Shown here piece by piece: positions 1-64,000 of a DNA stretch of 64,000 nt. Below the pieces are notes generated by a model. That model did no database searches and was not told where the DNA came from. It saw only the letters and a list, made by a program, of their open reading frames with translations. The DNA comes from Thermus aquaticus (GTDB lineage Bacteria > Deinococcota > Deinococci > Deinococcales > Thermaceae). A program made the translations under genes and the position numbers. The stretch covers positions 1,279,766 to 1,343,765 of the forward strand of contig NZ_LHCI01000106.1 in the NCBI RefSeq assembly GCF_001280255.1, in the 5' to 3' direction. Numbering within the stretch: position 1 is the first letter of the stretch; every line of letters begins with the position of its first letter.

Positions 1-237
1 GTACCGGGGGTAAGGGTGATCCCCGGGGGGGTGGTGCGGCTTCCCGGCCAGGCCCGGGCCACCCTGGACCTTCACTTCGGGGCCCCGGACCAGGTGCCCG
101 CCTGCCTGGCGGAGACCATGATCCTGGCGGCGGAAGGGGCCTTTGAGCGCAAGAGCCTGGGGGGCGAGGTCAAGGGGGAGAACATTCAGTTCTTCGTGGA
201 GCGGGCCGAGGCCCTGGGCTTCAAGGTGGTGGAGTAG
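1..237 (+). CDS. 3' end of an unrecognised conserved protein (partial)
   Basis: The reading frame is open from base 1 and stops at 235-237, so only the last 78 codons are present. The visible part has a Gly/Pro-rich stretch (IPGGVVRLPGQ), then a helical segment (CLAETMILAAEGAFE) and the ending FFVERAEALGFKVVE. I do not recognise the family from this fragment. The stop TAG overlaps the GTG start of mqnB by one base, so the two are probably co-transcribed and translationally coupled. A link to menaquinone synthesis is possible but only by position. Confidence 0.75.
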   Translation, partial: VPGVRVIPGGVVRLPGQARATLDLHFGAPDQVPACLAETMILAAEGAFERKSLGGEVKGENIQFFVERAEALGFKVVE

Positions 238-886
238 TGTGGCTCCTCCTTTCCCCGACCCGCCTCGAGGCCCCCTTCCTCCGGGGGGAGCCCTTCGCCT
301 TCCTGGCCTGGAAGGGCCTGAAGGGTGAGGGCTTCGTCTACCTGGAGACCGGCGTGGGCAAGGTCAACGCCGCCATGGCCCTCGCCGCCTACGCCGCGAG
401 CCACCCGGTGGAGAGGGCCCTTCTCTTCGGCATCGCCGGGGCCTACCCGGGCTCGGGGCTGGCCTTGGGCCAGGCGGTCCTCATCAAGGAGGAGGTGGAG
501 GCGGACCTGGGCCTAAGGGAGGGCCTTAAGCCCCTGGGCTTTCCCGCTCTAAGGAAGGGGGGAGCGCGCTACTACAACCGCTTTCCCCTGGACCCCGGCC
601 TCACCGCCTCCTTGAAAGAGGGCCTGGGCCTTGGGCTGGCCACCGGCCTCACCCGGGACCTGGTCTCGGAGAGCCTCGAGGAGGCCCAGGCCCTGGCCCA
701 AAGATGGGGGGCAGAGGTGGAGAGCATGGAGGGGGCGGCCTTCGCCCGGGCCTGCCTGGCCCTGGGGGTCCGGGGGGCGGAGCTCAGGGCCATCTCCAAC
801 CCCGCCGGGGTGCGGGACAGGGGGGCTTGGCGGCTAAAGGAAGCGCTGACGGCCCTGGAAAGAGCCGTCAGCGGCGTTCTCCGCCT

Positions 887-902
<16 letters not shown>
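237..902 (+). CDS. mqnB: Futalosine hydrolase (menaquinone biosynthesis)
   Basis: Predicted to hydrolyse futalosine to dehypoxanthine futalosine and hypoxanthine in the futalosine route to menaquinone, the respiratory quinone of Thermus. The 221-aa protein has the nucleoside-phosphorylase/hydrolase fold signature: a [11 protein letters not shown] loop near residues 40-50, a GIAGAYPG glycine turn near 65-72, and the [12 protein letters not shown] segment near 160-171 that normally carries the purine/ribose-binding Glu. The GTG start at 237 overlaps the upstream stop codon. The 3' end overlaps convergent sodA by 16 bp. Family assignment is firm; MqnB rather than MTA/SAH nucleosidase is inferred from overall likeness to the Thermus enzyme. 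Confidence 0.85.
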
Positions 903-1501
<599 letters not shown>

Positions 1502-1519
1502 AACACACCTCCGCCTTCC

Positions 1520-1540
1520 ACTATAAGGGGCCAGGCCCCT
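1520..1540 (-). promoter_or_regulatory. sodA promoter -10 with adjacent 15-bp palindrome
   Basis: On the minus strand a -10 box TATAGT (1525 to 1520) lies 18 bp before the sodA start. Directly upstream, at 1526-1540, is the perfect inverted repeat AGGGGCC-A-GGCCCCT. A one-base centre cannot form an RNA hairpin loop, and the site falls in the -10/-35 spacer, so a DNA operator for a dimeric regulator is the simpler reading. No good -35 hexamer is seen, which would fit an activator- or repressor-controlled promoter. Confidence 0.45.
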
Positions 1541-1590
1541 CAGGGCGTGGCCGTTCTCACGTTCCTTGCCATGGCCAGGCCCTCGAGGGG

Positions 1591-2991
<1,401 letters not shown>

Positions 2992-3009
2992 ACGCCACCT
3001 CCAAGCGCG

Positions 3010-3017
3010 ATTTTATA
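3010..3017 (-). promoter_or_regulatory. fumC -10 region
   Basis: The minus strand reads TATAAAAT here, the most AT-rich octamer in the gap, about 20 bp before the fumC ATG and followed by the Shine-Dalgarno GGAGGTGG. No convincing -35 hexamer is visible. Confidence 0.5.
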
Positions 3018-3035
3018 CCCTTGCCTCCCCTTTCC

Positions 3036-3110
3036 TTCGGCCCACCATGCCCTGGTAACTTCTTTTGCCGGGGCCCCCATGCTGGCGCAAGCCAGCATGG
3101 GGTGGCCTTA
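3036..3110. repeat. Palindromic intergenic element, family 2, copy a
   Basis: One of three related ~65-85-bp elements (others at 11688-11752 and 45983-46066). The core is a 12-bp perfect stem, 3075-3086 (CCCCATGCTGGC) with 3091-3102 (GCCAGCATGGGG), around a GCAA tetraloop, preceded by TTTTGCCGGGGCCC. The distal part carries CACCATGCC and TGGTAACTTC, shared with the third copy. The stem begins within about 5 bp of the terC stop codon (TTA at 3108-3110). Confidence 0.85.
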
Positions 3111-3578
3111 CGCCTCCTCGTAGGGGTCGTGGAGCTTGACGGGCCTTCCCCTAAGCCCCGCCCTCAGGTCCAGCCACTCCACGAAGACGGCGAAGCCCAT
3201 GGCGAAGTAGACGTACCCCTTGGGGATGTGGACCCCCGTGCCCTCGGCCACCAGGGTGAAGCCGATGAGGAGGAGGAAGCTTAGGGCCAGCATCTTCACC
3301 GTGGGGTGGCGGTTCACAAAGGCGGAGATGCCCTTGGAAGCGAGGAGCATCACCGCCACCGAGGCCAGGATGGCCGCCACCATCACCGGCACATAGGGGG
3401 TGAGGCCCACGGAGGTGATCACCGAGTCAATGGAGAAGACGATGTCCAGGAGGAGGACCTGGGGGAGCTTGGAGGCCAGGATGCAGATGAAGATCACGTT
3501 GTCCACGCCCAGGACCACCTCGAGGACCGTCAGGGTCAAAAAGGCCAGCCAGATCTCGGGGTTGGTGAGCCAAGCCAC
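3108..3578 (-). CDS. TerC-family membrane protein with a large internal deletion
   Basis: TerC-family integral membrane proteins are linked to metal-ion homeostasis (tellurite resistance, Mn export). This one is 156 aa, while family members I know are well over 200. The start is conventional (LEVVLGVDNVIFICILASKLP, residues 19-39) and so is the end (DIVFSIDSVIT, then HPTVKMLALSFLLLIG, HIPKGYVYFAMGF). The cytoplasmic loop and helices that usually separate these blocks, roughly 80-90 residues, are missing and the frame is kept. GTG at 3578 is chosen because it follows a -10 TAGACT by 7 bp; a much longer upstream frame has no family likeness. Function is doubtful. Confidence 0.8.
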   Translation of the reverse strand: MAWLTNPEIWLAFLTLTVLEVVLGVDNVIFICILASKLPQVLLLDIVFSIDSVITSVGLTPYVPVMVAAILASVAVMLLASKGISAFVNRHPTVKMLALSFLLLIGFTLVAEGTGVHIPKGYVYFAMGFAVFVEWLDLRAGLRGRPVKLHDPYEEA

Positions 3579-3585
3579 GGGCAAG

Positions 3586-3607
3586 AGTCTACCCGTTCCC
3601 GTAGACT
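3586..3607. promoter_or_regulatory. Back-to-back leaderless promoters for terC and the YpdA-like gene
   Basis: The inverted repeat AGTCTAC (3586-3592) / GTAGACT (3601-3607) consists of two copies of the -10 box TAGACT, one per strand: 3602-3607 (+) is 7 bp before the ATG at 3615, and 3586-3591 read on the minus strand is 7 bp before the GTG at 3578. Both spacings fit leaderless transcripts. No good -35 is visible on either side. The whole divergent gap is only 36 bp. Confidence 0.6.
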
Positions 3608-3614
3608 TTTCCCC

Positions 3615-4586
3615 ATGGTGGACGTCCTGGTGGTGGGGGCGGGGCCGGTGGGGCTCGCCGCGGCCTTGTGGGCCAAGCGCCTGGGGCTTTCCCACCTGGT
3701 TTTGGAGAAGGGCACCGTGGCCCACACCATCTACCGCTTCCCCCGGGACATGGTCTTCTTCTCCGAGGCCAAGAACATTGAGATCGGCGGCCACCCCCTG
3801 GTCGCCCACGGCCCCAAGCCCACCCGGAAGGAGGCCCTCCTCTACTACCAGAAGGTGGCTGAGCGGGAGGGGCTTCAGGTGAAGACCTACACCGAGGCCC
3901 TGGCGGTGGAGGGGAGGGAGGGGGCCTTCAGGGTGCGGGCCAGGGATCTCCTCAAGGAGGAGGAAGAGGTTCACGCCGCCCGGTACGTGGTGGTGGCCAC
4001 CGGCTACTTTGACCGCCCAAACCGCCTGGGGGTCCCCGGGGAGGAGCTTCCCCACGTCCGCCACCGCTACGAGGAGGCGGCCCCCTTCTTCGGGAAGAAG
4101 GTGGCCGTGGTGGGGGGAAGCAACTCCGCCGTGGAGGCGGCCCTGGACCTCTACCGAGGTGGGGCCCGGGTGACCCTGGTCCACCGGGGCCCCTGGGTGC
4201 GGCCCGGCGTCAAGTACTGGCTTCTGCCGGACTTCCAAAACCGGGTCAAGGAGGGGAGCATCCGGGCGGTCATGGAGGCCCGGGTGGAGGCCATCACCCG
4301 GGAGGGGCTATGGCTCACCCGCCCGGAGGGGAGGGTCTTCTTGGAGGCCGACTTCGTCCTGGTCCTGGTGGGCTATCGGGCCGAGGACCGCCTCCTCAGG
4401 GAGGCCCGGGTGGCCTACCAGGGGGAAAAGCCCCTCCTCAGCCCGGAAGGGGAGACCTCCCTCCCCGGCCTCTTCGCCATCGGCTCCTGCGCCTACGGGC
4501 CCGATACCCGCTCGGTCTTCATTGAAAACGGCCGGGAGGAGGCGGAAAGGGCCCTGAAGGCCATCGCCCAAAGGCTTGCCCCTTGA
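3615..4586 (+). CDS. YpdA-like FAD/NAD(P) oxidoreductase, putative bacillithiol-disulfide reductase
   Basis: A 323-aa two-Rossmann flavoprotein: FAD motif GAGPVGLAAALWAKRLG at residues ~7-23, NAD(P) motif GGSNSAVEAALDLYRGG near 170, and the flavin-distal motif SLPGLFAIGSCAYGPDTRSVFIENG near the end. There is no CxxC redox pair, which separates it from thioredoxin reductase and fits the YpdA (Bdr) family that reduces bacillithiol disulfide with NADPH. Bacillithiol synthesis is supported by bshB1 at 19304. ATG at 3615 follows a -10 TAGACT by 7 bp. Other flavoprotein monooxygenase-like roles cannot be excluded. Confidence 0.8.
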   Translation: MVDVLVVGAGPVGLAAALWAKRLGLSHLVLEKGTVAHTIYRFPRDMVFFSEAKNIEIGGHPLVAHGPKPTRKEALLYYQKVAEREGLQVKTYTEALAVEGREGAFRVRARDLLKEEEEVHAARYVVVATGYFDRPNRLGVPGEELPHVRHRYEEAAPFFGKKVAVVGGSNSAVEAALDLYRGGARVTLVHRGPWVRPGVKYWLLPDFQNRVKEGSIRAVMEARVEAITREGLWLTRPEGRVFLEADFVLVLVGYRAEDRLLREARVAYQGEKPLLSPEGETSLPGLFAIGSCAYGPDTRSVFIENGREEAERALKAIAQRLAP

Positions 4587-4611
4587 CACGCCCCAAGGGG
4601 GCGGCTACCAT
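4583..4611 (+). promoter_or_regulatory. Promoter of the ilv operon
   Basis: A near-consensus promoter: -35 TTGACA at 4583-4588, 17-bp spacer, -10 TACCAT at 4606-4611. The -35 overlaps the stop codon of the upstream reductase gene. The predicted start of transcription is about 4617-4619, only a few bases before the leader-peptide ATG at 4622. Confidence 0.75.
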
Positions 4612-4621
4612 TAGGGCCAAG

Positions 4622-4690
4622 ATGCGCTCTGTCCTCGCCCTATCCCTAGCCCTGGTCCTAATCGTAGGGCCAGCGGGGGGTGGGGCGTAG
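4622..4690 (+). CDS. ilv operon leader peptide (branched-chain amino acid attenuator)
   Basis: A 22-codon ORF begins 4 or so bases after the predicted transcription start. Nine of its codons are Val, Leu or Ile (GTC, CTC, CTA, CTA, CTG, GTC, CTA, ATC, GTA), including a run of five, CTG GTC CTA ATC GTA, at codons 11-15. It ends in a Gly/Ala-rich tail encoded by a G-run and TAG at 4688-4690. This is the form of a leader peptide that senses charged branched-chain tRNAs. No Shine-Dalgarno precedes it, so it would be translated from a leaderless or nearly leaderless end. Confidence 0.75.
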   Translation: MRSVLALSLALVLIVGPAGGGA

Positions 4691-4745
4691 CGTCCTTAGG
4701 CGCATCCTTAAACCCCCCGGAGAACCCGGGGGGTTTCGCTTTAGG
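4675..4745 (+). promoter_or_regulatory. ilv attenuator: antiterminator and terminator hairpin
   Basis: Terminator: perfect 11-bp stem AAACCCCCCGG (4710-4720) / CCGGGGGGTTT (4726-4736), 5-base loop, followed by TTTCGCTTT. Competing structure: the G-run at 4675-4681 (GGGGGGT) inside the leader-peptide tail is complementary to ACCCCCC at 4712-4718, the left arm of the terminator. A ribosome stalled on the Val/Leu/Ile codons would leave the G-run free to form the antiterminator; one that reaches the stop codon would cover it and let the terminator form. Confidence 0.65.
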
Positions 4746-4753
4746 AGGGGGAG

Positions 4754-6439
4754 ATGAAGGGAGCCGAGGCACTTTTAAAGGCGCTGGAGCGGGAAGGGGT
4801 GGAGGTCATCTTCGGCCACCCGGGCGGGGCCATCATGCCCACCTACGACGCCCTCTACGATAGCCCCATACGCCACATCCTGGTGCGCCACGAGCAGGGG
4901 GGCATCCACGCCGCCACCGCCTACGCCCGGGCCTCGGGCCGGGTGGGCGTGGTCATGGCCACCTCGGGCCCCGGGGCCTTGAACCTGGTCACGGGCCTGG
5001 CCGACGCCCTGATGGACTCCACCCCGGTGGTGGCCATCACCGGCAACGTGCCCCGGGCCCTGATCGGCACCGACGCCTTCCAGGAGGCCGACGTGACCGG
5101 GGTCACCATGCCCATCACCAAGCACAACTACCTGGTCCAGGACGTCAACGAGATCCCCCGCGTCGTCAAGGAGGCCTTCCACATCGCCTCCACCGGTCGG
5201 CCGGGGCCCGTGCTCATAGACCTCCCCAAGGACGTGCAGCTCGCCGAGTTCACCGGGGAGTTTGACGTGGAGCTGGACCTCCCCGGCTACAAGCCCACCC
5301 TTCGGGGCCACCCCAAGCAGATTGAGCGGGCTTTAGACGCCTTGGAAAAGGCGGAGCGGCCCATCCTCATGGTGGGGGGCGGGGCCCAGCACGCCCACGC
5401 CGAGCTCCTGGCCTTCGCCGAGAAAACGGGCCTCCCCGTCATCACCACCCTGATGGGCCTCGGGGCCTTCCCCGGCAACCACCCCTTATGGCTTGGCATG
5501 CCGGGGATGCACGGCACCGTGGCCGCCAACCGGGCCATCCACCACGCCGACGTGATCCTGGCCATCGGCCTCCGCTTTGACGACCGGGTGACGGGCAAGG
5601 TCTCCCGCTTCGCCCCCCACGCCCACACCATCATCCACGTGGACATTGACCCGGCGGAGATCGGCAAGGTGGTGCGCACCCACATCCCCATCGTGGGGGA
5701 CTCCCGTTTGGTCCTGAAGGAGATGCTGAAGGGGGCCAAGCCTCTGAGGCTGGCCGCCTGGTGGCGGGAGCTGGAGGAGTGGCGCACCCGCTACCCCCTC
5801 CGCTATAGGCCCAGGCCCCACCTCCAGGCCCCGGAGGTCATCCGCGCCTTCCACGAGGCCACCGGGGGCAACGCCATCGTCACCACCGGGGTGGGGCAGC
5901 ACCAGATGTTCGCCGCCCAGTACTTCACCGTGACCCGGCCCCGGAGCTTCCTCACCAGCGGGGGTTTGGGCACCATGGGGGTGGGCCTGCCCTTCGCCAT
6001 CGGGGCCCAGATCGCCAGGCCCGAGGAGCTGGTCATAGACTTTGACGGGGACGGCTCCTTCCAGATGACCCTGCAGGAGCTGGCCACGGTGGTGAAGTAC
6101 CGGCTCCCCGTCAAGGTGGTCATCCTCAACAACGGCTACCTGGGGATGGTGCGGCAGTGGCAGGACCTCTTCCACGCCAAGCGCTACTCCGAGGTCTACC
6201 TGGCTGACTCCAACCCCGACTTCGCCAAGCTGGCGGAGGCCTACGGCATCAAGGGGGTGCGGGTGGAGCGCAAGGAGGACCTGAAAAAGGGCGTGGAGGC
6301 GGTCTTAAACGCCGACGGCCCGGTGGTGGCGGAGTTCAAGGTCTACCACGAGGAAGGGGTCTTCCCCATGATCCCGGCGGGTGGGGCGGCCGAGGACATG
6401 ATCCTGGAGCACCCCGAAGAGGAGGAGGTGGGCGCGTGA
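4754..6439 (+). CDS. ilvB: Acetolactate synthase, large (catalytic) subunit
   Basis: ThDP-dependent condensation of two pyruvates (or pyruvate plus 2-oxobutyrate), the first common step of Val/Leu/Ile synthesis. 561 aa. The N-terminal ThDP-binding domain has the catalytic Glu47 in VRHEQGG; a central FAD domain follows; the C-terminal domain carries the ThDP motif starting FDGDGSFQMTLQELA and ending ILNNGYLGM. ATG at 4754 has a strong AGGAGGGGG Shine-Dalgarno just after the attenuator hairpin. First structural gene of ilvB-ilvN-ilvC-leuA-cimA; its stop overlaps the ilvN start by 4 bp. Confidence 0.97.
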   Translation: MKGAEALLKALEREGVEVIFGHPGGAIMPTYDALYDSPIRHILVRHEQGGIHAATAYARASGRVGVVMATSGPGALNLVTGLADALMDSTPVVAITGNVPRALIGTDAFQEADVTGVTMPITKHNYLVQDVNEIPRVVKEAFHIASTGRPGPVLIDLPKDVQLAEFTGEFDVELDLPGYKPTLRGHPKQIERALDALEKAERPILMVGGGAQHAHAELLAFAEKTGLPVITTLMGLGAFPGNHPLWLGMPGMHGTVAANRAIHHADVILAIGLRFDDRVTGKVSRFAPHAHTIIHVDIDPAEIGKVVRTHIPIVGDSRLVLKEMLKGAKPLRLAAWWRELEEWRTRYPLRYRPRPHLQAPEVIRAFHEATGGNAIVTTGVGQHQMFAAQYFTVTRPRSFLTSGGLGTMGVGLPFAIGAQIARPEELVIDFDGDGSFQMTLQELATVVKYRLPVKVVILNNGYLGMVRQWQDLFHAKRYSEVYLADSNPDFAKLAEAYGIKGVRVERKEDLKKGVEAVLNADGPVVAEFKVYHEEGVFPMIPAGGAAEDMILEHPEEEEVGA

Positions 6440-6948
6440 GGCACATCATCTCGGTCTTGGTGCAGGACCACCCCCGGGTGCTGAACCGCATCACGGGCCT
6501 CTTCGCCCGGAGGGGATTCAACCTGGAGAGCCTGGCGGTGGGCACCACCCACCAGCCGGGGCTTTCCCGCATCAGCCTGGTGGTCTCTGGGGACGACCAC
6601 ACCCTGGAGCAGGTGGAGAAGCAGCTGAACCGGCTGGTTGAGGTCCTGAAGGTCACGGACCACACCGAGCCCCACGTGGAGCGGGAGCTTTGCCTGGTCA
6701 AGGTCCACGTGGCCGGGGTGGAGGAGCGGCTGGCGGTGAAGGACATCCAGGAGGCCTTCCGGGCCCGGGTGGTGGACGTGGCCCAGAGGAGCCTGATCCT
6801 GGAGCTCACCGGCGACTCCAAGAAGGTGGACTCCTTCATTGAGGCCCTGAGGCCTTACGGGATCCTCGAGGTCATGCGCACCGGAGCCGTGGCCATGAGC
6901 CGCGGCGAAAGGGTCCTGAAGGTCAGGGAGAAACGGGAGGCGGTATGA
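6436..6948 (+). CDS. ilvN: Acetolactate synthase, small (regulatory) subunit
   Basis: 170 aa, the short form of the regulatory subunit. Residues 1-~75 form the ACT domain ([27 protein letters not shown]), the usual site of valine feedback binding, followed by the C-terminal half ([22 protein letters not shown]) that activates the catalytic subunit. GTG start overlaps the ilvB stop (GTGA), and its own stop overlaps ilvC (ATGA), indicating tight translational coupling and stoichiometric production with IlvB. Confidence 0.95.
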
Positions 6949-7958
6949 AGGTGTACTACGAGCACGACGCGGACCTAGGCTTTCTTTCCGGCAAGAAGGT
7001 GGCCGTTCTGGGCTTTGGCTCCCAGGGGCACGCCCACGCCCTGAACCTCAAGGACTCGGGGGTGGACGTGCGGGTGGGCCTCCGCCCCGGTTCCAGGAGC
7101 TGGGCCAAGGCGGAAGGGGCCGGGCTTCGGGTCCTCCCCACCCCTGAGGCCGTGGCCGAGGCGGACATCGTCATGGTTCTCCTGCCCGACGAGCTCCAGG
7201 CCGCGGTTTACCGCCAGGACATTGAGCCCCACCTCAAGGAGGGCGGGGCCCTGGCCTTCGCCCACGGCTTCAACATCCACTTCAGCCAGATCAAGCCCCG
7301 CAAGGACCTGGACGTGTGGATGGTGGCCCCCAAGGGCCCAGGCCACCTGGTGCGCTCGGAGTACGTCAAGGGAAGCGGGGTCCCGGCCCTGGTGGCCGTC
7401 CACCAGGACGCCTCCGGAAGCGCCTTTCCCACGGCGCTGGCCTACGCCAAGGCCATCGGGTCGGCTCGGGCCGGGGTCATCCCCACCACCTTCAAGGACG
7501 AGACGGAGACCGACCTCTTCGGGGAGCAGGCGGTCCTTTGCGGGGGCCTCACCCGGCTCATCCAGGCGGGGTTTGAGACCCTGGTGGAGGCGGGCTACCC
7601 CCCGGAGATGGCCTACTTTGAGACGGTCCACGAGGTGAAGCTGATCGTGGACCTGATCTACGAGGCGGGGCTTTCCGGCATGCGCTACTCCATCTCCAAC
7701 ACCGCCGAGTACGGGGACTACACCCGGGGGGACCTGAGCGTGCCCGTGGAGGAGACCAAAAGGCGCATGCGGGAGATCCTGCGCCAGATCCAGACCGGGG
7801 AGTTCGCCCGGGAGTGGATGCTGGAGAACCAGGCGGGCCAGCCCGTGCTGGAGGCGGGCCGCAAGCGGTGGAAGGCCCACCCCATTGAGGAGGTGGGCGC
7901 AAGGCTTCGGGCCATGATGCCCTTCCTGAAGGCCCGGGTGCTAGAGGAGGTAGGCTAA
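6945..7958 (+). CDS. ilvC: Ketol-acid reductoisomerase, class I
   Basis: Isomerises and reduces acetolactate or acetohydroxybutyrate using NADPH and Mg2+. 337 aa, the class I (short) form. The Rossmann motif [13 protein letters not shown] is at residues 23-35, and the cofactor loop GLRPGSRSW at 45-53 has the Arg/Ser residues typical of NADPH use. The knotted C-terminal domain contains [17 protein letters not shown] and the metal-binding [16 protein letters not shown] segment. Start overlaps the ilvN stop by 4 bp. Confidence 0.97.
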
Positions 7959-7968
7959 GGGGCGCTTT

Positions 7969-7992
7969 GGGGGCCCCGAAGGGGCCCCCTTG
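7969..7992 (+). terminator. Intercistronic hairpin between ilvC and leuA
   Basis: Perfect 9-bp stem GGGGGCCCC (7969-7977) / GGGGCCCCC (7981-7989) closed by a GAA triloop, followed only by TTGTGATT. The poor T-tract suggests a partial terminator or an mRNA-processing/stability hairpin that would set leuA-cimA expression below ilvBNC. Confidence 0.55.
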
Positions 7993-8009
7993 TGATTGGA
8001 GGAGGGAAG

Positions 8010-9572
8010 ATGGAGAAGGAAAGGCACATCCGCATCTTTGACACCACGCTCCGCGACGGCGAGCAGAGCCCTGGGGTGGCGCTCTCCCTGGACCAGAAGC
8101 TGGAGATCGCCCACGCCCTGGCCCGGCTCAACGTGGACATCATTGAGGCGGGCTTCCCCGTATCGGGGCCTTTGGAGTTTGAGGCGGTGAGGCGCATCGC
8201 CGCCGAGGTCAAGGGGCCCGTCATCGCCGCCCTCGCCCGCACCCACACCCTGGACATTGACCAGGCGGCCAGGGCTCTGGAGAAGGCGGAAAAGCCCAGG
8301 ATCCACGTCTTCACTTCCGCCTCCAAGATCCACCTCCAGTACATGCTGAAGAAGACCGAGGAGGAGGTCCTGGAGATGGCGGACGAGATGGTCCGCTACG
8401 CTAGGAAGTACGTGGACGACGTGGAGTTTTCCGCCCAGGACGTGATGCGGGCGGAGTGGGACTTCGTCAAGAGGCTTTACGAGGTGGCCATTGAGGCGGG
8501 GGCCACCACGGTCAACATCCCCGACACCACGGGCTACGGCACCCCCGAGGAGTACGGGGCCCTGATCCGCAGGATCCGGGATGAGGTGGTTCGGGGCCGG
8601 GACGTGGTCATCTCCACCCACACCCACGACGACCTGGGCCTGGCCACGGCCAACGCCCTGGCCGGCGTTTTGAACGGGGCCGGGCAGGTGGAGTGCACCG
8701 TAAACGGCATCGGCGAGCGGGCGGGGAACACCGCCCTGGAAGAGGTGGTCATGGCCCTCTACGTCCGCCGGGACTTCTACAAGGCCTACACCCAGATCAA
8801 CACCCGGGAGATCTACCGGGTGTCCCGGCTGGTGGAGCGCTACACCGGCATGCCCGTGCCTCCCAACAAGGCCATCGTGGGGGACAACGCCTTCGCCCAC
8901 GAGTCGGGCATCCACCAAGACGGGGTCCTCAAGCACCGGGGCACCTACGAGATCATGGACGCCGAGCTCATCGGCCGGAGGCCCGCCGTCCTCGTCCTCG
9001 GCAAGCACTCGGGCCGGGCCGCCTTTAGGAAGGCCCTCGAGGACCTGGGCTACAAGGACCTCACTGAGGAGCAGCTGAAGGTCCTCTTCAGCCGCTTCAA
9101 GGAGATCGCCGAGAAGAAGGGGCCTCTCTCGGCCGAGGAGCTCCAGGCCCTGGTGGAGACCGGGCTGGAGCCCGCCTCCCGCTTCTTTGAGCTCAAGCAC
9201 GTCCAGTTCTTCTCCGGCTCCGGCCTCCTGCCCACGGCCACGGTGCGGGTGATGACCCCGGACGGGGAAAGGGTGGCCACCCACACCGGGGACGGGCCTG
9301 TGGACGCCGTCTACAAGGCCATTGAGGAGGCCATCGGCCTCAAGCCCGAGCTGGAGCTTTACCGGGTGGAGGCCATCACCGGCAGCACCGAGGCTTTGGG
9401 CCAGGTGACCGTGCGCCTTCGGCTTGGGGAGCTCCAGGCGGTGGGCGTGGGCGTTTCCCCGGACATCATAGAGGCCAGCGCCCTGGCCTTCCTGGACGCC
9501 GCCGGCAAGCTGGCCTCGGGCCGGGCCACCCGGCACCCGCCCTCCATTGAGGAGGTCCAGCGGGGTGTGTGA
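8010..9572 (+). CDS. leuA: 2-Isopropylmalate synthase
   Basis: Condenses acetyl-CoA with 2-oxoisovalerate, first committed step of leucine synthesis. 520 aa. The DRE-TIM barrel occupies residues 1-~280 with DTTLRDGEQSPG (metal/catalytic Arg) and the metal-binding HTHDDLGLATANAL; an intermediate linker follows and a C-terminal LeuA-type regulatory domain (from ~390) typical of leucine feedback. ATG at 8010 is chosen for its GGAGGAGGGA Shine-Dalgarno; an upstream in-frame GTG at 7992 is inside the hairpin tail. LeuCD and LeuB are not in the window. Confidence 0.95.
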   Translation: MEKERHIRIFDTTLRDGEQSPGVALSLDQKLEIAHALARLNVDIIEAGFPVSGPLEFEAVRRIAAEVKGPVIAALARTHTLDIDQAARALEKAEKPRIHVFTSASKIHLQYMLKKTEEEVLEMADEMVRYARKYVDDVEFSAQDVMRAEWDFVKRLYEVAIEAGATTVNIPDTTGYGTPEEYGALIRRIRDEVVRGRDVVISTHTHDDLGLATANALAGVLNGAGQVECTVNGIGERAGNTALEEVVMALYVRRDFYKAYTQINTREIYRVSRLVERYTGMPVPPNKAIVGDNAFAHESGIHQDGVLKHRGTYEIMDAELIGRRPAVLVLGKHSGRAAFRKALEDLGYKDLTEEQLKVLFSRFKEIAEKKGPLSAEELQALVETGLEPASRFFELKHVQFFSGSGLLPTATVRVMTPDGERVATHTGDGPVDAVYKAIEEAIGLKPELELYRVEAITGSTEALGQVTVRLRLGELQAVGVGVSPDIIEASALAFLDAAGKLASGRATRHPPSIEEVQRGV

Positions 9573-11152
9573 TGGTGGAGATCCTGGACACCACGCTTCG
9601 CGACGGCACGCAAGGGGAGGGGATAAGCCTTTCCGTGGAGGACAAGGTGGCCATCGCCAAAAGGCTGGCCGCCTTCGGTATCCACCTCATTGAGGGGGGC
9701 TGGCCGGGCTCCAACCCCAAGGATGCCGAGTTCTTCGCCCGGATGAAGGGGGTGGACCTGGGGGAGTCCAGGCTTGCGGCCTTCGGGGCCACAAGGCGGA
9801 AGGGGCTCCTCCCCGAGGAGGACCCCTCGGTCCTGGCCCTCCTGGAGGCCGAGACCCCGGTGGTGGTCCTCTTCGGGAAGAGCTGGACCCTGCACGTGCT
9901 GGAGGCCTTGGAGACCTCCTTGGAGGAGAACCTCCGCATGGTGGAGGACACCGTGGCCTTCTTCGCCAGCCGGGGAAGGCGGGTCATTTACGACGCCGAG
10001 CACTTCTTTGATGGCTACAAGGAGGACCCCGGCTACGCCCTGGCCACCCTCGAGGCCGCCCTAAAGGGCGGGGCCGACACCCTGGTCCTCTGCGACACCA
10101 ACGGGGGCACCCTCCCCGAGGAGGTCTACGCCGTGACCAAGGTGGTGGTGGAGCGCTTTCCCGGGGTGAGGGTGGGCATCCACCCCCACAACGACGCCGA
10201 TCTGGCCGTGGCCAACGCCCTGGCGGCGGTAAGAGCCGGGGCCACCCACGTCCAGGGCACCATCAACGGCTACGGGGAGCGGTGTGGCAACCTGAACCTC
10301 ACGAGCTTCCTCCCCAACCTGGTCTTCAAGTACCACATCCCCGCCATCCCGCCGGAGAGGCTGAGGGGCCTGAAGGAGCTTTCCCACTTCGTGGACGAGA
10401 GGGCCAACCTCACCCCCAACCGCCGCGCTCCCTACGTGGGGGAGTCGGCCTTCGCCCACAAGGCGGGGGTCCACGTCTCGGCGGTCCTCAAGAACCCCCG
10501 CACCTACGAGCACATCCCCCCGGAGTGGGTGGGGAACGGGAGGCGCTTTCTGGTCTCCGACGTCTCGGGGCGCTCCAACCTTTTGGCCAAGCTCCAGGAG
10601 CTGGGGGTGGACCTCTCCAAGGAGGAGGCCAAGCGCCTTTTGGACGAGGTGAAGGCCCTGGAGTACGAGGGCTATGCCTTTGAGGGGGCGGAGGCCAGCT
10701 TCTACGTCCTGGCCCACCGGCTGAAGGGGGGAAGCCTTCCCTTCCAGGTGGAGGGGTTCTCGGTCTTCGTCCACGGCGCCGGCCTCGCCACCGCCTGGGC
10801 CGAGGCCACGGTGCGGGTCCGGGTGGGAAAGACCCTGGAGCACACCGCTGCCGAAAGCCCCTATGGCCCGGTGTCTGCCCTGGACCGGGCCTTCCGCAAG
10901 GCGGTTTTGGGGTTTTACCCGGAGCTGGCCGACGTTGAGCTCGCCGACTACAAAGTGCGCATCCTCTCGGGCCGGGAGGCGGGCACCAACAGCGGCGTGC
11001 GGGTGATGGTGGAGATGAAGCGGGGAGGGGAGCGCTTCAGCACCGTGGGGGCCAGCGAGAACATCCTCGAGGCCTCCCTCAAGGCCCTCACCGACGGCTA
11101 CGCCTACGCCCTCCTCTACCCCGTGCGCCAGGCTACGCCCAGCGCAGGCTGA
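9572..11152 (+). CDS. cimA: (R)-Citramalate synthase
   Basis: Paralogue of LeuA: DTTLRDGTQGEGISL at the N terminus and HPHNDADLAVANALAAVRAGA for metal binding, with a C-terminal regulatory domain. The DGTQGEG form of the first motif is typical of citramalate synthases, which condense acetyl-CoA and pyruvate to start threonine-independent isoleucine synthesis. 526 aa from ATG at 9572, which overlaps the leuA TGA by one base; GTG at 9569 is one codon earlier. The 3' end overlaps the convergent Uma2 gene by 20 bp. Homocitrate synthase is a less likely alternative. Confidence 0.88.
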   Translation: MVEILDTTLRDGTQGEGISLSVEDKVAIAKRLAAFGIHLIEGGWPGSNPKDAEFFARMKGVDLGESRLAAFGATRRKGLLPEEDPSVLALLEAETPVVVLFGKSWTLHVLEALETSLEENLRMVEDTVAFFASRGRRVIYDAEHFFDGYKEDPGYALATLEAALKGGADTLVLCDTNGGTLPEEVYAVTKVVVERFPGVRVGIHPHNDADLAVANALAAVRAGATHVQGTINGYGERCGNLNLTSFLPNLVFKYHIPAIPPERLRGLKELSHFVDERANLTPNRRAPYVGESAFAHKAGVHVSAVLKNPRTYEHIPPEWVGNGRRFLVSDVSGRSNLLAKLQELGVDLSKEEAKRLLDEVKALEYEGYAFEGAEASFYVLAHRLKGGSLPFQVEGFSVFVHGAGLATAWAEATVRVRVGKTLEHTAAESPYGPVSALDRAFRKAVLGFYPELADVELADYKVRILSGREAGTNSGVRVMVEMKRGGERFSTVGASENILEASLKALTDGYAYALLYPVRQATPSAG

Positions 11153-11657
11153 CCTCGGGGAGGAGGGTGGGGCTCACTTCTTCCTCGGGGGAGAGGAGCC
11201 GGATCTCCCGGTAGCGGCCGCCCCGGGGGTCCCGGTAGACCTCCAGGAGGTTCTCCTTCAGGTTCACGAGCCAGACCTCGGGGATGCCCGCCTCGGCGTA
11301 GAGGGGAAGCTTCACCTCCCGGTCAAACTCCAAGGAGGTGTCGGCCACCTCTACGAGGAGGAGGACATCTTCCGGAGCGGGGAGTTTTTCCCGGTAGCGG
11401 TCCAGGGGTGGCCTCAGAACCATGAGGTCGGGCTCGGGCTCAGAGTCCTCGGAAAGCCTCAGGGGGGACTGGACTAGGACCACCGCCTTACCTCTAAGGG
11501 TCTCCTGAAGCCTTGCGTCCAGCTGGGCTACCTTGTGCACGTGCTTGGGTCCGATGGGGCTCATCTGGTACACCTCTCCCCTCAGGAGCTCCACGTGGGG
11601 CACCCCCTGGAAGGCCCGCTCAAACTCCTCTACCCGGAAGCGGTAGCGGGTGGCCAT
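11133..11657 (-). CDS. Uma2-family (DUF820) putative endonuclease
   Basis: 174 aa. The PD-(D/E)XK-type core is visible: VELLRGEVYQMSPIGPKH (Glu in ELLRGE), then EPEPDLMVL (catalytic Asp) and LLLVEVADTSLEFD (Glu-x-Val pair), then DREVKLPLYAEAGIPEVWLV. The family is large, common in Thermus and cyanobacteria, and of unproven role. A -10-like CATAAT (minus strand, 11669 to 11664) lies 6 bp before the ATG, so it is probably leaderless. Two relatives are in the window, one intact (20940) and one broken (62218). Confidence 0.85.
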   Translation of the reverse strand: MATRYRFRVEEFERAFQGVPHVELLRGEVYQMSPIGPKHVHKVAQLDARLQETLRGKAVVLVQSPLRLSEDSEPEPDLMVLRPPLDRYREKLPAPEDVLLLVEVADTSLEFDREVKLPLYAEAGIPEVWLVNLKENLLEVYRDPRGGRYREIRLLSPEEEVSPTLLPEVSLRWA

Positions 11658-11687
11658 ACCCCTATTATGTCCTTTTCTCCTGCCTTA

Positions 11688-11752
11688 CTGGCCCGGGGAA
11701 GCCCTTTTGCCGGGGCCCCCATGCTAGCGCAAGCCAGCATGGGGTGGTGTTA
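11688..11752. repeat. Palindromic intergenic element, family 2, copy b
   Basis: Same core as at 3036-3110: TTTTGCCGGGGCCCC then stem CCCCATGCTAGC / GCCAGCATGGGG around GCAA, with one stem mismatch relative to copy a. The TTA at 11750-11752 is the reverse complement of the stop codon of the ABC permease, so the stem again begins within about 5 bp of a 3' end. The distal TGGTAACTTC part is replaced by a shorter GGGGAAGCCC. Confidence 0.8.
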
Positions 11753-12526
11753 TGCCCCCTGGCCCGAGTAGCGCTTAAGGCCAAGCCAAAAGAGGAGGCG
11801 GGCCAGGAGGAGGAAGGCCACACCCCAGAGGAGCATGATCCAAAGCCCCGGGAAAAGGGCCACCTCCTGCCCCGCCAGGAGGGCGGCGGGCAGGTAGACC
11901 AGGTAGGGGAAGGGGGTGAGGAGGGCGAGCTCCCTTAGGGGCTCGGGGAAGACCTCGAGGGGGGCGATGGTCCCCGAGAGGAAGAGGTAGAGAAGGAAGA
12001 AGACCTCCTCCACGCTGGTGGCCCGTTCCGTCCAGAAGGTGAGCATGGCCGTGGTGTACTGCATGGTGTAGCGGAGCAGGAAGGCCAGGAGGGTGAGGAG
12101 AAGGCCCAAAAGGAAGGGGCCTGGTTCGGGGGTAAAGCGGGCCTCGGGGAAGAGGTAGAAGAAGAGGAGGGTGAGGAGGACCACGAAGGGGAGCCTGGCC
12201 AGCCTCTCGGCCACGTGGGCCGCCAGGTGGTCCAAGAAGGGGTCTAGGGGGCGGAGGAGGCGGAAGGAGAGCCGGCCCTCCACCACGTCCCGCTCAAACT
12301 CCCACACCACCCAGACCACCGTGGCCTGGCGCACCAGGAAGACCATGAGGAAGTAGCGGGCGAACTCCCCCGAGGAGAGGGGGGAGCCCCCGCCCCGGGC
12401 GGCCTCGGTCCAGACCCCCATAAGGATGAGGGGAAGAAGCCCGGCCAAGGCCCAGAGAAAGAGCTCCGCCCGGTACTCCAGCATGTAGGCCAGGTAGACG
12501 GCGAGAAGGGTCTTGGCCTTCCTCAT
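11750..12526 (-). CDS. ABC-2 type exporter permease (first of two)
   Basis: 258 aa with about six hydrophobic segments, and the RPLDPFLDHLAAHVAERL and LFLSGTIAPLEVFPEPLRELALLTPFPYLVYLPAA segments typical of the ABC-2/DUF990 permease family. Its ATG overlaps the stop of the ATPase gene by 4 bp. With the divergent permease at 13545 it would form a heterodimeric exporter driven by the ATPase at 12523. Substrate unknown. Confidence 0.85.
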   Translation of the reverse strand: MRKAKTLLAVYLAYMLEYRAELFLWALAGLLPLILMGVWTEAARGGGSPLSSGEFARYFLMVFLVRQATVVWVVWEFERDVVEGRLSFRLLRPLDPFLDHLAAHVAERLARLPFVVLLTLLFFYLFPEARFTPEPGPFLLGLLLTLLAFLLRYTMQYTTAMLTFWTERATSVEEVFFLLYLFLSGTIAPLEVFPEPLRELALLTPFPYLVYLPAALLAGQEVALFPGLWIMLLWGVAFLLLARLLFWLGLKRYSGQGA

Positions 12527-13521
12527 AGGGCCTCCATTGGGCTTTTGAAGACCCGGGCGATGACCTCCTCCAGAGGAGGGTCCCGCACCTCCAGGTCCTC
12601 CACGGGAAGCCTCTTGAGGATCTCGGCCACCCTTTCGGTGAGCCTCTCCCGGGGCACGAGGAGCCTCACCTCCCGCCCTTCCAGCTCCCGCACCTCGCCG
12701 AAGGGGAGGAAGGCCTCCCGGGGCAAGGGGTGCTTCAGGGTGAGCCCCACCTCCCGGTAAGGGGCGAAGCGGTCCAGGAGGCCCTCGAGGGCCCCGTCGT
12801 AGAGAAGCCTCCCCTGGTGGATGACCAGGACCCTCGGGCAGAGGGCGGCGATGTCGGCCATGTAGTGGCTGGTGAGGAGGACCGTGGCCCCATAGCGGCG
12901 GTTGTACTCGCGGATGAACTCCCGCACGGCCACCTGGGCGTTCACGTCCAGGCCCAGGGTGGGCTCGTCCAGGAAGAGCACCTCCGGGCGGTGGAGGAGG
13001 GCGGCCAAAAGCTCCGCCTTCATCCTCTCCCCCAAGGAGAGCTTCCGCACAGGTTGGTGGAGCCTTTCCGTGAGGGAAAGCATCTCGGCAAGCTCCAGGA
13101 CCCGCTTCCTGAACTCGCCCTCCGGCACCTCGTAGATGGCGGCGTTCAGACGGAAGGAGTCCATGGCGGGCAGGTCCCAGATGAGCTGTTGCTTGTTGCC
13201 CATGACCAGGGTGATCTTCTTCAAGAAGGCCTTTTCCCGCCTCTGGGGCACGTGCCCGGCCACCAGGGCCCTGCCCCTCGTGGGGTGGACCAGGCCGGTC
13301 AGCATCTTCAGGGTGGTGGTCTTGCCCGCCCCGTTGGGACCCAGGAAGCCCACCACCTCCCCGGGATGTATCCGAAAGGAAACCCCTTCCACCGCTCGGA
13401 TGGTGTGGTACTGGCGGCGGAAGAAGTGGCGTAGGGTGCCAAGGAGGGTCTCTTCCTTCCTGGCTACCCGGTAGTGCCGGGTGAGGTCCTCCGCTAGCAC
13501 GATGGGGCTTGCGCCCGCCAT
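12523..13521 (-). CDS. ABC exporter ATP-binding protein
   Basis: 332 aa. Walker A GPNGAGKTTTLK at residues ~59-70, signature-like KLSLGERMKAELLAALLHRPE (LSLGE rather than LSGGQ), Walker B EVLFLDEPTLGLD and the H-loop LLTSHYM. The N-terminal extension and the ~80-residue C-terminal tail with LEGREVRLLVPRE are typical of the DUF990-linked ABC-2 ATPases. The ATG is 7 bp from a minus-strand -10 TAGACT (13534 to 13529), consistent with a leaderless transcript covering this gene and the permease at 11750. Confidence 0.9.
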   Translation of the reverse strand: MAGASPIVLAEDLTRHYRVARKEETLLGTLRHFFRRQYHTIRAVEGVSFRIHPGEVVGFLGPNGAGKTTTLKMLTGLVHPTRGRALVAGHVPQRREKAFLKKITLVMGNKQQLIWDLPAMDSFRLNAAIYEVPEGEFRKRVLELAEMLSLTERLHQPVRKLSLGERMKAELLAALLHRPEVLFLDEPTLGLDVNAQVAVREFIREYNRRYGATVLLTSHYMADIAALCPRVLVIHQGRLLYDGALEGLLDRFAPYREVGLTLKHPLPREAFLPFGEVRELEGREVRLLVPRERLTERVAEILKRLPVEDLEVRDPPLEEVIARVFKSPMEAL

Positions 13522-13528
13522 GCCTCCA

Positions 13529-13538
13529 AGTCTACCCT
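13529..13538. promoter_or_regulatory. Overlapping divergent -10 boxes of the split ABC exporter
   Basis: Within AGTCTACCCT, the minus strand reads TAGACT (13534 to 13529), 7 bp before the ATPase ATG, and the plus strand reads TACCCT (13533-13538), 6 bp before the permease GTG at 13545. The boxes share two base pairs, so the two leaderless promoters cannot be open at the same time on one DNA molecule. Confidence 0.5.
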
Positions 13539-13544
13539 GGAAAG

Positions 13545-14321
13545 GTGCGCTACCTTAGGGTCTTCCGCCTCTTTCTCCTCACCAGCCTGGCGGCGGAGAT
13601 GGAGTACCGGGGGAACTTCCTCCTCGGGCTCCTCTCCTCCTTCCTCACCCTAGTTGGGGCCCTTTTCGGCCTCGCCCTCCTCTACCAGGGGGGGTACCGG
13701 CCGGGGGGCTGGGCCTGGGAGGAGGCCCTTTTGGTCCTCGCCGCCTTCACCCTTTTGCAGGGGCTGGCCTCCACCCTCCTGGCCCCCAACCTCAACAAGA
13801 TCGTGGAGCACGTGCAGCAGGGCACCTTGGACTTCGTCCTCCTGAAGCCCATAGATCCCCAGTTCTGGCTCTCCTTGCGGGCCTTCTCCCCCTGGGGCCT
13901 GGGGGACCTCGCCCTGGGCCTTGGCCTCCTCCTCTATGGGGGGCTTCGCCTGGGGCTTTCCCCTCTGGACTTCGCCCTTTTTGCCCTTTACTTCGCCCTG
14001 GGAGCGGTGATCCTCTACAGCCTTTGGTTCCTTCTGGCCACCACCAGCATCTGGTTTGTGAAGATTTACAACGTCACCGAGGTCCTCAGGGGGCTTCTGG
14101 AAGCGGGGCGGTTTCCCGTGGGGGCTTACCCCGCCCTTTACCGGGTCTTCTTCACCTTCGTGGTGCCGGTGGCCTTTCTCACCACCGTGCCCGCCGAGGC
14201 GGCCCTCAAGAGAGGGGAAGCCCCCCTGCTTCTCGCCGGGGGGCTCGCCCTCCTCCTCTTCCTCCTGGCCCGGGGCTTCTTCCTGCTGGCCCTCAGGAGC
14301 TACACCTCAGCGAGCAGCTAG
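13545..14321 (+). CDS. ABC-2 type exporter permease (second of two)
   Basis: 258 aa, about six membrane segments, with EMEYRGNFLLGLLSSFLTLVG near the start and LLKPIDPQFWLSLRAF in the middle, matching ABC-2/DUF990 permeases such as the one at 11750. GTG at 13545 is chosen because a -10 TACCCT lies 6 bp upstream; a TTG at 13509 is also in frame but would overlap the ATPase gene. Together with the two minus-strand genes it completes one exporter. Confidence 0.85.
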   Translation: MRYLRVFRLFLLTSLAAEMEYRGNFLLGLLSSFLTLVGALFGLALLYQGGYRPGGWAWEEALLVLAAFTLLQGLASTLLAPNLNKIVEHVQQGTLDFVLLKPIDPQFWLSLRAFSPWGLGDLALGLGLLLYGGLRLGLSPLDFALFALYFALGAVILYSLWFLLATTSIWFVKIYNVTEVLRGLLEAGRFPVGAYPALYRVFFTFVVPVAFLTTVPAEAALKRGEAPLLLAGGLALLLFLLARGFFLLALRSYTSASS

Positions 14322-14365
14322 GGCAAAGTTCCCGCTATCCCTTCTACTTTCTTTTTTCTTTGCCC
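14321..14365. other. Inverted repeat around a pyrimidine tract downstream of the ABC permease
   Basis: GGGCAAAG (14321-14328) and CTTTGCCC (14358-14365) are perfect 8-bp arms about 29 bp apart, enclosing a pyrimidine-rich stretch (CTTCTACTTTCTTTTTTC). It lies between the convergent ends of the permease and comZ. It could pair to bring both 3' ends into a hairpin, but it lacks the T-tract placement of an intrinsic terminator. Confidence 0.35.
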
Positions 14366-14400
14366 CGAAAGGACCTCCACCTGCGGGAAGCTTTCCCAGT

Positions 14401-16248
14401 CTAGGGACGCTCAAACTCTCTGAGGAAGCGCTCCTGCTTCAGGTAGACGAACCGTGGGGAGAGGGGCGGGAGTTGGCTCTGGGAGAAGCGGACATCGTAG
14501 GACCATTGGCGCCTTGGCGCCTCGTAGGTGCCGTGGAAGGTGGCGTAGCCGTTGCAGTTGTCCATACCATAGCACCACCTTCCTGCTGCCTTCCTGGGGC
14601 TACCGAGGTTGACGAAGGACCCCCTATAGGTAAAGGTCACGAACGTGCGGTTGCTCCCTGATGACCACTGCCAGGCCTCGTGGAAACGGGGGTAGTTTTC
14701 CAGGCCACCATTGTACTGACCCCTGTCTTGGCCCCCCACCCCCTCCACTCCTCCCGTGGTGTCTGTGCCCGATAGGAAGGCGGCGTTAACCTCTGTCTCG
14801 CTAGCCCGCCTCTGGGCCAGGGGTTGACGGCTCCTGTGATCGCTGTCCCAAGCGTTGGACAAGATGTTGATGGCGTCCGCCAGAAAAGCCGCCGGGATCC
14901 AGTTTTCGTTGCGGTTGAAGTCCCCTTGGATGTAGGCCGGTTGGTCGCTGACGATGGTGAGGCCACGGGGACGGGGAGCGCCCGGTATAGACGAACCGAT
15001 GTAGGCCCCATTTCGGATGCGCACCCCATAACCGTTCCCTCGGGCACGGCTGTTTGGCCCGTGGACGGTCAGGTGGAAGACCAGACCCCCGTAGGTGGCA
15101 TCATCGAGCCTCACCCCCCCTCCCAAGAGGTTACGGAGGTGGACACAATCCAGGAGGGCTCGGAGGTCTACCTCCAGCATCTGGATTGCCTTCCCCTCCC
15201 GGTTGTCAAAGAAGGTGTTGCTGTAGCCCACGGCCCTCCCGGGGGGACCCCCGATGGTTCCGGGGCAGACGTTTAGATCTGAGGTGGCAAAGAAATCCAC
15301 ATTCCCGTCCTGGCGGACAACCTCTACGGTGGGCGGGTTGTTAAAGAGGTTTAGCCTGAGGCGCAGGTGCGCTTGGGAAAAATACGTCCTCCCAGGATCG
15401 GGGTCCAGCTCTTCTGGGGCCGGAACGGTGACCCGGTTTACCCCCACCTGGATGCGGCCCCCCCATGGGGCCACCTCGCTTTGGCTGTAGGCCCGTCGAG
15501 TTCCGCCTTGGCACTGCAAGCGGCGGTAAACTCCGTCAGCTCCGCGAATTTCAACAATGCCAGTAGTGTCAGTTTCTCTGCAAACGTTTTCGTCCTTCCT
15601 GCCGCGGAAAAGTCTACCTGCGGTGCTCGTTTGGCCTTCAATGGTTAGGATTTCTCCGGGTCCTAAGTATAAGTCCCCGTTGGTGTGAACCCGACCGTTC
15701 AAGGTCATGGGAGGACCAGGGTTGATCTCCAGGTCCTTGTCGTAAAAGGCGGCGAACTGGAACACGGGAACTAGGCGGCTCTTGAAGACCATCTCCAGTA
15801 TTGCCTCAGTCCGGCCGTCGGGGCCGATGGCTTCGGAGAAGAGGGAGTAACGGTACTCCTGAGCCTCCAGGTTCCCAAAGAGCTCTCCGGGTGGGATCCG
15901 CACGGTTTGCGGGTTACCAGGAGGCTCCACCATATAGGTGCGCACCGTCCGCCCGGATATGGTGTAGGTCTTGCAGGCAAAATCCCCGGAACCTTGGTTG
16001 CTCCCCTGGCAGCGGTTGTTCCCTGAGGGGCTGGTTCCCGAGGGCCTCCCGTAGCCTAGAAACCTGGCCCGGACCTCTTCGGCCCTGAGGTTCAGCCCCG
16101 CTTCGGCGGCGTAAAACCCCGTGGTCTGCCGCACACTGGCCTGGGTGGCCCCGAGCTCAATCCGCGTCAGGGTGAAGTAGGCGGTGAGCAGGGACATGAG
16201 GACCACCAGCATGATGAGCACGGTCACCAGGGCAAAACCCTTCCTCAT
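14401..16248 (-). CDS. comZ: ComZ-like pilin-type competence protein
   Basis: 615 aa. It starts with a short type III signal peptide, MRKGFALVTVLIMLVVLM, followed by the PilX-like pilin helix, then a very long extracellular domain rich in Asn, Gly and aromatic residues with several Cys. In T. thermophilus ComZ is a pilin-fold protein with a large beta-solenoid insert that sits at the pilus tip and is required for DNA uptake; position after three minor pilins and domain plan match. The +5 Glu of normal pilins is absent (FALVT). In T. thermophilus pilA4 follows comZ; here the next gene is on the other strand. Confidence 0.85.
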   Translation of the reverse strand: MRKGFALVTVLIMLVVLMSLLTAYFTLTRIELGATQASVRQTTGFYAAEAGLNLRAEEVRARFLGYGRPSGTSPSGNNRCQGSNQGSGDFACKTYTISGRTVRTYMVEPPGNPQTVRIPPGELFGNLEAQEYRYSLFSEAIGPDGRTEAILEMVFKSRLVPVFQFAAFYDKDLEINPGPPMTLNGRVHTNGDLYLGPGEILTIEGQTSTAGRLFRGRKDENVCRETDTTGIVEIRGADGVYRRLQCQGGTRRAYSQSEVAPWGGRIQVGVNRVTVPAPEELDPDPGRTYFSQAHLRLRLNLFNNPPTVEVVRQDGNVDFFATSDLNVCPGTIGGPPGRAVGYSNTFFDNREGKAIQMLEVDLRALLDCVHLRNLLGGGVRLDDATYGGLVFHLTVHGPNSRARGNGYGVRIRNGAYIGSSIPGAPRPRGLTIVSDQPAYIQGDFNRNENWIPAAFLADAINILSNAWDSDHRSRQPLAQRRASETEVNAAFLSGTDTTGGVEGVGGQDRGQYNGGLENYPRFHEAWQWSSGSNRTFVTFTYRGSFVNLGSPRKAAGRWCYGMDNCNGYATFHGTYEAPRRQWSYDVRFSQSQLPPLSPRFVYLKQERFLREFERP

Positions 16249-16261
16249 CCCATCCTCCTCT

Positions 16262-17167
16262 CTAGTGGGAGAAGACGTTTCGCGGGACCGCCCGGGTGGA
16301 CGGCGCCCGCTCCACGTTGCCTAACCGGCTTCTCACAGTCACCTCCACGTACTCCAGAGAGGTCCAGCTCACCCCAGGGGGAGGGAAGTCGGTGTAGGTG
16401 CTGTTCCCGGCTCTGGCCTTGATCTGTAAGCCGACCACGTCCCCGACCAGACCCCTGCCCCCTCCCCCGTTCTCGGCCAGGTTCAGGACGGTTCCCGAAA
16501 GGAAGTAACGCCTTTCCTCAAGTATGTAGAGCCTGGACAGGGGACCATAGCTGTTCTGCCAGCGGTCTCGGTTGCCTTTATGGATATGCACTCCGGACCT
16601 GTCTTCGCCGTCGTAATCAAACCACTCCCCTCTGCCTCTGCCCGTGCTCGGGTCGTGGATGTAAACCCGGACCACCTCCCTGCGGTTGCCTGTCTGGCAG
16701 GCGGGATCCCCGTCCAGGCCGCAACGGTAGTTCCTCCAGGCGTCTATCCGGTCGTCAAATCCGTTTCCGTCTTCATCGCGGAACCGACAAGCTTCGATGT
16801 ATTCCGTGGAGGCGTTCCGCGGAGGATTCCTATCGGCCACCGGGATGTTGTCCTGGTTGCCGCTTATACCGTTCCTGTCGCATAGGCTCAACACAACGTC
16901 AAAGAGGTTCCTCCGCAACACCAATTCTGTGCCGTTCCTTACCTCCACCGCCGGGAAGTCCAGGGGCAGCCTTTCCCCCGCCTGGCGCAGGTCGGCGACC
17001 AGAATGTCCAGCGCGGCCCGCAGGTTTTGATTGGCCGCAGTACGGTTCTGGTCCAGCGCATAGAGCCCCCTCTGCCCCAGGGTGGTGCTGAGGATGACTC
17101 CCAGAAGCAGGCTTGCGATGCCCAGGGCTACCAGGATCTCCACCAGCGTAAAGCCTCCTCTCCTCAT
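16262..17167 (-). CDS. pilA3: Minor pilin, PilW-like (PilA3)
   Basis: 301 aa. The prepilin peptidase site is G|FTLVE in MRRGGFTLVEILVALGIASLLLG, with the invariant Gly and +5 Glu, then the hydrophobic helix. The extracellular part contains several Cys (CDRNGISGN, ACRFRDEDGNGFDDR, YRCGLDGDPACQ); the DEDGNGFDD stretch looks like a Ca2+-binding loop. Third gene of the pilA1-pilA2-pilA3-comZ operon, required in T. thermophilus for pilus assembly and natural transformation. Confidence 0.85.
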   Translation of the reverse strand: MRRGGFTLVEILVALGIASLLLGVILSTTLGQRGLYALDQNRTAANQNLRAALDILVADLRQAGERLPLDFPAVEVRNGTELVLRRNLFDVVLSLCDRNGISGNQDNIPVADRNPPRNASTEYIEACRFRDEDGNGFDDRIDAWRNYRCGLDGDPACQTGNRREVVRVYIHDPSTGRGRGEWFDYDGEDRSGVHIHKGNRDRWQNSYGPLSRLYILEERRYFLSGTVLNLAENGGGGRGLVGDVVGLQIKARAGNSTYTDFPPPGVSWTSLEYVEVTVRSRLGNVERAPSTRAVPRNVFSH

Positions 17168-17179
17168 TCCGGCACCTCC

Positions 17180-17551
17180 TTACCGCAACTGGGTGAAGAC
17201 CGTCTCCACCCGATAGACCGGCTGGTCCTCGTTGCCCAAAAAGACCTGGACCGTGATGTGGCGGGCCCCCCGGCCGCAAAGCCGCCGGTTTTGGCAGTAG
17301 CAGGTCTCCACCTTGAAGCTTCGGCCGGACCGCGTGACGGCACGTTCACTGCACCCTTGAGAAGGCAGGCTCTGGGGGTTGAGGAGCCTCAGGCCTTCTA
17401 GTGTTTCCTGGGCCACGGTTACGGCCGCGCTGCGGACCTCGGATCGGGTGTTCACCTGGAGGTAGGTGATGAAACCGCCTAGAATAGGCCCCAGCAAGGC
17501 AAGGATAGCCAGGGCTACCAGAACCTCCACTAGAGTCAGGCCTTTTCTCAT
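17180..17551 (-). CDS. pilA2: Minor pilin, PilV-like (PilA2)
   Basis: 123 aa. Prepilin site G|LTLVE in MRKGLTLVEVLVALAIL followed by a single hydrophobic helix, then VNTRSEVRSAAVTVAQETLEGLR, which is the continuing pilin alpha-1 helix. Four Cys residues are clustered in the C-terminal half (GCSER, TCYCQNRRLCG). Its ATG overlaps the pilA1 stop by 4 bp, so the two are coupled. Numbering follows the T. thermophilus gene order. Confidence 0.85.
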   Translation of the reverse strand: MRKGLTLVEVLVALAILALLGPILGGFITYLQVNTRSEVRSAAVTVAQETLEGLRLLNPQSLPSQGCSERAVTRSGRSFKVETCYCQNRRLCGRGARHITVQVFLGNEDQPVYRVETVFTQLR

Positions 17552-18009
17552 TGCCGTACCACCCCCCCTCCCAGGAAGAGTCTTAGGGTCGCCTGTCTGC
17601 CTTGACGGTCGGTGAAGCGGTAGTACGGATCCCCGGAGTGGCTGCTAGCGTTCAGCAGGACCATAAGACCCCGGCTGTTGAAGCAGGGCACACCCCCTTG
17701 GGGCGTGAAGGTCACGGCGACCTCAGGCGGGATTTCCACCTGAAGCGCGAGATCCTCAGTGAAGGAGGTACTCCGACAGGTGGAGGCGTAGGCAGCTTTT
17801 AGCCGATTTCCCTCGAGGGTGATGCGGTATGCGGAGGTAGTGGCCATGGCCTTGGAGCGTACCTGCTTCACGAATCCTTCGGTTCGGGAAAGCGCATCCT
17901 GCAGGGGGTTATAAAAGGGACGGACATTCAGGGCCATAATGCCGGAGGCAACGGCTAGAACGGCCAGGACCACCACCAGCTCTACCAAGGTTAGGCCTTT
18001 TGGTATCAT
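17548..18009 (-). CDS. pilA1: Minor pilin, GspH/FimT-like (PilA1)
   Basis: 153 aa from ATG at 18009: MIPKG|LTLVELVVVLAVLA gives a normal prepilin peptidase site, and a -10 TATCCT (minus strand, 18022 to 18017) lies 7 bp upstream. A longer reading from 18054 would put 15 extra residues in front of the signal, so it is rejected. The rest resembles GspH/FimT minor pseudopilins (FVKQVRSKAMATTSAYRITLE). First gene of the competence-pilus operon. Confidence 0.85.
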   Translation of the reverse strand: MIPKGLTLVELVVVLAVLAVASGIMALNVRPFYNPLQDALSRTEGFVKQVRSKAMATTSAYRITLEGNRLKAAYASTCRSTSFTEDLALQVEIPPEVAVTFTPQGGVPCFNSRGLMVLLNASSHSGDPYYRFTDRQGRQATLRLFLGGGVVRQ

Positions 18010-18080
18010 CTCGCATAGGATAGCAAGGGGGCATGGGACATCGGTATCCCCCAAATGGGGGGGTAGAATGGCCTGACGTG

Positions 18081-18677
18081 ATGGGGGCGCTCCTGGTATT
18101 GCTCCTGGCCTACCTTTTCGGATCTATCCCCGCTGGGGTCCTGGTGGCCAGGACCTACGGCGTGGACATCCGCAAGGTGGGCTCGGGGAACATCGGGGCC
18201 ACCAACGTCCTCCGGGCGCTTGGGTGGGGACCCGCTTTGGTGGTGGCCTTCTTTGACGTCTTCAAGGGGGGCATCGCCGTGCTCATTGCCCGGGCCCTGG
18301 GGCTAGCGGACTGGCTTCTAGGCGGCGTGGCCCTCATGGCGGTCCTGGGGCATAACTACTCGGTTTTCCTGGGCTTCAAGGGGGGAAAGGGGGTGGCCAC
18401 CAGCTTCGGCACCCTCCTCTTCCTGGACCCATTCCTGGCCCTCTGGACCTTCCCCATCGGGGTCAGCGTGATGCTCATCACCCGCTATGTGTCGGCGGGG
18501 AGCCTGGCCGGGGGGGTGGCCGCCTTCGTCCTCTCCCTGGCCCTGAGCCGGCCCCCTTGGGAGGTGGCCACGGTCTTCCTCATGGCGGCCCTCATCTTCT
18601 GGACCCATCGGGAAAACCTCAAGCGCCTCCAGGAGGGGACGGAAAGGCGCTTGGGGGAGCGGGTGGAGGTGCGCTAG
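18081..18677 (+). CDS. plsY: Acyl-phosphate:glycerol-3-phosphate acyltransferase
   Basis: Transfers acyl groups from acyl-phosphate to glycerol-3-phosphate, the first step of membrane phospholipid synthesis. 198 aa, polytopic, with the three PlsY loop motifs: [36 protein letters not shown] and the C-terminal [12 protein letters not shown] at 18081 is preferred because the signal-like first helix [19 protein letters not shown] is the normal N terminus; a -10 TAGAAT lies at 18064-18069. Divergent from pilA1. Confidence 0.93.
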
Positions 18678-18686
18678 ACTGGAGGC

Positions 18687-18977
18687 GTGCGGAAGGAGGA
18701 GGTCTTGGCCCTGCTTCGCTCCCGCTGGCCCGAGCTTTGCGCCTTAGGGGTGGAGGAACTTTACCTCTTTGGCTCGGTAGCCCGGGGTGAGGCCACATCC
18801 GGGAGCGACGTGGACCTTCTGGTGGTGTTTGCTTCTCCCCCCGGTTTTGAGGGCTACTGGCGGGTAAAGGAGTTTTTGGAATCCGTTCTGGGAAAACCCG
18901 TGGACTTGGTGATGAAGGGGGCTTTGAAGCCATGGGCGGCTCCTCAGGTGTTGAGGGAGGCCGTTCGTGTCGCGTAG
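18687..18977 (+). CDS. mntA: MNT-type nucleotidyltransferase (antitoxin of a HEPN/MNT pair)
   Basis: 96 aa. The minimal nucleotidyltransferase motif GSVARGEATSGSDVDLLV (G-S-x10-D-x-D) is intact at residues ~28-45. In this class (type VII toxin-antitoxin) MntA polyadenylates a Tyr in the HEPN partner and neutralises it. GTG at 18687 follows a -10 TAGACT (18675-18680) by 6 bp; the box overlaps the plsY stop. Overlaps hepT by 11 bp. The gene symbol is by family analogy. Confidence 0.85.
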   Translation: MRKEEVLALLRSRWPELCALGVEELYLFGSVARGEATSGSDVDLLVVFASPPGFEGYWRVKEFLESVLGKPVDLVMKGALKPWAAPQVLREAVRVA

Positions 18978-19311
18978 TTATCGGCTTTTCCTGCGGGACA
19001 TGTGGGAAGCCTCCGAGAAAATCCTGCGCTACACCCGAGGGTTAGACTTTGGCGGCTTTGTGCAGAACGAACTGGTCTATGACGCCGTACTTCGCAACCT
19101 GGAGGTTTTGGGCGAAGCCGCCAAGAAGGTGCCCGAGGACGTGCGGAACCGGTACCCTTGGGTAGAGTGGCGGGCCATCGCCGGGCTGAGGGACGTTTTG
19201 GCCCACGCCTACTTTGCCTTGGACGACGCTACCCTTTGGGATATCGTGGCCCAAAAGGTGCCTGCGCTTGCGGAAGCCCTTCGGCAGATTTTGGAGGAAG
19301 AGGATGCTTGA
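18967..19311 (+). CDS. hepT: HEPN-domain (DUF86) RNase toxin
   Basis: 114 aa, helical. The catalytic RX4HXY motif is present as RDVLAHAY near residue 77-84, the target that the MNT partner AMPylates on Tyr. DUF86 features LRNLEVLGEAAKKVPEDVR and WRAIAGLRDVLAHAYF are intact, so the toxin looks functional. GTG start lies inside the end of mntA; its end overlaps bshB1 by 8 bp, so a toxin-antitoxin pair is transcriptionally joined to a bacillithiol gene. Confidence 0.85.
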   Translation: MSRSYRLFLRDMWEASEKILRYTRGLDFGGFVQNELVYDAVLRNLEVLGEAAKKVPEDVRNRYPWVEWRAIAGLRDVLAHAYFALDDATLWDIVAQKVPALAEALRQILEEEDA

Positions 19312-19987
19312 CCTCCTGGTCCTCGCTCCCCACCCCGATGACGGAGAGCTGGGGTGTGGGGGGACGCTGGCCCGGGCCAAGGCGGAGGGGCTTTCCACGG
19401 GGATTCTGGACCTGACCCGGGGGGAGATGGGCACCAAGGGCACCCCGGAGGAGAGGGAAAAGGAGGTGGCCGAGGCGAGCCGGATCTTGGGCCTGGATTT
19501 TCGGGGAAACCTCGGGCTTCCCGACGGGGGGCTTGCCGACATCCCCGAGCAGAGGCTCCTTCTGGCGGGGGCCCTGAGGCGGCTCAGGCCCCGGATCGTC
19601 CTTGCCCCCCTCGAGGCCGACCGCCACCCCGACCACACCGCCGCCGCCCGCCTGGCCGTGGCCGCGGTCCACCTGGCCGCCCTCCCCAAGGCTCCCCTGG
19701 AGGGTAGGCCCCACCGGGTGGAGAGGCTTTTCTTCTACCCCGGCAACCACCCCTTCACCCCCAGCTTCCTGGTGAAGATCTCCGCCTTCATAGACCAGTG
19801 GGAGCGGGCGGTCTTGGCCTATAGGAGCCAGTTTTCCGGGGAGGCCGCGAGCGAGACCGTGGGGCCCAAGGGGGTGGAGGCCCGCAAAGCCATGCGGCGC
19901 TACTTCGGGAACTACCTGGGGGTGGACTACGCCGAGCCCTTCATAAGCCCCCTTCCCATCCTCCACGTGCCCTGGGCCCGCTCCTAG
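19304..19987 (+). CDS. bshB1: Bacillithiol biosynthesis deacetylase BshB1
   Basis: PIG-L/LmbE-family zinc deacetylase that removes acetate from GlcNAc-malate in bacillithiol synthesis. 227 aa. Zinc-binding motif APHPDDGELGCGG at residues 8-20 (His and Asp ligands), the third ligand region EADRHPDHTAAARLA near 105-119. The tail RKAMRRYFGNYLGVDYAEPF is typical of BshB1. ATG at 19304 is within the end of hepT with GAGGAAGAGG upstream. Fits with the YpdA-like reductase at 3615. Confidence 0.88.
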   Translation: MLDLLVLAPHPDDGELGCGGTLARAKAEGLSTGILDLTRGEMGTKGTPEEREKEVAEASRILGLDFRGNLGLPDGGLADIPEQRLLLAGALRRLRPRIVLAPLEADRHPDHTAAARLAVAAVHLAALPKAPLEGRPHRVERLFFYPGNHPFTPSFLVKISAFIDQWERAVLAYRSQFSGEAASETVGPKGVEARKAMRRYFGNYLGVDYAEPFISPLPILHVPWARS

Positions 19988-19990
19988 GGG

Positions 19991-20020
19991 TTGCATAAGT
20001 TTGCAGGCCTGCGCTATGCT
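19991..20020 (+). promoter_or_regulatory. argF promoter with central palindrome
   Basis: -35-like TTGCAT (19991-19996), 18-bp spacer, -10 TATGCT (20015-20020); the start codon at 20030 is 9 bp after the -10, so the mRNA is nearly leaderless. The spacer contains the perfect palindrome GCAGGCCTGC (20003-20012), a candidate operator, possibly for an arginine regulator, though it does not look like the classical AT-rich ARG box. Confidence 0.55.
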
Positions 20021-20029
20021 GTAGGCCTC

Positions 20030-20935
20030 ATGGGGGGAGAGACCCTGACCTTACCCAAGGACCTTTTGGACTTCTCCGGCTACACCAAGGAGGCGCTAAA
20101 GCGCCTTCTGGACCTGGCGGAGGCCCTCAAGCGGGAGCGCTACCGGGGGGAGGACCTGAAGGGGAAGTCCCTGGCCCTCCTCTTTGAGAAGCCCTCCCTG
20201 CGCACCCGGACCACCCTCGAGGTGGCCATGGTCCACCTGGGGGGGCACGCCCTTTACCTGGACCAGAAGCAGGTGGGCATCGGCGAGCGGGAGCCCGTGC
20301 GGGACATCGCCAAGAACCTGGAGCGCTTCGTGGAGGGCATCGCCGCCCGCGTCTACCGGCACCGCACGGTGGAGGAGCTGGCCCGCCACGCCCGGATTCC
20401 CGTCATCAACGCCCTTTCCGACAGGGCCCATCCCCTGCAGGCCCTGGCTGACCTCCTCACCCTGAAGGAGGCCTTTGGGGGGCTGGAGGGCCTCGAGGTG
20501 GCCTGGGTGGGGGACGGCAACAACGTCCTGGCCTCCCTCCTGGAGGTGGCCCCCCTGGTGGGCCTGAAGGTGCGGGTGGCCACCCCCAGGGGCTATGAGC
20601 CCGAGGCGGCGCTTCTGGCCCGGGCCGGGGCCTTCCTCACCCACGACCCCAAGGAGGCCGTCCTGGGGGCCCACGCCCTTTACACCGACGTCTGGACCAG
20701 CATGGGCCAGGAGGCGGAGCGGGAAAAGCGCCTGAGGGACTTTCAGGGCTTCCAGGCCAATGGGCCCCTTCTGGACCTCCTCCACCCCGAGGGTATCTTC
20801 CTCCACTGCCTTCCCGCCCACTACGGGGAGGAGACCACGGAGGAGGCGGTCTTTGGACCCCGGAGCCGGGTCTTTGACCAGGCGGAAAACCGCCTCCACA
20901 CCGCCAAGGCCGTCCTCCTCACCCTGCTAAAGTAG
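20030..20935 (+). CDS. argF: Ornithine carbamoyltransferase
   Basis: Makes citrulline from ornithine and carbamoyl phosphate. 301 aa. The carbamoyl-phosphate site is FEKPSLRTRTT near residues 49-59, with the HPLQALADLLT segment and the ornithine-binding signature HCLPAHYGEE near the end; HCLPAH is the form that marks ornithine rather than aspartate transcarbamylase. ATG at 20030 is chosen from promoter spacing. The first gene of an arginine cluster argF-(Uma2)-argC-argJ. Confidence 0.95.
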   Translation: MGGETLTLPKDLLDFSGYTKEALKRLLDLAEALKRERYRGEDLKGKSLALLFEKPSLRTRTTLEVAMVHLGGHALYLDQKQVGIGEREPVRDIAKNLERFVEGIAARVYRHRTVEELARHARIPVINALSDRAHPLQALADLLTLKEAFGGLEGLEVAWVGDGNNVLASLLEVAPLVGLKVRVATPRGYEPEAALLARAGAFLTHDPKEAVLGAHALYTDVWTSMGQEAEREKRLRDFQGFQANGPLLDLLHPEGIFLHCLPAHYGEETTEEAVFGPRSRVFDQAENRLHTAKAVLLTLLK

Positions 20936-20939
20936 GGGT

Positions 20940-21458
20940 ATGGTCCGGCCCTACCGCTTCCGCCTGGAGGAGTTCTTCCGCCTTCCCCTGCCGGAGCGGG
21001 GGGTGGAGCTCCTGAAAGGGGAGATCTACCAGATGGCCCCGATAGGTCCCCGCCACGCCTACACCGTGAACCGCTGGAACCGGGTTTTGCAGGAAGCGTT
21101 TCCCCAACTTCTCGTTCAGGTGCAGGGCCCCCTGGTTTTGCCGCCCGACACCTACCTGGAGCCCGATCTTCTCCTCCTCAAACCGGCAGATTACAGCCGT
21201 CGTCTTCCCGAGCCTGAAGACGCCTATCTGGCCGTGGAGGTGGCCGAGTCCAGCCTGGACTATGACCTAAACAAAAAGCTTCCCCTCTACGCCCAAGGCG
21301 GTGTGCCCGAGGTCTGGGTCCAGGACCTTCTGGGCGGGCGGCTTCTCCTTTTCCGCACCCCTGAGGGGGACCACTACCGGGAGCAGATCTGGGTCAAGCC
21401 CGGGGAGCGGGTGGCTCCCCTGGCCTTTCCCGAGGTCCCTTTGGAGGTGCCGTGGTAA
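20940..21458 (+). CDS. Uma2-family (DUF820) putative endonuclease inside the arg cluster
   Basis: 172 aa, same family as the gene at 11133: ELLKGEIYQMAPIGPRH, then YLEPDLLLLKP and YLAVEVAESSLDYDLNKKLPLYAQGGVPEVWV, keeping the acidic PD-(D/E)XK residues. It begins 4 bp after argF and overlaps argC by 7 bp. A -10-like TAAAGT (20928-20933), overlapping the argF stop, sits 6 bp before ATG, so it may have its own leaderless promoter. No evident link to arginine synthesis. Confidence 0.85.
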   Translation: MVRPYRFRLEEFFRLPLPERGVELLKGEIYQMAPIGPRHAYTVNRWNRVLQEAFPQLLVQVQGPLVLPPDTYLEPDLLLLKPADYSRRLPEPEDAYLAVEVAESSLDYDLNKKLPLYAQGGVPEVWVQDLLGGRLLLFRTPEGDHYREQIWVKPGERVAPLAFPEVPLEVPW

Positions 21459-22498
21459 GGGTGGGCATCCTGGGGGCTTCGGGCTACGGGGGGGCGGAGC
21501 TCATCCGCCTCCTCAAGGGGCACCCGGAGGTGGAGCTCGTGGGCTTTTCTAGCCGCAAGCACGTGGGCAAGCCCCTGGAGGCGGCCTGGCCCCAGCTTTG
21601 GGACGGGGCCCTCTTCGCCCCCCAGGAAGAGGTCCTGGAGCGGGCGGAGGTGGTCTTCCTGGCCCTGCCCAACGGGCTTTCCATGGAGATCGCCCCCCTG
21701 GCCCTGAGGGAAGGCAAAAGGGTCGTGGACCTCTCCGGGGACTTCCGCCTTCCCCCCGAGGTCTACGGGGCCTGGTATGGCATTCCCCACAAAAGCCCCG
21801 AGCTTTATAAGGAGGCGGTCTACGGCCTGCCCGAGCTCCACCGGGAGGAGGTACGGGGGGCCAGGCTCGTGGCCAACCCGGGGTGCTACGTGACCGCCGC
21901 CACCCTGGCCCTGGCCCCCCTGGCGGCGGCGGGGGCCCTGAAGGGGGGCTTCCTGGTGGGCCTGAGCGGGGTCTCGGGGGCGGGGAGGGAAGGGGAGGGC
22001 ACCTTCTTCGCCGAGGTCAACGAGAACCTGAAGCCCTACCGGGCGGGGGGAACCCACCGCCACATCCCCGAGATGGAGGCCAACCTGGGGAGGGTGCTGG
22101 CCCAGGGGCGCTGGCCCAGGACCCACGGCCCCAGGGCGGAGCTTCGCTTGAGCTTCACCCCCCACCTGGTGCCCATGACCCGGGGGATTCTCGTCACGGC
22201 GGAGGCGGAGGTGGAGGGGCACTGGGACCAGGCCCGCCTCGAGGGCCTCTACTTGGAGTTTTACCAGGGTGAGCCCTTCGTGCGCCTCCTTTCGGACCTG
22301 CCCCAGACAAAGGCCACCTACGCTTCCAACCGGGTGGACCTGAGGCCCCTTTACGAGGCCCGCACCGGGCGGGTCCTGGTCTTCGCCGCCTTGGACAACC
22401 TGGTGAAGGGCATGGCGGGCCAGGCGGTACAGAACCTGAACCTGATGCTGGGCCTCCCTGAGGACCTGGCCCTGCCCAAGGAGGGCCTATGGCCGTGA
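21452..22498 (+). CDS. argC: N-acetyl-gamma-glutamyl-phosphate reductase
   Basis: NADPH-dependent reduction of N-acetylglutamyl phosphate to the semialdehyde in arginine synthesis. 348 aa. N-terminal Rossmann motif [14 protein letters not shown] at residues ~8-21; catalytic Cys in [15 protein letters not shown] near residue 149; then GVSGAGRE and the THRHIPEME His-containing motif. GTG start lies inside the Uma2 gene's end; the argJ start overlaps its own end by 10 bp. Confidence 0.95.
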
Positions 22499-23634
22499 AC
22501 CTTCCGAGAGGTTTTCGCGCGGGTGCGGTGCGGGCGGGCATCAAGCCCTCGGGCAAGCCGGATTTGGCCCTTCTGGCCTCGGGGCTTCCCGCCAGCTGGG
22601 CCTACGCCGCCACCCAGAACCGGGCCGCCGCCCCCTCTATCCACCGGGGGCGGGCCCTTTACGCCCAGGGAGGCCCCTTGCGGGCGGTGGTGGTCAACGC
22701 CGGGAACGCCAACTGCGCCACGGGGGAGCGGGGTTTTAGGGACGACCTCCTCATGGCTGAGCTGGCGGCCAGGAGGCTCGGGGTTCCGGTGGAAGAGGTC
22801 CTCACCGCCTCCACCGGGGTCATCGGCGTGCCCCTGCCGGTGGAGAAGATAGAGGCCTCGTTGCCCCAAATCGCCCTCACCCCCACGGTGGAGGCCTTCG
22901 CCGAGGCCATCCTGACCACGGACCTGGTGGTCAAGGTGGCCGAGAGGGAGGTGGCGGGGGCCAGGATCGTGGGCGTGGCCAAGGGGAGCGGCATGATCCA
23001 CCCCAACATGGCCACCATGCTGGCCTTTCTGGTCACCGACGCCAAGGTACCCCAGGAGGCCCTGCGGGCCTCCTGGAGGGGGGTGGTGGACCGCACCTTC
23101 AACCAGGTGACCGTGGACGGGGACACCTCCACCAACGACCTGGCCCTGCTCATGGCCAACGGGGCCTACGGGGAGGTGCCCCTGGGGCCCTTCTTTGAGG
23201 CCGTGGAGGAGGTGGCCCGGGAGCTTGCCCGCAAGATCGCCCGGGACGGGGAGGGGGCCACCAAGCTCATGACCGTGCGGGTCCAGGGCGCGGCCACGGA
23301 GGAGGAGGCCCGGCGGGCGGCCAGGGCCGTGGCGGCCAGCGCCCTCTGGAAGAGCGCCCTCTACGGCAACGACCCCAACTGGGGCCGCATTCTGGCCGCC
23401 CTCGGCAACTCCGGGGCTCGGTTTGACCCCCTGAAGGTGGAGATCCGCCTGCAGGGGATCCCCCTCTACCGGGGCGGGGCCCTGCCCTTTGACCGGGAAA
23501 GGGCCAGCCAGGCCATGCGGGCCGAGGAGGTGGAGGTCTTCGCCGACCTGGGGGAGGGGCCCTATAGCGCCGAGGCCTTCGGGTGCGACCTCACCGAGGG
23601 CTACGTCAGGATCAACGCCCTTTACACCACGTGA
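22489..23634 (+). CDS. argJ: Bifunctional glutamate N-acetyltransferase / amino-acid acetyltransferase
   Basis: Recycles acetyl from N-acetylornithine to glutamate in the cyclic arginine pathway. 381 aa proprotein that self-cleaves before the Thr of [16 protein letters not shown], yielding alpha and beta chains; the nucleophile Thr and the oxyanion-hole TGVIG (STGVIGVPL) are present. [13 protein letters not shown] near the C terminus is also conserved. Whether it can use acetyl-CoA (bifunctional) cannot be told from sequence. Last gene of the arg cluster. Confidence 0.94.
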
Positions 23635-23651
23635 TTTTTCCCGCTTCGCCC

Positions 23652-23680
23652 TTGACAAAGTTTTGTTTCCATGTTAGGTT
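23652..23680 (+). promoter_or_regulatory. Strong promoter of the outer-membrane protein gene
   Basis: -35 TTGACA (23652-23657), 17-bp spacer containing an AT-rich AAAGTTTTGTTT, -10 TAGGTT (23675-23680). The ~30-nt leader carries a small hairpin GTGGG (23687-23691) / CCCAC (23699-23703) before the start codon. The consensus -35 and A/T-rich spacer suggest high expression. Confidence 0.7.
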
Positions 23681-23718
23681 TCTAGGTGTGGGTCTTGAGC
23701 CCACGCAAGGGGGTTGAG

Positions 23719-24378
23719 ATGAAGAGGGCTCTAGTCGGACTCTTGGCCTTTTTGGGTGCTCTTGGTATGGCGCAGAAGTTCAGCTTGGAGGCTAGCGCAG
23801 GCTATATATACAGCGGCCTCGGCGGTCAGCTGGCGGTGGTGGCCGAGGACCTCGCGCCTGGCCTTCCCCTGGCGGTGCGCCTCGGCCTGGGCTTCGCCAC
23901 CAGCGATGCGCTGGATGACAACTATGTCATTGACCAAAATACAGGGACCACTTGGGGAAATGTCAAAAGCGCCGGTAACCTTACCGAGTGGGGCCAGAAC
24001 ATCACCCTGAGCCTGGATGTCCTCTACAAGCTTCCCGCCCAGGGGCTCCCCGTTTCCCTGGCCCCATACTTGGGCCTTCGCTACAACATGTTTGAGGGCG
24101 GTGCCTACAATAACAGTGGCTGGCTCAAGGTCTCTTCCAACGCCTTTGGCTTCGGTGGGGGGATTAGGGCGGCCTATGCCGTGATCCCCAATCTGGATGT
24201 GGTGGCTGATCTGGGAGCAGACTACTATCTGCAGAGCTGCCTTACGGGTAGCTCTTCTGGTGGGCCTACCACCACCACTTGCCCTGGTGACTCTAGTTAC
24301 GCAAACGATAATGCTTTTGTCACCCAGCCCGACGGTTTTGTCTTCAGGGTTCGCCTGGGCGCTGCTTACCGGTTCTAG
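23719..24378 (+). CDS. Outer-membrane beta-barrel protein
   Basis: 219 aa. Signal peptide MKRALVGLLAFLGALGMA cut before QKFSLE. The mature part has alternating hydrophobic/aromatic strands, turns rich in Asn/Asp/Gly, and the terminal RVRLGAAYRF, where the final Phe is the usual outer-membrane insertion signal. Two Cys near residues 184 and 197 could close a loop (SCLTGSSSGGPTTTTC). Codon use is less GC-rich than neighbours. ATG at 23719 is taken because it directly begins the signal peptide. It resembles small Thermus OmpA/TtoA-like barrels; ligand unknown. Confidence 0.8.
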   Translation: MKRALVGLLAFLGALGMAQKFSLEASAGYIYSGLGGQLAVVAEDLAPGLPLAVRLGLGFATSDALDDNYVIDQNTGTTWGNVKSAGNLTEWGQNITLSLDVLYKLPAQGLPVSLAPYLGLRYNMFEGGAYNNSGWLKVSSNAFGFGGGIRAAYAVIPNLDVVADLGADYYLQSCLTGSSSGGPTTTTCPGDSSYANDNAFVTQPDGFVFRVRLGAAYRF

Positions 24379-24391
24379 GTCCTAGGGGTGC

Positions 24392-24426
24392 GCTGGGAGG
24401 GTTCGGTCCCTCCCAGCTTCATTTTT
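24392..24426 (+). terminator. Intrinsic terminator after the outer-membrane protein gene
   Basis: Perfect 10-bp stem GCTGGGAGGG (24392-24401) / CCCTCCCAGC (24408-24417) with loop TTCGGT and the tract TTCATTTTT. This is the clearest classical terminator in the window. Confidence 0.9.
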
Positions 24427-24442
24427 GGGATATCCTCGGGGC

Positions 24443-25012
24443 ATGTGGTGGCTTTGGCCCATGGTCCTTTTCCTGGCCGCCTGCGCCCGGCCCGACACCC
24501 TACCGCCCCAGGTGGGCCTCACCGAGCCCCAAGGGGGCGGGGTGGCGCCGGGGAAGAGCCTGCTGGCCCAAGGCTACGCCTTTGACCCCTCCGGGGTGGT
24601 GAGCGTGCGGGTGAACGGAAAGGAGGTCCTTCCCGAAGGGGAAAGGGGCAAGCGGCTTGTCCACCTCCGCTTCCGCCTCCAGGCGCCGAGCTCGGGCCAG
24701 GTGGAGGTGCGCCTTGAGGCCGAGGACGCCCTGGGCAACCGCGCCGAGCGGCGCCTTCCCCTCACCCTGGACGCCACCCCGCCCAAAATCCGCGTGGATC
24801 GGGTGGAGCGGGAGGGTGGCCTCCTAAGGGCCTACGGGGTGGTGGAGGACAACGTGGGGGTGGAGCGGGTTTCCCTGAGGGAAGGGGGGCGGTGGGTGCC
24901 CCTTTCTTTGCCCAAGGGGACCTCGGTGGCCTTTGTGGTGGAGACGCGCCCGGGGGCCAGCCTGGTGGCCGTGGACGCCGCCGGGAACCGGGCGGTGCGG
25001 GCGCTTCCCTAG
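24443..25012 (+). CDS. Secreted lipoprotein with Ig-like repeats
   Basis: 189 aa from ATG at 24443. Lipoprotein signal peptide MWWLWPMVLFLAAC with lipobox LAAC and lipidation Cys14. After it come two Ig-like beta modules: GVVSVRVNGKEV...DALGNRAERRLPLTLD and VGVERVSLREGG...VDAAGNRAVRALP, each ending with an A-x-G-N-R motif typical of bacterial Ig/Big domains. A -10 TATCCT lies 6 bp before the start, so the mRNA is likely leaderless. Cell-envelope protein of unknown role. Confidence 0.75.
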   Translation: MWWLWPMVLFLAACARPDTLPPQVGLTEPQGGGVAPGKSLLAQGYAFDPSGVVSVRVNGKEVLPEGERGKRLVHLRFRLQAPSSGQVEVRLEAEDALGNRAERRLPLTLDATPPKIRVDRVEREGGLLRAYGVVEDNVGVERVSLREGGRWVPLSLPKGTSVAFVVETRPGASLVAVDAAGNRAVRALP

Positions 25013-25030
25013 CGTGGTAGACTCCTTCCC

Positions 25031-25306
25031 ATGCGGGGGTTGGGGGAGACCTTAGCCGACCTGGCCCGGGCTTTGCGGGAGACCCCCCTCGAGGCCCCGG
25101 GCGAGCGCCGTCTACAGGAGATCGCCCGCCTCCTCCACCGCCTTCCCCCAGGCCAGGAGCGGGACGGGCTTTTAGCGGTAGCCTACCTGAGGCTTTACCA
25201 GATCACTAGGCGCGAGGAGTTCTTCCTCCGGGGCTACAGCTACGCCCGCACGGCCAGGCTTCTGCCCGTGCGGCTTATGGCGGAGAAACTGGGAGAGAGC
25301 CTATGA
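25031..25306 (+). CDS. Small helical protein of unknown function
   Basis: 91 aa, rich in Arg, Leu and Glu, predicted mostly helical, no membrane segment or recognised motif. A -10 TAGACT (25018-25023) is 7 bp before the ATG. Its stop overlaps the start of the DUF420 gene by 4 bp, so it is co-translated with a probable oxidase-assembly factor. I do not recognise the family. Confidence 0.7.
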   Translation: MRGLGETLADLARALRETPLEAPGERRLQEIARLLHRLPPGQERDGLLAVAYLRLYQITRREEFFLRGYSYARTARLLPVRLMAEKLGESL

Positions 25307-25740
25307 AAGACCTTCTGAGCCTCTTGGCGGTCTGGTCCATCGTCCTTTCCGGCCTCGCCCTACTGGTGGGGCTTTTCCTCATCCGGCGCGGGGACAGGGT
25401 AAACCACCCCCGGGCCATGCTGACGGCCACGGCCCTGGCGGCCCTCTTCCTGGTCTTTTACCTGACCAAGTGGGCCCTTTACGGCACCACGGCCTACGGA
25501 GGCCCCGAGGCCTGGAAGGGGGTCTACTACTTCATCCTGATCACCCACACCCTCTTGGCGGCCCTGAACGGCCCCTTGGCTCTTTACGTCATCTGGCGGG
25601 CGTTCAGAAAGGAGTTCCCTCTTCACAAGCGCTGGGCCCGGGTCTTGGTGCCCATCTGGCTCTACGTGGCCCTGACGGGCTGGATTATCTACCTGGTTCT
25701 GAAGCGCTACGGGGTGGAGACGGGGACCATCACCTTTTAG
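25303..25740 (+). CDS. DUF420-family membrane protein
   Basis: 145 aa with four hydrophobic helices. His and Tyr residues at the membrane borders (RVNHPRAML, YFILITHTLLAALNGPLALY, PLHKRWARVLVPIWLYVALTGWIIY) follow the DUF420 pattern. The Staphylococcus member CtaM of this family is needed for activity of heme-A oxidases, so a role in cytochrome oxidase assembly is plausible here by family only. It converges with minC, overlapping by 11 bp. Confidence 0.75.
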   Translation: MKDLLSLLAVWSIVLSGLALLVGLFLIRRGDRVNHPRAMLTATALAALFLVFYLTKWALYGTTAYGGPEAWKGVYYFILITHTLLAALNGPLALYVIWRAFRKEFPLHKRWARVLVPIWLYVALTGWIIYLVLKRYGVETGTITF

Positions 25741-26257
25741 GCCAGGGCTCCACCACGATCCGCCCCTCTTCCGCCCGCACCAGCTCCGGCCCCCGGGCCT
25801 TCTCGCCTTCGGGGGCCTGGGCCAGGTGGGGGCCGATGCGCACCTGCTTGGCGGCCAGCTCCAGGGCGAAGATGAAGCGCCCCTCGTCCCCCGCCGCCCC
25901 GGCGTGGGCCAGGCCCCGGAGCTTCCCCACCACGATCACGTCCCCGCCCGCCACCACCTCGGCCCCGGGGTTCACGTCCCCCAGGACCACCACCGTCCCC
26001 GGGTGCTCCACGCGTTTCCCGGCCCGCAGGGTCTTGGGGACCACCAGGGTCCCGGTGGGCCTATGGCCTCTGGGGGGGACCAGGGTCAGGGGGCGGTCCA
26101 GGGCGAGGAGGGCCTCGAGGACCTCCCCGCTCACGGGCCCCGCCACCTCCACCTCCAGGGGCAGGCCCTCGGGGAGGGCGAGGCGCTTGAGGTCCTCGGG
26201 GGTTTCGTGGCCGTCCAGGCGAAGGGCCAGGGCCTTGGGGGTGGCGCGAAGCCGCAT
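25730..26257 (-). CDS. minC: Septum-site determining protein MinC
   Basis: Inhibitor of FtsZ ring assembly away from midcell. 175 aa, shorter than the usual ~230. The C-terminal beta-helix domain is clear from residue ~75: AGKRVEHPGTVVVLGDVNPGAEVVAGGDVIVVGKLRGLAHAGAAG. The N-terminal FtsZ-binding domain (residues 1-65) is short. Last gene of the minus-strand shape operon, 9 bp after pbp2. MinD is not in the window. Confidence 0.88.
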   Translation of the reverse strand: MRLRATPKALALRLDGHETPEDLKRLALPEGLPLEVEVAGPVSGEVLEALLALDRPLTLVPPRGHRPTGTLVVPKTLRAGKRVEHPGTVVVLGDVNPGAEVVAGGDVIVVGKLRGLAHAGAAGDEGRFIFALELAAKQVRIGPHLAQAPEGEKARGPELVRAEEGRIVVEPWPKR

Positions 26258-26266
26258 GGCCCCATT

Positions 26267-27997
26267 CTAAGGGGCGGGCACCTTCCAGTAGGCGGCCATG
26301 ACCTTCTTGACCGCCGGCAGGGCCACCCGGCTTCCCTCCCCCCCGTTTTCAAAAAAGGCCACCACCACCAGGGGAGGGTAAGGGGTGCCGGGCTCCGCGG
26401 GGCCGTAGCCCATGTACCAGGCGTGCTCCAGGCCCCGGCGCTTGCCCGGGGTCTCGGCCGTCCCCGTCTTGCCGCCCGTGGGCACGGGGAAGTCCCCCAG
26501 GACGTGGCGGGCCGTGCCCTGGGTCACCGTCCTCCTCATGCCCTCCTTCAGGACCTTCCAGGACTGCCCCGGCACGGGCTCCAGGCGAGGGGCCACGGGA
26601 AAGTTTCCCAGGCGCTTTACCAGGTGGAGGCGGGGTTTTTTGCCCTCGTTGGCGATGGTGGCCAGCATCCGGGCGATCTGGGCGGGAGTGGCGAGGATAG
26701 GGCCTTGGCCGATGGCCACGGAAAGGGTCTCCCCCGGGTACCAGGGCTCCTTTAGGGCCTCCCGCTTCCAGCCCCTTGTGGGGAGGAGGCCCGTTTTCTC
26801 CGCCACCTCAAGGCCCGTGGCCTCGCCCAGGCCCAGGAGGCGGGCCCTTTGCGCCAGCCGGTCCACGAAGCCCAAGGGGTCCTGGGCCACCGCCTGGTAG
26901 TACCAGGTGTTGCAGCTCCAGGCGATGGCCTCCTTCACCGTCATGGGGCCCATGTCCCGGGTGGCCCAGTTGCGCCGCACCTGGCCCCCGTAGACGATGT
27001 AGGGGCTACAGCGGTAAGTGGTCGCGGGGTTCACATACCCCTCCTCCAGGAGGGCGTAGCCCGTGGCCAGCTTGAAGGTGGAGCCCGGGGTGTAGGGTTG
27101 GACGGCCCGGTTGAGGAGGGGCAGGTCCCGGTCTTCCAGAAGGGCCCTGGCCTCTTTGGGCACGGGCCTTCGGGCGAAGAGATGGGGGTCAAAGGAAGGG
27201 GAGCTGGCCATGGCCAAAACCTCCCCCGTGGTGGGGTCCAGGGCCACGATGGCCCCCTTGGCCCGGGAGGCGGGGGGGAGGCCCATCTGGCGGCGGCCCG
27301 CGTTGATGTCCTCTAAAGCCTCCTCCAGGGCCTTTTCCGCCGCCTTCTGCAGGTCCAGGTCCAGGGTGAGGACCACGTCCTGCCCCGGTGTGGGCTCCTC
27401 CAGGATGGTCTCCCGGAGGCGCTCCCCCCGGACGTTGACCTCCACCGCCCTCACCCCCGCCTTGCCCCGCAGGTAGGGCTCCAGGGCGGCCTCGAGGCCC
27501 GCCTGGCCCACCTCCTCCTCCGGGTGGTAGCCCCTTTTCACCTGCTCGGCGTTGGCCAAGAGGACGTAGCCCAGGACGGGACCGGAGATGGGGTTGGGGT
27601 AGGTGCGCTCAATGCGCTCCACGAGCTTCAGGTTCTTCTGGCCGGCCACCAGCTCGGCCAGGGTGGGCAGGAGGTGCTCGGGGACGCCCGCCTTGAGGAC
27701 GGCGGGGCCCTTGGGGAGCTCCTTGAGGCCCAGGAGGGGAAGAAGCCTCTCCTTGAAGGCCACCTCCCCCCCCTCGTAGACCAGGTCCACCGCCAGGCGG
27801 TCCTGGGCGATGACCCGGCCCTTGCGGTCCAGGATGCGGCCCCTGGGGGCGGGGATCCTCTCCGTCTTCAGGTAGTTCCCCTGGCTCCTTAAGGCGTACT
27901 TCTCGTGCTCCAGCACCTGGAGTTGCCAGGCCCTCAGGCCTAGGAGGCCGAAGGCCAGGAGGAAGAAGGCCATGAGGGCGTAGAGGCGGCTTTTCAT
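26267..27997 (-). CDS. mrdA: Penicillin-binding protein 2 (elongation transpeptidase)
   Basis: Class B PBP that crosslinks peptidoglycan during cylindrical growth with the MreCD-RodA elongasome. 576 aa. One N-terminal membrane helix (LYALMAFFLLAFGLLGLRAW), a dimerisation/pedestal region (IPAPRGRILDRKGRVIAQD), and the transpeptidase domain with nucleophile Ser306 in STFK, SCN in AWSCNTW, and KTG in GGKTGTAET. ATG overlaps the mreD stop by 4 bp. The assignment as PBP2 rather than FtsI rests on the mreCD neighbourhood. Confidence 0.93.
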   Translation of the reverse strand: MKSRLYALMAFFLLAFGLLGLRAWQLQVLEHEKYALRSQGNYLKTERIPAPRGRILDRKGRVIAQDRLAVDLVYEGGEVAFKERLLPLLGLKELPKGPAVLKAGVPEHLLPTLAELVAGQKNLKLVERIERTYPNPISGPVLGYVLLANAEQVKRGYHPEEEVGQAGLEAALEPYLRGKAGVRAVEVNVRGERLRETILEEPTPGQDVVLTLDLDLQKAAEKALEEALEDINAGRRQMGLPPASRAKGAIVALDPTTGEVLAMASSPSFDPHLFARRPVPKEARALLEDRDLPLLNRAVQPYTPGSTFKLATGYALLEEGYVNPATTYRCSPYIVYGGQVRRNWATRDMGPMTVKEAIAWSCNTWYYQAVAQDPLGFVDRLAQRARLLGLGEATGLEVAEKTGLLPTRGWKREALKEPWYPGETLSVAIGQGPILATPAQIARMLATIANEGKKPRLHLVKRLGNFPVAPRLEPVPGQSWKVLKEGMRRTVTQGTARHVLGDFPVPTGGKTGTAETPGKRRGLEHAWYMGYGPAEPGTPYPPLVVVAFFENGGEGSRVALPAVKKVMAAYWKVPAP

Positions 27998-28440
27998 GGT
28001 CTAAAGCGCCGGGCCAGGAGGAAGAGGGGGAGGGTGAAGAGGGCCTCGAGGAGGAGGTCCAGGGGGATGAGAGGGGGGATTTCCAGCCTCAGCCAGTAGG
28101 CCACCAGGAAGTGGCCCAGCCACTTGGCGGCAAAGGCCCAGGTGAAGGCCACCAGGGCGGGGAGGCTTTCCCCGGAGGCCAGGCGGCGGTTTGCGGCGTA
28201 GTAGGCGTAGGCGGCGAAGAGAAGACCCACGCCGTGGAGGCCCACTAGGCCATAGCCCAAAAGGTCCTGGAGGAGCCCCAGGAGGAAGGCCACGGGGAGG
28301 CCCAGGTAGGCGGGGCTTCCCTGGGCGTACCAGAGGGCCAGGACCAGGAAGAGGTCGGGGGCCATGAGCCCTTGGGGCCAGAGGGCCGAGAGGAGGCCCG
28401 AAAGGAAGAGGGTGAGGAGGAGGGCCATAAGGCGCCTCAT
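27994..28440 (-). CDS. mreD: Rod-shape determining protein MreD
   Basis: 148 aa, about five membrane helices and little else, with LWPQGLMAPDLFLVLALWYAQG and the FLLGLLQDLLGYGLVGLHGVGLL segment typical of MreD. It links MreC and PBP2/RodA in the elongasome. Overlaps mreC and pbp2 by 4 bp on each side. Confidence 0.88.
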   Translation of the reverse strand: MRRLMALLLTLFLSGLLSALWPQGLMAPDLFLVLALWYAQGSPAYLGLPVAFLLGLLQDLLGYGLVGLHGVGLLFAAYAYYAANRRLASGESLPALVAFTWAFAAKWLGHFLVAYWLRLEIPPLIPLDLLLEALFTLPLFLLARRFRP

Positions 28441-29225
28441 AGGGGCCTCAGCACCATGACCTCTTCCAGAAGGGAGAGGTCCACCAGGGGGCGGACCCAG
28501 GCCCTCAGCTTGAGCCCGCCCAGGGCCTTTTCCACCCGCTCCACCCGGCCCACGGGGATGCCGTCCGGGAAGAGGCCTAGGGGGGCTCCGGTGACCAGGA
28601 GGTCGCCCGGGGCCACCCTCACCGAAGGGGGGAACTCGGCGAGGAGCCTATCGGGGGGCGCTCCCCGGGCGATTCCCCGGCCCAAGCCCTTTTCCGGCCG
28701 CACCCCGATCAGGCTTTCCGGGTCCACCAGGGTGCGCACCAAAGCCCGCCTTTCCTCCACCTCCACGATGAGGCCCACCAGGCCCTGGGGGGCGGTCACG
28801 GGCATCCCCACCCGGAGGCCGTCCCGCTCCCCCATGCCCAGGAGGAGGCGGCGGTAAAGCCCCGAGAGGTCCTCCCCGATCACCGGGGCCACGGCGATGA
28901 GCCCCGGGGCCTGGGTCTTGCGCACGGCCAGAGCCCGCTCCAGCCGGGCCACCTCCAGGGCTAGGCGGCGATTTTCCCCTTCTAGAAGGGCCAGCTTCTC
29001 CTTCAGGGCCTGGTTTTCGGCGTAAAGGTCTTGGCGGTTAAGGAGGGCGCTCCAGGAGGCCTTCAGGTTCTGCCCTAGGCGAAACCCCAGGGCGGGCAGG
29101 GGGGCGGTGAGGGGGGAAAGGGTGAGGGCCAGGCGCGGGGCCATGGGCCGGGTGAGGGCGGAAAGCCCAAGCCCCAGGAGGAGGAGAAGGAGGAAGATCG
29201 CCCGGCGGAGGGCCACCTCCCTCAC
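28437..29225 (-). CDS. mreC: Rod-shape determining protein MreC
   Basis: 262 aa from GTG at 29225, which overlaps the maf stop (GTGA). N-terminal membrane helix, a coiled-coil of about 40 residues ([27 protein letters not shown] region), then the two-lobed beta domain ([29 protein letters not shown]...[22 protein letters not shown]). Scaffold of the cell-wall elongation machinery. MreB is not in the window. Confidence 0.92.
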
Positions 29226-29782
29226 GGGCGGAACCCCCTTTCCCACAGGAGGGCGAAGACCCGGGAGACGGGAAGGCCCACCACGGTGTAGAAGTCGCCC
29301 TCCACCCTCTCTATGAGGGCCATGCCCAGGCCCTGGGCGCCGTAGCCCCCCGCCTTATCCAGCCCCTCGCCGCTTTCCACATACCAGGCGATCTCCTCCT
29401 CGCTTAGCGGGCGGAAGTGAACGCTGGCGGTGTGCACCTCCTCCACCAGGTCCAAAGGTGTGCGGAGGTAGATGGCGGTGTGGACCAAATGGGCCCGCCC
29501 CGAGAGGCGGCGGAGGAAAAGGCGGTTCTCCTCCCGGTCCCTGGGCTTGCCCAAAGCCTCGCCCTCCAGGTCCACCACGGTGTCGGCCGCCAGGACCCAT
29601 TGGCCCTCCACCCTTTCCCCTTTCCTCCGGGCCAAGGCCTGGGCCAGCTCCCTCGGGGGGAGGTCCAGGTCTTCCTCCACCTCCGGTGGGGCCAGGCGGA
29701 GGGGGTAGCCCAGGGCCTCGAGCAGGGCCTTCCGCCTGGGGCTCCCCGAGGCCAGGATCAGAGGGGCTTCCCTTCCTCCCAT
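29222..29782 (-). CDS. maf: Maf-family nucleoside triphosphate pyrophosphatase
   Basis: House-cleaning enzyme hydrolysing dTTP/UTP or modified nucleotides to the monophosphate. 186 aa with the signature [15 protein letters not shown] at residues 11-25, the catalytic-base segment [18 protein letters not shown], and [18 protein letters not shown] near the C terminus. Frequent mreCD neighbour in bacteria. Overlaps the PLD-like gene by 25 bp and mreC by 4 bp. Confidence 0.92.
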
Positions 29783-30897
29783 AGCCTCAGGACCTCCTTC
29801 CGGTAACGCTGGGCCAGGGCCGGGCTTTGCAGGACCAGGAGGTTTTCGTTGTTCACCTGCCAGGCCCGGGCGGAGAAGTTGTAGCTTCCGGTCACCACCC
29901 GCTCCCCGTCCAGGACCAGGACCTTGTGGTGCAGGGTGTAGGGGTTCCCGTCCTGGCGCACGGGGATGCCCGCCCTCCTCAGGTCCTCCTCCCGGCTGTC
30001 CCGGAGGGTGCGGGTCTCCAGAAGGACCTTGACCTCCACCCCTCGGCGGTGGGCGTCCTCGAGGGCCTTCACCACCTCCCGGTCCGTGAGGACGAAGGCG
30101 GCCACCAGGATCTCCCGCTTGGCCTCCCGGGCGGCCTGAAGCAGGGCTTCCCGGGCCGCCTTCCCCCCCTTGGGGCTGAAGTAGGCGGTGCCTTCCACCG
30201 GAGGGTCTTCCAGGCGGAAGGCCACGGGCTCGCCAAGGCCCTCCTTATTCCCCCCGAAGAGGGCCTTGAACTCCCGGGCGTAGCCCCGGGCCAGGGTGGG
30301 GGAGGGGAGGAGGAGGCTGTTTTCGTCATTGCGGGCGAAGGCGTTCCAGGTCATGTTGGTGCTCCCGGTCCAGACCGCCTTTTCGTCGGCCACCAGGAAC
30401 TTGTGGTGCATGAAGCCTTCCCGCTCGTCAAAGCAGACGGGAATCCCGGCGATCTCCTCGCAGTCTATGGAGGTGGGCCGGACCCTTTCCCTTAGGGCCG
30501 TCTGGGGCACCCTGGGGGGCTCCTGGGTCTGGCCCAGGCTCGCCGCCACCAGGTAGCGGCGGAAGTCCTGGCGGAAGTCGCTTTCCCCGTAGATCTCCAC
30601 CTTCACGCCGCGGGCCTTGGCCTCAAGGAGCCCCTTGGCGATCTCCAGGTCCCTGAACTCGTAAAAGGCCCCATAGAGGCTTTCCCGGGCGCCCGCCATG
30701 AGGGCGAGGAGACGGGCCTTGGCCTGGGGCCCGTCTTGGGGCATGAAGTAGACCTCCGCCTGCCCCGTTTCCGGGAGGGCTGAGGGAGAGGGGCCAGGGC
30801 GGAGCTCCTGGAAAAGCCAGAGGAGGAGAAGGACCAGGAGGATCAGGTAGCCGGGAAGCCCGGCGATCTCCTTACCCTTGCGCCTTCTAGTACCCAT
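29758..30897 (-). CDS. Secreted or membrane-anchored phospholipase D-family protein
   Basis: 379 aa. An N-terminal hydrophobic segment ([17 protein letters not shown]) anchors or exports it. Two complete HKD motifs: [18 protein letters not shown] and [18 protein letters not shown], so both halves of the active site are present in one chain. Substrate could be a phospholipid or nucleic acid (Nuc-type); sequence alone does not decide. Its start overlaps the deoC end by 11 bp. Confidence 0.88.
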
Positions 30898-31546
30898 GCC
30901 CCTCTTCCCCCCGCACCAGGGCCACGCCGCTGGAGGTGCCCAGGCGGGTGGCCCCCATCTCCAGGAACCGCAGGGCGGTCTTCCGGTCCCGGATGCCCCC
31001 GGCCGCCTTGACCTGGGCCCGGCCCCGGGCCACCTCCAGGAGGAGGGCCACGTCCTCCGGGCTCGCCCCCCTGGGGCCGAAGCCGGTGGAGGTTTTGAGG
31101 AAGTCCGCCCCGCCCCTGATGGCGGCCTCGGCCAGGTTGCGCACCTCCTCCGGGGTGAAGTAGCCCGTTTCCAGAATCACCTTGAGGACCGCCCTTGGCA
31201 CCGCCTGCCGCACGGCGCGGACCTCCTCTTCCACGTAGGCCACCTTCCCCGCCTTGGCCTGGCCCAGGTGGAGGACCATGTCCACCTCGTCGGCGCCCCG
31301 GGCGAAGGCCAGGGCGGCCTCGAGGGCCTTCACCTCCTTCTCCTGGTAGCCCAAGGGGAAGCCCACCACGGTCACCAGGCGGAAGGGGGCGTGGGGGAAG
31401 GCCTGGCGCACCAGGGCCACGTAGGAGGGCGGGATGCAGAGGCCGTAAAAGCCCCATTCCAGAGCTTCCTCCGCCGCCTTCAGGACCTCTTCCGGCGTGG
31501 CGGTGGGCTTCAGCAGGGTGTGGTCAATGTGGGCGGCCAGGTCCAT
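30887..31546 (-). CDS. deoC: Deoxyribose-phosphate aldolase
   Basis: Cleaves 2-deoxyribose-5-phosphate to acetaldehyde and glyceraldehyde-3-phosphate. 219 aa, TIM barrel with Schiff-base Lys151 in FLKTSTGFG and the helper Lys180 in QVKAAGGIRD. IDHTLLKP at the start is the family's N-terminal signature. First gene of a seven-gene minus-strand operon; a -10 TATGAT (minus strand, 31561 to 31556) lies 9 bp before the ATG. Confidence 0.95.
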   Translation of the reverse strand: MDLAAHIDHTLLKPTATPEEVLKAAEEALEWGFYGLCIPPSYVALVRQAFPHAPFRLVTVVGFPLGYQEKEVKALEAALAFARGADEVDMVLHLGQAKAGKVAYVEEEVRAVRQAVPRAVLKVILETGYFTPEEVRNLAEAAIRGGADFLKTSTGFGPRGASPEDVALLLEVARGRAQVKAAGGIRDRKTALRFLEMGATRLGTSSGVALVRGEEGHGY

Positions 31547-31597
31547 ACCCTGTCCATCATAGAGGGGTTTTCTTTGAGAAGGCTAGGAGACTTTGTG

Positions 31598-31700
31598 CCA
31601 AGTACCCCACCGCGGCTTTTGCCGCGGTGGGGGCCCCAGAAAAGCCCTTAGCCCCGAGTTGGGCACCCCATGTTGCGAAACCAAAGGGCGGGCATTTAGG
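31598..31700 (+). repeat. Palindromic element, family 1, copy A (full length)
   Basis: About 103 bp: AAGTACCCCACCGCGGC-TTTT-GCCGCGGTGGGG hairpin (31600-31628), then GGCCCCAGAAAAGCCCTT and a tail ending GGGCATTTAGG. Copy B at 33375-33482 is an inverted near-identical copy. The ends resemble each other as inverted repeats (TAAGTACCCC / CTAAATGCCC), giving it the form of a miniature inverted-repeat element. The right end supplies the TAGGAT that looks like the ychF -10 box. Confidence 0.8.
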
Positions 31701-31731
31701 ATAAGGCGAAGCCCCGGACGGGGCTTTTTTT
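31697..31731 (+). promoter_or_regulatory. ychF leader: -10 box followed by a terminator-like hairpin
   Basis: -10 TAGGAT (31697-31702) at the edge of repeat copy A would start transcription near 31709. The next bases form a terminator: AAGCCCC (31709-31715) / GGGGCTT (31720-31726), loop GGAC, and T7 at 31725-31731. The ychF ATG follows at 31741 after GAGGT. There is no plus-strand gene upstream for it to terminate, so it looks like an early attenuator of ychF. Confidence 0.55.
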
Positions 31732-31740
31732 GAGGTCAGC

Positions 31741-32847
31741 ATGCTCGCCGTAGGCATCGTCGGTCTACCCAACGTCGGCAAGTCCACCCTCTTCAACGCC
31801 CTCACCCGGGCGGGGGTCCTGGCGGCCAACTACCCCTTCGCCACCATTGACAAGAACGTGGGGGTGGTGGCCCTGGAGGACCCGCGCCTTTACGCCCTGC
31901 AGAAGACCTTCGCCAGAGGGGAGCGCCTGCCGCCCGTCATCCCCACCCACGTGGAGTTCGTGGACATCGCCGGCCTGGTGAAGGGGGCCCACAAGGGGGA
32001 GGGGCTTGGCAACCAGTTTCTGGCCCACATCCGGGAGGTGGCGGCCATCGCCCACGTGGTGCGCTGCTTTCCCGACCCCAACGTGGTCCACGTCATGGGC
32101 CGGGTGGACCCCCTGGAGGACGTGGAGGTGGTGGAGACGGAGCTCCTCCTGGCCGACCTGGCCACCTGGGAAAGGCGGCTAGGGCGCTTGAGGAAGGAGG
32201 CCCGGGCCAACCGGGAGCTCGCCCCCCTTCTGGAGGAGGCCGAGGGCCTTCACGCCCACCTCACCGAGGGCAGGCCCGCCCGCACCTTTCCCCTCTCCGA
32301 AGAGGGCCGCCGCCTCCTCAAGGAGACCCCCCTCCTCACCGCCAAGCCGGTCATCTACGTGGCCAACGTCTCGGAGGAGGACCTGCCCGATGGCGCGGGT
32401 AACCCCCACGTGGCCGCCCTGAGGGCCCGGGCGGAGCGGGAGGGGGCCGAGGTGGTGGTGGTCTCCGCCAAGCTGGAGGCGGAGCTGGCCGAGCTTTCTG
32501 AGGAGGAGGCCAGGGAGCTCCTCGCCGCCTACGGCCTAAAGGAAAGCGGCCTAAAGCGCCTGGCCCGGGCGGGTTACCGGGCTTTGGGCCTCGTCACCTT
32601 CTTCACGGCGGGGGAGAAGGAGGTGCGGGCCTGGACGGTGCGCCGGGGGACCAAGGCCAAGGAGGCCGCCGGGGAGATCCACTCCGACATGGAGCGGGGC
32701 TTCATCCGGGCCGAGGTCATCCCCTGGGACAGGCTGGTGGAGGCCGGGGGGTGGGCCAGGGCCAAGGAGCGGGGCTGGGTGCGCCTCGAGGGCAAGGACT
32801 ACGAGGTGCAGGACGGGGATGTCCTTTACATCCTCTTCAGCGTTTGA
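31741..32847 (+). CDS. ychF: Ribosome-binding ATPase YchF (OLA1 family)
   Basis: 368 aa. P-loop GLPNVGKSTLFNAL at residues 8-21, G3 region VDIAGLVKGAHKGEGLGNQFL, and NVSEED in place of the GTPase NKxD motif, which gives the family its ATP preference; C-terminal TGS domain (VRAWTVRRGTKAKEAAGEIHSDMERGF). Binds ribosomes and acts in stress and translation control. Flanked by an inverted pair of family 1 repeats and preceded by a putative attenuator. Confidence 0.95.
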   Translation: MLAVGIVGLPNVGKSTLFNALTRAGVLAANYPFATIDKNVGVVALEDPRLYALQKTFARGERLPPVIPTHVEFVDIAGLVKGAHKGEGLGNQFLAHIREVAAIAHVVRCFPDPNVVHVMGRVDPLEDVEVVETELLLADLATWERRLGRLRKEARANRELAPLLEEAEGLHAHLTEGRPARTFPLSEEGRRLLKETPLLTAKPVIYVANVSEEDLPDGAGNPHVAALRARAEREGAEVVVVSAKLEAELAELSEEEARELLAAYGLKESGLKRLARAGYRALGLVTFFTAGEKEVRAWTVRRGTKAKEAAGEIHSDMERGFIRAEVIPWDRLVEAGGWARAKERGWVRLEGKDYEVQDGDVLYILFSV

Positions 32848-32872
32848 CGGCGGGGTTCCTTTGCCCTAAAAT
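32844..32872 (+). promoter_or_regulatory. tRNA-Gln promoter
   Basis: -35 TTGACG (32844-32849) overlapping the ychF stop codon, 17-bp spacer, -10 TAAAAT (32867-32872). The predicted transcription start is about 7 bp before the tRNA 5' end, leaving a minimal leader for RNase P. Confidence 0.7.
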
Positions 32873-32884
32873 TGCCTTTGGCGC

Positions 32885-32958
32885 TGGGGCGTCGTCTAAT
32901 GGCAGGACAGCGGACTTTGGATCCGCCGGTCGTGGTTCGAGTCCACGCGCCCCAGCCA
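32885..32958 (+). tRNA. tRNA-Gln (UUG)
   Basis: Cloverleaf by eye: acceptor TGGGGCG (32885-32891) pairs with CGCCCCA (32948-32954), discriminator G, encoded CCA at 32956-32958. Anticodon stem GCGGA (32910-32914) / TCCGC (32922-32926), loop CTTTGGA with anticodon TTG at 32917-32919. T arm CGTGG-TTCGAGT-CCACG. A T6 run at 32963-32968 follows and may end the transcript. Confidence 0.95.
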
Positions 32959-33004
32959 CGCCTTTTTTCATGCGATTTTTACAGAGGTCCGATAAACTCA
33001 GCCC

Positions 33005-33379
33005 GTGGCGGCGGAGTATCCGGGCCTGCTTTTATTAAGCCGCAACGAGGCCTTGAGGGCCTACGTGGACCTGCTCCTCTCGGAGCGGGGGATCCCGGTG
33101 CGCCACTTTGATAATGCCAAGGAGGGGCTCTTCTGGCTGGTGGACAACACTCCCCGCCACATCCTTTTGGACGAGGACCTGGACCTGGACCCCTTTTCCG
33201 TCGCCAACCGGATCCGCCACGTGAAGCGCTTAAAGTTCGTTTCCATCGCGGTTCTCATCCCCCCTTCCGAGAAGCTCCGCACCACGGCGGAGGTGGTGCG
33301 GGTGAAGGCCATAGAAAAACCCTTAACCCGGGAGAAGCTCTTCCGCTTCCTGGATCTCCCTCTAGGAAGCGCCTCCTAA
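33005..33379 (+). CDS. Single-domain receiver-like protein with degenerate active site
   Basis: 124 aa, size and strand order of a CheY-like receiver. Asp56 or Asp58 (HILLDEDL) is in the phosphoacceptor position and Lys105 in IEKPLTREKLF is the conserved Lys. The acidic pair that normally binds Mg2+ after beta-1 is replaced by Ser-Arg-Asn-Glu (LLLLSRNEA), so phosphorylation may be lost. No output domain. GTG at 33005 follows a -10 TAAACT (32993-32998) by 6 bp. The stop TAA lies in the end of a family 1 repeat. Confidence 0.7.
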   Translation: MAAEYPGLLLLSRNEALRAYVDLLLSERGIPVRHFDNAKEGLFWLVDNTPRHILLDEDLDLDPFSVANRIRHVKRLKFVSIAVLIPPSEKLRTTAEVVRVKAIEKPLTREKLFRFLDLPLGSAS

Positions 33380-33482
33380 GTGCCCGCACGTTGGTTTTGC
33401 GACATAGGGTGCCCAAGCCGGGGCTGTGGAAGGGCTTTTCTGGGGCCCCCACCGCGGCAAAGGCCGCGGTGGGGTACTTAAG
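33375..33482 (-). repeat. Palindromic element, family 1, copy B (full length, inverted to copy A)
   Basis: Starts CCTAAGTGCCCGC and ends GCCGCGGTGGGGTACTTAAG; its reverse complement matches copy A (31598-31700) over almost the whole length with scattered changes and a short indel. The TAA at 33377-33379 inside the terminal CTAAGTGCCC is the stop codon of the receiver gene. Confidence 0.8.
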
Positions 33483-33500
33483 TGGCCACCCATCGCTATT

Positions 33501-33555
33501 TAGGCTCCGGTACGTCCTTTTGGGGCCGTGGCAAGAGCCGCGGCGGGGTACTTAA
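33501..33555 (-). repeat. Palindromic element, family 1, copy C (decayed)
   Basis: A weaker copy in the same orientation as B: TTTTGGGGCC, then GTGGCAAGAGCCGCGGCGGGGTACTTAAG. The hairpin is imperfect (CCGTGGC / GCCGCGG) and the long tail is reduced. It immediately precedes the PBP1A promoter and, with copy B, fills the whole gap before 33583. Confidence 0.6.
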
Positions 33556-33582
33556 GGGTGGGCCTCGAGTAAACTAGGGGCC

Positions 33583-35724
33583 GTGCGCTGGCTTCGGCTT
33601 TTCGCCCTTTTCCTCTTGGCGCTTTTTCTGGGGGCGGGGCTGGCCCTCGGCTACGTGGCCTACGCCTTCACCCGGGACCTCCCCGACCTTGCCCAGCTGG
33701 ACCGCCTTCGCCTGACCGCCACCTCCACCCTCTACGCCCGGGACGGCTCTCTCCTCGCCCAGATCGCCAGCGTGGAGGAGGGGCGGGCCATCCACCGGGG
33801 CCTGGTGCGGCTTTCCCAGGTCTCCCCGGCGGCGGTGGCCGCCATCGTCTTCTCCGAGGACCGCCGCTACTTCCAGCACTACGGGGTGGACTTCCTCCGC
33901 CTCTTCGGAGCCCTTTACGCCGTGCTGAAGGGGGACCTCCAGGGGGGGAGCACCATCTCCACCCAGGTCCTCAAGAACACGCTCCTCAAGGACCTGGCCC
34001 AGGAGAGAACCCTGGAAAGGAAGATCAAGGAGTGGATTCTGGCCCTAGAGCTGGAGCGGCGCTACACCAAGGAGGAGATCCTGGAGATGTACCTGAACGT
34101 GATTCCCTGGGGAGGGAACGCGGTGGGGATCGCCGGGGCGGCGGAGGCCTACTTCGGCAAGGACCCGGGGGGGCTGAGCCTGGCCGAGGGGCTCTACCTG
34201 GCCTCCCTGATCCCCGCTCCCAACGCCCGCTACGGCGACCTCAAGGGGGTCAGGGAACGCATGCGCCGCCTTCTGAACGAGATGGTGGCCGAGGGCTGGG
34301 TGAGCCGGGAGGTGGCCGAGGCCGCCTGGCGCGAACCCCTGGAGCCCAGCGGCTGGCGGGCCCGCTACGACGAAGAGGGGAACCTCCTGGAGGCCAGGCT
34401 CGTTGACCCCGAGGCCCGGCTGGTCCGCTCCATCAGCCCCAAAATGGCCTCCCACTTCGTCCTGGAGGTGCGGCGCTTCTTGGAGGCCCGCTTCGGCAAG
34501 GAGAAGGTTTATGGGGAGGGGGGGCTCAAGGTCTACACCACCCTGGACCCCGCCATGCAGCGGGCGGCGGAGGCCGCCGCCCAGAGGGCCCGCCTGCCCG
34601 AGGGGGCCGAGCTGGCCCTGGTGGGCCTGGACCCGGAGACGGGGGAGGTCCTGGCCCTGGTGGGGGGCATCCGGCGGGAGAACGACCAGTACAACCGGGC
34701 CACCCGGGCCCTGAGGAACCCGGGGAGCGCCGTGAAGCCCTTCGTCTACGCCACCGCCCTCGAGGCGGGCTGGACCCAGGCCACCCTGGTGCCGGACCGC
34801 CCCTTGGAGTTCCCCGACCCCAGCCAGCCGGGGGGCGTTTGGCGGCCCAAGAACTTCTCCGGCACCTTCCTAAACAGGAGCATCACCCTGCGCTACGCCC
34901 TGGACCTCTCCTTGAACCTGCCCGCCATCTACACCGCCCACCAGGTAGGGGTGGAAAAGGTCGCCGAAAAGCTCGCCCAGGCGGGCTTCGCCGTGCGCTA
35001 CCCCACCCTGGCCATCGCCATCGGGGGGGCTTCCATCACCCCCATAGACCTGGCCGCCGCCTACGCCGCCTTCGTGAACGGGGGGTACCGGGTGGCCCCC
35101 ATCTTTGTGGCCCGGGTGGAGGACGCCAGGGGGGAGGTCCTCTACCGGGCCACCCCCGAGCGCCGCCTCCTCTTTGACCCCCTGGTGGCCTACCAAGGCT
35201 GGGACCTCCTGAAGGGCTACGTCTACGACCTGGGGGAGAAGGGCCTGGCCAAAGGGGCCCGGATTCCCGGGCGGGTGGTGGGGGGCAAGACGGGCACCAC
35301 CAACGAGGCCCGGGACCTGTGGTTCGCCGGGGTGACCCGGGGGCTTTCGGCCGTGGTCTGGGTGGGGCGGGACGACAACCGCCCCCTGCGCATGGGGGGG
35401 CGGGAGCCCTCCAGCTCGGTGGTGAACCCCCCCATCTGGCGGGACTTCGTGGCCGAGGCCCTGCGGGGCCGGCCCGGGCAGGATTTCCCCCCGCCCCCGG
35501 GCCTGGTCCGGGCCCGGGTGGACCTCCTCTCCGGCTACCCCTCGGCGGGGGGGGGGGAGATGGTCTTCCCCGAGGGCAAGGTCCCTGCGCCGCCGTCTCC
35601 CCCGAAGCCCACCCTGCCGGCGGAGGGGCCAGGGGCCCGGGAAACCCCACCTACGGGCCTGCAAAGCCCGGCTCCCGAGGAGAGCCCGGCCCCCCAGGCA
35701 CCGCCTTCGGAGGAGGCGCCATGA
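33583..35724 (+). CDS. Penicillin-binding protein 1A (bifunctional class A PBP)
   Basis: Polymerises and crosslinks peptidoglycan. 713 aa: one N-terminal membrane helix (residues ~4-28), GT51 transglycosylase with catalytic Glu92 in FSEDRRYFQHYGVD and GGSTISTQ, then transpeptidase with Ser382 and Lys385 in GSAVKPF, SLN in LDLSLNLPA, and Lys569-Thr-Gly in GGKTGTTNEARD. The last ~70 residues are Pro/Ala/Glu-rich and disordered. GTG at 33583 is 7 bp after a -10 TAAACT (33570-33575), so it is probably leaderless. Coupled to the methyltransferase gene by ATGA. Confidence 0.94.
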   Translation: MRWLRLFALFLLALFLGAGLALGYVAYAFTRDLPDLAQLDRLRLTATSTLYARDGSLLAQIASVEEGRAIHRGLVRLSQVSPAAVAAIVFSEDRRYFQHYGVDFLRLFGALYAVLKGDLQGGSTISTQVLKNTLLKDLAQERTLERKIKEWILALELERRYTKEEILEMYLNVIPWGGNAVGIAGAAEAYFGKDPGGLSLAEGLYLASLIPAPNARYGDLKGVRERMRRLLNEMVAEGWVSREVAEAAWREPLEPSGWRARYDEEGNLLEARLVDPEARLVRSISPKMASHFVLEVRRFLEARFGKEKVYGEGGLKVYTTLDPAMQRAAEAAAQRARLPEGAELALVGLDPETGEVLALVGGIRRENDQYNRATRALRNPGSAVKPFVYATALEAGWTQATLVPDRPLEFPDPSQPGGVWRPKNFSGTFLNRSITLRYALDLSLNLPAIYTAHQVGVEKVAEKLAQAGFAVRYPTLAIAIGGASITPIDLAAAYAAFVNGGYRVAPIFVARVEDARGEVLYRATPERRLLFDPLVAYQGWDLLKGYVYDLGEKGLAKGARIPGRVVGGKTGTTNEARDLWFAGVTRGLSAVVWVGRDDNRPLRMGGREPSSSVVNPPIWRDFVAEALRGRPGQDFPPPPGLVRARVDLLSGYPSAGGGEMVFPEGKVPAPPSPPKPTLPAEGPGARETPPTGLQSPAPEESPAPQAPPSEEAP

Positions 35725-36455
35725 GGGAGGCCTTGTCCCGGGTGCGGGTGGTCCTGGTGGAGCCCCAGGAGCCCATGAACGTGGGGGCGGTGGCCCGGGC
35801 CATGCGCAACTTCGGCCTGGCCCGGCTTTACCTGGTCAACCCCGCCCCCCGGGTGGGGCCCCCCTGGGCCAGGGAGGCCTACTGGCTGGCGGTCCACGCC
35901 GAGGAGATCCTGGACCGGGCTGTGGCCGTGGACAGCCTGATGGAGGCCCTAGCGGACGTAGAGCTGGTGGTAGCCACCACGGGCAGGCCCCGGAAGCTCT
36001 ACCCGGCCCCCATGGTCCCCGCCTGGGAGGTGCCGGCCCGCGTCCTCTCCGTGGAGGGGGAGGTGGCCTTGGTCTTCGGCCGGGAGACCTTTGGCCTCAC
36101 CAACGAGGAGCTGGCCCTGGCCCACGTGATCGGCACCATCCCCACGGCCCCGGAGCAGCCCTCCTTGAACCTGGCCCAGGCGGTGGTGGTCTTCGCCTAC
36201 GAGCTCTTTAAGGCGGTGGGGGAGGGGAGGTTTCCCCGGGAGGAGCTGGCCCAGGTGGCGGCCCTCGAGGCCTTCTTTGAGGACCTGGGCCGCTATGTGC
36301 TGGAGATCGGCTTCACCGACCAGAACCGCTTTCCCCACGCTATGCGCCGCCTGAGGCGCATCTTCCACAAGGCCAGGCTCACCCCGGGGGAGGTGCAGAT
36401 GCTCAGGGGCCTCCTGCACCAGAGCCGCTACCAGATGAGGAAGAAGGATGGCTAG
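35721..36455 (+). CDS. SPOUT-family RNA 2'-O-methyltransferase, TrmJ-like
   Basis: 244 aa. SpoU/TrmH motifs in order: motif 1 EPQEPMNVGAVARAMRNFG (residues 14-32), motif 2 LVFGRETFGLTNEEL, motif 3 IPTAPEQPSLNLAQAVVVFAYE. Single-domain start without an L30e domain and a helical C-terminal extension (RLRRIFHKARLTPGEVQMLRGLLHQ) fit TrmJ, which methylates position 32 of tRNAs. ATG at 35721 overlaps the PBP stop; the upstream longer frame is a shadow. Target RNA is inferred. Confidence 0.85.
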   Translation: MREALSRVRVVLVEPQEPMNVGAVARAMRNFGLARLYLVNPAPRVGPPWAREAYWLAVHAEEILDRAVAVDSLMEALADVELVVATTGRPRKLYPAPMVPAWEVPARVLSVEGEVALVFGRETFGLTNEELALAHVIGTIPTAPEQPSLNLAQAVVVFAYELFKAVGEGRFPREELAQVAALEAFFEDLGRYVLEIGFTDQNRFPHAMRRLRRIFHKARLTPGEVQMLRGLLHQSRYQMRKKDG

Positions 36456-37995
36456 CGAGAACCTGATCCGCTTGGTCCGGCTGGCCCAGCGCCTCCTGCC
36501 CCCCATCATCGCCCTGGTGGTGGTGGCCTTTGAGCTGGCCCTCCTCCCCTACCGCCACCAGGACTTCACCCTTTGGCTCCGGCTGGGCTTTTACGGCTTG
36601 GTGGGGCCTTTGGTCACCTACGCCGTCCTGGAGTGGATCGCCCAGGAGGTTCTGGAGAGGGCCAGGGCGGAAAGGGCCCTGGAGGAGGCCAACCGCAGGC
36701 TTCTCGCCGCGGGGCGGGTCTTCCGCGAGGCCCTGAAGAGCGAGAACCTGGAGGAGGCGGTCCAGCGGGTGGCCCGGGTCCTGGAGGAGAGCCTGGGCCT
36801 TCCCGTGGGCCTCGAGGTGGAGGGGGTGCGGGCCGGGTGCGAGGGGGAGGGCCTCAGGGTGGAGCTTCCCGGGCTTAAGGGGTACCTGGAGGTCTGCGCC
36901 CAGGGGGCGGACCGGGCCTTCCTGGAGGTTCTGGCCCACGAGGTGGCCGGGGCCCTGCAGGCGGTGGTGGCCCGAAGCCGGGACCTCCTCACCCTCTACG
37001 AGGTGGACCAGGCCCTGAAGGCCGAGGCCAACCTAGACCGGCTTCTGGAGGGGCTTTTGGAGCGCATCCGCGCCTGGGCCGAGGCCGAGGGGGCGGGCGT
37101 CCTCCTCCTGGACGAGGAGGGCTTCTTGGTGCCCCGGGTGGTGCGGAACCTGGACCTGCCAGGCCACCCCTTTCTGCCGGAGGGGCCCTGGAAGGGGGCT
37201 TTGGAGGGGCCCGTCTTCGTGGCCCCCGAGACCCTGGCCCTGCCCCTCAAGGCTCGGGAGCCCGTGGGGGTATTGGTGGTCAAGGGGAAGGGGCTTTCCC
37301 GCCGCATCCCCTTCCTCTCCTTCCTGGCCTCCCAGGTGGCCCTGGCGGTGCGGAACGCCCAGGCCTACCTAAGGGCCGAGGAGCTGGCCATCAACGAGGA
37401 GCGCACCCGCATCGCCCGGGAGATCCACGACGGCATCGCCCAGAGCCTGGCCTTTATGGCCCTGAAGCTGGACCTGGCCGAGCGCCTCCTGGACAAGGAC
37501 CGGGAGGCGGCCTTGAAGGCGTTGGCCGAGGTGAAGGACACCCTGAGGGCCCAGATCCGGGAGGTGCGGCGGAGCATCTTCGCCCTTAGGCCCATTGACC
37601 TGGAGCGCTACGGCTTTCTGGAGTCCGTGCGCCGCTACGCCCAGGCCTTCGCCGAGCAGGCGGGCTTCCGGGTCCAGATCTCCACGCCCGAAAGGGTGGG
37701 GCTTTCCCAGGCCAGCGAGCTGGTCCTCTTCCGGGTGTTGCAGGAGGCCCTCACCAACGCCGCCAAGCACGCCAGGCCCACCCGGGTGGACGTGGTCCTG
37801 GAGCCTTTAGGGGAGCGGGGGGCGAGGCTAGTGGTGCGGGACAACGGCCGGGGCTTCGCCGAGCCCAGCGCCCAGGGGCTTGGGGGCTTCGGCCTCACCC
37901 AGATGCGGGAGCGGGTGGAGGCCCGGGGCGGGCGCTTTTTCGTGCGCTCGGAGCTGGGCAAGGGCACGGAGGTGGTGGCCGAACTCCCTTACTAA
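36448..37995 (+). CDS. Sensor histidine kinase (HisKA_3 / NarX-LiaS type) with GAF domain
   Basis: 515 aa: two N-terminal membrane helices (residues ~10-60), a coiled linker, a GAF-like domain (~190-310), the DHp helix with phospho-His327 in RIAREIHDGIAQSLAF, and HATPase_c with N box LTNAAKHARP and G boxes VRDNGRGFAEP and GGFGLTQMRERVEARGG. This class normally pairs with a NarL/FixJ regulator, but none is adjacent. Starts inside the end of the methyltransferase gene with AGGAAG upstream. Its stop TAA is in the end of repeat copy D. Confidence 0.9.
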   Translation: MASENLIRLVRLAQRLLPPIIALVVVAFELALLPYRHQDFTLWLRLGFYGLVGPLVTYAVLEWIAQEVLERARAERALEEANRRLLAAGRVFREALKSENLEEAVQRVARVLEESLGLPVGLEVEGVRAGCEGEGLRVELPGLKGYLEVCAQGADRAFLEVLAHEVAGALQAVVARSRDLLTLYEVDQALKAEANLDRLLEGLLERIRAWAEAEGAGVLLLDEEGFLVPRVVRNLDLPGHPFLPEGPWKGALEGPVFVAPETLALPLKAREPVGVLVVKGKGLSRRIPFLSFLASQVALAVRNAQAYLRAEELAINEERTRIAREIHDGIAQSLAFMALKLDLAERLLDKDREAALKALAEVKDTLRAQIREVRRSIFALRPIDLERYGFLESVRRYAQAFAEQAGFRVQISTPERVGLSQASELVLFRVLQEALTNAAKHARPTRVDVVLEPLGERGARLVVRDNGRGFAEPSAQGLGGFGLTQMRERVEARGGRFFVRSELGKGTEVVAELPY

Positions 37996-38033
37996 GCACC
38001 CCACCGCGGCTTTTGCCGCGGTGGGGTACTTAG
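37992..38033. repeat. Palindromic element, family 1, copy D (short, near-perfect palindrome)
   Basis: CTAAGCACCCCACCGCGGC (37992-38010), TTTT, GCCGCGGTGGGGTACTTAG (38015-38033): 19-bp arms with one mismatch. It shows that the minimal form of the family is both end sequences joined by the hairpin. The first TAA is the stop codon of the histidine kinase, and the -10 box of the next gene starts 5 bp after its other end. Confidence 0.85.
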
Positions 38034-38051
38034 GTGGGTATCATAGGGGGC

Positions 38052-38537
38052 ATGGAGCGCCCGGTGCGCGTGCTCTTCGTCTGCCTGGGCAACATCTGCC
38101 GAAGCCCCCTGGCGGAGGGGGCTTTCCGCAAGCTTTTGCGGGAGAGAGGCCTCGAGGACCGCTTTGAGGTGGACTCGGCAGGCACCGGGGCCTGGCACGC
38201 CGGGGAGCCCATGGACCCCCGGGCCAGGCGGGTTCTGGAGGAGGAGGGGGCCTACTTTTCCCACGTGGCCCGGCAGATGACCCGGGAGGACGCCCTCCGC
38301 TTTGACCACATCCTGGTCATGGACCGGGAGAACCTCCTCGAGGTCCACCGCCGCTTTCCCGAGGCCAGGGGCAAGGCCCGGCTTCTCCTGGACTACCTGG
38401 GCGGGGGCGAGGTGCCGGACCCCTACTATGGGGACCTCCAGGACTGCCGGGAGGTTTACTGGATGGTGGAGGCCGCCTGCCGGGCCTTCTTGGACCAATA
38501 TGGACCCCCTGTCGCTGATGGAGAAGGCGGGGCTTGA
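38052..38537 (+). CDS. Low-molecular-weight protein-tyrosine-phosphatase family (likely ribulosamine-phosphate phosphatase)
   Basis: 161 aa. The CX5R active-site loop is VCLGNICRSP at residues ~12-21 and the general-acid Asp is in VPDPYYGD near residue 122. In bacteria, members next to fructosamine-kinase homologues (LMW-PTP-A type) dephosphorylate free ribulose/erythrulose-phosphate amines in protein deglycation; here the kinase gene overlaps by 38 bp, supporting that role. A -10 TATCAT (38039-38044) is 7 bp before ATG. Ordinary phosphotyrosine phosphatase is the alternative. Confidence 0.9.
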   Translation: MERPVRVLFVCLGNICRSPLAEGAFRKLLRERGLEDRFEVDSAGTGAWHAGEPMDPRARRVLEEEGAYFSHVARQMTREDALRFDHILVMDRENLLEVHRRFPEARGKARLLLDYLGGGEVPDPYYGDLQDCREVYWMVEAACRAFLDQYGPPVADGEGGA

Positions 38538-39288
38538 GGCCGAGGGCCCGCCCACCCCCCTCCACGGGGGTGATATGGCCCTGGTCTACCGCCTGGGGCC
38601 TTATGTGGTGAAGACGGCGCGCCACGCCCCGCCGGGCCTCTTCCAGGCCGAGGCCAGGGGCCTGAAGGCCCTCGAGGCGCGGGGCGCGAGGGTGCCCCGG
38701 GTCTACTGGTGGGGGGAAGAGGGGATCGTCCTGGAGTACCTGTCCCCGGGCCCGGAGGACTGGGAGGGCCTGGCCCGGATGCTGGCCCGCCTTCACCGAA
38801 GCCGAGAGGAGGCCTACTGGGCCGAGGCGGGGTACCTGGGCACCTTTCCCCTGCCCGAAAGGCGGGGGGATGCGTGGACGGAGTTCTTCTTCCTGAGGTG
38901 CGTGGAGCCTCTCCTGAAGGCCACCTGGGGGCGGCTTGGGGAGCTGGGCCCCAAGGTGGAGGCCCTTTACCTTAAACCCCTCCCCACGGAAGGGCCCGCC
39001 CCCCTCCACGGGGACCTGTGGCGGGGCAACGTCCACTTCGCCCAGGGCGGCCCGGCCCTTCTGGACCCCTCCTTCTTCGTGGGGGAGCGGGGCGTGGACC
39101 TGGCCATGATGCGCCTTTTTGGGGGCTTTCCCCAGGCCTTCTGGCGGGCCTACCGGGAGGCCTACCCCATCCCCGAGGAGGTGGAAAGGGTCCTTCCCCG
39201 CTACCAGGTCTACTACCTCCTGGCCCACGTCCACTTCTTTGGGGAAGGGTATCTGGGAGCGCTATGGAAGGCGATTTCCGCCTCCTAG
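38500..39288 (+). CDS. Fructosamine/ribulosamine 3-kinase family protein
   Basis: 262 aa, aminoglycoside-phosphotransferase fold. Nucleotide-loop region GGDMALVYRLGPYVVKTARH, catalytic motif PLHGDLWRGNVHF and the metal-binding ALLDPSFFVGERGVDLAMM. Bacterial FN3K homologues phosphorylate ribulosamines/erythrulosamines on proteins so that the glycation adduct is lost. ATG at 38500 lies within the LMW-PTP gene; a frame extending to 38302 is only overlap. Its end overlaps the DUF4388 gene by 25 bp. Confidence 0.9.
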   Translation: MDPLSLMEKAGLEAEGPPTPLHGGDMALVYRLGPYVVKTARHAPPGLFQAEARGLKALEARGARVPRVYWWGEEGIVLEYLSPGPEDWEGLARMLARLHRSREEAYWAEAGYLGTFPLPERRGDAWTEFFFLRCVEPLLKATWGRLGELGPKVEALYLKPLPTEGPAPLHGDLWRGNVHFAQGGPALLDPSFFVGERGVDLAMMRLFGGFPQAFWRAYREAYPIPEEVERVLPRYQVYYLLAHVHFFGEGYLGALWKAISAS

Positions 39289-40007
39289 GTCCCATTGACC
39301 TCCTCCAGCTTCTGGCCCAGGGGGGGAAGACCGGGGCCTTTCTGGTGGAGGGGGGCGGGGTGTACCTGGAGGGGGGCAGGCCGGTCCACGCCTTTTTGGG
39401 AAAGAAGGCGGGCAAGGAGGCCCTTTTGGGGATCCTGGCCCTAAAGGAGGGGAGGTTCCGCTTCCTTTTGGGGGAGCGGGCCCCCACGACCTCCCTCGAG
39501 GCCCCCCTCGAGGCCTACCTCCTGGAGGCCCTCCGCCTCCTGGACGAGGGGGTGGAGGTGGGCCCCTTTGACCTGGTGCGCCCCTCCTCCCGGGCCTATG
39601 GGGCCACCCTGGAAGGGGAGGACCAGGCCCTCCTTTTGGCCCTGGGGGCGGGAAAGAGCCCCCTGGACCTGGCGGCGGCCACCGGGCTTCCCCTGGAGGC
39701 GGTTCTGAAGCGCCTGGGGCACCTGGCCCGGCTCCGCCTCCTGGAGGTCCACCCCCGGGTGCCCCACACCGCCCGCCTGCGGGTGGCCTTGGGGGGACGG
39801 GGGGCCCAGGTGGACCGCCTCCTCCTCACCGCCTGGCGGTCCCACTACGGGGGGTTTGCCCGGGTGCGGGTGCGGGGCAAGGGAGAGGGGAGCCTGGCCG
39901 TGGAGGGGGTGGAGGGGCTTGGCGTGGAGCTCCGCCTGGCCCCGGAGCACCTCCTCTTCCTGGGCCTCAAGGTGGGGGAGGAGGTCCTGGTCTGGCCCGA
40001 GGTCTAA
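39264..40007 (+). CDS. DUF4388-domain protein
   Basis: 247 aa. The N terminus, FRLLGPIDLLQLLAQGGKTGAFLVEGGGVYLEGGRPVHAFLGKKAGKEALLGILALKEGRF-like block (residues 4-67), matches the DUF4388 pattern found in many thermophile and myxobacterial signalling proteins. A middle part (GAGKSPLDLAAATGLPLEAVLKRLGHLARLRLL) resembles a winged-helix. The C-terminal ~70 residues are beta-rich. It may regulate the overlapping deglycation genes, but that is inference. Its stop TAA is in the end of repeat copy E. Confidence 0.7.
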   Translation: MEGDFRLLGPIDLLQLLAQGGKTGAFLVEGGGVYLEGGRPVHAFLGKKAGKEALLGILALKEGRFRFLLGERAPTTSLEAPLEAYLLEALRLLDEGVEVGPFDLVRPSSRAYGATLEGEDQALLLALGAGKSPLDLAAATGLPLEAVLKRLGHLARLRLLEVHPRVPHTARLRVALGGRGAQVDRLLLTAWRSHYGGFARVRVRGKGEGSLAVEGVEGLGVELRLAPEHLLFLGLKVGEEVLVWPEV

Positions 40008-40090
40008 GTGCCCCACCGCGGCGAAATCCGCGGTGGGGGCCCCGGAAGAGCCTTTAGCCCTGGGCTTTGGCACGCCCTTTTGGGGCCCCA
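40004..40090 (+). repeat. Palindromic element, family 1, copy E
   Basis: CTAAGTGCCCCACCGCGG-CGAAAT-CCGCGGTGGGGGCCCC then GGAAGAGCCTTTAGCCCTGGGCTTTGGCACGCCC, parallel to copy A for about 65 bp before diverging into TTTTGGGGCCCC. The TAA at 40005-40007 is the stop codon of the DUF4388 gene. Confidence 0.75.
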
Positions 40091-40122
40091 AAGAAGCGCC
40101 GAGGCCGGTTATACTGGGGCCC

Positions 40123-40968
40123 GTGCCGGAAGCCCTGGTGGCCCTGGAGTCCGCCGTTCTCACCCACGGCCTGCCCTACCCGCTGAACCTGAAGACGGCC
40201 CTGGCCCTGGAAGAGGCGGTGCGGGCCGAGGGGGCCATCCCCAGAACCATCGCCCTGGTGCGGGGCGAGGTGCGGGTGGGCCTTACCCCGGAGGAGATGG
40301 AGGCCTTGGCCAGGGGCGGGGCCGATAAGGCCAGCCTCTGGAACCTGGCGGCCCTTCTGGCCCGCGGCCTTAGCGCCGGGACCACGGTGGCGGCCACGGC
40401 CCACCTGGCCCACCGCCACGGCATCGCCGTCTTCGCCACGGGGGGCATCGGCGGGGTCCACCCCGAGCCCTACGACGAGAGCGCCGACCTGGTGGCCCTT
40501 TCCCGCACCCCCATCCTGGTGGTGGCCTCGGGGCCCAAGGCCATCCTGGACCTGGAGGCCACCCTGGAGCGGCTGGAGACCCTGGGGGTGGCCGTGGTGG
40601 GCTACCGCACGGACCGCCTCCCCGCCTTCTTTTCCCCCTCCTCCCCCTACCCCGTGCCCGCCGTGGTGGAGACCCCCCTCGAGGCCGCCCTGGTCCTCAA
40701 GCGCGCCCGGGAGCTGGGCCTGGGAGGGGTCCTCCTGGCCAACCCCGTCTCCCAGGGGCTTCCCTATGAGGAGGTGGCCCGGATGGTGGAGGAGGCGGGC
40801 CGCCAGGCGGCCCGGGAGGGGGTCCACGGCAAGGCCCTCACCCCCTACCTCCTGCGGAAGCTCTCCGAGCTTTCCCAGGGGGAGACGGACCGGGTCAACG
40901 AGAGGCTCCTCCTGGAGAACGCCCGGGTGGCGGCCCAGGTGGCCCTGGCCTGGGCCGGGCTAGAATAG
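40123..40968 (+). CDS. psuG: Pseudouridine-5'-phosphate glycosidase
   Basis: Splits pseudouridine 5'-phosphate into uracil and ribose-5-phosphate (family also called IndA-like). 281 aa. Characteristic blocks: ALESAVLTHGLPYPLN at the start, GGADKASLWNLAALLARGLSAGTTVAATAHLAHRHGI with the catalytic Lys, FATGGIGGVH, and ASGPKAILDLEATLERLETLGV. GTG at 40123 is 7 bp after the -10 TATACT (40110-40115). The partner kinase psuK is not adjacent. Confidence 0.9.
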   Translation: MPEALVALESAVLTHGLPYPLNLKTALALEEAVRAEGAIPRTIALVRGEVRVGLTPEEMEALARGGADKASLWNLAALLARGLSAGTTVAATAHLAHRHGIAVFATGGIGGVHPEPYDESADLVALSRTPILVVASGPKAILDLEATLERLETLGVAVVGYRTDRLPAFFSPSSPYPVPAVVETPLEAALVLKRARELGLGGVLLANPVSQGLPYEEVARMVEEAGRQAAREGVHGKALTPYLLRKLSELSQGETDRVNERLLLENARVAAQVALAWAGLE

Positions 40969-40972
40969 CCTT

Positions 40973-41836
40973 GTGTGCGAGCTGGGCGAGAGGCTAAGGC
41001 GGGCCCGGGAGGCGAAGGGGCTTTCCCTGAAGGAGGCCGCAGAGCGCCTGGCCCTGAAGGCCAGCGTTCTGGAGGCCCTGGAGGCCTGCGGCTTTGAGGC
41101 GCTCCCCGAGCCTCCCCTGGCCCGGGGCTACCTGCGCCGCTACGCCCTCCTCCTGGGCCTGGACCCGGAGCCCCTCCTGGCCCTCTACCCCCGCCAGGCC
41201 CCGCCGCCGCCTCCCAGGAAGGGGCCCGGGAGGCGCCCTTTTCCCCTGGGGCTTTTCCTTTTCCTCCTGCTCCTTTTTGGCCTGGGCTACGGGGCCTACC
41301 TCCTCTTAAGACCCCGCCCGGTCCAGGTGGTGGAGGTGGCCCCGCCTCCTCCCTCCAAGCCCCCGGAGCGCTACCCCTTGCGGGTGGTCTCCGAGCCCCC
41401 CGGGGCCCGGGTCTACCTGGACGGCTTTTATCTGGGCCAGACCCCCCTGGAAAGCCCCCCTGTGGAGGGGGGGAAGAGGGTTTTAAGGCTGGAGCTTCCC
41501 GGCTATGAGCCCCTCGAGGCGGAGGTCCTCCTCAAGGCCCCCCTCACCCTCACCTACCGCCTGAAGCCCCTTCCCCAGCCCCCGCCCGCAAGCCCTCCCG
41601 TCCCGGTAGAGAAGGGCAAGCTGGTTCTCAAGCTGGAAGGCCGGAGCTGGCTCAGGGTCCGGCAGGGGGATAAGCGGCTTTACGAGGGCATTCCCGAGGT
41701 GGGGGCCGAGCTCAGCTTTGACCTGCCCGTGGAGGTGCGGGCCGGGAATCCCGGGGCGGTGCGGGTGATCCTGGAGGGCCAGGACCTGGGCCCCATGGGG
41801 GAGCCCGGCAAACCCGTCACCAAAAGCTTCCCCTGA
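40973..41836 (+). CDS. rodZ: RodZ-like HTH membrane protein with PEGA domain
   Basis: 287 aa. N-terminal Cro/RodZ helix-turn-helix (residues 1-70: [28 protein letters not shown]..., then [15 protein letters not shown]), one membrane helix (~92-112), a Pro-rich linker, and an extracytoplasmic PEGA domain ([23 protein letters not shown], ~130-190) plus a final beta domain. RodZ couples MreB to the wall machinery; the PEGA module is an addition to the usual plan. -10 TAGAAT (40961-40966) is 6 bp before the GTG. Confidence 0.8.
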
Positions 41837-41845
41837 AGCTTTTGC

Positions 41846-41851
41846 TATACT
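41846..41851 (+). promoter_or_regulatory. rimO -10 box
   Basis: TATACT about 35 bp before the rimO ATG, giving a leader of roughly 29 nt that ends in the Shine-Dalgarno AGGAGGG. No clear -35 hexamer. Confidence 0.5.
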
Positions 41852-41886
41852 TTCCCCTTGTTGGGCCCCAAGGCCCCAGGAGGGAT

Positions 41887-43191
41887 ATGGCGAAGATCGG
41901 CTTTGTGAGCCTGGGGTGTCCCAAGGCTTTGGTGGACTCGGAACAGATCCTCTCCCGGCTCAGGGCTCTGGGCTACGAGACCAGCCCCAGCTACGAGGAG
42001 GCGGAGCTGGTCATCGTCAACACGTGTGGCTTCATCACCCCGGCCGTGGAGGAGAGCCTGGCCACCATCGGCGAGGCCTTGAAGGCCAACGGCAAGGTGG
42101 TGGTCACGGGGTGCCTGGGGGCCAGGCCCGAGGTGATCCGGGAGGCCCACCCCCAGGTGCTGGCGGTGACGGGGCCCGGGGAGGTGGAGCGGGTGCTGGA
42201 GGTGGTGCAGGCGGTCCTGCCCGCCCCTAGGGACCCCTTCTTGGACCTGATCCCGCCTCAGGTGAAGCTCACGCCCCGGCACTACGCCTACATCAAGCTC
42301 TCGGAGGGGTGCGACCACAGGTGTAGCTTCTGCATCATCCCCCAGCTTCGGGGAAGGCTCCGCTCCCGGGACGCCGCCGAGGTGTTGGCGGAAGCGTACC
42401 GGCTTGCGGCCACCGGCACCAAGGAGCTCCTCCTCATCGCCCAGGACCTTTCCGCCTACGGGGTGGACCTGGGGCATCGGGAGAGCTTCTTCGGCGACCG
42501 GCTGGTGCGGGCCCACCTCAAGGACCTCCTGGAGAACATGGCTGAGCTTGGGGTCTGGATCCGCCTCCACTACGTCTACCCCTACCCCCACGTAAAGGAC
42601 CTCCTCCCCCTCATGGCCGAGGGGAAGGTCCTCCCCTACCTGGACGTGCCCCTCCAGCACGCCTCCGAGCGCATCCTGAGGCTCATGCGCCGCCCCGGGG
42701 GGTACGGGAGTCACCTCAAGACCCTGAAGGCCTGGCGGGAGGTGGTGCCGGAGCTGGCGGTGCGCTCCACCTTCATCGTGGGCTTTCCCGGGGAGACCGA
42801 GGAGGACTTTCAGATCCTCCTGGACTTTCTGGAGGAGGCGGAGCTGGACCGGGTGGGGGCCTTCACCTACTCCCCGGTGGAGGGGGCGGAGGCCAACCTC
42901 CTTCCCGATCCCGTGCCCGAGGAGGTCAAGGAGGAGCGCCTCTTTAGGCTCATGGAGCTCCAGGCCAGGATCAGCCTCAGGAAGAACCAGGGCTTCGTGG
43001 GCCGGGTCCTCGAGGTCTTGGTGGACGAGCTTCCCGAGCCGGGCCTGGCCGTGGGCCGCTCCTACCGGGACGCCCCCGGCATTGACGGGGTGGTCTACGT
43101 GGAGACGGACGGCACGGTCCGGGTGGGGGAGAGGGTCCGGGTGCGCATCACCCGGGCGGACACCCACGACCTCTTCGGGGTCCAGGCGTAG
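41887..43191 (+). CDS. rimO: Ribosomal protein S12 methylthiotransferase RimO
   Basis: Radical-SAM enzyme that adds a methylthio group to Asp88 of ribosomal protein S12. 434 aa: UPF0004 domain with the three auxiliary-cluster Cys ([27 protein letters not shown]), radical-SAM CxxxCxxC in [13 protein letters not shown], and a C-terminal TRAM domain. [10 protein letters not shown] and [11 protein letters not shown] mark RimO rather than MiaB. ATG at 41887 has AGGAGGG upstream. Confidence 0.94.
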
Positions 43192-43203
43192 GATAGGGGC
43201 GGT

Positions 43204-44541
43204 ATGTACATCGTCGTCGCTGGGGGCGGGGAGGTGGGGGGCGAGCTGGCCCGCACCCTGGAGAAGGCCCACGAGGTGGTGGTCATTGACCGGAACCCCC
43301 AGGCCCGGGAGCGCTTGGGCTCTTTGGACGTGAAGGTGGTGGTGGGCGGGGCCACGGACCCCGACACCCTGCGGGAGGCGGGGGTGGACCGGGCCGACCT
43401 CTTCATCGCCTGCACCGACTCCGACGAGGTGAACCTCCTGGCCTCCCTGCTGGCCAAGGGCCTGGGGTCCAGGCAGGTCCTCTGCTTCGTGGGCAAGGGG
43501 GGGTACGTGGACGTCCTGGCCGACCCCAGGACGGCGGAGATCCTGGGCACCCGCATAGACAAGGTCCTTTGGCCGCAAAGGGCCATGGCCCGGGAGATCG
43601 TGGAGGTGATCCTGGTCCCCGGGGCGGTGGACGTGGAGCTTCTGGCCGAGGGGCGGCTTCGCTTCGTGGAGTACCGGGTGAAGGAAGGGGGGCCCTACGC
43701 CCACCGCCTCCTCTGGGAGATGGCCTGGCCGGAAGGGGTCCTGGTGGTGGGGGTGGTTCGGGACGGCACCTTTTTGAGCTTTGCCCATTCCCTCTTTCCC
43801 GAGCTCGTTCTGGAGCCCGGAGACAAGCTCCTCTTCGTCACCACCGCCCGGGCCTTTCCCGAGTTGGAGGCCCACTTCGCCGTGGGGCGGGAGGTGCGCC
43901 GGGTCATGATCCTGGGCGGGGGGAACGTGGGCTTCATGGTGGCCCAGGAGCTTTTAAAAAGGCGGGTGGAGGTGGTCCTCATTGAGGCCAGCCGGGAGCG
44001 GTGCGAGTGGCTTTCCCAGGAGCTCCCCGAGGCTTTGGTCATTCACGGGGACGGCACCGACATAGAGCTTTTGGAGGCCGAGGGCATGGCGGAGGCCGAC
44101 GTGGTGGTGGCCGTCACCGACAACGACGAGAAGAACCTCCTGGCTTCCCTCCTGGCCAAGCAGCTTGGGGTCAGCAAGGTCATCACCCGGGTTTCCCGCT
44201 CGGAGACCCGCCGGCTCTTTGAGCAGGTGGGCATTGACCTGGCCCTGACCCCCAGGCAGGCGGCGGTGCGCTCGGTGCTGGACTTTTTGGGGCCGGAGAA
44301 CGTGGAGCACGTTTCCACCATGGACGAGAACATAGAGCTTCTGGAGGTGGAGCTTCCCGAGGCTTCCAAGGCCAAGCCCCTGCGGCACCTGGCCCTACCC
44401 GAGGTGGTTCCCGTGGCCCTGGAGCGGGACCATCGGGTGATGCTCTACCGGGAGGACCTGGAGGCCCTCCCGGGGGACCGGCTCTTCCTGGTGGCGGCCC
44501 GGGAGGTGGCGGATGAAGCCCTGGCCCAGATCCTCCGCTAG
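43204..44541 (+). CDS. trkA: Trk potassium uptake regulatory subunit TrkA
   Basis: Cytoplasmic ring-forming subunit that gates TrkH with NAD(H)/ATP. 445 aa with two RCK halves: first GGGEVGGELARTLEKAHEVVVIDRN (residues ~6-30), second GGGNVGFMVAQELLKRRVEVVLIE (~238-261), each followed by a TrkA_C domain. 12 bp after rimO and overlapping trkH by 29 bp. Confidence 0.93.
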   Translation: MYIVVAGGGEVGGELARTLEKAHEVVVIDRNPQARERLGSLDVKVVVGGATDPDTLREAGVDRADLFIACTDSDEVNLLASLLAKGLGSRQVLCFVGKGGYVDVLADPRTAEILGTRIDKVLWPQRAMAREIVEVILVPGAVDVELLAEGRLRFVEYRVKEGGPYAHRLLWEMAWPEGVLVVGVVRDGTFLSFAHSLFPELVLEPGDKLLFVTTARAFPELEAHFAVGREVRRVMILGGGNVGFMVAQELLKRRVEVVLIEASRERCEWLSQELPEALVIHGDGTDIELLEAEGMAEADVVVAVTDNDEKNLLASLLAKQLGVSKVITRVSRSETRRLFEQVGIDLALTPRQAAVRSVLDFLGPENVEHVSTMDENIELLEVELPEASKAKPLRHLALPEVVPVALERDHRVMLYREDLEALPGDRLFLVAAREVADEALAQILR

Positions 44542-45985
44542 GCGGGGCCTGGGGGCGAGCCTCTACCTCCTGGGGCTCACCTACCAGGGGATGGGCTTCC
44601 TCCTTCTCCTCTTCGCCCTGGGGGCCTTTTTCCTGGGCGAGGATGCCCGGGGCTTCGCCGTGGCCGCCCTTTTGGGGGTGGGCCTTGGGCGGCTTCTCCA
44701 GGGCCTGGGCCACCCGGAGGCCCAGCCCAGACGGGCCGAGGTCTTCGCCAGCGTGGCCCTCCTTTGGTTCCTGGTGCCCGCTTTGGGGGCCGTGCCCTAC
44801 TGGCTTTCCGGGGGGATGGGCTATCTGGATGCCCTCTTTGAGGCCATGTCGGGCTTCACCACCACGGGGGCCACGGTCCTTTCGGACTTCGGCCGGTTCG
44901 GCCAGAGCCTTTTCCTCTGGCGGAGCCTCACCCAGTGGATGGGGGGGATCGGCATCGTGGTGCTCTTCCTGGTGGTCTTCCCCCAGCTCCAGGTGGCGGG
45001 CCGCCAGGCCTTCTTCGCCGAGAGCACCGGGGTGGAGAAGGAGAAGCTCACCCCCAAGCTTCGGGAGACGGCCCGGGCGGTGCTAAGGGCCTACGTCCTT
45101 CTGACCCTTCTCGCCTTCGTGGCCTACCTGGTTGCTGGCATCCCCCCCTTTGAGGCCTTGGCCAACGCCCTCACCACCGCTCCCGCCGGGGGCTTCAGCC
45201 CCAACCCCAATAGCTTCGCCGCCTACGCTCCCCTGGCCCAGTGGGCGGGAACCTTCTTCATGTTCTGGGCGGGGGTGAGCTTTCTCCTGCAGTACCGCCT
45301 CCTCTTCCGGCGGGAGACAAGGCCTCTCATCCAGGACGCCGAGTTTCGCGCCTACACGGGGATCGTGCTGCTGGCGGGGCTGGCCCTGGCCTTTTACCTT
45401 TACACCCATCACCTCTATGGCCTCGAGGCCAGCCTCCGACACGCCTTCTTCCAGGTGGTCTCCATCCTCACCACCACCGGCTTCGCCAGCGTGGACTTCG
45501 CAAAGTGGGTGGTCCCCGCCCAGGCCATCCTGGTCCTTTTGATGTTCATCGGGGGAAGCGCGGGCTCGGGAGCGGGCGGCATCAAGGTGGTGCGCTGGCT
45601 TCTCCTCTTCGGCTTTCTGCGCCGGGAGATCACCCGCACCCTCCACCCCAAGGCCGTCCTCCCCTTAAGGCTGGGCGGGCGGGTGGTGGGGGAGGAGGCC
45701 CTGAGGCAGGTTTCCGTTTTCGTCTTCCTTTACACCCTCTTGTTCGGCGTGGGAGCAGTGATCATCGCCCTACTGGAAAAGGACTTTGTGGTGGCCTTCA
45801 CCGCCAGCGCCCAGGCTATCGGCAACATCGGTCCTGGGCTTGGCGAGGTGGGGCCCTTTGGTTCCTACGCTGGGCTTCACCCCCTTTCCAAGGTGGTCCT
45901 CATCCTGGAGATGTGGGCGGGCCGGATAGAGATCCTGCCCGTTTTCCTCCTCTTTAGCCCCGAGCTTTGGCGGAGGCTCAGGTGA
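44513..45985 (+). CDS. trkH: Trk potassium uptake membrane subunit TrkH
   Basis: 490 aa, about ten membrane helices. Four selectivity-filter-like loops are visible: MSGFTTTGATVLSD, TTAPAGGFSPN, ILTTTGFASVDF and QAIGNIGPGLGEVG; the gating loop GGSAGSGAGGIKVVRW is also present. Start ATG at 44513 overlaps trkA by 29 bp; a shorter start inside the first helix is possible. Family 2 repeat begins 5 bp after the TGA. Confidence 0.93.
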   Translation: MKPWPRSSARRGLGASLYLLGLTYQGMGFLLLLFALGAFFLGEDARGFAVAALLGVGLGRLLQGLGHPEAQPRRAEVFASVALLWFLVPALGAVPYWLSGGMGYLDALFEAMSGFTTTGATVLSDFGRFGQSLFLWRSLTQWMGGIGIVVLFLVVFPQLQVAGRQAFFAESTGVEKEKLTPKLRETARAVLRAYVLLTLLAFVAYLVAGIPPFEALANALTTAPAGGFSPNPNSFAAYAPLAQWAGTFFMFWAGVSFLLQYRLLFRRETRPLIQDAEFRAYTGIVLLAGLALAFYLYTHHLYGLEASLRHAFFQVVSILTTTGFASVDFAKWVVPAQAILVLLMFIGGSAGSGAGGIKVVRWLLLFGFLRREITRTLHPKAVLPLRLGGRVVGEEALRQVSVFVFLYTLLFGVGAVIIALLEKDFVVAFTASAQAIGNIGPGLGEVGPFGSYAGLHPLSKVVLILEMWAGRIEILPVFLLFSPELWRRLR

Positions 45986-46066
45986 TACTACCCCATGCTG
46001 GCTTGCGCCAGCACGGGGGCCCCGGCAAAAGGTTCCTGGGGAAGTTACCAGGCATGGTAGGCCGAA
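45983..46066. repeat. Palindromic intergenic element, family 2, copy c
   Basis: Inverted relative to copies a and b: TACTACCCCATGCTGGC-TTGC-GCCAGCACGGGGGCCCCGGCAAAAGG, then CCTGGGGAAGTTACCAGGCATGGTAGGCCGAAGAA. The stem has a G-T wobble instead of G-C. As in the other copies the CCCCATGCTGGC arm starts within about 8 bp of a stop codon (trkH TGA at 45983-45985), in the same orientation with respect to the gene. Confidence 0.85.
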
Positions 46067-46105
46067 GAAACTGGGCGAGGCCCTGAGGGTTTATAATCTT
46101 TCCCC

Positions 46106-48562
46106 ATGAGGACGCTAGGCCACATCACCGCCATGCCCAGGCTCCCCGAGGCCATTGGGGGGCTTAAGGAGCTGGCTTACAACCTCTGGTGGAGCTGGAA
46201 CCCGGAGGCGGCGGAGCTTTTCCAGGAGATAGACCCCGTGCTCTGGAAGCGCTTCCGCGGCAACCCGGTCAAGCTCCTCCTGGAGGCCGACCCCGCCCGG
46301 CTTTCGGCCCTGTGCGCCACGGGCTACCCCGCCCGGGTCCAGGCGGTGGTCCAGGCCCTCAGGGACTACCTGAAGGCCCGGGAGGTCAAAAAGGGTCCCC
46401 TGACCGCCTACTTCTCCGCCGAGTACGGCTTCCATAGCTCCCTGCCCATCTACTCCGGGGGGCTTGGGGTTTTGGCGGGGGACCACGTGAAGGCCGCCAG
46501 CGACCTGGGGCTCAACCTGGTGGGCGTGGGGATCTTCTACCACCAGGGCTACTTCCACCAGCGCCTCTCCCCCGAGGGGGCCCAGGTGGAGGTTTATGAA
46601 ACCCTGCGCCCCGAGGAGCTTCCCCTCCTCCCGGTCCTGGACGGCGAGGGGAGGCCCCTCAAAGTGGCCGTGGACTTCCCCGGGCGGGTGGTCCACGTGG
46701 GGGGCTACCGGGTCCAGGTGGGGGCGGTGCCCGTCTTTCTCCTCACCACCGACCTCCCGGAGAACGCCCCCGAGGACCGGGCCATCACCGCCAGGCTCTA
46801 CGCCCCGGGTCTGGAGATGCGCATCCAGCAGGAGATGATCTTGGGCATCGCCGGGGTGCGCTTCCTCAGGGCTTTGGGCCTGAGCCCCCAGGTGTTCCAC
46901 ATGAACGAGGGGCACTCCGCCTTTTTGGGCCTGGAGCGGGTGCGGGAGCTGGTCGCCGAGGGCCACCCCTTCCCCGTGGCCCTGGAGTTAGCCCGGGCCG
47001 GGGCCCTCTTCACCACCCACACCCCCGTTCCTGCCGGGCACGACGCCTTCCCCCTGGAACTCATAGACCGCTACCTGGGGGGCTTCTTTGAGAAGATGGG
47101 CACAGACCGGGAGGGCTTTTTACGGCTGGCTCTCGAGGAGAAGCCCTGGGGTCAGGTCTTCTCCATGTCCAACCTGGCCCTTTCCACCAGCCACCAAGCG
47201 GGCGGGGTGAGCCGCCTCCACGGCGAGGTCTCCCGGCAGATGTTCCACCACCTCTGGCCCGGCCTCCTTTTGGAGGAGGTGCCCATCGGCCACGTGACCA
47301 ACGGGGTCCACACCTGGACCTTCCTCCATCCCCGCCTCCGCCGCCACTACGCCGAGGTCTTCGGCCCCGAGTGGCTGAAGTCCCCCGAGGACCCCGCCAC
47401 CTGGAAGGTGGAGGGCCTGGGGGAGGAGTTCTGGCGCATCCACAAGGACTTAAGGGCCGAGCTGGTGCGGGAGGTGCGGCACCGGGTCCTGGAGCAGCGC
47501 CGCCGCAACGGGGAAAGCCCAAGCCGCCTGAAGGCGGCGGAGCGCCTTTTGGACCCCGAGGTCCTCACCATCGGCTTCGCCCGGCGCTTCGCTACCTACA
47601 AGCGGGCGGTCCTCCTCTTTAAAGACCCGGAGCGCCTCCTCAAGATCCTTCGGGGGCCTTACCCCGTGCAGTTCGTCTTCGCCGGGAAGGCCCACCCCAA
47701 GGACGAGCCCGGCAAGGCCTACCTGCAGGAGCTGGTGGCCAAGATCAGGGAGTACGGCCTCGAGGACCGCATGGTGGTCCTGGAGGACTACGACATGTAC
47801 CTGGCCCGGGTCCTGGTCCACGGCTCCGACGTCTGGCTCAACACCCCTCGCCGCCCCATGGAGGCTAGCGGCACCAGCGGCATGAAGGCGGCCTTGAACG
47901 GGGTCTTGAACCTGAGCGTCCTGGACGGCTGGTGGGCCGAGGCCTACAACGGCAAGAACGGCTTCGCCATCGGCGACGAGCGGGTCTACGAGAGCGAGGA
48001 GGCCCAGGACATGGCGGATGCTCAGGCCCTTTACGACGTCCTGGAAGGCGAGGTCCTGCCCCTCTTCTACGCCAAGGGACCCGAGGGGTACTCCTTGGGC
48101 TGGCTCTCCATGGTCCAGGAAAGCCTCCGCACCGTGGGCCCGCGCTTTAGCGCCCACCGGATGGTGGGGGAGTACGCCCTTCTTTACGCCCAAGGGGCCG
48201 AGATGGGGAAGAAAGCGGAGGGGCTTAAGGACCTCCTCCAGGCCTTCCACCAGGCCCTCCCCGCCTTCCACGCCCTCGGCTTTAGCGTTGAGGGGCCCAG
48301 CCACCAGACCCTGAACGGGGAGGCCCTCAGGGTGCGGGCCTGCCTCGAGGGGGAGGTCCCCGAGGTCTTAAGGCCCTTTTTGGAGGTCCAGCTGGTGGCC
48401 AAAAGGAGCACGGGGGAGGTGGAGATCGTCCCCTTGGCCCCGGGGGAAGGCGGCTACGAGGTGGCCTACTGGCCCTCCCGTCCGGGAAGCTACGCCTACG
48501 GGGTGCGCCTGGCCCTCAGGCACCCCGTCACCGGGCGGGTGAACTGGGTTCGCTGGGCCTGA
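46106..48562 (+). CDS. glgP: Alpha-glucan (maltodextrin) phosphorylase
   Basis: Releases glucose-1-phosphate from alpha-1,4-glucans. 818 aa; the N-terminal YNLWWSWNPEA and SAEYGFHSSLPIYSGGLGVLAGDH blocks mark the short, thermophile-type (GT35, TIGR02094) phosphorylases. The PLP Lys594 is in EASGTSGMKAALNG, and KRYATYKRA-like FARRFATYKRAVLL is the glucan-site segment. The gene stands alone; a -10 TATAAT (46092-46097) is 8 bp before the ATG, suggesting a leaderless mRNA. Confidence 0.95.
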   Translation: MRTLGHITAMPRLPEAIGGLKELAYNLWWSWNPEAAELFQEIDPVLWKRFRGNPVKLLLEADPARLSALCATGYPARVQAVVQALRDYLKAREVKKGPLTAYFSAEYGFHSSLPIYSGGLGVLAGDHVKAASDLGLNLVGVGIFYHQGYFHQRLSPEGAQVEVYETLRPEELPLLPVLDGEGRPLKVAVDFPGRVVHVGGYRVQVGAVPVFLLTTDLPENAPEDRAITARLYAPGLEMRIQQEMILGIAGVRFLRALGLSPQVFHMNEGHSAFLGLERVRELVAEGHPFPVALELARAGALFTTHTPVPAGHDAFPLELIDRYLGGFFEKMGTDREGFLRLALEEKPWGQVFSMSNLALSTSHQAGGVSRLHGEVSRQMFHHLWPGLLLEEVPIGHVTNGVHTWTFLHPRLRRHYAEVFGPEWLKSPEDPATWKVEGLGEEFWRIHKDLRAELVREVRHRVLEQRRRNGESPSRLKAAERLLDPEVLTIGFARRFATYKRAVLLFKDPERLLKILRGPYPVQFVFAGKAHPKDEPGKAYLQELVAKIREYGLEDRMVVLEDYDMYLARVLVHGSDVWLNTPRRPMEASGTSGMKAALNGVLNLSVLDGWWAEAYNGKNGFAIGDERVYESEEAQDMADAQALYDVLEGEVLPLFYAKGPEGYSLGWLSMVQESLRTVGPRFSAHRMVGEYALLYAQGAEMGKKAEGLKDLLQAFHQALPAFHALGFSVEGPSHQTLNGEALRVRACLEGEVPEVLRPFLEVQLVAKRSTGEVEIVPLAPGEGGYEVAYWPSRPGSYAYGVRLALRHPVTGRVNWVRWA

Positions 48563-48618
48563 GGCCACCTGGCGCTGGCATTCCTCTCAGGCCAAGAGGA
48601 GGCCCATTCCCGAGGGCC
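48556..48618 (+). other. Hairpins after glgP
   Basis: GGCCTGAG (48556-48563, spanning the glgP stop) can pair with CTCAGGCC (48586-48593), and a second small stem GGCCC / GGGCC follows around 48602-48618. Without a T-tract this is weak as a terminator; it may only protect the 3' end. Confidence 0.3.
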
Positions 48619-48638
48619 AGCGAGCCCGGCTTTTCGTG

Positions 48639-48672
48639 TATAATCCCCCCGTGCCTTTTCAGGAGGTGGCCC
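48639..48672 (+). promoter_or_regulatory. Promoter and RBS of the amino-acid transporter genes
   Basis: Consensus -10 TATAAT at 48639-48644, then a ~20-nt leader with Shine-Dalgarno AGGAGGTGG directly before the ATG at 48673. No clear -35. Confidence 0.6.
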
Positions 48673-49437
48673 ATGCGTAAAGCCCTGGTGTTTCTCGGCA
48701 TCCTGGCCCTCGGCCTCGCCTTCGCCCAGGTGCGGACCTTTGACCAGATCAAGAAGAGCGGGGAGATCCGCATCGGCACCGAAGGGGCCTTTCCCCCCTT
48801 CAACTACTTTGACGAGAAGAACCAGCTCACCGGCTTTGAGATAGACCTGGGCAACACCATTGCCAAGAAGCTGGGCCTGAAGCCCAAGTGGATCGCCCAG
48901 TCCTTTGACAGCCTCCTCATCCAGCTCAACCAGGGGCGGTTTGACTTCGTCATCGCCTCCCACGGCATCACCGAGGAGCGGGCCAAGGCGGTGGACTTCA
49001 CCAACCCCCACTACTGCACCGGGGGCATTATCGTCAGCAAGAAGGGTGGGCCCAAGACCAAGAAGGACCTTCAGGGCAAGGTGGTGGGGGTGCAGATCGG
49101 CACCACCTACATGGAGGCGGCCCAGAAGATTCCCGGGGTCAGGCAGGTGCGCACCTACCAGAAGGACCCCGAGGCCCTGCAGGACCTCCTGGCGGGCCGC
49201 ATAGATGCCTGGATCACCGACCGCTTCGTGGCCAAGGAGGCCATTAAGGAGAGGAAGCTGGAGGGCACCCTCCAGCTGGGCGAGCTGGTCTTCCAAGAGC
49301 GGGTGGCCATGGCGGTGGCCAAGGGCAACAAGAGCGGCCTGGACGTCCTCAACAAGGCCCTGGCCGACCTGATGAAGGACGGCACCTACGCCCAGATCTC
49401 CAAGAAGTGGTTCGGGGAGGACGTGCGCTGCAGGTAG
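48673..49437 (+). CDS. Amino-acid ABC transporter, substrate-binding protein
   Basis: 254 aa, family 3 solute-binding protein. Signal peptide MRKALVFLGILALGLAFA cut before QVRTF. SBP_bac_3 landmarks: GEIRIGTEGAFPPFNYFDEKNQLTGFEIDL (family signature with substrate-contacting Phe/Asn), ITEERAKAVDFTNPHY with Arg for the ligand carboxylate, VVGVQIGTTY and WITDRFVA. Likely a polar amino acid. Its permease is the next gene; its ATPase lies past the TRAP genes at 53323. Confidence 0.92.
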   Translation: MRKALVFLGILALGLAFAQVRTFDQIKKSGEIRIGTEGAFPPFNYFDEKNQLTGFEIDLGNTIAKKLGLKPKWIAQSFDSLLIQLNQGRFDFVIASHGITEERAKAVDFTNPHYCTGGIIVSKKGGPKTKKDLQGKVVGVQIGTTYMEAAQKIPGVRQVRTYQKDPEALQDLLAGRIDAWITDRFVAKEAIKERKLEGTLQLGELVFQERVAMAVAKGNKSGLDVLNKALADLMKDGTYAQISKKWFGEDVRCR

Positions 49438-49445
49438 TTCCTTAC

Positions 49446-49481
49446 GGGCCCGGGAGTTTTCCCCTCCTGGGCCCTTTTCTT
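49446..49481 (+). terminator. Hairpin with T-tract between binding protein and permease
   Basis: GGGCCCGGGAG (49446-49456) / CTCCTGGGCCC (49464-49474), 11 bp with one G-T pair, followed by TTTTCTT. A partial terminator here would make much more periplasmic binding protein than permease, a common arrangement. Confidence 0.75.
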
Positions 49482-49486
49482 GACCC

Positions 49487-50278
49487 ATGAAGCCCATCCT
49501 CTTGCGCTGGCTTCTTTGGCTGGTCCTCCTCTTCCTGGGGTACGTGGCCTTCTTCGCCCTTTTGGGGGCGGCTTTGGAGCGCTACTTCCTCCTCGCCGGC
49601 TTCGGCCCTGAGCGGGCGGCCTCCGCCGGGAGGGCCATGGCGGAGGGGGCGGAGATCACCCTGAAGCTCACCCTGATCTCCGGTCTGGCGGGGCTCGTCA
49701 TCGGGGTTCTGGCGGGGATGGCCCGGCTTTCCAGCCGGGCCTGGGTGCGCCTTCCCGCCACCTTTTACATCTGGGTCACCCGGGGCACCCCTCTTTTGGT
49801 ACAGATCCTCTTCGCCTACAACGCCTTGCCCTTCCTCCTCCAGCCCCTATGGCCGGGGGCGCAGCAGGCCCTCACCCCCTACTGGGCGGCCTTCATCGCC
49901 CTCTCCTTCAACGTGGGGGCCTACAACGCCGAGGTGGTGCGGGCGGGCATCCAGGCCATCCCCAAGGGGCAGTGGGAGGCCGCCTGGTCCTTGGGCCTTT
50001 CCCCGGTGGACACCATGCGCTTCGTGGTCCTGCCCCAGGCCCTGCGCATCGTGGTCCCCCCCCTGGTCAACAACCTGGTGGCCCTTCTCAAGGACTCCTC
50101 CTTGGCCAGCGTCATCACCCTGACGGAGCTCGCCCTTTCCGGCCAGCGCATCATCTCCGCCACCTTCCGTCCGGTGGAGGTCTACTTGGCTGTGGCCGCC
50201 ATCTACCTCCTCCTCACCACGGTGCTGACCCAGTTCACCAACCGCCTGGAGGAGAGGCTCAAGGTGGCGGGCCGCTAG
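49487..50278 (+). CDS. Amino-acid ABC transporter, permease
   Basis: 263 aa, HisM/GlnP-type, about six helices. GAEITLKLTLISGLAGLVIG and VTRGTPLLVQILFAYNALPF are the family entry motifs; the ATPase-coupling EAA loop is QWEAAWSLGLSPVDTMRFVVLPQALR. Acts as a homodimer with the ATPase at 53323. ATG lies 6 bp after the hairpin's T-tract. Confidence 0.92.
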   Translation: MKPILLRWLLWLVLLFLGYVAFFALLGAALERYFLLAGFGPERAASAGRAMAEGAEITLKLTLISGLAGLVIGVLAGMARLSSRAWVRLPATFYIWVTRGTPLLVQILFAYNALPFLLQPLWPGAQQALTPYWAAFIALSFNVGAYNAEVVRAGIQAIPKGQWEAAWSLGLSPVDTMRFVVLPQALRIVVPPLVNNLVALLKDSSLASVITLTELALSGQRIISATFRPVEVYLAVAAIYLLLTTVLTQFTNRLEERLKVAGR

Positions 50279-50304
50279 GGGTTGCGGGTTCTAGGGTGGC
50301 GGGG

Positions 50305-50335
50305 TATACTTCCTTGGGTCTAAAGGAGGTGGTTT
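50305..50335 (+). promoter_or_regulatory. Promoter and RBS of the TRAP transporter genes
   Basis: -10 TATACT at 50305-50310 and Shine-Dalgarno AAAGGAGGTGG before the ATG at 50336, in the 57-bp gap after the ABC permease, so the TRAP genes can be transcribed independently of the ABC genes. Confidence 0.55.
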
Positions 50336-51286
50336 ATGCGAATGAAGCGCGTGGTTTTGGCGGCACTGGCCTTCCTGGGGCTCGGCTTGGCCCAGGAGTT
50401 CCTCACCATCGGCTCCGGCTCCACCACGGGGGTCTACTTCCCCGTGGCCACGGGCATGGCCAAGCTGGTCAACGACGCCAACGTGGGCATCCGGGCCAAC
50501 GCCCGCTCCACGGGTGGGAGCGTGGCCAACATCAACGCCATCGCCGCCGGGGAGTTTGAGATGGCCCTAGCCCAGAACGACATCAGCTTCTACGCCTTCC
50601 AAGGGTGCTGCATCACCGCCTTTGACGGCAGGCCGGTGAAGGGCATCCGGGCCCTGGCCGCCCTCTACCCCGAGGTGGTCCACATCGTGGCCCGGGCCGA
50701 CGCCGGCATCCGCACCGTGGCCGACCTCAAGGGCAAGCGGGTGGTGGTGGGTGACGTGGGCTCGGGCACCGAGCAGAACGCCCGGCAGATCCTCGAGGCC
50801 TACGGCCTCCGCTTTGAGGACCTGGGCCAGGCCATCCGGGTGAGCGCCACCCAGGGCATCCAGCTCATGCAGGACAAGCGGGCCGACGCCCTCTTCTACA
50901 CCGTGGGCCTGGGGGCCTCCGCCATCCAGCAACTGGCCCTCACCACCCCCATCACCCTGGTGGCCGTGGACCTGGGCAAGGTCCAGGCCATCGCCAAGAA
51001 GTACCCCTTCTACGTGGGCTTCAACATCCCCGGGGGCACCTACAAGGGGGTGGACGTGACCACGCCCACGGTGGCGGTCCAGGCCATGCTCATCGCCTCC
51101 GAGAAGCTCTCCGCCGACACGGTCTACAAGTTCATGAAGGCCGTTTTCGGCAACCAGGAGGCCTTCAAGAAGATCCACCCCAACCTGGAGCGCTTCTTCA
51201 GCCTGCAGAGGGCCGTCAAGGGCCTTCCTATCCCCCTCCACCCCGGGGCGGAGCGCTTCTACAAGGAAGTGGGGGTTCTGAAGTAG
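50336..51286 (+). CDS. TAXI-family TRAP transporter solute receptor
   Basis: 316 aa. Signal peptide MRMKRVVLAALAFLGLGLA cut before QEF. TAXI family signature FLTIGSGSTTGVYFPVATGMAKLVN, then ANARSTGGSVANINAI and GDVGSGTEQNARQILEAYG. The T. thermophilus homologue of this receptor has been crystallised with glutamate/glutamine in the site, so an acidic amino acid or its amide is the likely ligand. Partner permease is next. Confidence 0.92.
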   Translation: MRMKRVVLAALAFLGLGLAQEFLTIGSGSTTGVYFPVATGMAKLVNDANVGIRANARSTGGSVANINAIAAGEFEMALAQNDISFYAFQGCCITAFDGRPVKGIRALAALYPEVVHIVARADAGIRTVADLKGKRVVVGDVGSGTEQNARQILEAYGLRFEDLGQAIRVSATQGIQLMQDKRADALFYTVGLGASAIQQLALTTPITLVAVDLGKVQAIAKKYPFYVGFNIPGGTYKGVDVTTPTVAVQAMLIASEKLSADTVYKFMKAVFGNQEAFKKIHPNLERFFSLQRAVKGLPIPLHPGAERFYKEVGVLK

Positions 51287-51304
51287 CCTTGGCCTAGCGC
51301 CTGG

Positions 51305-51328
51305 GGGGCCCTGCTTGGGGCCCCTTTT
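51305..51328 (+). terminator. Hairpin between the TRAP receptor and its permease
   Basis: GGGGCCC (51305-51311) / GGGCCCC (51318-51324), loop TGCTTG, followed by TTTT. Same arrangement as after the ABC binding protein: a leaky terminator between an abundant receptor and a scarce membrane protein. Confidence 0.65.
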
Positions 51329-51342
51329 CTCTCGGAGGAGGT

Positions 51343-53316
<1,974 letters not shown>

Positions 53317-53322
53317 CGGGAA

Positions 53323-54057
53323 GTGGAACCCATCATCAAGATCCACAACCTGCACAAGTGGTTTGGCCCCCTGCACGTCCTGAAGGGCATCAACCTGGAG
53401 GTAGCCCCCGGGGAGAAGCTGGTCATTATCGGCCCCTCGGGCTCGGGGAAGAGCACCCTGATCCGCACGGTCAACCGCCTGGAGGACTTCCAGGAGGGGG
53501 AGGTGGTGGTGGACGGGCATAACGTCAAAGACGAGAAGGCCCTCCGGGCGGTGCGGCGGGAGGTGGGGATGGTCTTCCAGCAGTTCAACCTCTTCCCCCA
53601 CATGACGGTCCTGGAGAACATCACCCTGGCCCCCATGCGGGTACGGGGCTGGTCCCGGGAGAAGGCGGAGAGGAAGGCCTTGGAGCTTCTTGAGCGGGTG
53701 GGGATTCTGGACCAGGCGGGGAAGTACCCGGGGCAGCTTTCCGGGGGCCAGCAGCAGCGGGTGGCCATCGCCAGGGCTTTGGCCATGGAGCCCAAGGTGA
53801 TGCTCTTTGACGAGCCCACGAGCGCCCTAGACCCGGAGATGGTGGGGGAGGTGTTGGACGTGATGCGGGACCTGGCCCGGGGCGGGATGACCATGCTGGT
53901 GGTGACCCACGAGATGGGGTTTGCCCGGGAGGTGGCGGACCGGGTGATCTTCATGGACGGGGGGCAGATCGTGGAGGAGGGGAGGCCGGAGGAGATCTTC
54001 AGCCGCCCCAAGGAGGAGAGGACCAAAAACTTCTTGCAAAGGGTCCTGCACCACTAG
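53323..54057 (+). CDS. Amino-acid ABC transporter, ATP-binding protein
   Basis: 244 aa, GlnQ/HisP type. Walker [19 protein letters not shown] (residues ~36-53), Q loop [17 protein letters not shown], signature [19 protein letters not shown], Walker [18 protein letters not shown] loop [12 protein letters not shown] start 6 bp after the TRAP permease. It has no permease neighbour of its own, so it most likely energises the permease at 49487. Confidence 0.94.
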
Positions 54058-54059
54058 GT

Positions 54060-54467
54060 ATGGAGGGGCTTTTCCGGGCCCTTTTAGACCCCAAGGGGGA
54101 CCCTGGCCTTAGGCGGCTTGGCCTCAGGCTCTACGCCCTTGGGCTTCTGGCCTTCCACGGGGTGGCTTTGGCAGTCCTGAGTTTCCTTCTGCCGCAGGCT
54201 TCCCACCCTGCCCTTTGGACCTTGGCCTTCTTAGGGGCGGGGTGGCTCTACCTCCAGGCTCAGGGATCGTTGCGGGCGGGAAAGGGGCCTTTAGCCCCTT
54301 TGCTGGCCGTGGGCCTGGGGGCCTCGGCCTTTTTCTTTCTGGGGGTGATGGGGCTTCTTTTGCGGCCTCTTGGGCTTCTCCTTTTGCCCCTTGGCCTTGG
54401 GGTTTTCCTCATCCTCCTTTGGCAGGGGGAGGGCCGGCTTTTAAGAAGACCGGGAGGAGGTCCTTGA
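54060..54467 (+). CDS. Small membrane protein of unknown function
   Basis: 135 aa with four hydrophobic segments (near residues 27-47, 53-68, 82-102, 104-122) and an Arg-rich C terminus. No recognised motif. Starts 2 bp after the ATPase stop, so co-transcribed with the transporters. Its end overlaps the convergent patatin gene by 59 bp. Confidence 0.65.
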   Translation: MEGLFRALLDPKGDPGLRRLGLRLYALGLLAFHGVALAVLSFLLPQASHPALWTLAFLGAGWLYLQAQGSLRAGKGPLAPLLAVGLGASAFFFLGVMGLLLRPLGLLLLPLGLGVFLILLWQGEGRLLRRPGGGP

Positions 54468-55269
54468 GGCGGACCTGGGCCAGGGCCTGGACCTCTTGAA
54501 GCCTTTCCCAGGCCCGTTTCTGGCCCAGCTGGTAGACCAGGGAGATCTTGCCGTGGTCAAAGGTGTCTATGGGGAAGGGGGGGTCCAGGGCGATGACCAG
54601 GTCGGCCTCCTTGAGGGCCAGCTCTTTGAGGCGGCGGCGGCTGGCCTCCCCCGCCAGGAGGGCGGCCTCGAGGGCCGTCCTGGGCGGCTCCTTGGGCGGC
54701 GGGTTGGACACGTCCACGGCCACCACCTTGGGGAAGAGGGCCCTGGCTGCCCGCACGGGCACCTTCTCCGCCACGTCTCCGTCCACCAGAAGCCGCCCTT
54801 CCCACGCCACGGGGGGAAAGAGGCCGGGGATGGCCATGCTGGCGAGGACGGCCTTGTAGACCGGGCCCCGCCTCAGGACCACGGCCTCGCCCGTCAGGAG
54901 GTCTGCGGCCTGGATGGCCAGGGGGATGGGGCTTTCCTCCAGGAGGGCATCGCCGAAGAGGGCCTTCAGGCCCTCCTCCAGCCGCCCGGCCTCGGCCAGG
55001 TGGGGGCGGCGGAGGCCCCCGAAGAGGCGGGCGAGGACCCTCAGGCCGCCTCCCTGGGCCAGGCGGGCCAGATCGGGGTCAAAGATGGCCTCGTGCACCT
55101 TGTAGGGGTCCTTGTGGCCGAAGGCGAAGCCGGCGGCGGCCAGGGCCCCCGCGGAGCTTCCCGAGAGGCCCCGGATGGGCACCTTGGCCTTTTCCAGGAC
55201 CTCGAGGACCCCGAGGTGGGCGTAGCCCCTGACACCTCCACCGCCAAGCGCCAAGGCCACGCCCCGCAT
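54409..55269 (-). CDS. Patatin-like phospholipase (RssA/NTE type)
   Basis: 286 aa. Oxyanion-hole loop GGGGVRGYAHLG at residues 9-20, nucleophile Ser39 in GSSAG, and catalytic Asp in LLVDGDVAEKVPV, so the Ser-Asp dyad is complete. A lipid acyl hydrolase in the cytoplasm or at the inner membrane. The ATG is 6 bp from a minus-strand -10 TATTCT (55281 to 55276) that overlaps the trpC -10 on the other strand. Confidence 0.9.
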   Translation of the reverse strand: MRGVALALGGGGVRGYAHLGVLEVLEKAKVPIRGLSGSSAGALAAAGFAFGHKDPYKVHEAIFDPDLARLAQGGGLRVLARLFGGLRRPHLAEAGRLEEGLKALFGDALLEESPIPLAIQAADLLTGEAVVLRRGPVYKAVLASMAIPGLFPPVAWEGRLLVDGDVAEKVPVRAARALFPKVVAVDVSNPPPKEPPRTALEAALLAGEASRRRLKELALKEADLVIALDPPFPIDTFDHGKISLVYQLGQKRAWERLQEVQALAQVRLKDLLPVFLKAGPPPAKGG

Positions 55270-55274
55270 ACCTT

Positions 55275-55281
55275 TAGAATA
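55275..55281. promoter_or_regulatory. One -10 box used on both strands (patatin gene and trpC)
   Basis: The heptamer TAGAATA contains TAGAAT on the plus strand (55275-55280), 6 bp before the trpC ATG at 55287, and TATTCT on the minus strand (55281-55276), 6 bp before the patatin ATG at 55269. Both spacings predict leaderless transcripts. The whole intergenic gap is 17 bp. Confidence 0.6.
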
Positions 55282-55286
55282 TCCGC

Positions 55287-56051
55287 ATGCGGCCCGACCT
55301 TTCCCGTGTGCCCGGGGTCCTGGGGGAGATCGCCAGGAGGCGGGCCCTGGAGGTGGCCTCCTCCCCTCTCCCCGAGCCGCCCGCCGTGCCTTCTTTCGCC
55401 CAGGCCCTGGCCCTCCCCGGCCTTTCCCTCATCGCCGAGGTCAAGCGGCAGAGCCCCTCCGAGGGCCGTATTAGGGAGGTGGACCCGGTGGAGGCCGCCT
55501 TGGCCTACGAGCGGGGCGGGGCCAGGGCCTTAAGCGTCCTCACCGAGCCCCACCATTTTGGGGGAAGCCTGGAGGACCTAAAGAGGGTGCGTCAGGCGGT
55601 GGGCCTTCCCCTCCTGCGCAAGGACTTCGTGGTGGACCCCTTCATGCTGGAGGAGGCCAGGGCCTTTGGGGCCAGCGCCGTCCTCCTCATCGTGGCCCTT
55701 CTCTCGGAGCTGACCGGGGCCTACCTAGAAAGGGCCAGGGCCCTGGGCCTCGAGGCCCTGGTGGAGGTCCACACGGAAGAGGAGCTGGAGCTGGCCCTGG
55801 AGAGCGGGGCCGAGATCCTTGGCATCAACAACCGGGACCTGGTGAGCCTGAGGGTGGACCTCGCCACCGCCCCCAGGCTGGGCCGGCTCGCCCGGGAGCG
55901 GGGCTTTGGGGGCCTTCTGGTGGCGGAGTCGGGCTACGCCAGGAGGGAGGACCTGGAGGGCTTGCACGGGCTTTTTGACGCTGTCTTGGTGGGCACAAGC
56001 CTCATGAGGAAGCCCGACTTGGCGGAGGCCGTGCGGGAGCTTGTAGGATAG
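55287..56051 (+). CDS. trpC: Indole-3-glycerol-phosphate synthase
   Basis: Ring closure of CdRP to indole-3-glycerol phosphate in tryptophan synthesis. 254 aa TIM barrel: [15 protein letters not shown] with catalytic Lys, [40 protein letters not shown] with the second Lys, [10 protein letters not shown], and the phosphate loop [14 protein letters not shown] / [10 protein letters not shown]. Not with other trp genes here; hisA follows 4 bp later. Confidence 0.95.
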
Positions 56052-56055
56052 GGCC

Positions 56056-56763
56056 ATGCTCCTGATCCCCGCCGTGGACCTAAAAGGCGGCCAGGCGGTG
56101 CGCCTCCTGGAGGGGGACCCTTCCCGGGAGACCCCCTACGGGGACCCGGTGCTGGCCGCCTTGCGCTTCCAGGAGGAGGGGGCGCGCTACCTGCACCTGG
56201 TGGACCTGGACCGGGCTTTGGGCACCGGCCACAACCGGGAGGCTGTGGAAGCGATCCGCAAGGCCCTCAGGATCCCCTTTGAGCTGGCCGGGGGGATCCG
56301 GAGCCTGGAGGCCTTGCGCGAGGCCCTGGCCCTGGGGGCGGACCGGGCGGTGGTGGGCACGGTGGCCGTGAAGGAGCCGGACCTCCTTGAGGCCATGCTG
56401 GCCGAGGCTGGCCCTGAGCGCCTGGCCGTGGCCCTGGACGCCAGGGGGCTATCGGTGGTGGTCTCGGGCTGGCAGGAAAGGGCCTCCGTCTCCGCCTTGG
56501 ACCTTCTTTCCCGGTGGGCGGCCATGGGGGTGCGCACCCTCATCTACACCGATGTGCGCCGGGATGGGACCCTCATGGGCCTGGACCTGGAGGTCGTGGC
56601 CCGGGTCCGGGAGGCCTGGCCCCACACCCTGATCGCCGGGGGTGGGATCGCCGGGCTTCAGGACCTTCTAGGCCTGAAGGCCTTGGGCGTGGAGGGGGCC
56701 ATCCTGGGCAAAGCCCTTTACGAGGGGCGAATCCGGCTTTCCGAGGCCCTGGAGGTGGTATGA
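56056..56763 (+). CDS. hisA: HisA: ProFAR isomerase
   Basis: 1-(5-phosphoribosyl)-5-[(5-phosphoribosylamino)methylideneamino]imidazole-4-carboxamide isomerase of histidine synthesis. 235 aa two-fold TIM barrel with catalytic Asp8 in IPAVDLKGGQAVRL and the second Asp in YTDVRRDGTL; phosphate loops AGGIRS and AGGGIAG. Its stop overlaps the next gene (ATGA). Separated from trpC by 4 bp, an uncommon trp-his pairing that puts two (beta-alpha)8 isomerase-fold enzymes in one operon. Confidence 0.94.
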   Translation: MLLIPAVDLKGGQAVRLLEGDPSRETPYGDPVLAALRFQEEGARYLHLVDLDRALGTGHNREAVEAIRKALRIPFELAGGIRSLEALREALALGADRAVVGTVAVKEPDLLEAMLAEAGPERLAVALDARGLSVVVSGWQERASVSALDLLSRWAAMGVRTLIYTDVRRDGTLMGLDLEVVARVREAWPHTLIAGGGIAGLQDLLGLKALGVEGAILGKALYEGRIRLSEALEVV

Positions 56764-57074
56764 AGCTTTTGGGCTGGGTGTTCCTTCTCGTGAGCCTGGG
56801 CGTGGTGGGGGCGGGGGCGTACCTCTACTACGCCTACCCCTTCTTGGAGGTGCCCTCCCCCTTGGGGCCCCTTCCCCTTTACGCCCTCCTGCCCGGGGCC
56901 TACTCTTTGGGGCTCCTGATGGGGGGGCTTTGGGCCTTGGCCCTCTGGCTTGGGGGCGTGAGGGAAAGGAGGCGGCTTGTACGGGAGATCAGGCGGCTTC
57001 AGGGGGAGGTGAACGCCCTGAAGCGGGAGAGGATAGAGGAGATCCCCAGGATCCCCGACCGGGACGAGGCATGA
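56760..57074 (+). CDS. LapA-like small membrane protein
   Basis: 104 aa: two hydrophobic helices (residues ~3-25 and ~42-68) then a charged coiled-coil tail (RERRRLVREIRRLQGEVNALKRERIEE). This two-helix plus coil plan is the LapA (DUF1049) form; in E. coli LapA works with LapB in LPS control, but Thermus lacks typical LPS, so the role is open. Overlaps hisA and recJ by 4 bp each. Confidence 0.7.
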   Translation: MKLLGWVFLLVSLGVVGAGAYLYYAYPFLEVPSPLGPLPLYALLPGAYSLGLLMGGLWALALWLGGVRERRRLVREIRRLQGEVNALKRERIEEIPRIPDRDEA

Positions 57075-59068
57075 GCCGCCTCCGCTGGCGCCTCCTTTCC
57101 CTGCCTCCTCTTCCGGAGTGGCGGGAGGTCATGGAGGCCTTCGGGGTGGGGCCTGAGGCGGCCCTGGCCCTCTGGTACCGGGGGGTGCGGCGCAAGGAGG
57201 ACCTGGACCCGCCCCTTCGCCTTCTTCCCCTAAAGGGCCTGGAAGAGGCCGTGGACCTCCTCCTGAAGGCCATACGGGAGGGAAAGAGGATCCGCGTCCA
57301 CGGGGACTACGATGCCGATGGCCTCACGGGCACGGCCATCCTGGTGCGGGGCCTCACCGCTTTGGGGGCCAGGGTCCACCCCTTCATCCCCCACCGCCTC
57401 GAGGAGGGCTACGGGGTCCTCATGGAAAGGGTGCCCGAGCACCTCGAGGCCGCCGAGGTCTTCCTCACCGTGGACTGCGGCATCGCCAACCACGCCGAGC
57501 TTAAGGAGCTCGTGGAAAACGGGGTGGAAGTCCTGGTCACCGACCACCACACGCCCAAGGAAGCCCCGCCCCCCGGGGTGGTCCTCCACCCCGCCTACAC
57601 CCCGGGCCTGGGCGAGCACCCCACGGGGGCCGGGGTGGCCTTCCTCCTCCTCTTTGCCCTTCACGAGAGGCTTGGCCTGCCCCCTCCCCTGGAGTACGCC
57701 GACCTGGCCGCTCTTGGCACCATCGCCGACGTGGCCCCCTTGTGGGGCTGGAACCGGGCCCTGGCCAAGGAGGGCCTGGCCCGTATGGCCACCTCGGCCT
57801 GGGTGGGCCTCAGGCTTCTGGCCCAGGCCGTGGGCTACACGGGCCAGGCCGACGAGGTGGCCTTCCGCATCGCCCCACGCATCAACGCGGCGAGCCGCCT
57901 GGGGGAGGCGGAAAAGGCCCTCAAGCTCCTCCTCACCGATAGCGAGGAGGAGGCGCGGGAGCTGGTGGAGGAGCTTAACCGGCTGAACGCCCGCCGCCAG
58001 ACCATAGAGGAGGCCATGCTCCGCCGCCTCCTGCCCCAGGTGGACCCGGAGGAGAGGGCCATCGTCCTTCGGGACGAGGAGGGGCACCCCGGGGTCATGG
58101 GCATCGTGGCGAGCCGCATTCTGGAGGCCACCCTTAGGCCCGTCTTCCTGGTGGCCCAGGGGAAGGGCACGGTGCGGAGCCTTGCGCCCATAAGCGCCGT
58201 GGAGGCCCTTAAGAGCGTGGAGGACCTCCTAAAGCGCTTTGGGGGGCATAAGGAGGCGGCGGGATTCGCCATGGACGAGGCCCGCTTTCCCGAGCTGAAA
58301 AGAAGGCTTCTGGAATACGCCGCTCGCTTCCCCGAGCCCGAGCTCGAGGTCCCCCTCCTGGCCCCCCTCCCCGCCCCGGGCTTTCTGGCCCAGGTCTACC
58401 GGGAGCTGGAGCTCCTGAAGCCCTACGGGGCGGGCAACCCCGAGCCCCTTTTCCTCCTCCAGGGAAGCCCGGAGGAGGCCCGCACCATGGGGGAGGGGCG
58501 GCATCTGGCCTTCCGCCTGCAGGGGGTGCGGGTGGTGGCCTGGCGCATGGGGGGGCTTGCGGTGCCCAGGGAGGTGGAGGTGGCGGGCCTCCTCACGGAA
58601 AACGCCTGGAGCGGGAGCGTGAGCTACGAGGTCCAGGCGGTCCACCTGCGGGAGCCGGGGGAGCTAGAGGGGGGCCTCACGGCCTTCGCCTTCCCCCTGA
58701 GGCTGGAAGAGGCCCTGGCCCGGGCCAGGATGGGGGAGGGGGTCTACATCCCCGGGGACAACCCGGAGGGCCTGGAATACGCCCGAAAGAAGGGCTTCCG
58801 CCTCCTCCCTCCCGAGGAGGCCCCCATCTGGCTGGGCCTTCCCCCAAACCCGGTGGCCGTGGAGCGGGTGGAGGTGGCCCTGGGCCGGGAGGCCCGGGCC
58901 CGGCTGGCCTCGCCCCCCATCCTGGCCACGCCGGCAGAAAGGCTCAAATCCCTGACCGCCCGCCGCCTCCTTCTGGCCTACGAGAGGGGGCACGCTCCCC
59001 TTTTCAGCGAGGCCCTTCTGGCCTATTGGGAGGTGAACAGTGTACAAGCAGCCGCGGGAAGCCCATGA
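57071..59068 (+). CDS. recJ: Single-stranded-DNA exonuclease RecJ
   Basis: 5'-to-3' ssDNA exonuclease of recombination and mismatch repair. 665 aa, close to the T. thermophilus protein. DHH-family motifs: HGDYDADGLTGTA with Asp79/81/83, VDCGIAN with Asp135, the name motif TDHHTP with Asp158-His-His, and the DHHA1 KRFGGHKEAAGF-like region (LLKRFGGHKEAAGFAMDE). ATG at 57071 overlaps the upstream stop; the longer frame to 56930 is overlap. The last 29 bp are shared with the next gene. Confidence 0.95.
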   Translation: MSRLRWRLLSLPPLPEWREVMEAFGVGPEAALALWYRGVRRKEDLDPPLRLLPLKGLEEAVDLLLKAIREGKRIRVHGDYDADGLTGTAILVRGLTALGARVHPFIPHRLEEGYGVLMERVPEHLEAAEVFLTVDCGIANHAELKELVENGVEVLVTDHHTPKEAPPPGVVLHPAYTPGLGEHPTGAGVAFLLLFALHERLGLPPPLEYADLAALGTIADVAPLWGWNRALAKEGLARMATSAWVGLRLLAQAVGYTGQADEVAFRIAPRINAASRLGEAEKALKLLLTDSEEEARELVEELNRLNARRQTIEEAMLRRLLPQVDPEERAIVLRDEEGHPGVMGIVASRILEATLRPVFLVAQGKGTVRSLAPISAVEALKSVEDLLKRFGGHKEAAGFAMDEARFPELKRRLLEYAARFPEPELEVPLLAPLPAPGFLAQVYRELELLKPYGAGNPEPLFLLQGSPEEARTMGEGRHLAFRLQGVRVVAWRMGGLAVPREVEVAGLLTENAWSGSVSYEVQAVHLREPGELEGGLTAFAFPLRLEEALARARMGEGVYIPGDNPEGLEYARKKGFRLLPPEEAPIWLGLPPNPVAVERVEVALGREARARLASPPILATPAERLKSLTARRLLLAYERGHAPLFSEALLAYWEVNSVQAAAGSP

Positions 59069-59603
59069 GGCGAGGGTCTACACCCGGGCCTACCGGGTGT
59101 ATGGCCTCATCTACCTGGTGCCGGGGGCGGGCACGGCCGACCTCCTGAACGCCGAAAGGGCCTACCGGCCCGTGACCGGGGCCCTCGTTTACACCCCGGG
59201 CTTTCGCCACCCGCCCGAGGCCCGAGAGCTCAAGGCCAGCACCGGGTTTCTCGCCTTGAGGAAGGAGAGGATCCAGTGGGTGGCGGGGGGAAGGCCCTCC
59301 GAGCCCCGCACCAGCCCCGGCCTTCTGGAGAGGCGCCGCCTGGCCTTCCTCTTCGGGGACTACCTCTTGGCGGGGGAGCTCCAGGTACCCAAGGGGGCGC
59401 GGCTTTCCGACTTCCTCTCCCAGGCCAAGCCCTTCCAGACCCTCCTCGAGGCCAACCTCTACGCCCTGACCCCGGATAAGCCCATCGTGGACCTGGAGCC
59501 CTTGGAGCGTTTCCCCTTCGTCACCGTGAACCTGCGCCTTGTGGAGGCCATTGCCGAGGCCCCCGGCGGGGCTCAGGATCCCAGGCTCACCCTATTTGGC
59601 TAA
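59040..59603 (+). CDS. Unrecognised protein with an internal duplication, overlapping recJ
   Basis: 187 aa from GTG at 59040. Two halves look related: residues ~18-50 (YRVYGLIYLVPGAGTADLLN) and ~108-142 (FGDYLLAGELQVPKGARLSDFL), each a beta-strand pair, P-x-G-A turn, then an A/S-D-x-L helix and a strand with ALVY or NLYAL. A module of this kind in each half suggests a duplicated small beta domain. I do not recognise the family. It ends 17 bp inside the convergent valS gene. Confidence 0.7.
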   Translation: MYKQPREAHEARVYTRAYRVYGLIYLVPGAGTADLLNAERAYRPVTGALVYTPGFRHPPEARELKASTGFLALRKERIQWVAGGRPSEPRTSPGLLERRRLAFLFGDYLLAGELQVPKGARLSDFLSQAKPFQTLLEANLYALTPDKPIVDLEPLERFPFVTVNLRLVEAIAEAPGGAQDPRLTLFG

Positions 59604-62175
59604 GGGCCTCCCGGATCCTGTCCGCCTGGGCCAGGTTCTCCTTTAGCCTCGCCTCCTCGGCCTCCACCACCTCCTTTGGGGCCTTTTCCCGGAAGCCGGG
59701 GGAGGCGAGCTTCTTCCGGCTCCTCTCCGCCAGCTCCAAAAGCTCCTTCAGGCGTTTTTCCTGGCGGCGCTTCCACTCCTCCACGTCAAGGAGGCCCTCT
59801 AAGGGCATCCTCACCGTCACCCGGGGCATGGCCTTGACCAGGGCCTTTTCCGGGCGCTCCTCTAGAAGCTCGGCCCGGGCCAGGAAGCGGAAGACGGGGA
59901 GGTTTTCCGCCACGGAGGCGGCATCCCCCTCCAAATAGACCCGGACCTCCTCCCCCTGGGGAAGCCCCGCCTCCGCCTTCAGGGCCCTGACGGCGCTCAC
60001 CGCCTGCTTGAGGACCTCAAACCGGGCCTCGGCCTCCGGGTCCTGGGGGCCGGGCTCGGGCCAGGCCTCGAGGGCCAGCTCCTCCCTGCCCGTCAGGGCC
60101 TGGTAGAGCTCGCTGGTGATGAAGGGCATGATGGGGTGGAGGAGCTTGAGGAGGGTGGCCAGGCTCTCCTCCAGAGTCCTCAGGGTGTGGGCGTTCCCAG
60201 CCTTCAGGGCGGGCTTGGAGGCCTCCAGGTACCAGTCGCAGAACTCGCTCCAGATGAGCTCGTAGACCTCCCGGGCGGCCTGGGCCAGGTCCAGGGCCTC
60301 GTAAAGAGCGGTGATCTCCTCCACGCCCCGGGCCAGGCGGCTTTTCATGAAGCGGTCCGCCAGGGTGGGGGCGTCCTCCTTGGGGCTAAAGCCCTCCCGG
60401 GAGAGGAGGACGAAGCGGGCGGCGTTGTAGAGCTTGTTGGCGAAGTTCCTGGCCATCTCCAGCCAGCGGAGGTCCAGCCTTATGTCCTGCCCCCCCGTGG
60501 CCAGGTAGGTGAGGGCGAAGCGGAGGGCGTCGGCGCCGTAGCGCTCCACCATCTCCAGGGGGTCAATGACGTTCCCCTTGGACTTGGACATCTTCTGGCC
60601 CTTCTCGTCCAGGACCAGGCCGTGGAGGAGGACGGTCTTGAAGGGCCTTTCCCCCATGAAGTGGTAGCCGGAGACCTCCATGCGGGAGACCCAGAGGAAG
60701 AGGATGTCGTACCCCGTCACCAGGACGTCCCCGGGGTAGAAGGCCTTCAGGTCCTCGGTCTTTTCAGGCCAGCCCAGGGTGGAAAGGGGCCAGAGGGCCG
60801 AGGAGAACCAGGTGTCAAAGACGTCCTCGTCCCGCTTCAGGCTTTGGCTTCCGCAGGCCTCGCAGGCCGTGGGGTCTTCCAGGTAGCTTTCCGGCTTGGG
60901 GACGTTGACCGCCCCGCAGTCCTGGCAGTACCAGGCGGGGATCTGGTGCCCCCACCAGAGCTGGCGGGAGATGTTCCAGTCCCGGACGTTCCTAAGCCAG
61001 TCCATGTTGACCTTCTTCCACCTCTCGGGGACGAAGGCGATCTCGTCCCGCTCCAGGCCCTTTAGGACCTCCTCCGCCAGGGGCTTCATCCTGAGCCACC
61101 ACTGGGGGAAGATGGCGTATTCCAAGGGGGTGCCGCAGCGGGAGCAGGTGGCGAGGGCGATGGTGTAGTCCTCTTCCTTCACCAGGTGGCCCGCCTCCTG
61201 GAAGAGGGCCACCGCCTTTTTGCGGGCCTCAAAGCGGTCAAGCCCCCTCAAGGGCTCGGGCACCCTCTCCCCCTCCATCCGGCCCTCGAGGTTGATGACG
61301 GAGACGGGCGTGAGGCCATGCCTTTCCCCGATCTCGTAGTCCAGGGGGTCGTGGGCGGGGGTCACCTTCAGGGCCCCGGTGCCGAACTCCCGCTCCACGG
61401 CGGGGTCGGCCAGGATGGGGATCCAGATGTCGGTGAGGGGGATCCGGGCCTTCTTGCCGATGAACGCCTGGTAGCGCTCGTCCTCGGGGTGGACGGCGAT
61501 GGCCTGGTCGGCGAAGACGGTCTCGGGGCGGACGGTGGCGATCTCTATGTACCCGCCCCCTTCCACCTCGTAGCGGAGGGTGTAGAGCTTGCCCGGGGTG
61601 GGTTCGGTCTCCACCTCCAGGTCCGAGAGGGTGGTCTCGCACCGGGGGCACCAGTTGACGAGCCTGGGGGCCCGGTAGGCCAGGCCCTCGTGGTAGTAGC
61701 GGCTGAAGGCGTAGCGCACCGCCCGGGAGCGGGCTTCGTCCATGGTGAAGGCCTCCCGGCTCCAGTCGGCGCTGGCTCCCAGGCGCTTAAGCTGCCGGAG
61801 GATGGTCCCCCCGGACGCCTCCTTCCACTGCCAGACTCGCTTCAGGAACTCTTCCCGCCCCAGGTCGTGCCGGGTCTTGCCCTCTTTTAAGAGGAGCCTT
61901 TCCACCACCACCTGGGTGGCGATGCCGGCGTGATCGGTGCCGGGGAGCCAGACCGCCTCAAACCCCCGCATGCGCTTGTAGCGGATGAGGGCGTCCTGCA
62001 GGGAGTTGTCCAGGGCGTGGCCCATGTGCAGGCTCCCCGTGACGTTGGGGGGCGGCATGAAGATGACGAAGGGGGGCTTGCTGCTTTTGGGGTTGGCCAC
62101 GAAGGGGTTTTCCGCCCACTTCTTGGCCCACTTGGGTTCCACGGACTTGGGGTCGTAGGCCTTGGGTAGGTCCAT
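59587..62175 (-). CDS. valS: Valyl-tRNA synthetase
   Basis: 862 aa, the length I recall for the T. thermophilus enzyme. Class I landmarks: HIGH-type PPPNVTGSLHMGHAL with HMGH at 50-53, the CP1 editing domain (GTGALKVTPAHDPLDYEIGERHGL), zinc Cys pairs (CPRCET, CSRCGTPLEYA, CQDCGAVN), KMSKS in DEKGQKMSKSKGN, anticodon-binding helices and the C-terminal coiled coil (KRLKELLELAERSRKKL). ATG at 62175 gives the conserved MDLPKAYDPKSVEPKW start; a longer frame is not homologous. A -10 TAAAGT (minus, 62191-62186) lies 10 bp upstream. Confidence 0.98.
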   Translation of the reverse strand: MDLPKAYDPKSVEPKWAKKWAENPFVANPKSSKPPFVIFMPPPNVTGSLHMGHALDNSLQDALIRYKRMRGFEAVWLPGTDHAGIATQVVVERLLLKEGKTRHDLGREEFLKRVWQWKEASGGTILRQLKRLGASADWSREAFTMDEARSRAVRYAFSRYYHEGLAYRAPRLVNWCPRCETTLSDLEVETEPTPGKLYTLRYEVEGGGYIEIATVRPETVFADQAIAVHPEDERYQAFIGKKARIPLTDIWIPILADPAVEREFGTGALKVTPAHDPLDYEIGERHGLTPVSVINLEGRMEGERVPEPLRGLDRFEARKKAVALFQEAGHLVKEEDYTIALATCSRCGTPLEYAIFPQWWLRMKPLAEEVLKGLERDEIAFVPERWKKVNMDWLRNVRDWNISRQLWWGHQIPAWYCQDCGAVNVPKPESYLEDPTACEACGSQSLKRDEDVFDTWFSSALWPLSTLGWPEKTEDLKAFYPGDVLVTGYDILFLWVSRMEVSGYHFMGERPFKTVLLHGLVLDEKGQKMSKSKGNVIDPLEMVERYGADALRFALTYLATGGQDIRLDLRWLEMARNFANKLYNAARFVLLSREGFSPKEDAPTLADRFMKSRLARGVEEITALYEALDLAQAAREVYELIWSEFCDWYLEASKPALKAGNAHTLRTLEESLATLLKLLHPIMPFITSELYQALTGREELALEAWPEPGPQDPEAEARFEVLKQAVSAVRALKAEAGLPQGEEVRVYLEGDAASVAENLPVFRFLARAELLEERPEKALVKAMPRVTVRMPLEGLLDVEEWKRRQEKRLKELLELAERSRKKLASPGFREKAPKEVVEAEEARLKENLAQADRIREALSQIG

Positions 62176-62217
62176 GCTACCCATCACTTTACCCGGGAGC
62201 GCTAGGATGGGGCTACC

Positions 62218-62409
62218 ATGGGCGAAGCGGCCCAGCCTCGGCCCTTGAGCCTCGAGGCCTACCTGGAGTGGGAGGCCCAAAGCCCCGAGCGCCACGAGCT
62301 GGTGGAGGGGCATGGGATCCACACCGAGGGCCAGGTGTTTCTGCCCTGCGTGGATGCCCCCTTGGACCTCCACGCCCTCTACGAAGACGTGGAGCTGGAG
62401 AGGGCGTAG
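62218..62409 (+). pseudogene. Uma2-family remnant with internal deletion
   Basis: A 63-aa reading frame joins a normal Uma2 N terminus (PLSLEAYLEWEAQSPERHELVEG) directly to a normal Uma2 C terminus (EGQVFLPCVDAPLDLHALYEDVELE). The catalytic core of about 120 residues is gone, with the frame kept. A -10-like TAGGAT (62203-62208) is still 9 bp before the ATG. The end overlaps the convergent gene at 62379. Confidence 0.75.
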
Positions 62410-62981
62410 AGGTAGTAGCGGCCGTCTCCCAGATGGAAGAAGGCCTCCTCGTAGGCCAGGCCCTCAACGGGGGTCTCGGGCGGGATGGGAAGGAAAAAAT
62501 CCCCCACGCGGATGCCCTCGGGGAGGACCTCCAAAGGCCCCTGGGCCAACTTTTGGCTTTCCCCTTCGGGGTCGTTCAAGGGGGTGAGGAGGAGGCGGAC
62601 GGGGAGGCCCTTAAGGCTTTGGAGGACGTTGGTGGGGTCCTGGAAGGGGGCCTTGTGGAGGAGGCGTTCCTCCACCTCGGCCACCTCCCCCAAAAGGGCG
62701 TAGCGGTCCAGGGGCAGGAGGGCCTTCCCGCTTTCCAGAAGGACGAGAAAGCGGGCCCGGTCCTCTTCGGAGAGGAGGATGGGGGCTTTTCCCTGGCCCA
62801 CCCTGGGGTCCTGGTCCAGCCTGCCTTTGAGGAGGGCTTTCGCCGCCTCCAGGGCCTCCTCCCGCGTGGGGTAGAGGCTGTAGGGGTTCACCTTAAAAAG
62901 GAGCTCCAGGCCCCTGGGCCCCTGGACCAGCCAGGCCAGGTGGAGCTCGTAAAAGCGCTTCTTCTGCCACTCGGGGTACAC
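62379..62981 (-). CDS. Conserved-looking protein of unknown function
   Basis: 200 aa from GTG at 62981, chosen because a minus-strand -10 TATACT (62993 to 62988) is 6 bp upstream; a further upstream frame to 63182 overlaps mrp antisense. It begins VYPEWQKKRFYELHLAWLVQG and contains TREEALEAAKALLKG, similar to proteins with helix-rich charged N termini, and a C-terminal beta part (VGDFFLPIPPETPVEGLAYEEAFFHLGDGRYYLYAL). No signal peptide or membrane segment. I cannot name the family. Confidence 0.7.
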   Translation of the reverse strand: MYPEWQKKRFYELHLAWLVQGPRGLELLFKVNPYSLYPTREEALEAAKALLKGRLDQDPRVGQGKAPILLSEEDRARFLVLLESGKALLPLDRYALLGEVAEVEERLLHKAPFQDPTNVLQSLKGLPVRLLLTPLNDPEGESQKLAQGPLEVLPEGIRVGDFFLPIPPETPVEGLAYEEAFFHLGDGRYYLYALSSSTSS

Positions 62982-62987
62982 GCTAGG

Positions 62988-63036
62988 AGTATAAGTGTGA
63001 GGCCGCGCCTTGCCCAAAACTTCGCCCTGGTATAGC
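62988..63036. promoter_or_regulatory. Divergent promoter region between the unknown gene and mrp
   Basis: Minus strand -10 TATACT (62993-62988), with TTGGGC (63017-63012) at an 18-bp spacing as a possible -35, serves the gene at 62981. On the plus strand TATAGC (63031-63036) lies 11 bp before the mrp ATG at 63048. Confidence 0.45.
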
Positions 63037-63047
63037 CTAGGCCCGGT

Positions 63048-64000
63048 ATGGCGCTTTCCGAAGAGCGGGTCCTCGAGGCCCTGAGGGGGGTCATGGACCC
63101 CGAGCTGGGCAAAGACCTGGTCTCCTTGGGCATGGTGGGGGAGATCCGCCTGGAAGGGAATAAGGCGGACCTCCTCATCCACCTCACCACCCCGGCCTGT
63201 CCCCTAAAGGGCCAGATTGAGGCCGACATCCGGCGGGCCCTTTCGCCTCTGGGCCTGGAGGAGGTGCGGGTGCGCTTTGGCGGCGGGGTGCGCCCTCCCG
63301 AGCAGTACCCCATCCCCGGGGTCAAGCACGTGGTGGCGGTGGGCTCGGGCAAGGGCGGGGTGGGGAAGAGCACCGTGGCCGCCAACCTGGCCCTGGCCCT
63401 GAGCCGCGAGGGCGCCCGGGTGGGCCTTCTGGACGCCGACCTCTACGGCCCGAGCCAGGCCAAGATGCTGGGCCTCGAGGGGGAGAGGCTCAAGGTGGAC
63501 GGAAACCGCAAAATCCTCCCCCTGGAGGCCCACGGCATCAAGGTCCTCTCCATCGCCAACATCGTCCCCCCGGGGCAAGCCATGATCTGGCGGGGTCCCA
63601 TCCTCCACGGCACCATCAAGCAGTTTCTGGAGGACGTGAACTGGGGGGAGCTGGACTACCTGGTGGTGGACCTCCCCCCGGGGACCGGGGACGTGCAGCT
63701 TTCCCTGACCCAGCTCACCCGGGTCTCGGGCGGGGTCATCGTCACCACGCCCCAGGAGGTGGCCCTCATGGACGCCGAGCGGGCCGCCGACATGTTTAAG
63801 AAGGTCCAGGTGCCCGTTCTGGGGGTCCTGGAGAACATGAGCGCCTTCCTCTGCCCCCACTGCGGCAAGCCCACCCCCATCTTCGGGGAGGGGGGCGGAA
63901 GGCGGCTTGCCGAGAGGCTCAAGACCCGCTTCCTGGGCGAGGTTCCCCTCACCCTTTCCCTTCGGGAAAGCGGGGACAAAGGGCTCCCCATCGTGGCCGC
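63048..64000 (+). CDS. mrp: Mrp/ApbC iron-sulfur cluster carrier ATPase (3' truncated by window end)
   Basis: 317 codons are present and the frame is still open at the last base. N-terminal MIP18/DUF59 domain (residues 1-~80: ALRGVMDPELGKDLVSLGMV), then the ParA/MinD-type NTPase with deviant Walker A VGSGKGGVGKSTVAANLA (~97-114), LLDADLYGPSQ, and DLPPGTGDVQLSL. The CxxC CPHC near residue 268 is the bridging Fe-S site of ApbC/NBP35. It delivers Fe-S clusters to apoproteins. Confidence 0.92.
   Translation, partial: MALSEERVLEALRGVMDPELGKDLVSLGMVGEIRLEGNKADLLIHLTTPACPLKGQIEADIRRALSPLGLEEVRVRFGGGVRPPEQYPIPGVKHVVAVGSGKGGVGKSTVAANLALALSREGARVGLLDADLYGPSQAKMLGLEGERLKVDGNRKILPLEAHGIKVLSIANIVPPGQAMIWRGPILHGTIKQFLEDVNWGELDYLVVDLPPGTGDVQLSLTQLTRVSGGVIVTTPQEVALMDAERAADMFKKVQVPVLGVLENMSAFLCPHCGKPTPIFGEGGGRRLAERLKTRFLGEVPLTLSLRESGDKGLPIVA

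Follow-up and report, generated by a model that had tools for sequence, protein, structure and literature searches.

Short hairpin elements of the IS630 MITE type at stop codons in Thermus aquaticus

The Correia (NEMIS) elements of Neisseria target TA. They are small hairpin MITEs, about 107 and 155 bp long, one form of which fuses open frames with genes, and as far as the source describes them they do not restore stops (PMC2229807). RUP, the repeat unit of pneumococcus, is a 107-bp MITE of IS630-Spn1 with about 100 copies, a TA target, and proposed mobilization in trans (PMC3049150, PMC2229807); the relevant parts of these papers place it in intergenic DNA or in or near IS elements and describe no stop niche. 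In 36 genes of Streptococcus pneumoniae, the stop codon belongs to a BOX repeat, and no truncation is evident (PMC3049150). Finally, IS870 of Agrobacterium needs CTAG to generate a stop codon, according to the title of Fournier 1993 as cited in PMC6471742.

The repeat family analyzed here is a RUP-like IS630 MITE; the kind is already known, and its niche is unusual and is quantified below. It is short and multicopy, with terminal inverted repeats (TIRs), a TA duplication, and ends that match an IS630 transposon of the same hosts. The family has its size class, IS630-like ends, TA target, and proposed trans-mobilization in common with RUP, but it is GC-rich, carries a subterminal hairpin, and lies mostly inside stops. 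Repeat-encoded stops are found in both the Thermus family and BOX, whereas BOX is modular (boxA-B-C), has other ends, is linked to ISSpn2 and, in what is available of its description, is not presented as rebuilding a target stop, which sets it apart. The ends of Correia/NEMIS also differ from those of the Thermus family. To our knowledge, IS870 is not an IS630 element; its target completes the stop of the element itself, whereas the Thermus element additionally rebuilds the stop of the host gene. We found no description of the Thermus family in the open-access literature searched, a scope outside which subscription papers and ISfinder lay.

Copies in the window and the repeat family

The window is a 64,000-nucleotide stretch of Thermus aquaticus DNA in which an earlier note had listed five copies of the element. 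All five are present, with corrected extents that include both TA dinucleotides:

31599-31698, plus strand: copy A, full-length MITE of subfamily 1 whose left TA has mutated to CA
33005-33379, plus strand: receiver-domain gene, ending in copy B
33377-33480, minus strand: copy B, full-length subfamily-1 MITE, 104 bp including both TAs
33479-33554, minus strand: copy C, subfamily-2 MITE with R end AGTGGCCACC, full copy
36448-37995, plus strand: histidine kinase gene, ending in copy D
37993-38032, plus strand: copy D, nearly perfect 40-bp palindrome (36-bp palindromic element between two TAs)
37993-37994: left TA of the copy D target duplication, from the empty-site comparison
38031-38032: right TA of the copy D target duplication; the next base is G, giving TAG as at the empty site
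39264-40007, plus strand: DUF4388 gene, ending in copy E
40005-40080, plus strand: copy E, left part of a MITE, end approximate

Copy A is not at a stop; it is flanked by divergent genes, one at 30887-31546 (minus) and YchF at 31741-32847 (plus). Three genes have an in-frame TAA stop at an element: the receiver gene at 33377-33379, the histidine kinase gene at 37993-37995, and the DUF4388 gene at 40005-40007. The first is rebuilt by the right end of copy B, the second consists of the left TA and first A of copy D, and the third is the TAA of copy E. Copies B and C have the TA at 33479-33480 in common, a tandem insertion, and copy C is longer than the earlier note had it. Copy D is nothing more than two inverted ends flanking a hairpin. 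A recognizable right end was not found for copy E and is missing in many other copies, and many shortened copies keep the hairpin.

We took the stretches around the copies of the family (about 407 kb of known sequence), in which 85 left ends with enough flank could be read. At least 84 distinct copies were analyzed in the T. aquaticus genome. They measure about 36 to 108 bp, about 104 bp at full length with both TAs, and carry no transposase gene. Their ends follow YTA-AGTRCCC...GGGYACT-TAR, with terminal inverted repeats on both sides, and the consensus is Y-TA-AGTACCCCACCGCGGC-TTTT-GCCGCGGTGGGGGCCCCAGAAAAGCCCTTCCACAGCCCCGACTTGGGCACCCCATGTTGCGAAACCAAAGTGCGGGCACT-TA-R. Subfamily 2, to which copy C belongs, reads CCCCGCCGTGGC-NNNN-GCCACGGCGGGG and differs from subfamily 1 in its right half. 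With the 103-bp copy A as query, 40 near-full-length copies at 85-100% identity were found in the same genome, and an 18-base left-end pattern allowing up to 3 mismatches has 114 matches in the genome versus 5 for a reversed control. These 114 matches are unevenly spread over the strands of the whole chromosome, 73 forward versus 41 reverse (p 0.0035). Among 43 full-length copies, both flanking dinucleotides are TA in 36, and the most frequent targets are CTAG (17), TTAG (12), and CTAA (5). A TG duplication at a TGA stop was seen in one case only (606411+, TG-AGTACC...GCACT-TG); the remaining TGA stops look like TAA mutated to TGA.

Other repeats adjoin the family. An FYDSL-stop reading before some copies was considered as a transposase C terminus and rejected: it marks the end (TIR GAGGCTGTCGTAAAAG) of a different repeat or IS, which often abuts family copies at a common TA (on contig C106, for example, at 11785, 77772, 101940, 168187, 238441, 1050013, and 1348686). 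A second hairpin family (TAATACCACCCCATGCTGGC..GCCAGCATGGGGGCCCC) also lies at TA (C106, for example 236533, 412996, and 669300), in some cases in stops or adjoining the first family. A rule that every TA-target repeat here begins with a purine and restores stops was not supported: the second hairpin family, TA-ATACCACC, is at stops in only 2 of 11 ends and its apparent other end reads TA-T. Further, a common sequence, TGTATCTTGCCCTCTGAGGGAGG..., breaks into four copies and the end of the relic IS630 at almost the same internal position (ATGTTGCA; C106: 117989-, 215112+, 239405+, 703209+, and 1130283+; loci L094, L098, L099, L140, and L141). At L094, TGTATCTTGCCCTCTGAGGGAGG leads into an open reading frame starting MLCAGIDISKPHL, with an interior of N in the assembly. 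This start is like that of IS110-family transposases, and the MITE appears to have served as the target of an IS110-type element.

Stop codons with and without the element

The frame reading into each end was called with a codon model trained on long open frames. The left end forms the stop of the incoming gene in 46 of 85 cases (binomial p about 4e-21 against 1/3), with TAA or TGA at the first base in 42 and TAA in TAAAGTACC in 4, and an incoming gene at another phase was seen at only one left end (359039). Right ends behave alike, with 23 at stops. Altogether, one or both ends fall exactly in a stop codon in 55 of the 84 distinct copies, 12 of the 84 have each of their ends in the stop of one of two converging genes, and 34 of the copies at stops lie in convergent-gene intervals. 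The observation is confirmed and extends far beyond three genes; many genes in this genome end in TAAGTRCCC because the family inserts at stops and rebuilds them.

We compared syntenic stretches from 20 other Thermus genomes at the histidine kinase and DUF4388 loci. Orthologues of the histidine kinase end at the same codon, which in many species is TAG or TGA with the element absent, and DUF4388 orthologues show the same pattern. The copy D junction reads TAC-TA-[AGCACC...GTACT]-TA-GGTGGGTATC in T. aquaticus versus TAC-TA-GGCGGGTATC in the empty site of genome G018; the latter, TAC-TAG-G, indicates a TA duplication. For 16 further copies, the two flanks were joined and compared with G018 and a second genome, G012. 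The joined flanks of 460552+ align with G018 along their full 202 bases, junction included, at 92.6%, and those of 200121- match both genomes through the junction. The target duplication for which the earlier note proposed to look is observed, as TA, at species-level empty sites. At nearly all other sites that could be read, the orthologue stops at, or no more than one codon from, the same place. Similarly, in named plasmid sequences, an ABC-transporter gene of T. thermophilus SNM7-6 has the TAA of the element as its stop, and its HB8 orthologue has TAG at the same codon.

The earlier note had the element supplying the stop codons of three genes. This is literally true, in that TAA comes from the element, but no new stop has been gained: the same codon, usually as TAG, closes those orthologues that lack the element, which is the result that the note itself had named as speaking against its reading. 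The comparison of orthologues therefore indicates that the element does not create the stop and that an existing one has been occupied and rebuilt as TAA.

Different hairpin elements are present at the same stop in different Thermus species (TGAGTACCCC, TAGGTACCCC, TGATCCCC, TGAATACCCC, and TGATACCACCCC, in the histidine kinase and DUF4388 orthologues, loci L181-L200). Several of the same stops carry another hairpin element, or the same family in the opposite orientation, in related species, and the T. aquaticus stops at 606411, 33998, 639904, and 767931 have different elements in relatives. For the histidine kinase and DUF4388 orthologues, this suggests recurrent insertion at favored stops.

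ISTth6 and the accumulation of copies at stops

We searched the genus Thermus for the DDE_3 transposase domain. The search led to a 1060-bp transposon that starts YTA-AGTGCCAA and finishes GGGYACT-TAR, its ends also being given as YTA-AGTGCC...GGGYACT-TAR. It has two overlapping frames, with Pfam HTH domains followed by Pfam DDE_3, and both open reading frames at locus L168 match the IS630 family model (NCBIfam transpos_IS630). The transposon is annotated as ISTth6 in T. thermophilus plasmids, and copies also occur in genomes G026, G025, G002, and G017; the annotated HB8 ISTth6 transposase CDS is frameshifted. In a survey of the insertion sequences of Thermus, ISTth6 appears as an IS630 element with 2-bp repeats, and the parts of it that were searched make no mention of a derived MITE (PMC6352166). 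The full-length transposon with the same ends for which the earlier note proposed to look is found, in other Thermus, and together with the TA duplication at empty sites it agrees with the note's view of a non-autonomous mobile element with inverted-repeat ends.

ISTth6 and the MITE have the terminal AGTRCC(C), the YTAR target, and the TA duplication in common, and we propose ISTth6 as the parent. TCNCAACATGG occurs both in the right end of the MITE and in the left end of the IS (p 0.006); outside the terminal 8-9 bp the likeness is short, and the left part of the hairpin has no clear match to the IS. The ISTth6 transposase has no stop of its own. In 9 of 11 copies inspected, its frame reaches the codon ACT (GGG-CAC-T or equivalent) and then TAR, made of the duplicated TA and the target purine, so that the target supplies the stop (ACT-TAR), as with IS870. 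In ISTth6 copies at CTAC, the transposase frame continues into flanking DNA (loci among L153, L154, L168, L180, L226, and L294-L300). In HB8 pTT27, a full ISTth6 forms the stops of the antitoxin gene and the SEL1 gene on its two sides.

In T. aquaticus itself, a left- and right-end search of the sampled parts of the genome gave no autonomous copy, and the DDE_3 domain has no match in the genome. A DNA search found only decayed ISTth6 relatives, at C106:238457-239353 and 1762055-1762253 (67-71% identity), and an intact ISTth6 transposase was not found in this assembly, where scaffold N runs could hide copies. Because the genome appears to have only transposase relics, the MITE copies here are probably fossils. 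Full-length ISTth6 copies are 90-99% identical to each other and look younger.

The ends of the element, its duplication of TA, its occupancy of stops, the empty sites in orthologues, and a parent-like transposon were all observed directly. We consider it probable that the family consists of MITEs mobilized in trans by an ISTth6-type IS630 transposase, that they insert at YTAR and rebuild stops, and that they pile up there by survival. The transposase would insert at YTAR, best at CTAG, and duplicate the central TA. As each element end starts AGTRCCC, reading into either end would give TA plus A, that is, TAA. A copy that enters a stop codon, TAG or TAA, at its TA would leave the protein unchanged, and insertion into a CTAG common to two convergent genes would rebuild both stops. 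Copies would then accumulate at stops, which should form a large tolerated target set, and the main harmless one for an element that needs YTAR, because about 93% of the window is coding and YTAR sites inside genes would be harmful targets. We infer that selective loss is the main cause of the pile-up.

Stops are overrepresented even among non-coding targets. They make up 118 of 373 non-coding YTAR sites, stop or intergenic (32%), versus 55 of 84 copies (p 2e-8), a large excess of stops over the remaining non-coding targets. With gene context matched, 34 of 35 copies between convergent pairs are at stops versus 65% expected (p 1e-4), as are 21 of 36 between codirectional pairs versus 37% expected (p 0.026). 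Within the 20 final codons of genes there are 87 YTAR sites, which hold about 2 insertions, compared with 55 at the 118 stops, a deficit that reflects either very strong selection or a preference for stops. Full-length ISTth6, 1060 bp long and with a frameshifted transposase, is less often at stops than the MITE, at 3 of 12 sites (p 0.011), with some copies in genes. All of these occupancy statistics are based on gene calls from a simple codon model and on sequence sampled around copies, and few IS sites were available. Some enrichment at stops remains after the controls. The earlier note had the element "selected or targeted" to gene 3' ends; the excess stands, but most of it is explained by the YTAR target, the rebuilding of stops, and the loss of harmful insertions, and the low ISTth6 count points the same way.

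A further suggestion, which we put forward tentatively and judge rather doubtful, is that the transposon family is adapted to stops. The A that follows TA in its ends and the preference for CTAG, a sequence that overlapping convergent stops have in common, would have been maintained since insertion at stops is neutral, in addition to a bias toward gene ends beyond sequence. If true, such a safe-harbor strategy would suit a genome with almost no intergenic space.

Insertions could also be actively steered to stops beyond the YTAR requirement, by the transposition machinery or by the state of DNA or RNA at gene ends. Such steering would fit the excess that persists with target and gene context matched, the nearly empty YTAR sites of the last 20 codons, and the presence of different elements at the same stops in related species. 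However, only 3 of 12 full-length ISTth6 sites are at stops, some are in genes, and selection alone predicts a bias in the same direction; we think steering unlikely. Survival is favored over aiming because full-length ISTth6 is less often at stops, and we attribute the pile-up mainly to an enzyme that needs YTAR and to old insertions that stay where they are harmless, with perhaps a residual preference for stops.

The hairpin and the significance of the family

The hairpin is strong, with a predicted energy of -36.3 kcal/mol in copy D (z -9.3), and all 12 stem pairs are kept in 54 of 85 copies. What distinguishes the stems of the two subfamilies is a pair of compensating exchanges, A-T/G-C and C-G/T-A. 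These features, together with the shortened copies that retain the hairpin and the 34 stop-located copies between convergent genes, are what would be expected if the element had been domesticated as a 3' end signal, its copies kept since the hairpin ends or protects the mRNA. By the usual description of intrinsic terminators, a GC-rich hairpin plus a U-tract, the hairpin is present but the U-tract is absent: no T-run follows it, and a terminator scan gave no match at any window copy. Full-length copies sit at stops in both orientations without clear preference (about 19 by the left end only, 11 by the right end only), the paired changes could represent just two founder events, and orthologues lack the element. 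An Rfam search of 31000-40500 brought only a tRNA to the cutoff, with one match far below it in copy E. The hairpin may end or protect mRNA, in line with the capping proposed in the earlier note, but retention of the copies for that role seems improbable to us.

Short, palindromic, extragenic, and present in high copy, the family also recalls REP-like elements moved by an IS200/IS605-type (TnpA-REP) enzyme that recognizes the hairpin. REP elements have neither a TIR pair nor a duplication, however, whereas this family has two inverted ends, a TA that is duplicated relative to empty sites, and an IS630 transposon that matches it, which makes that origin very unlikely. That ordinary GC-rich hairpins, which form readily in GC-rich sequence, merely lie 3' of genes whose downstream DNA happens to start TAAG is negligible as an explanation given at least 84 copies with defined ends, 40 of them aligned nearly full length at 85-100% identity.

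Matches to the MITE family at E ≤ 0.001 occur in 21 of the 27 Thermus genomes searched, and outside the genus only 2 of 23 Thermaceae gave matches, which were weak. Exact hairpin matches among 84,980 species are limited to Thermus, including T. arciformis, T. composti, and T. parvatiensis, and one Thermaceae MAG.

The analysis names the likely mobilizer of an abundant Thermus repeat. By splitting and rebuilding a stop in one step, on both strands if genes converge, the element would be able to spread with little damage in a gene-packed genome. It also carries a warning, that a stop encoded by a repeat is not in itself a sign of a gene end that is truncated or has newly evolved.
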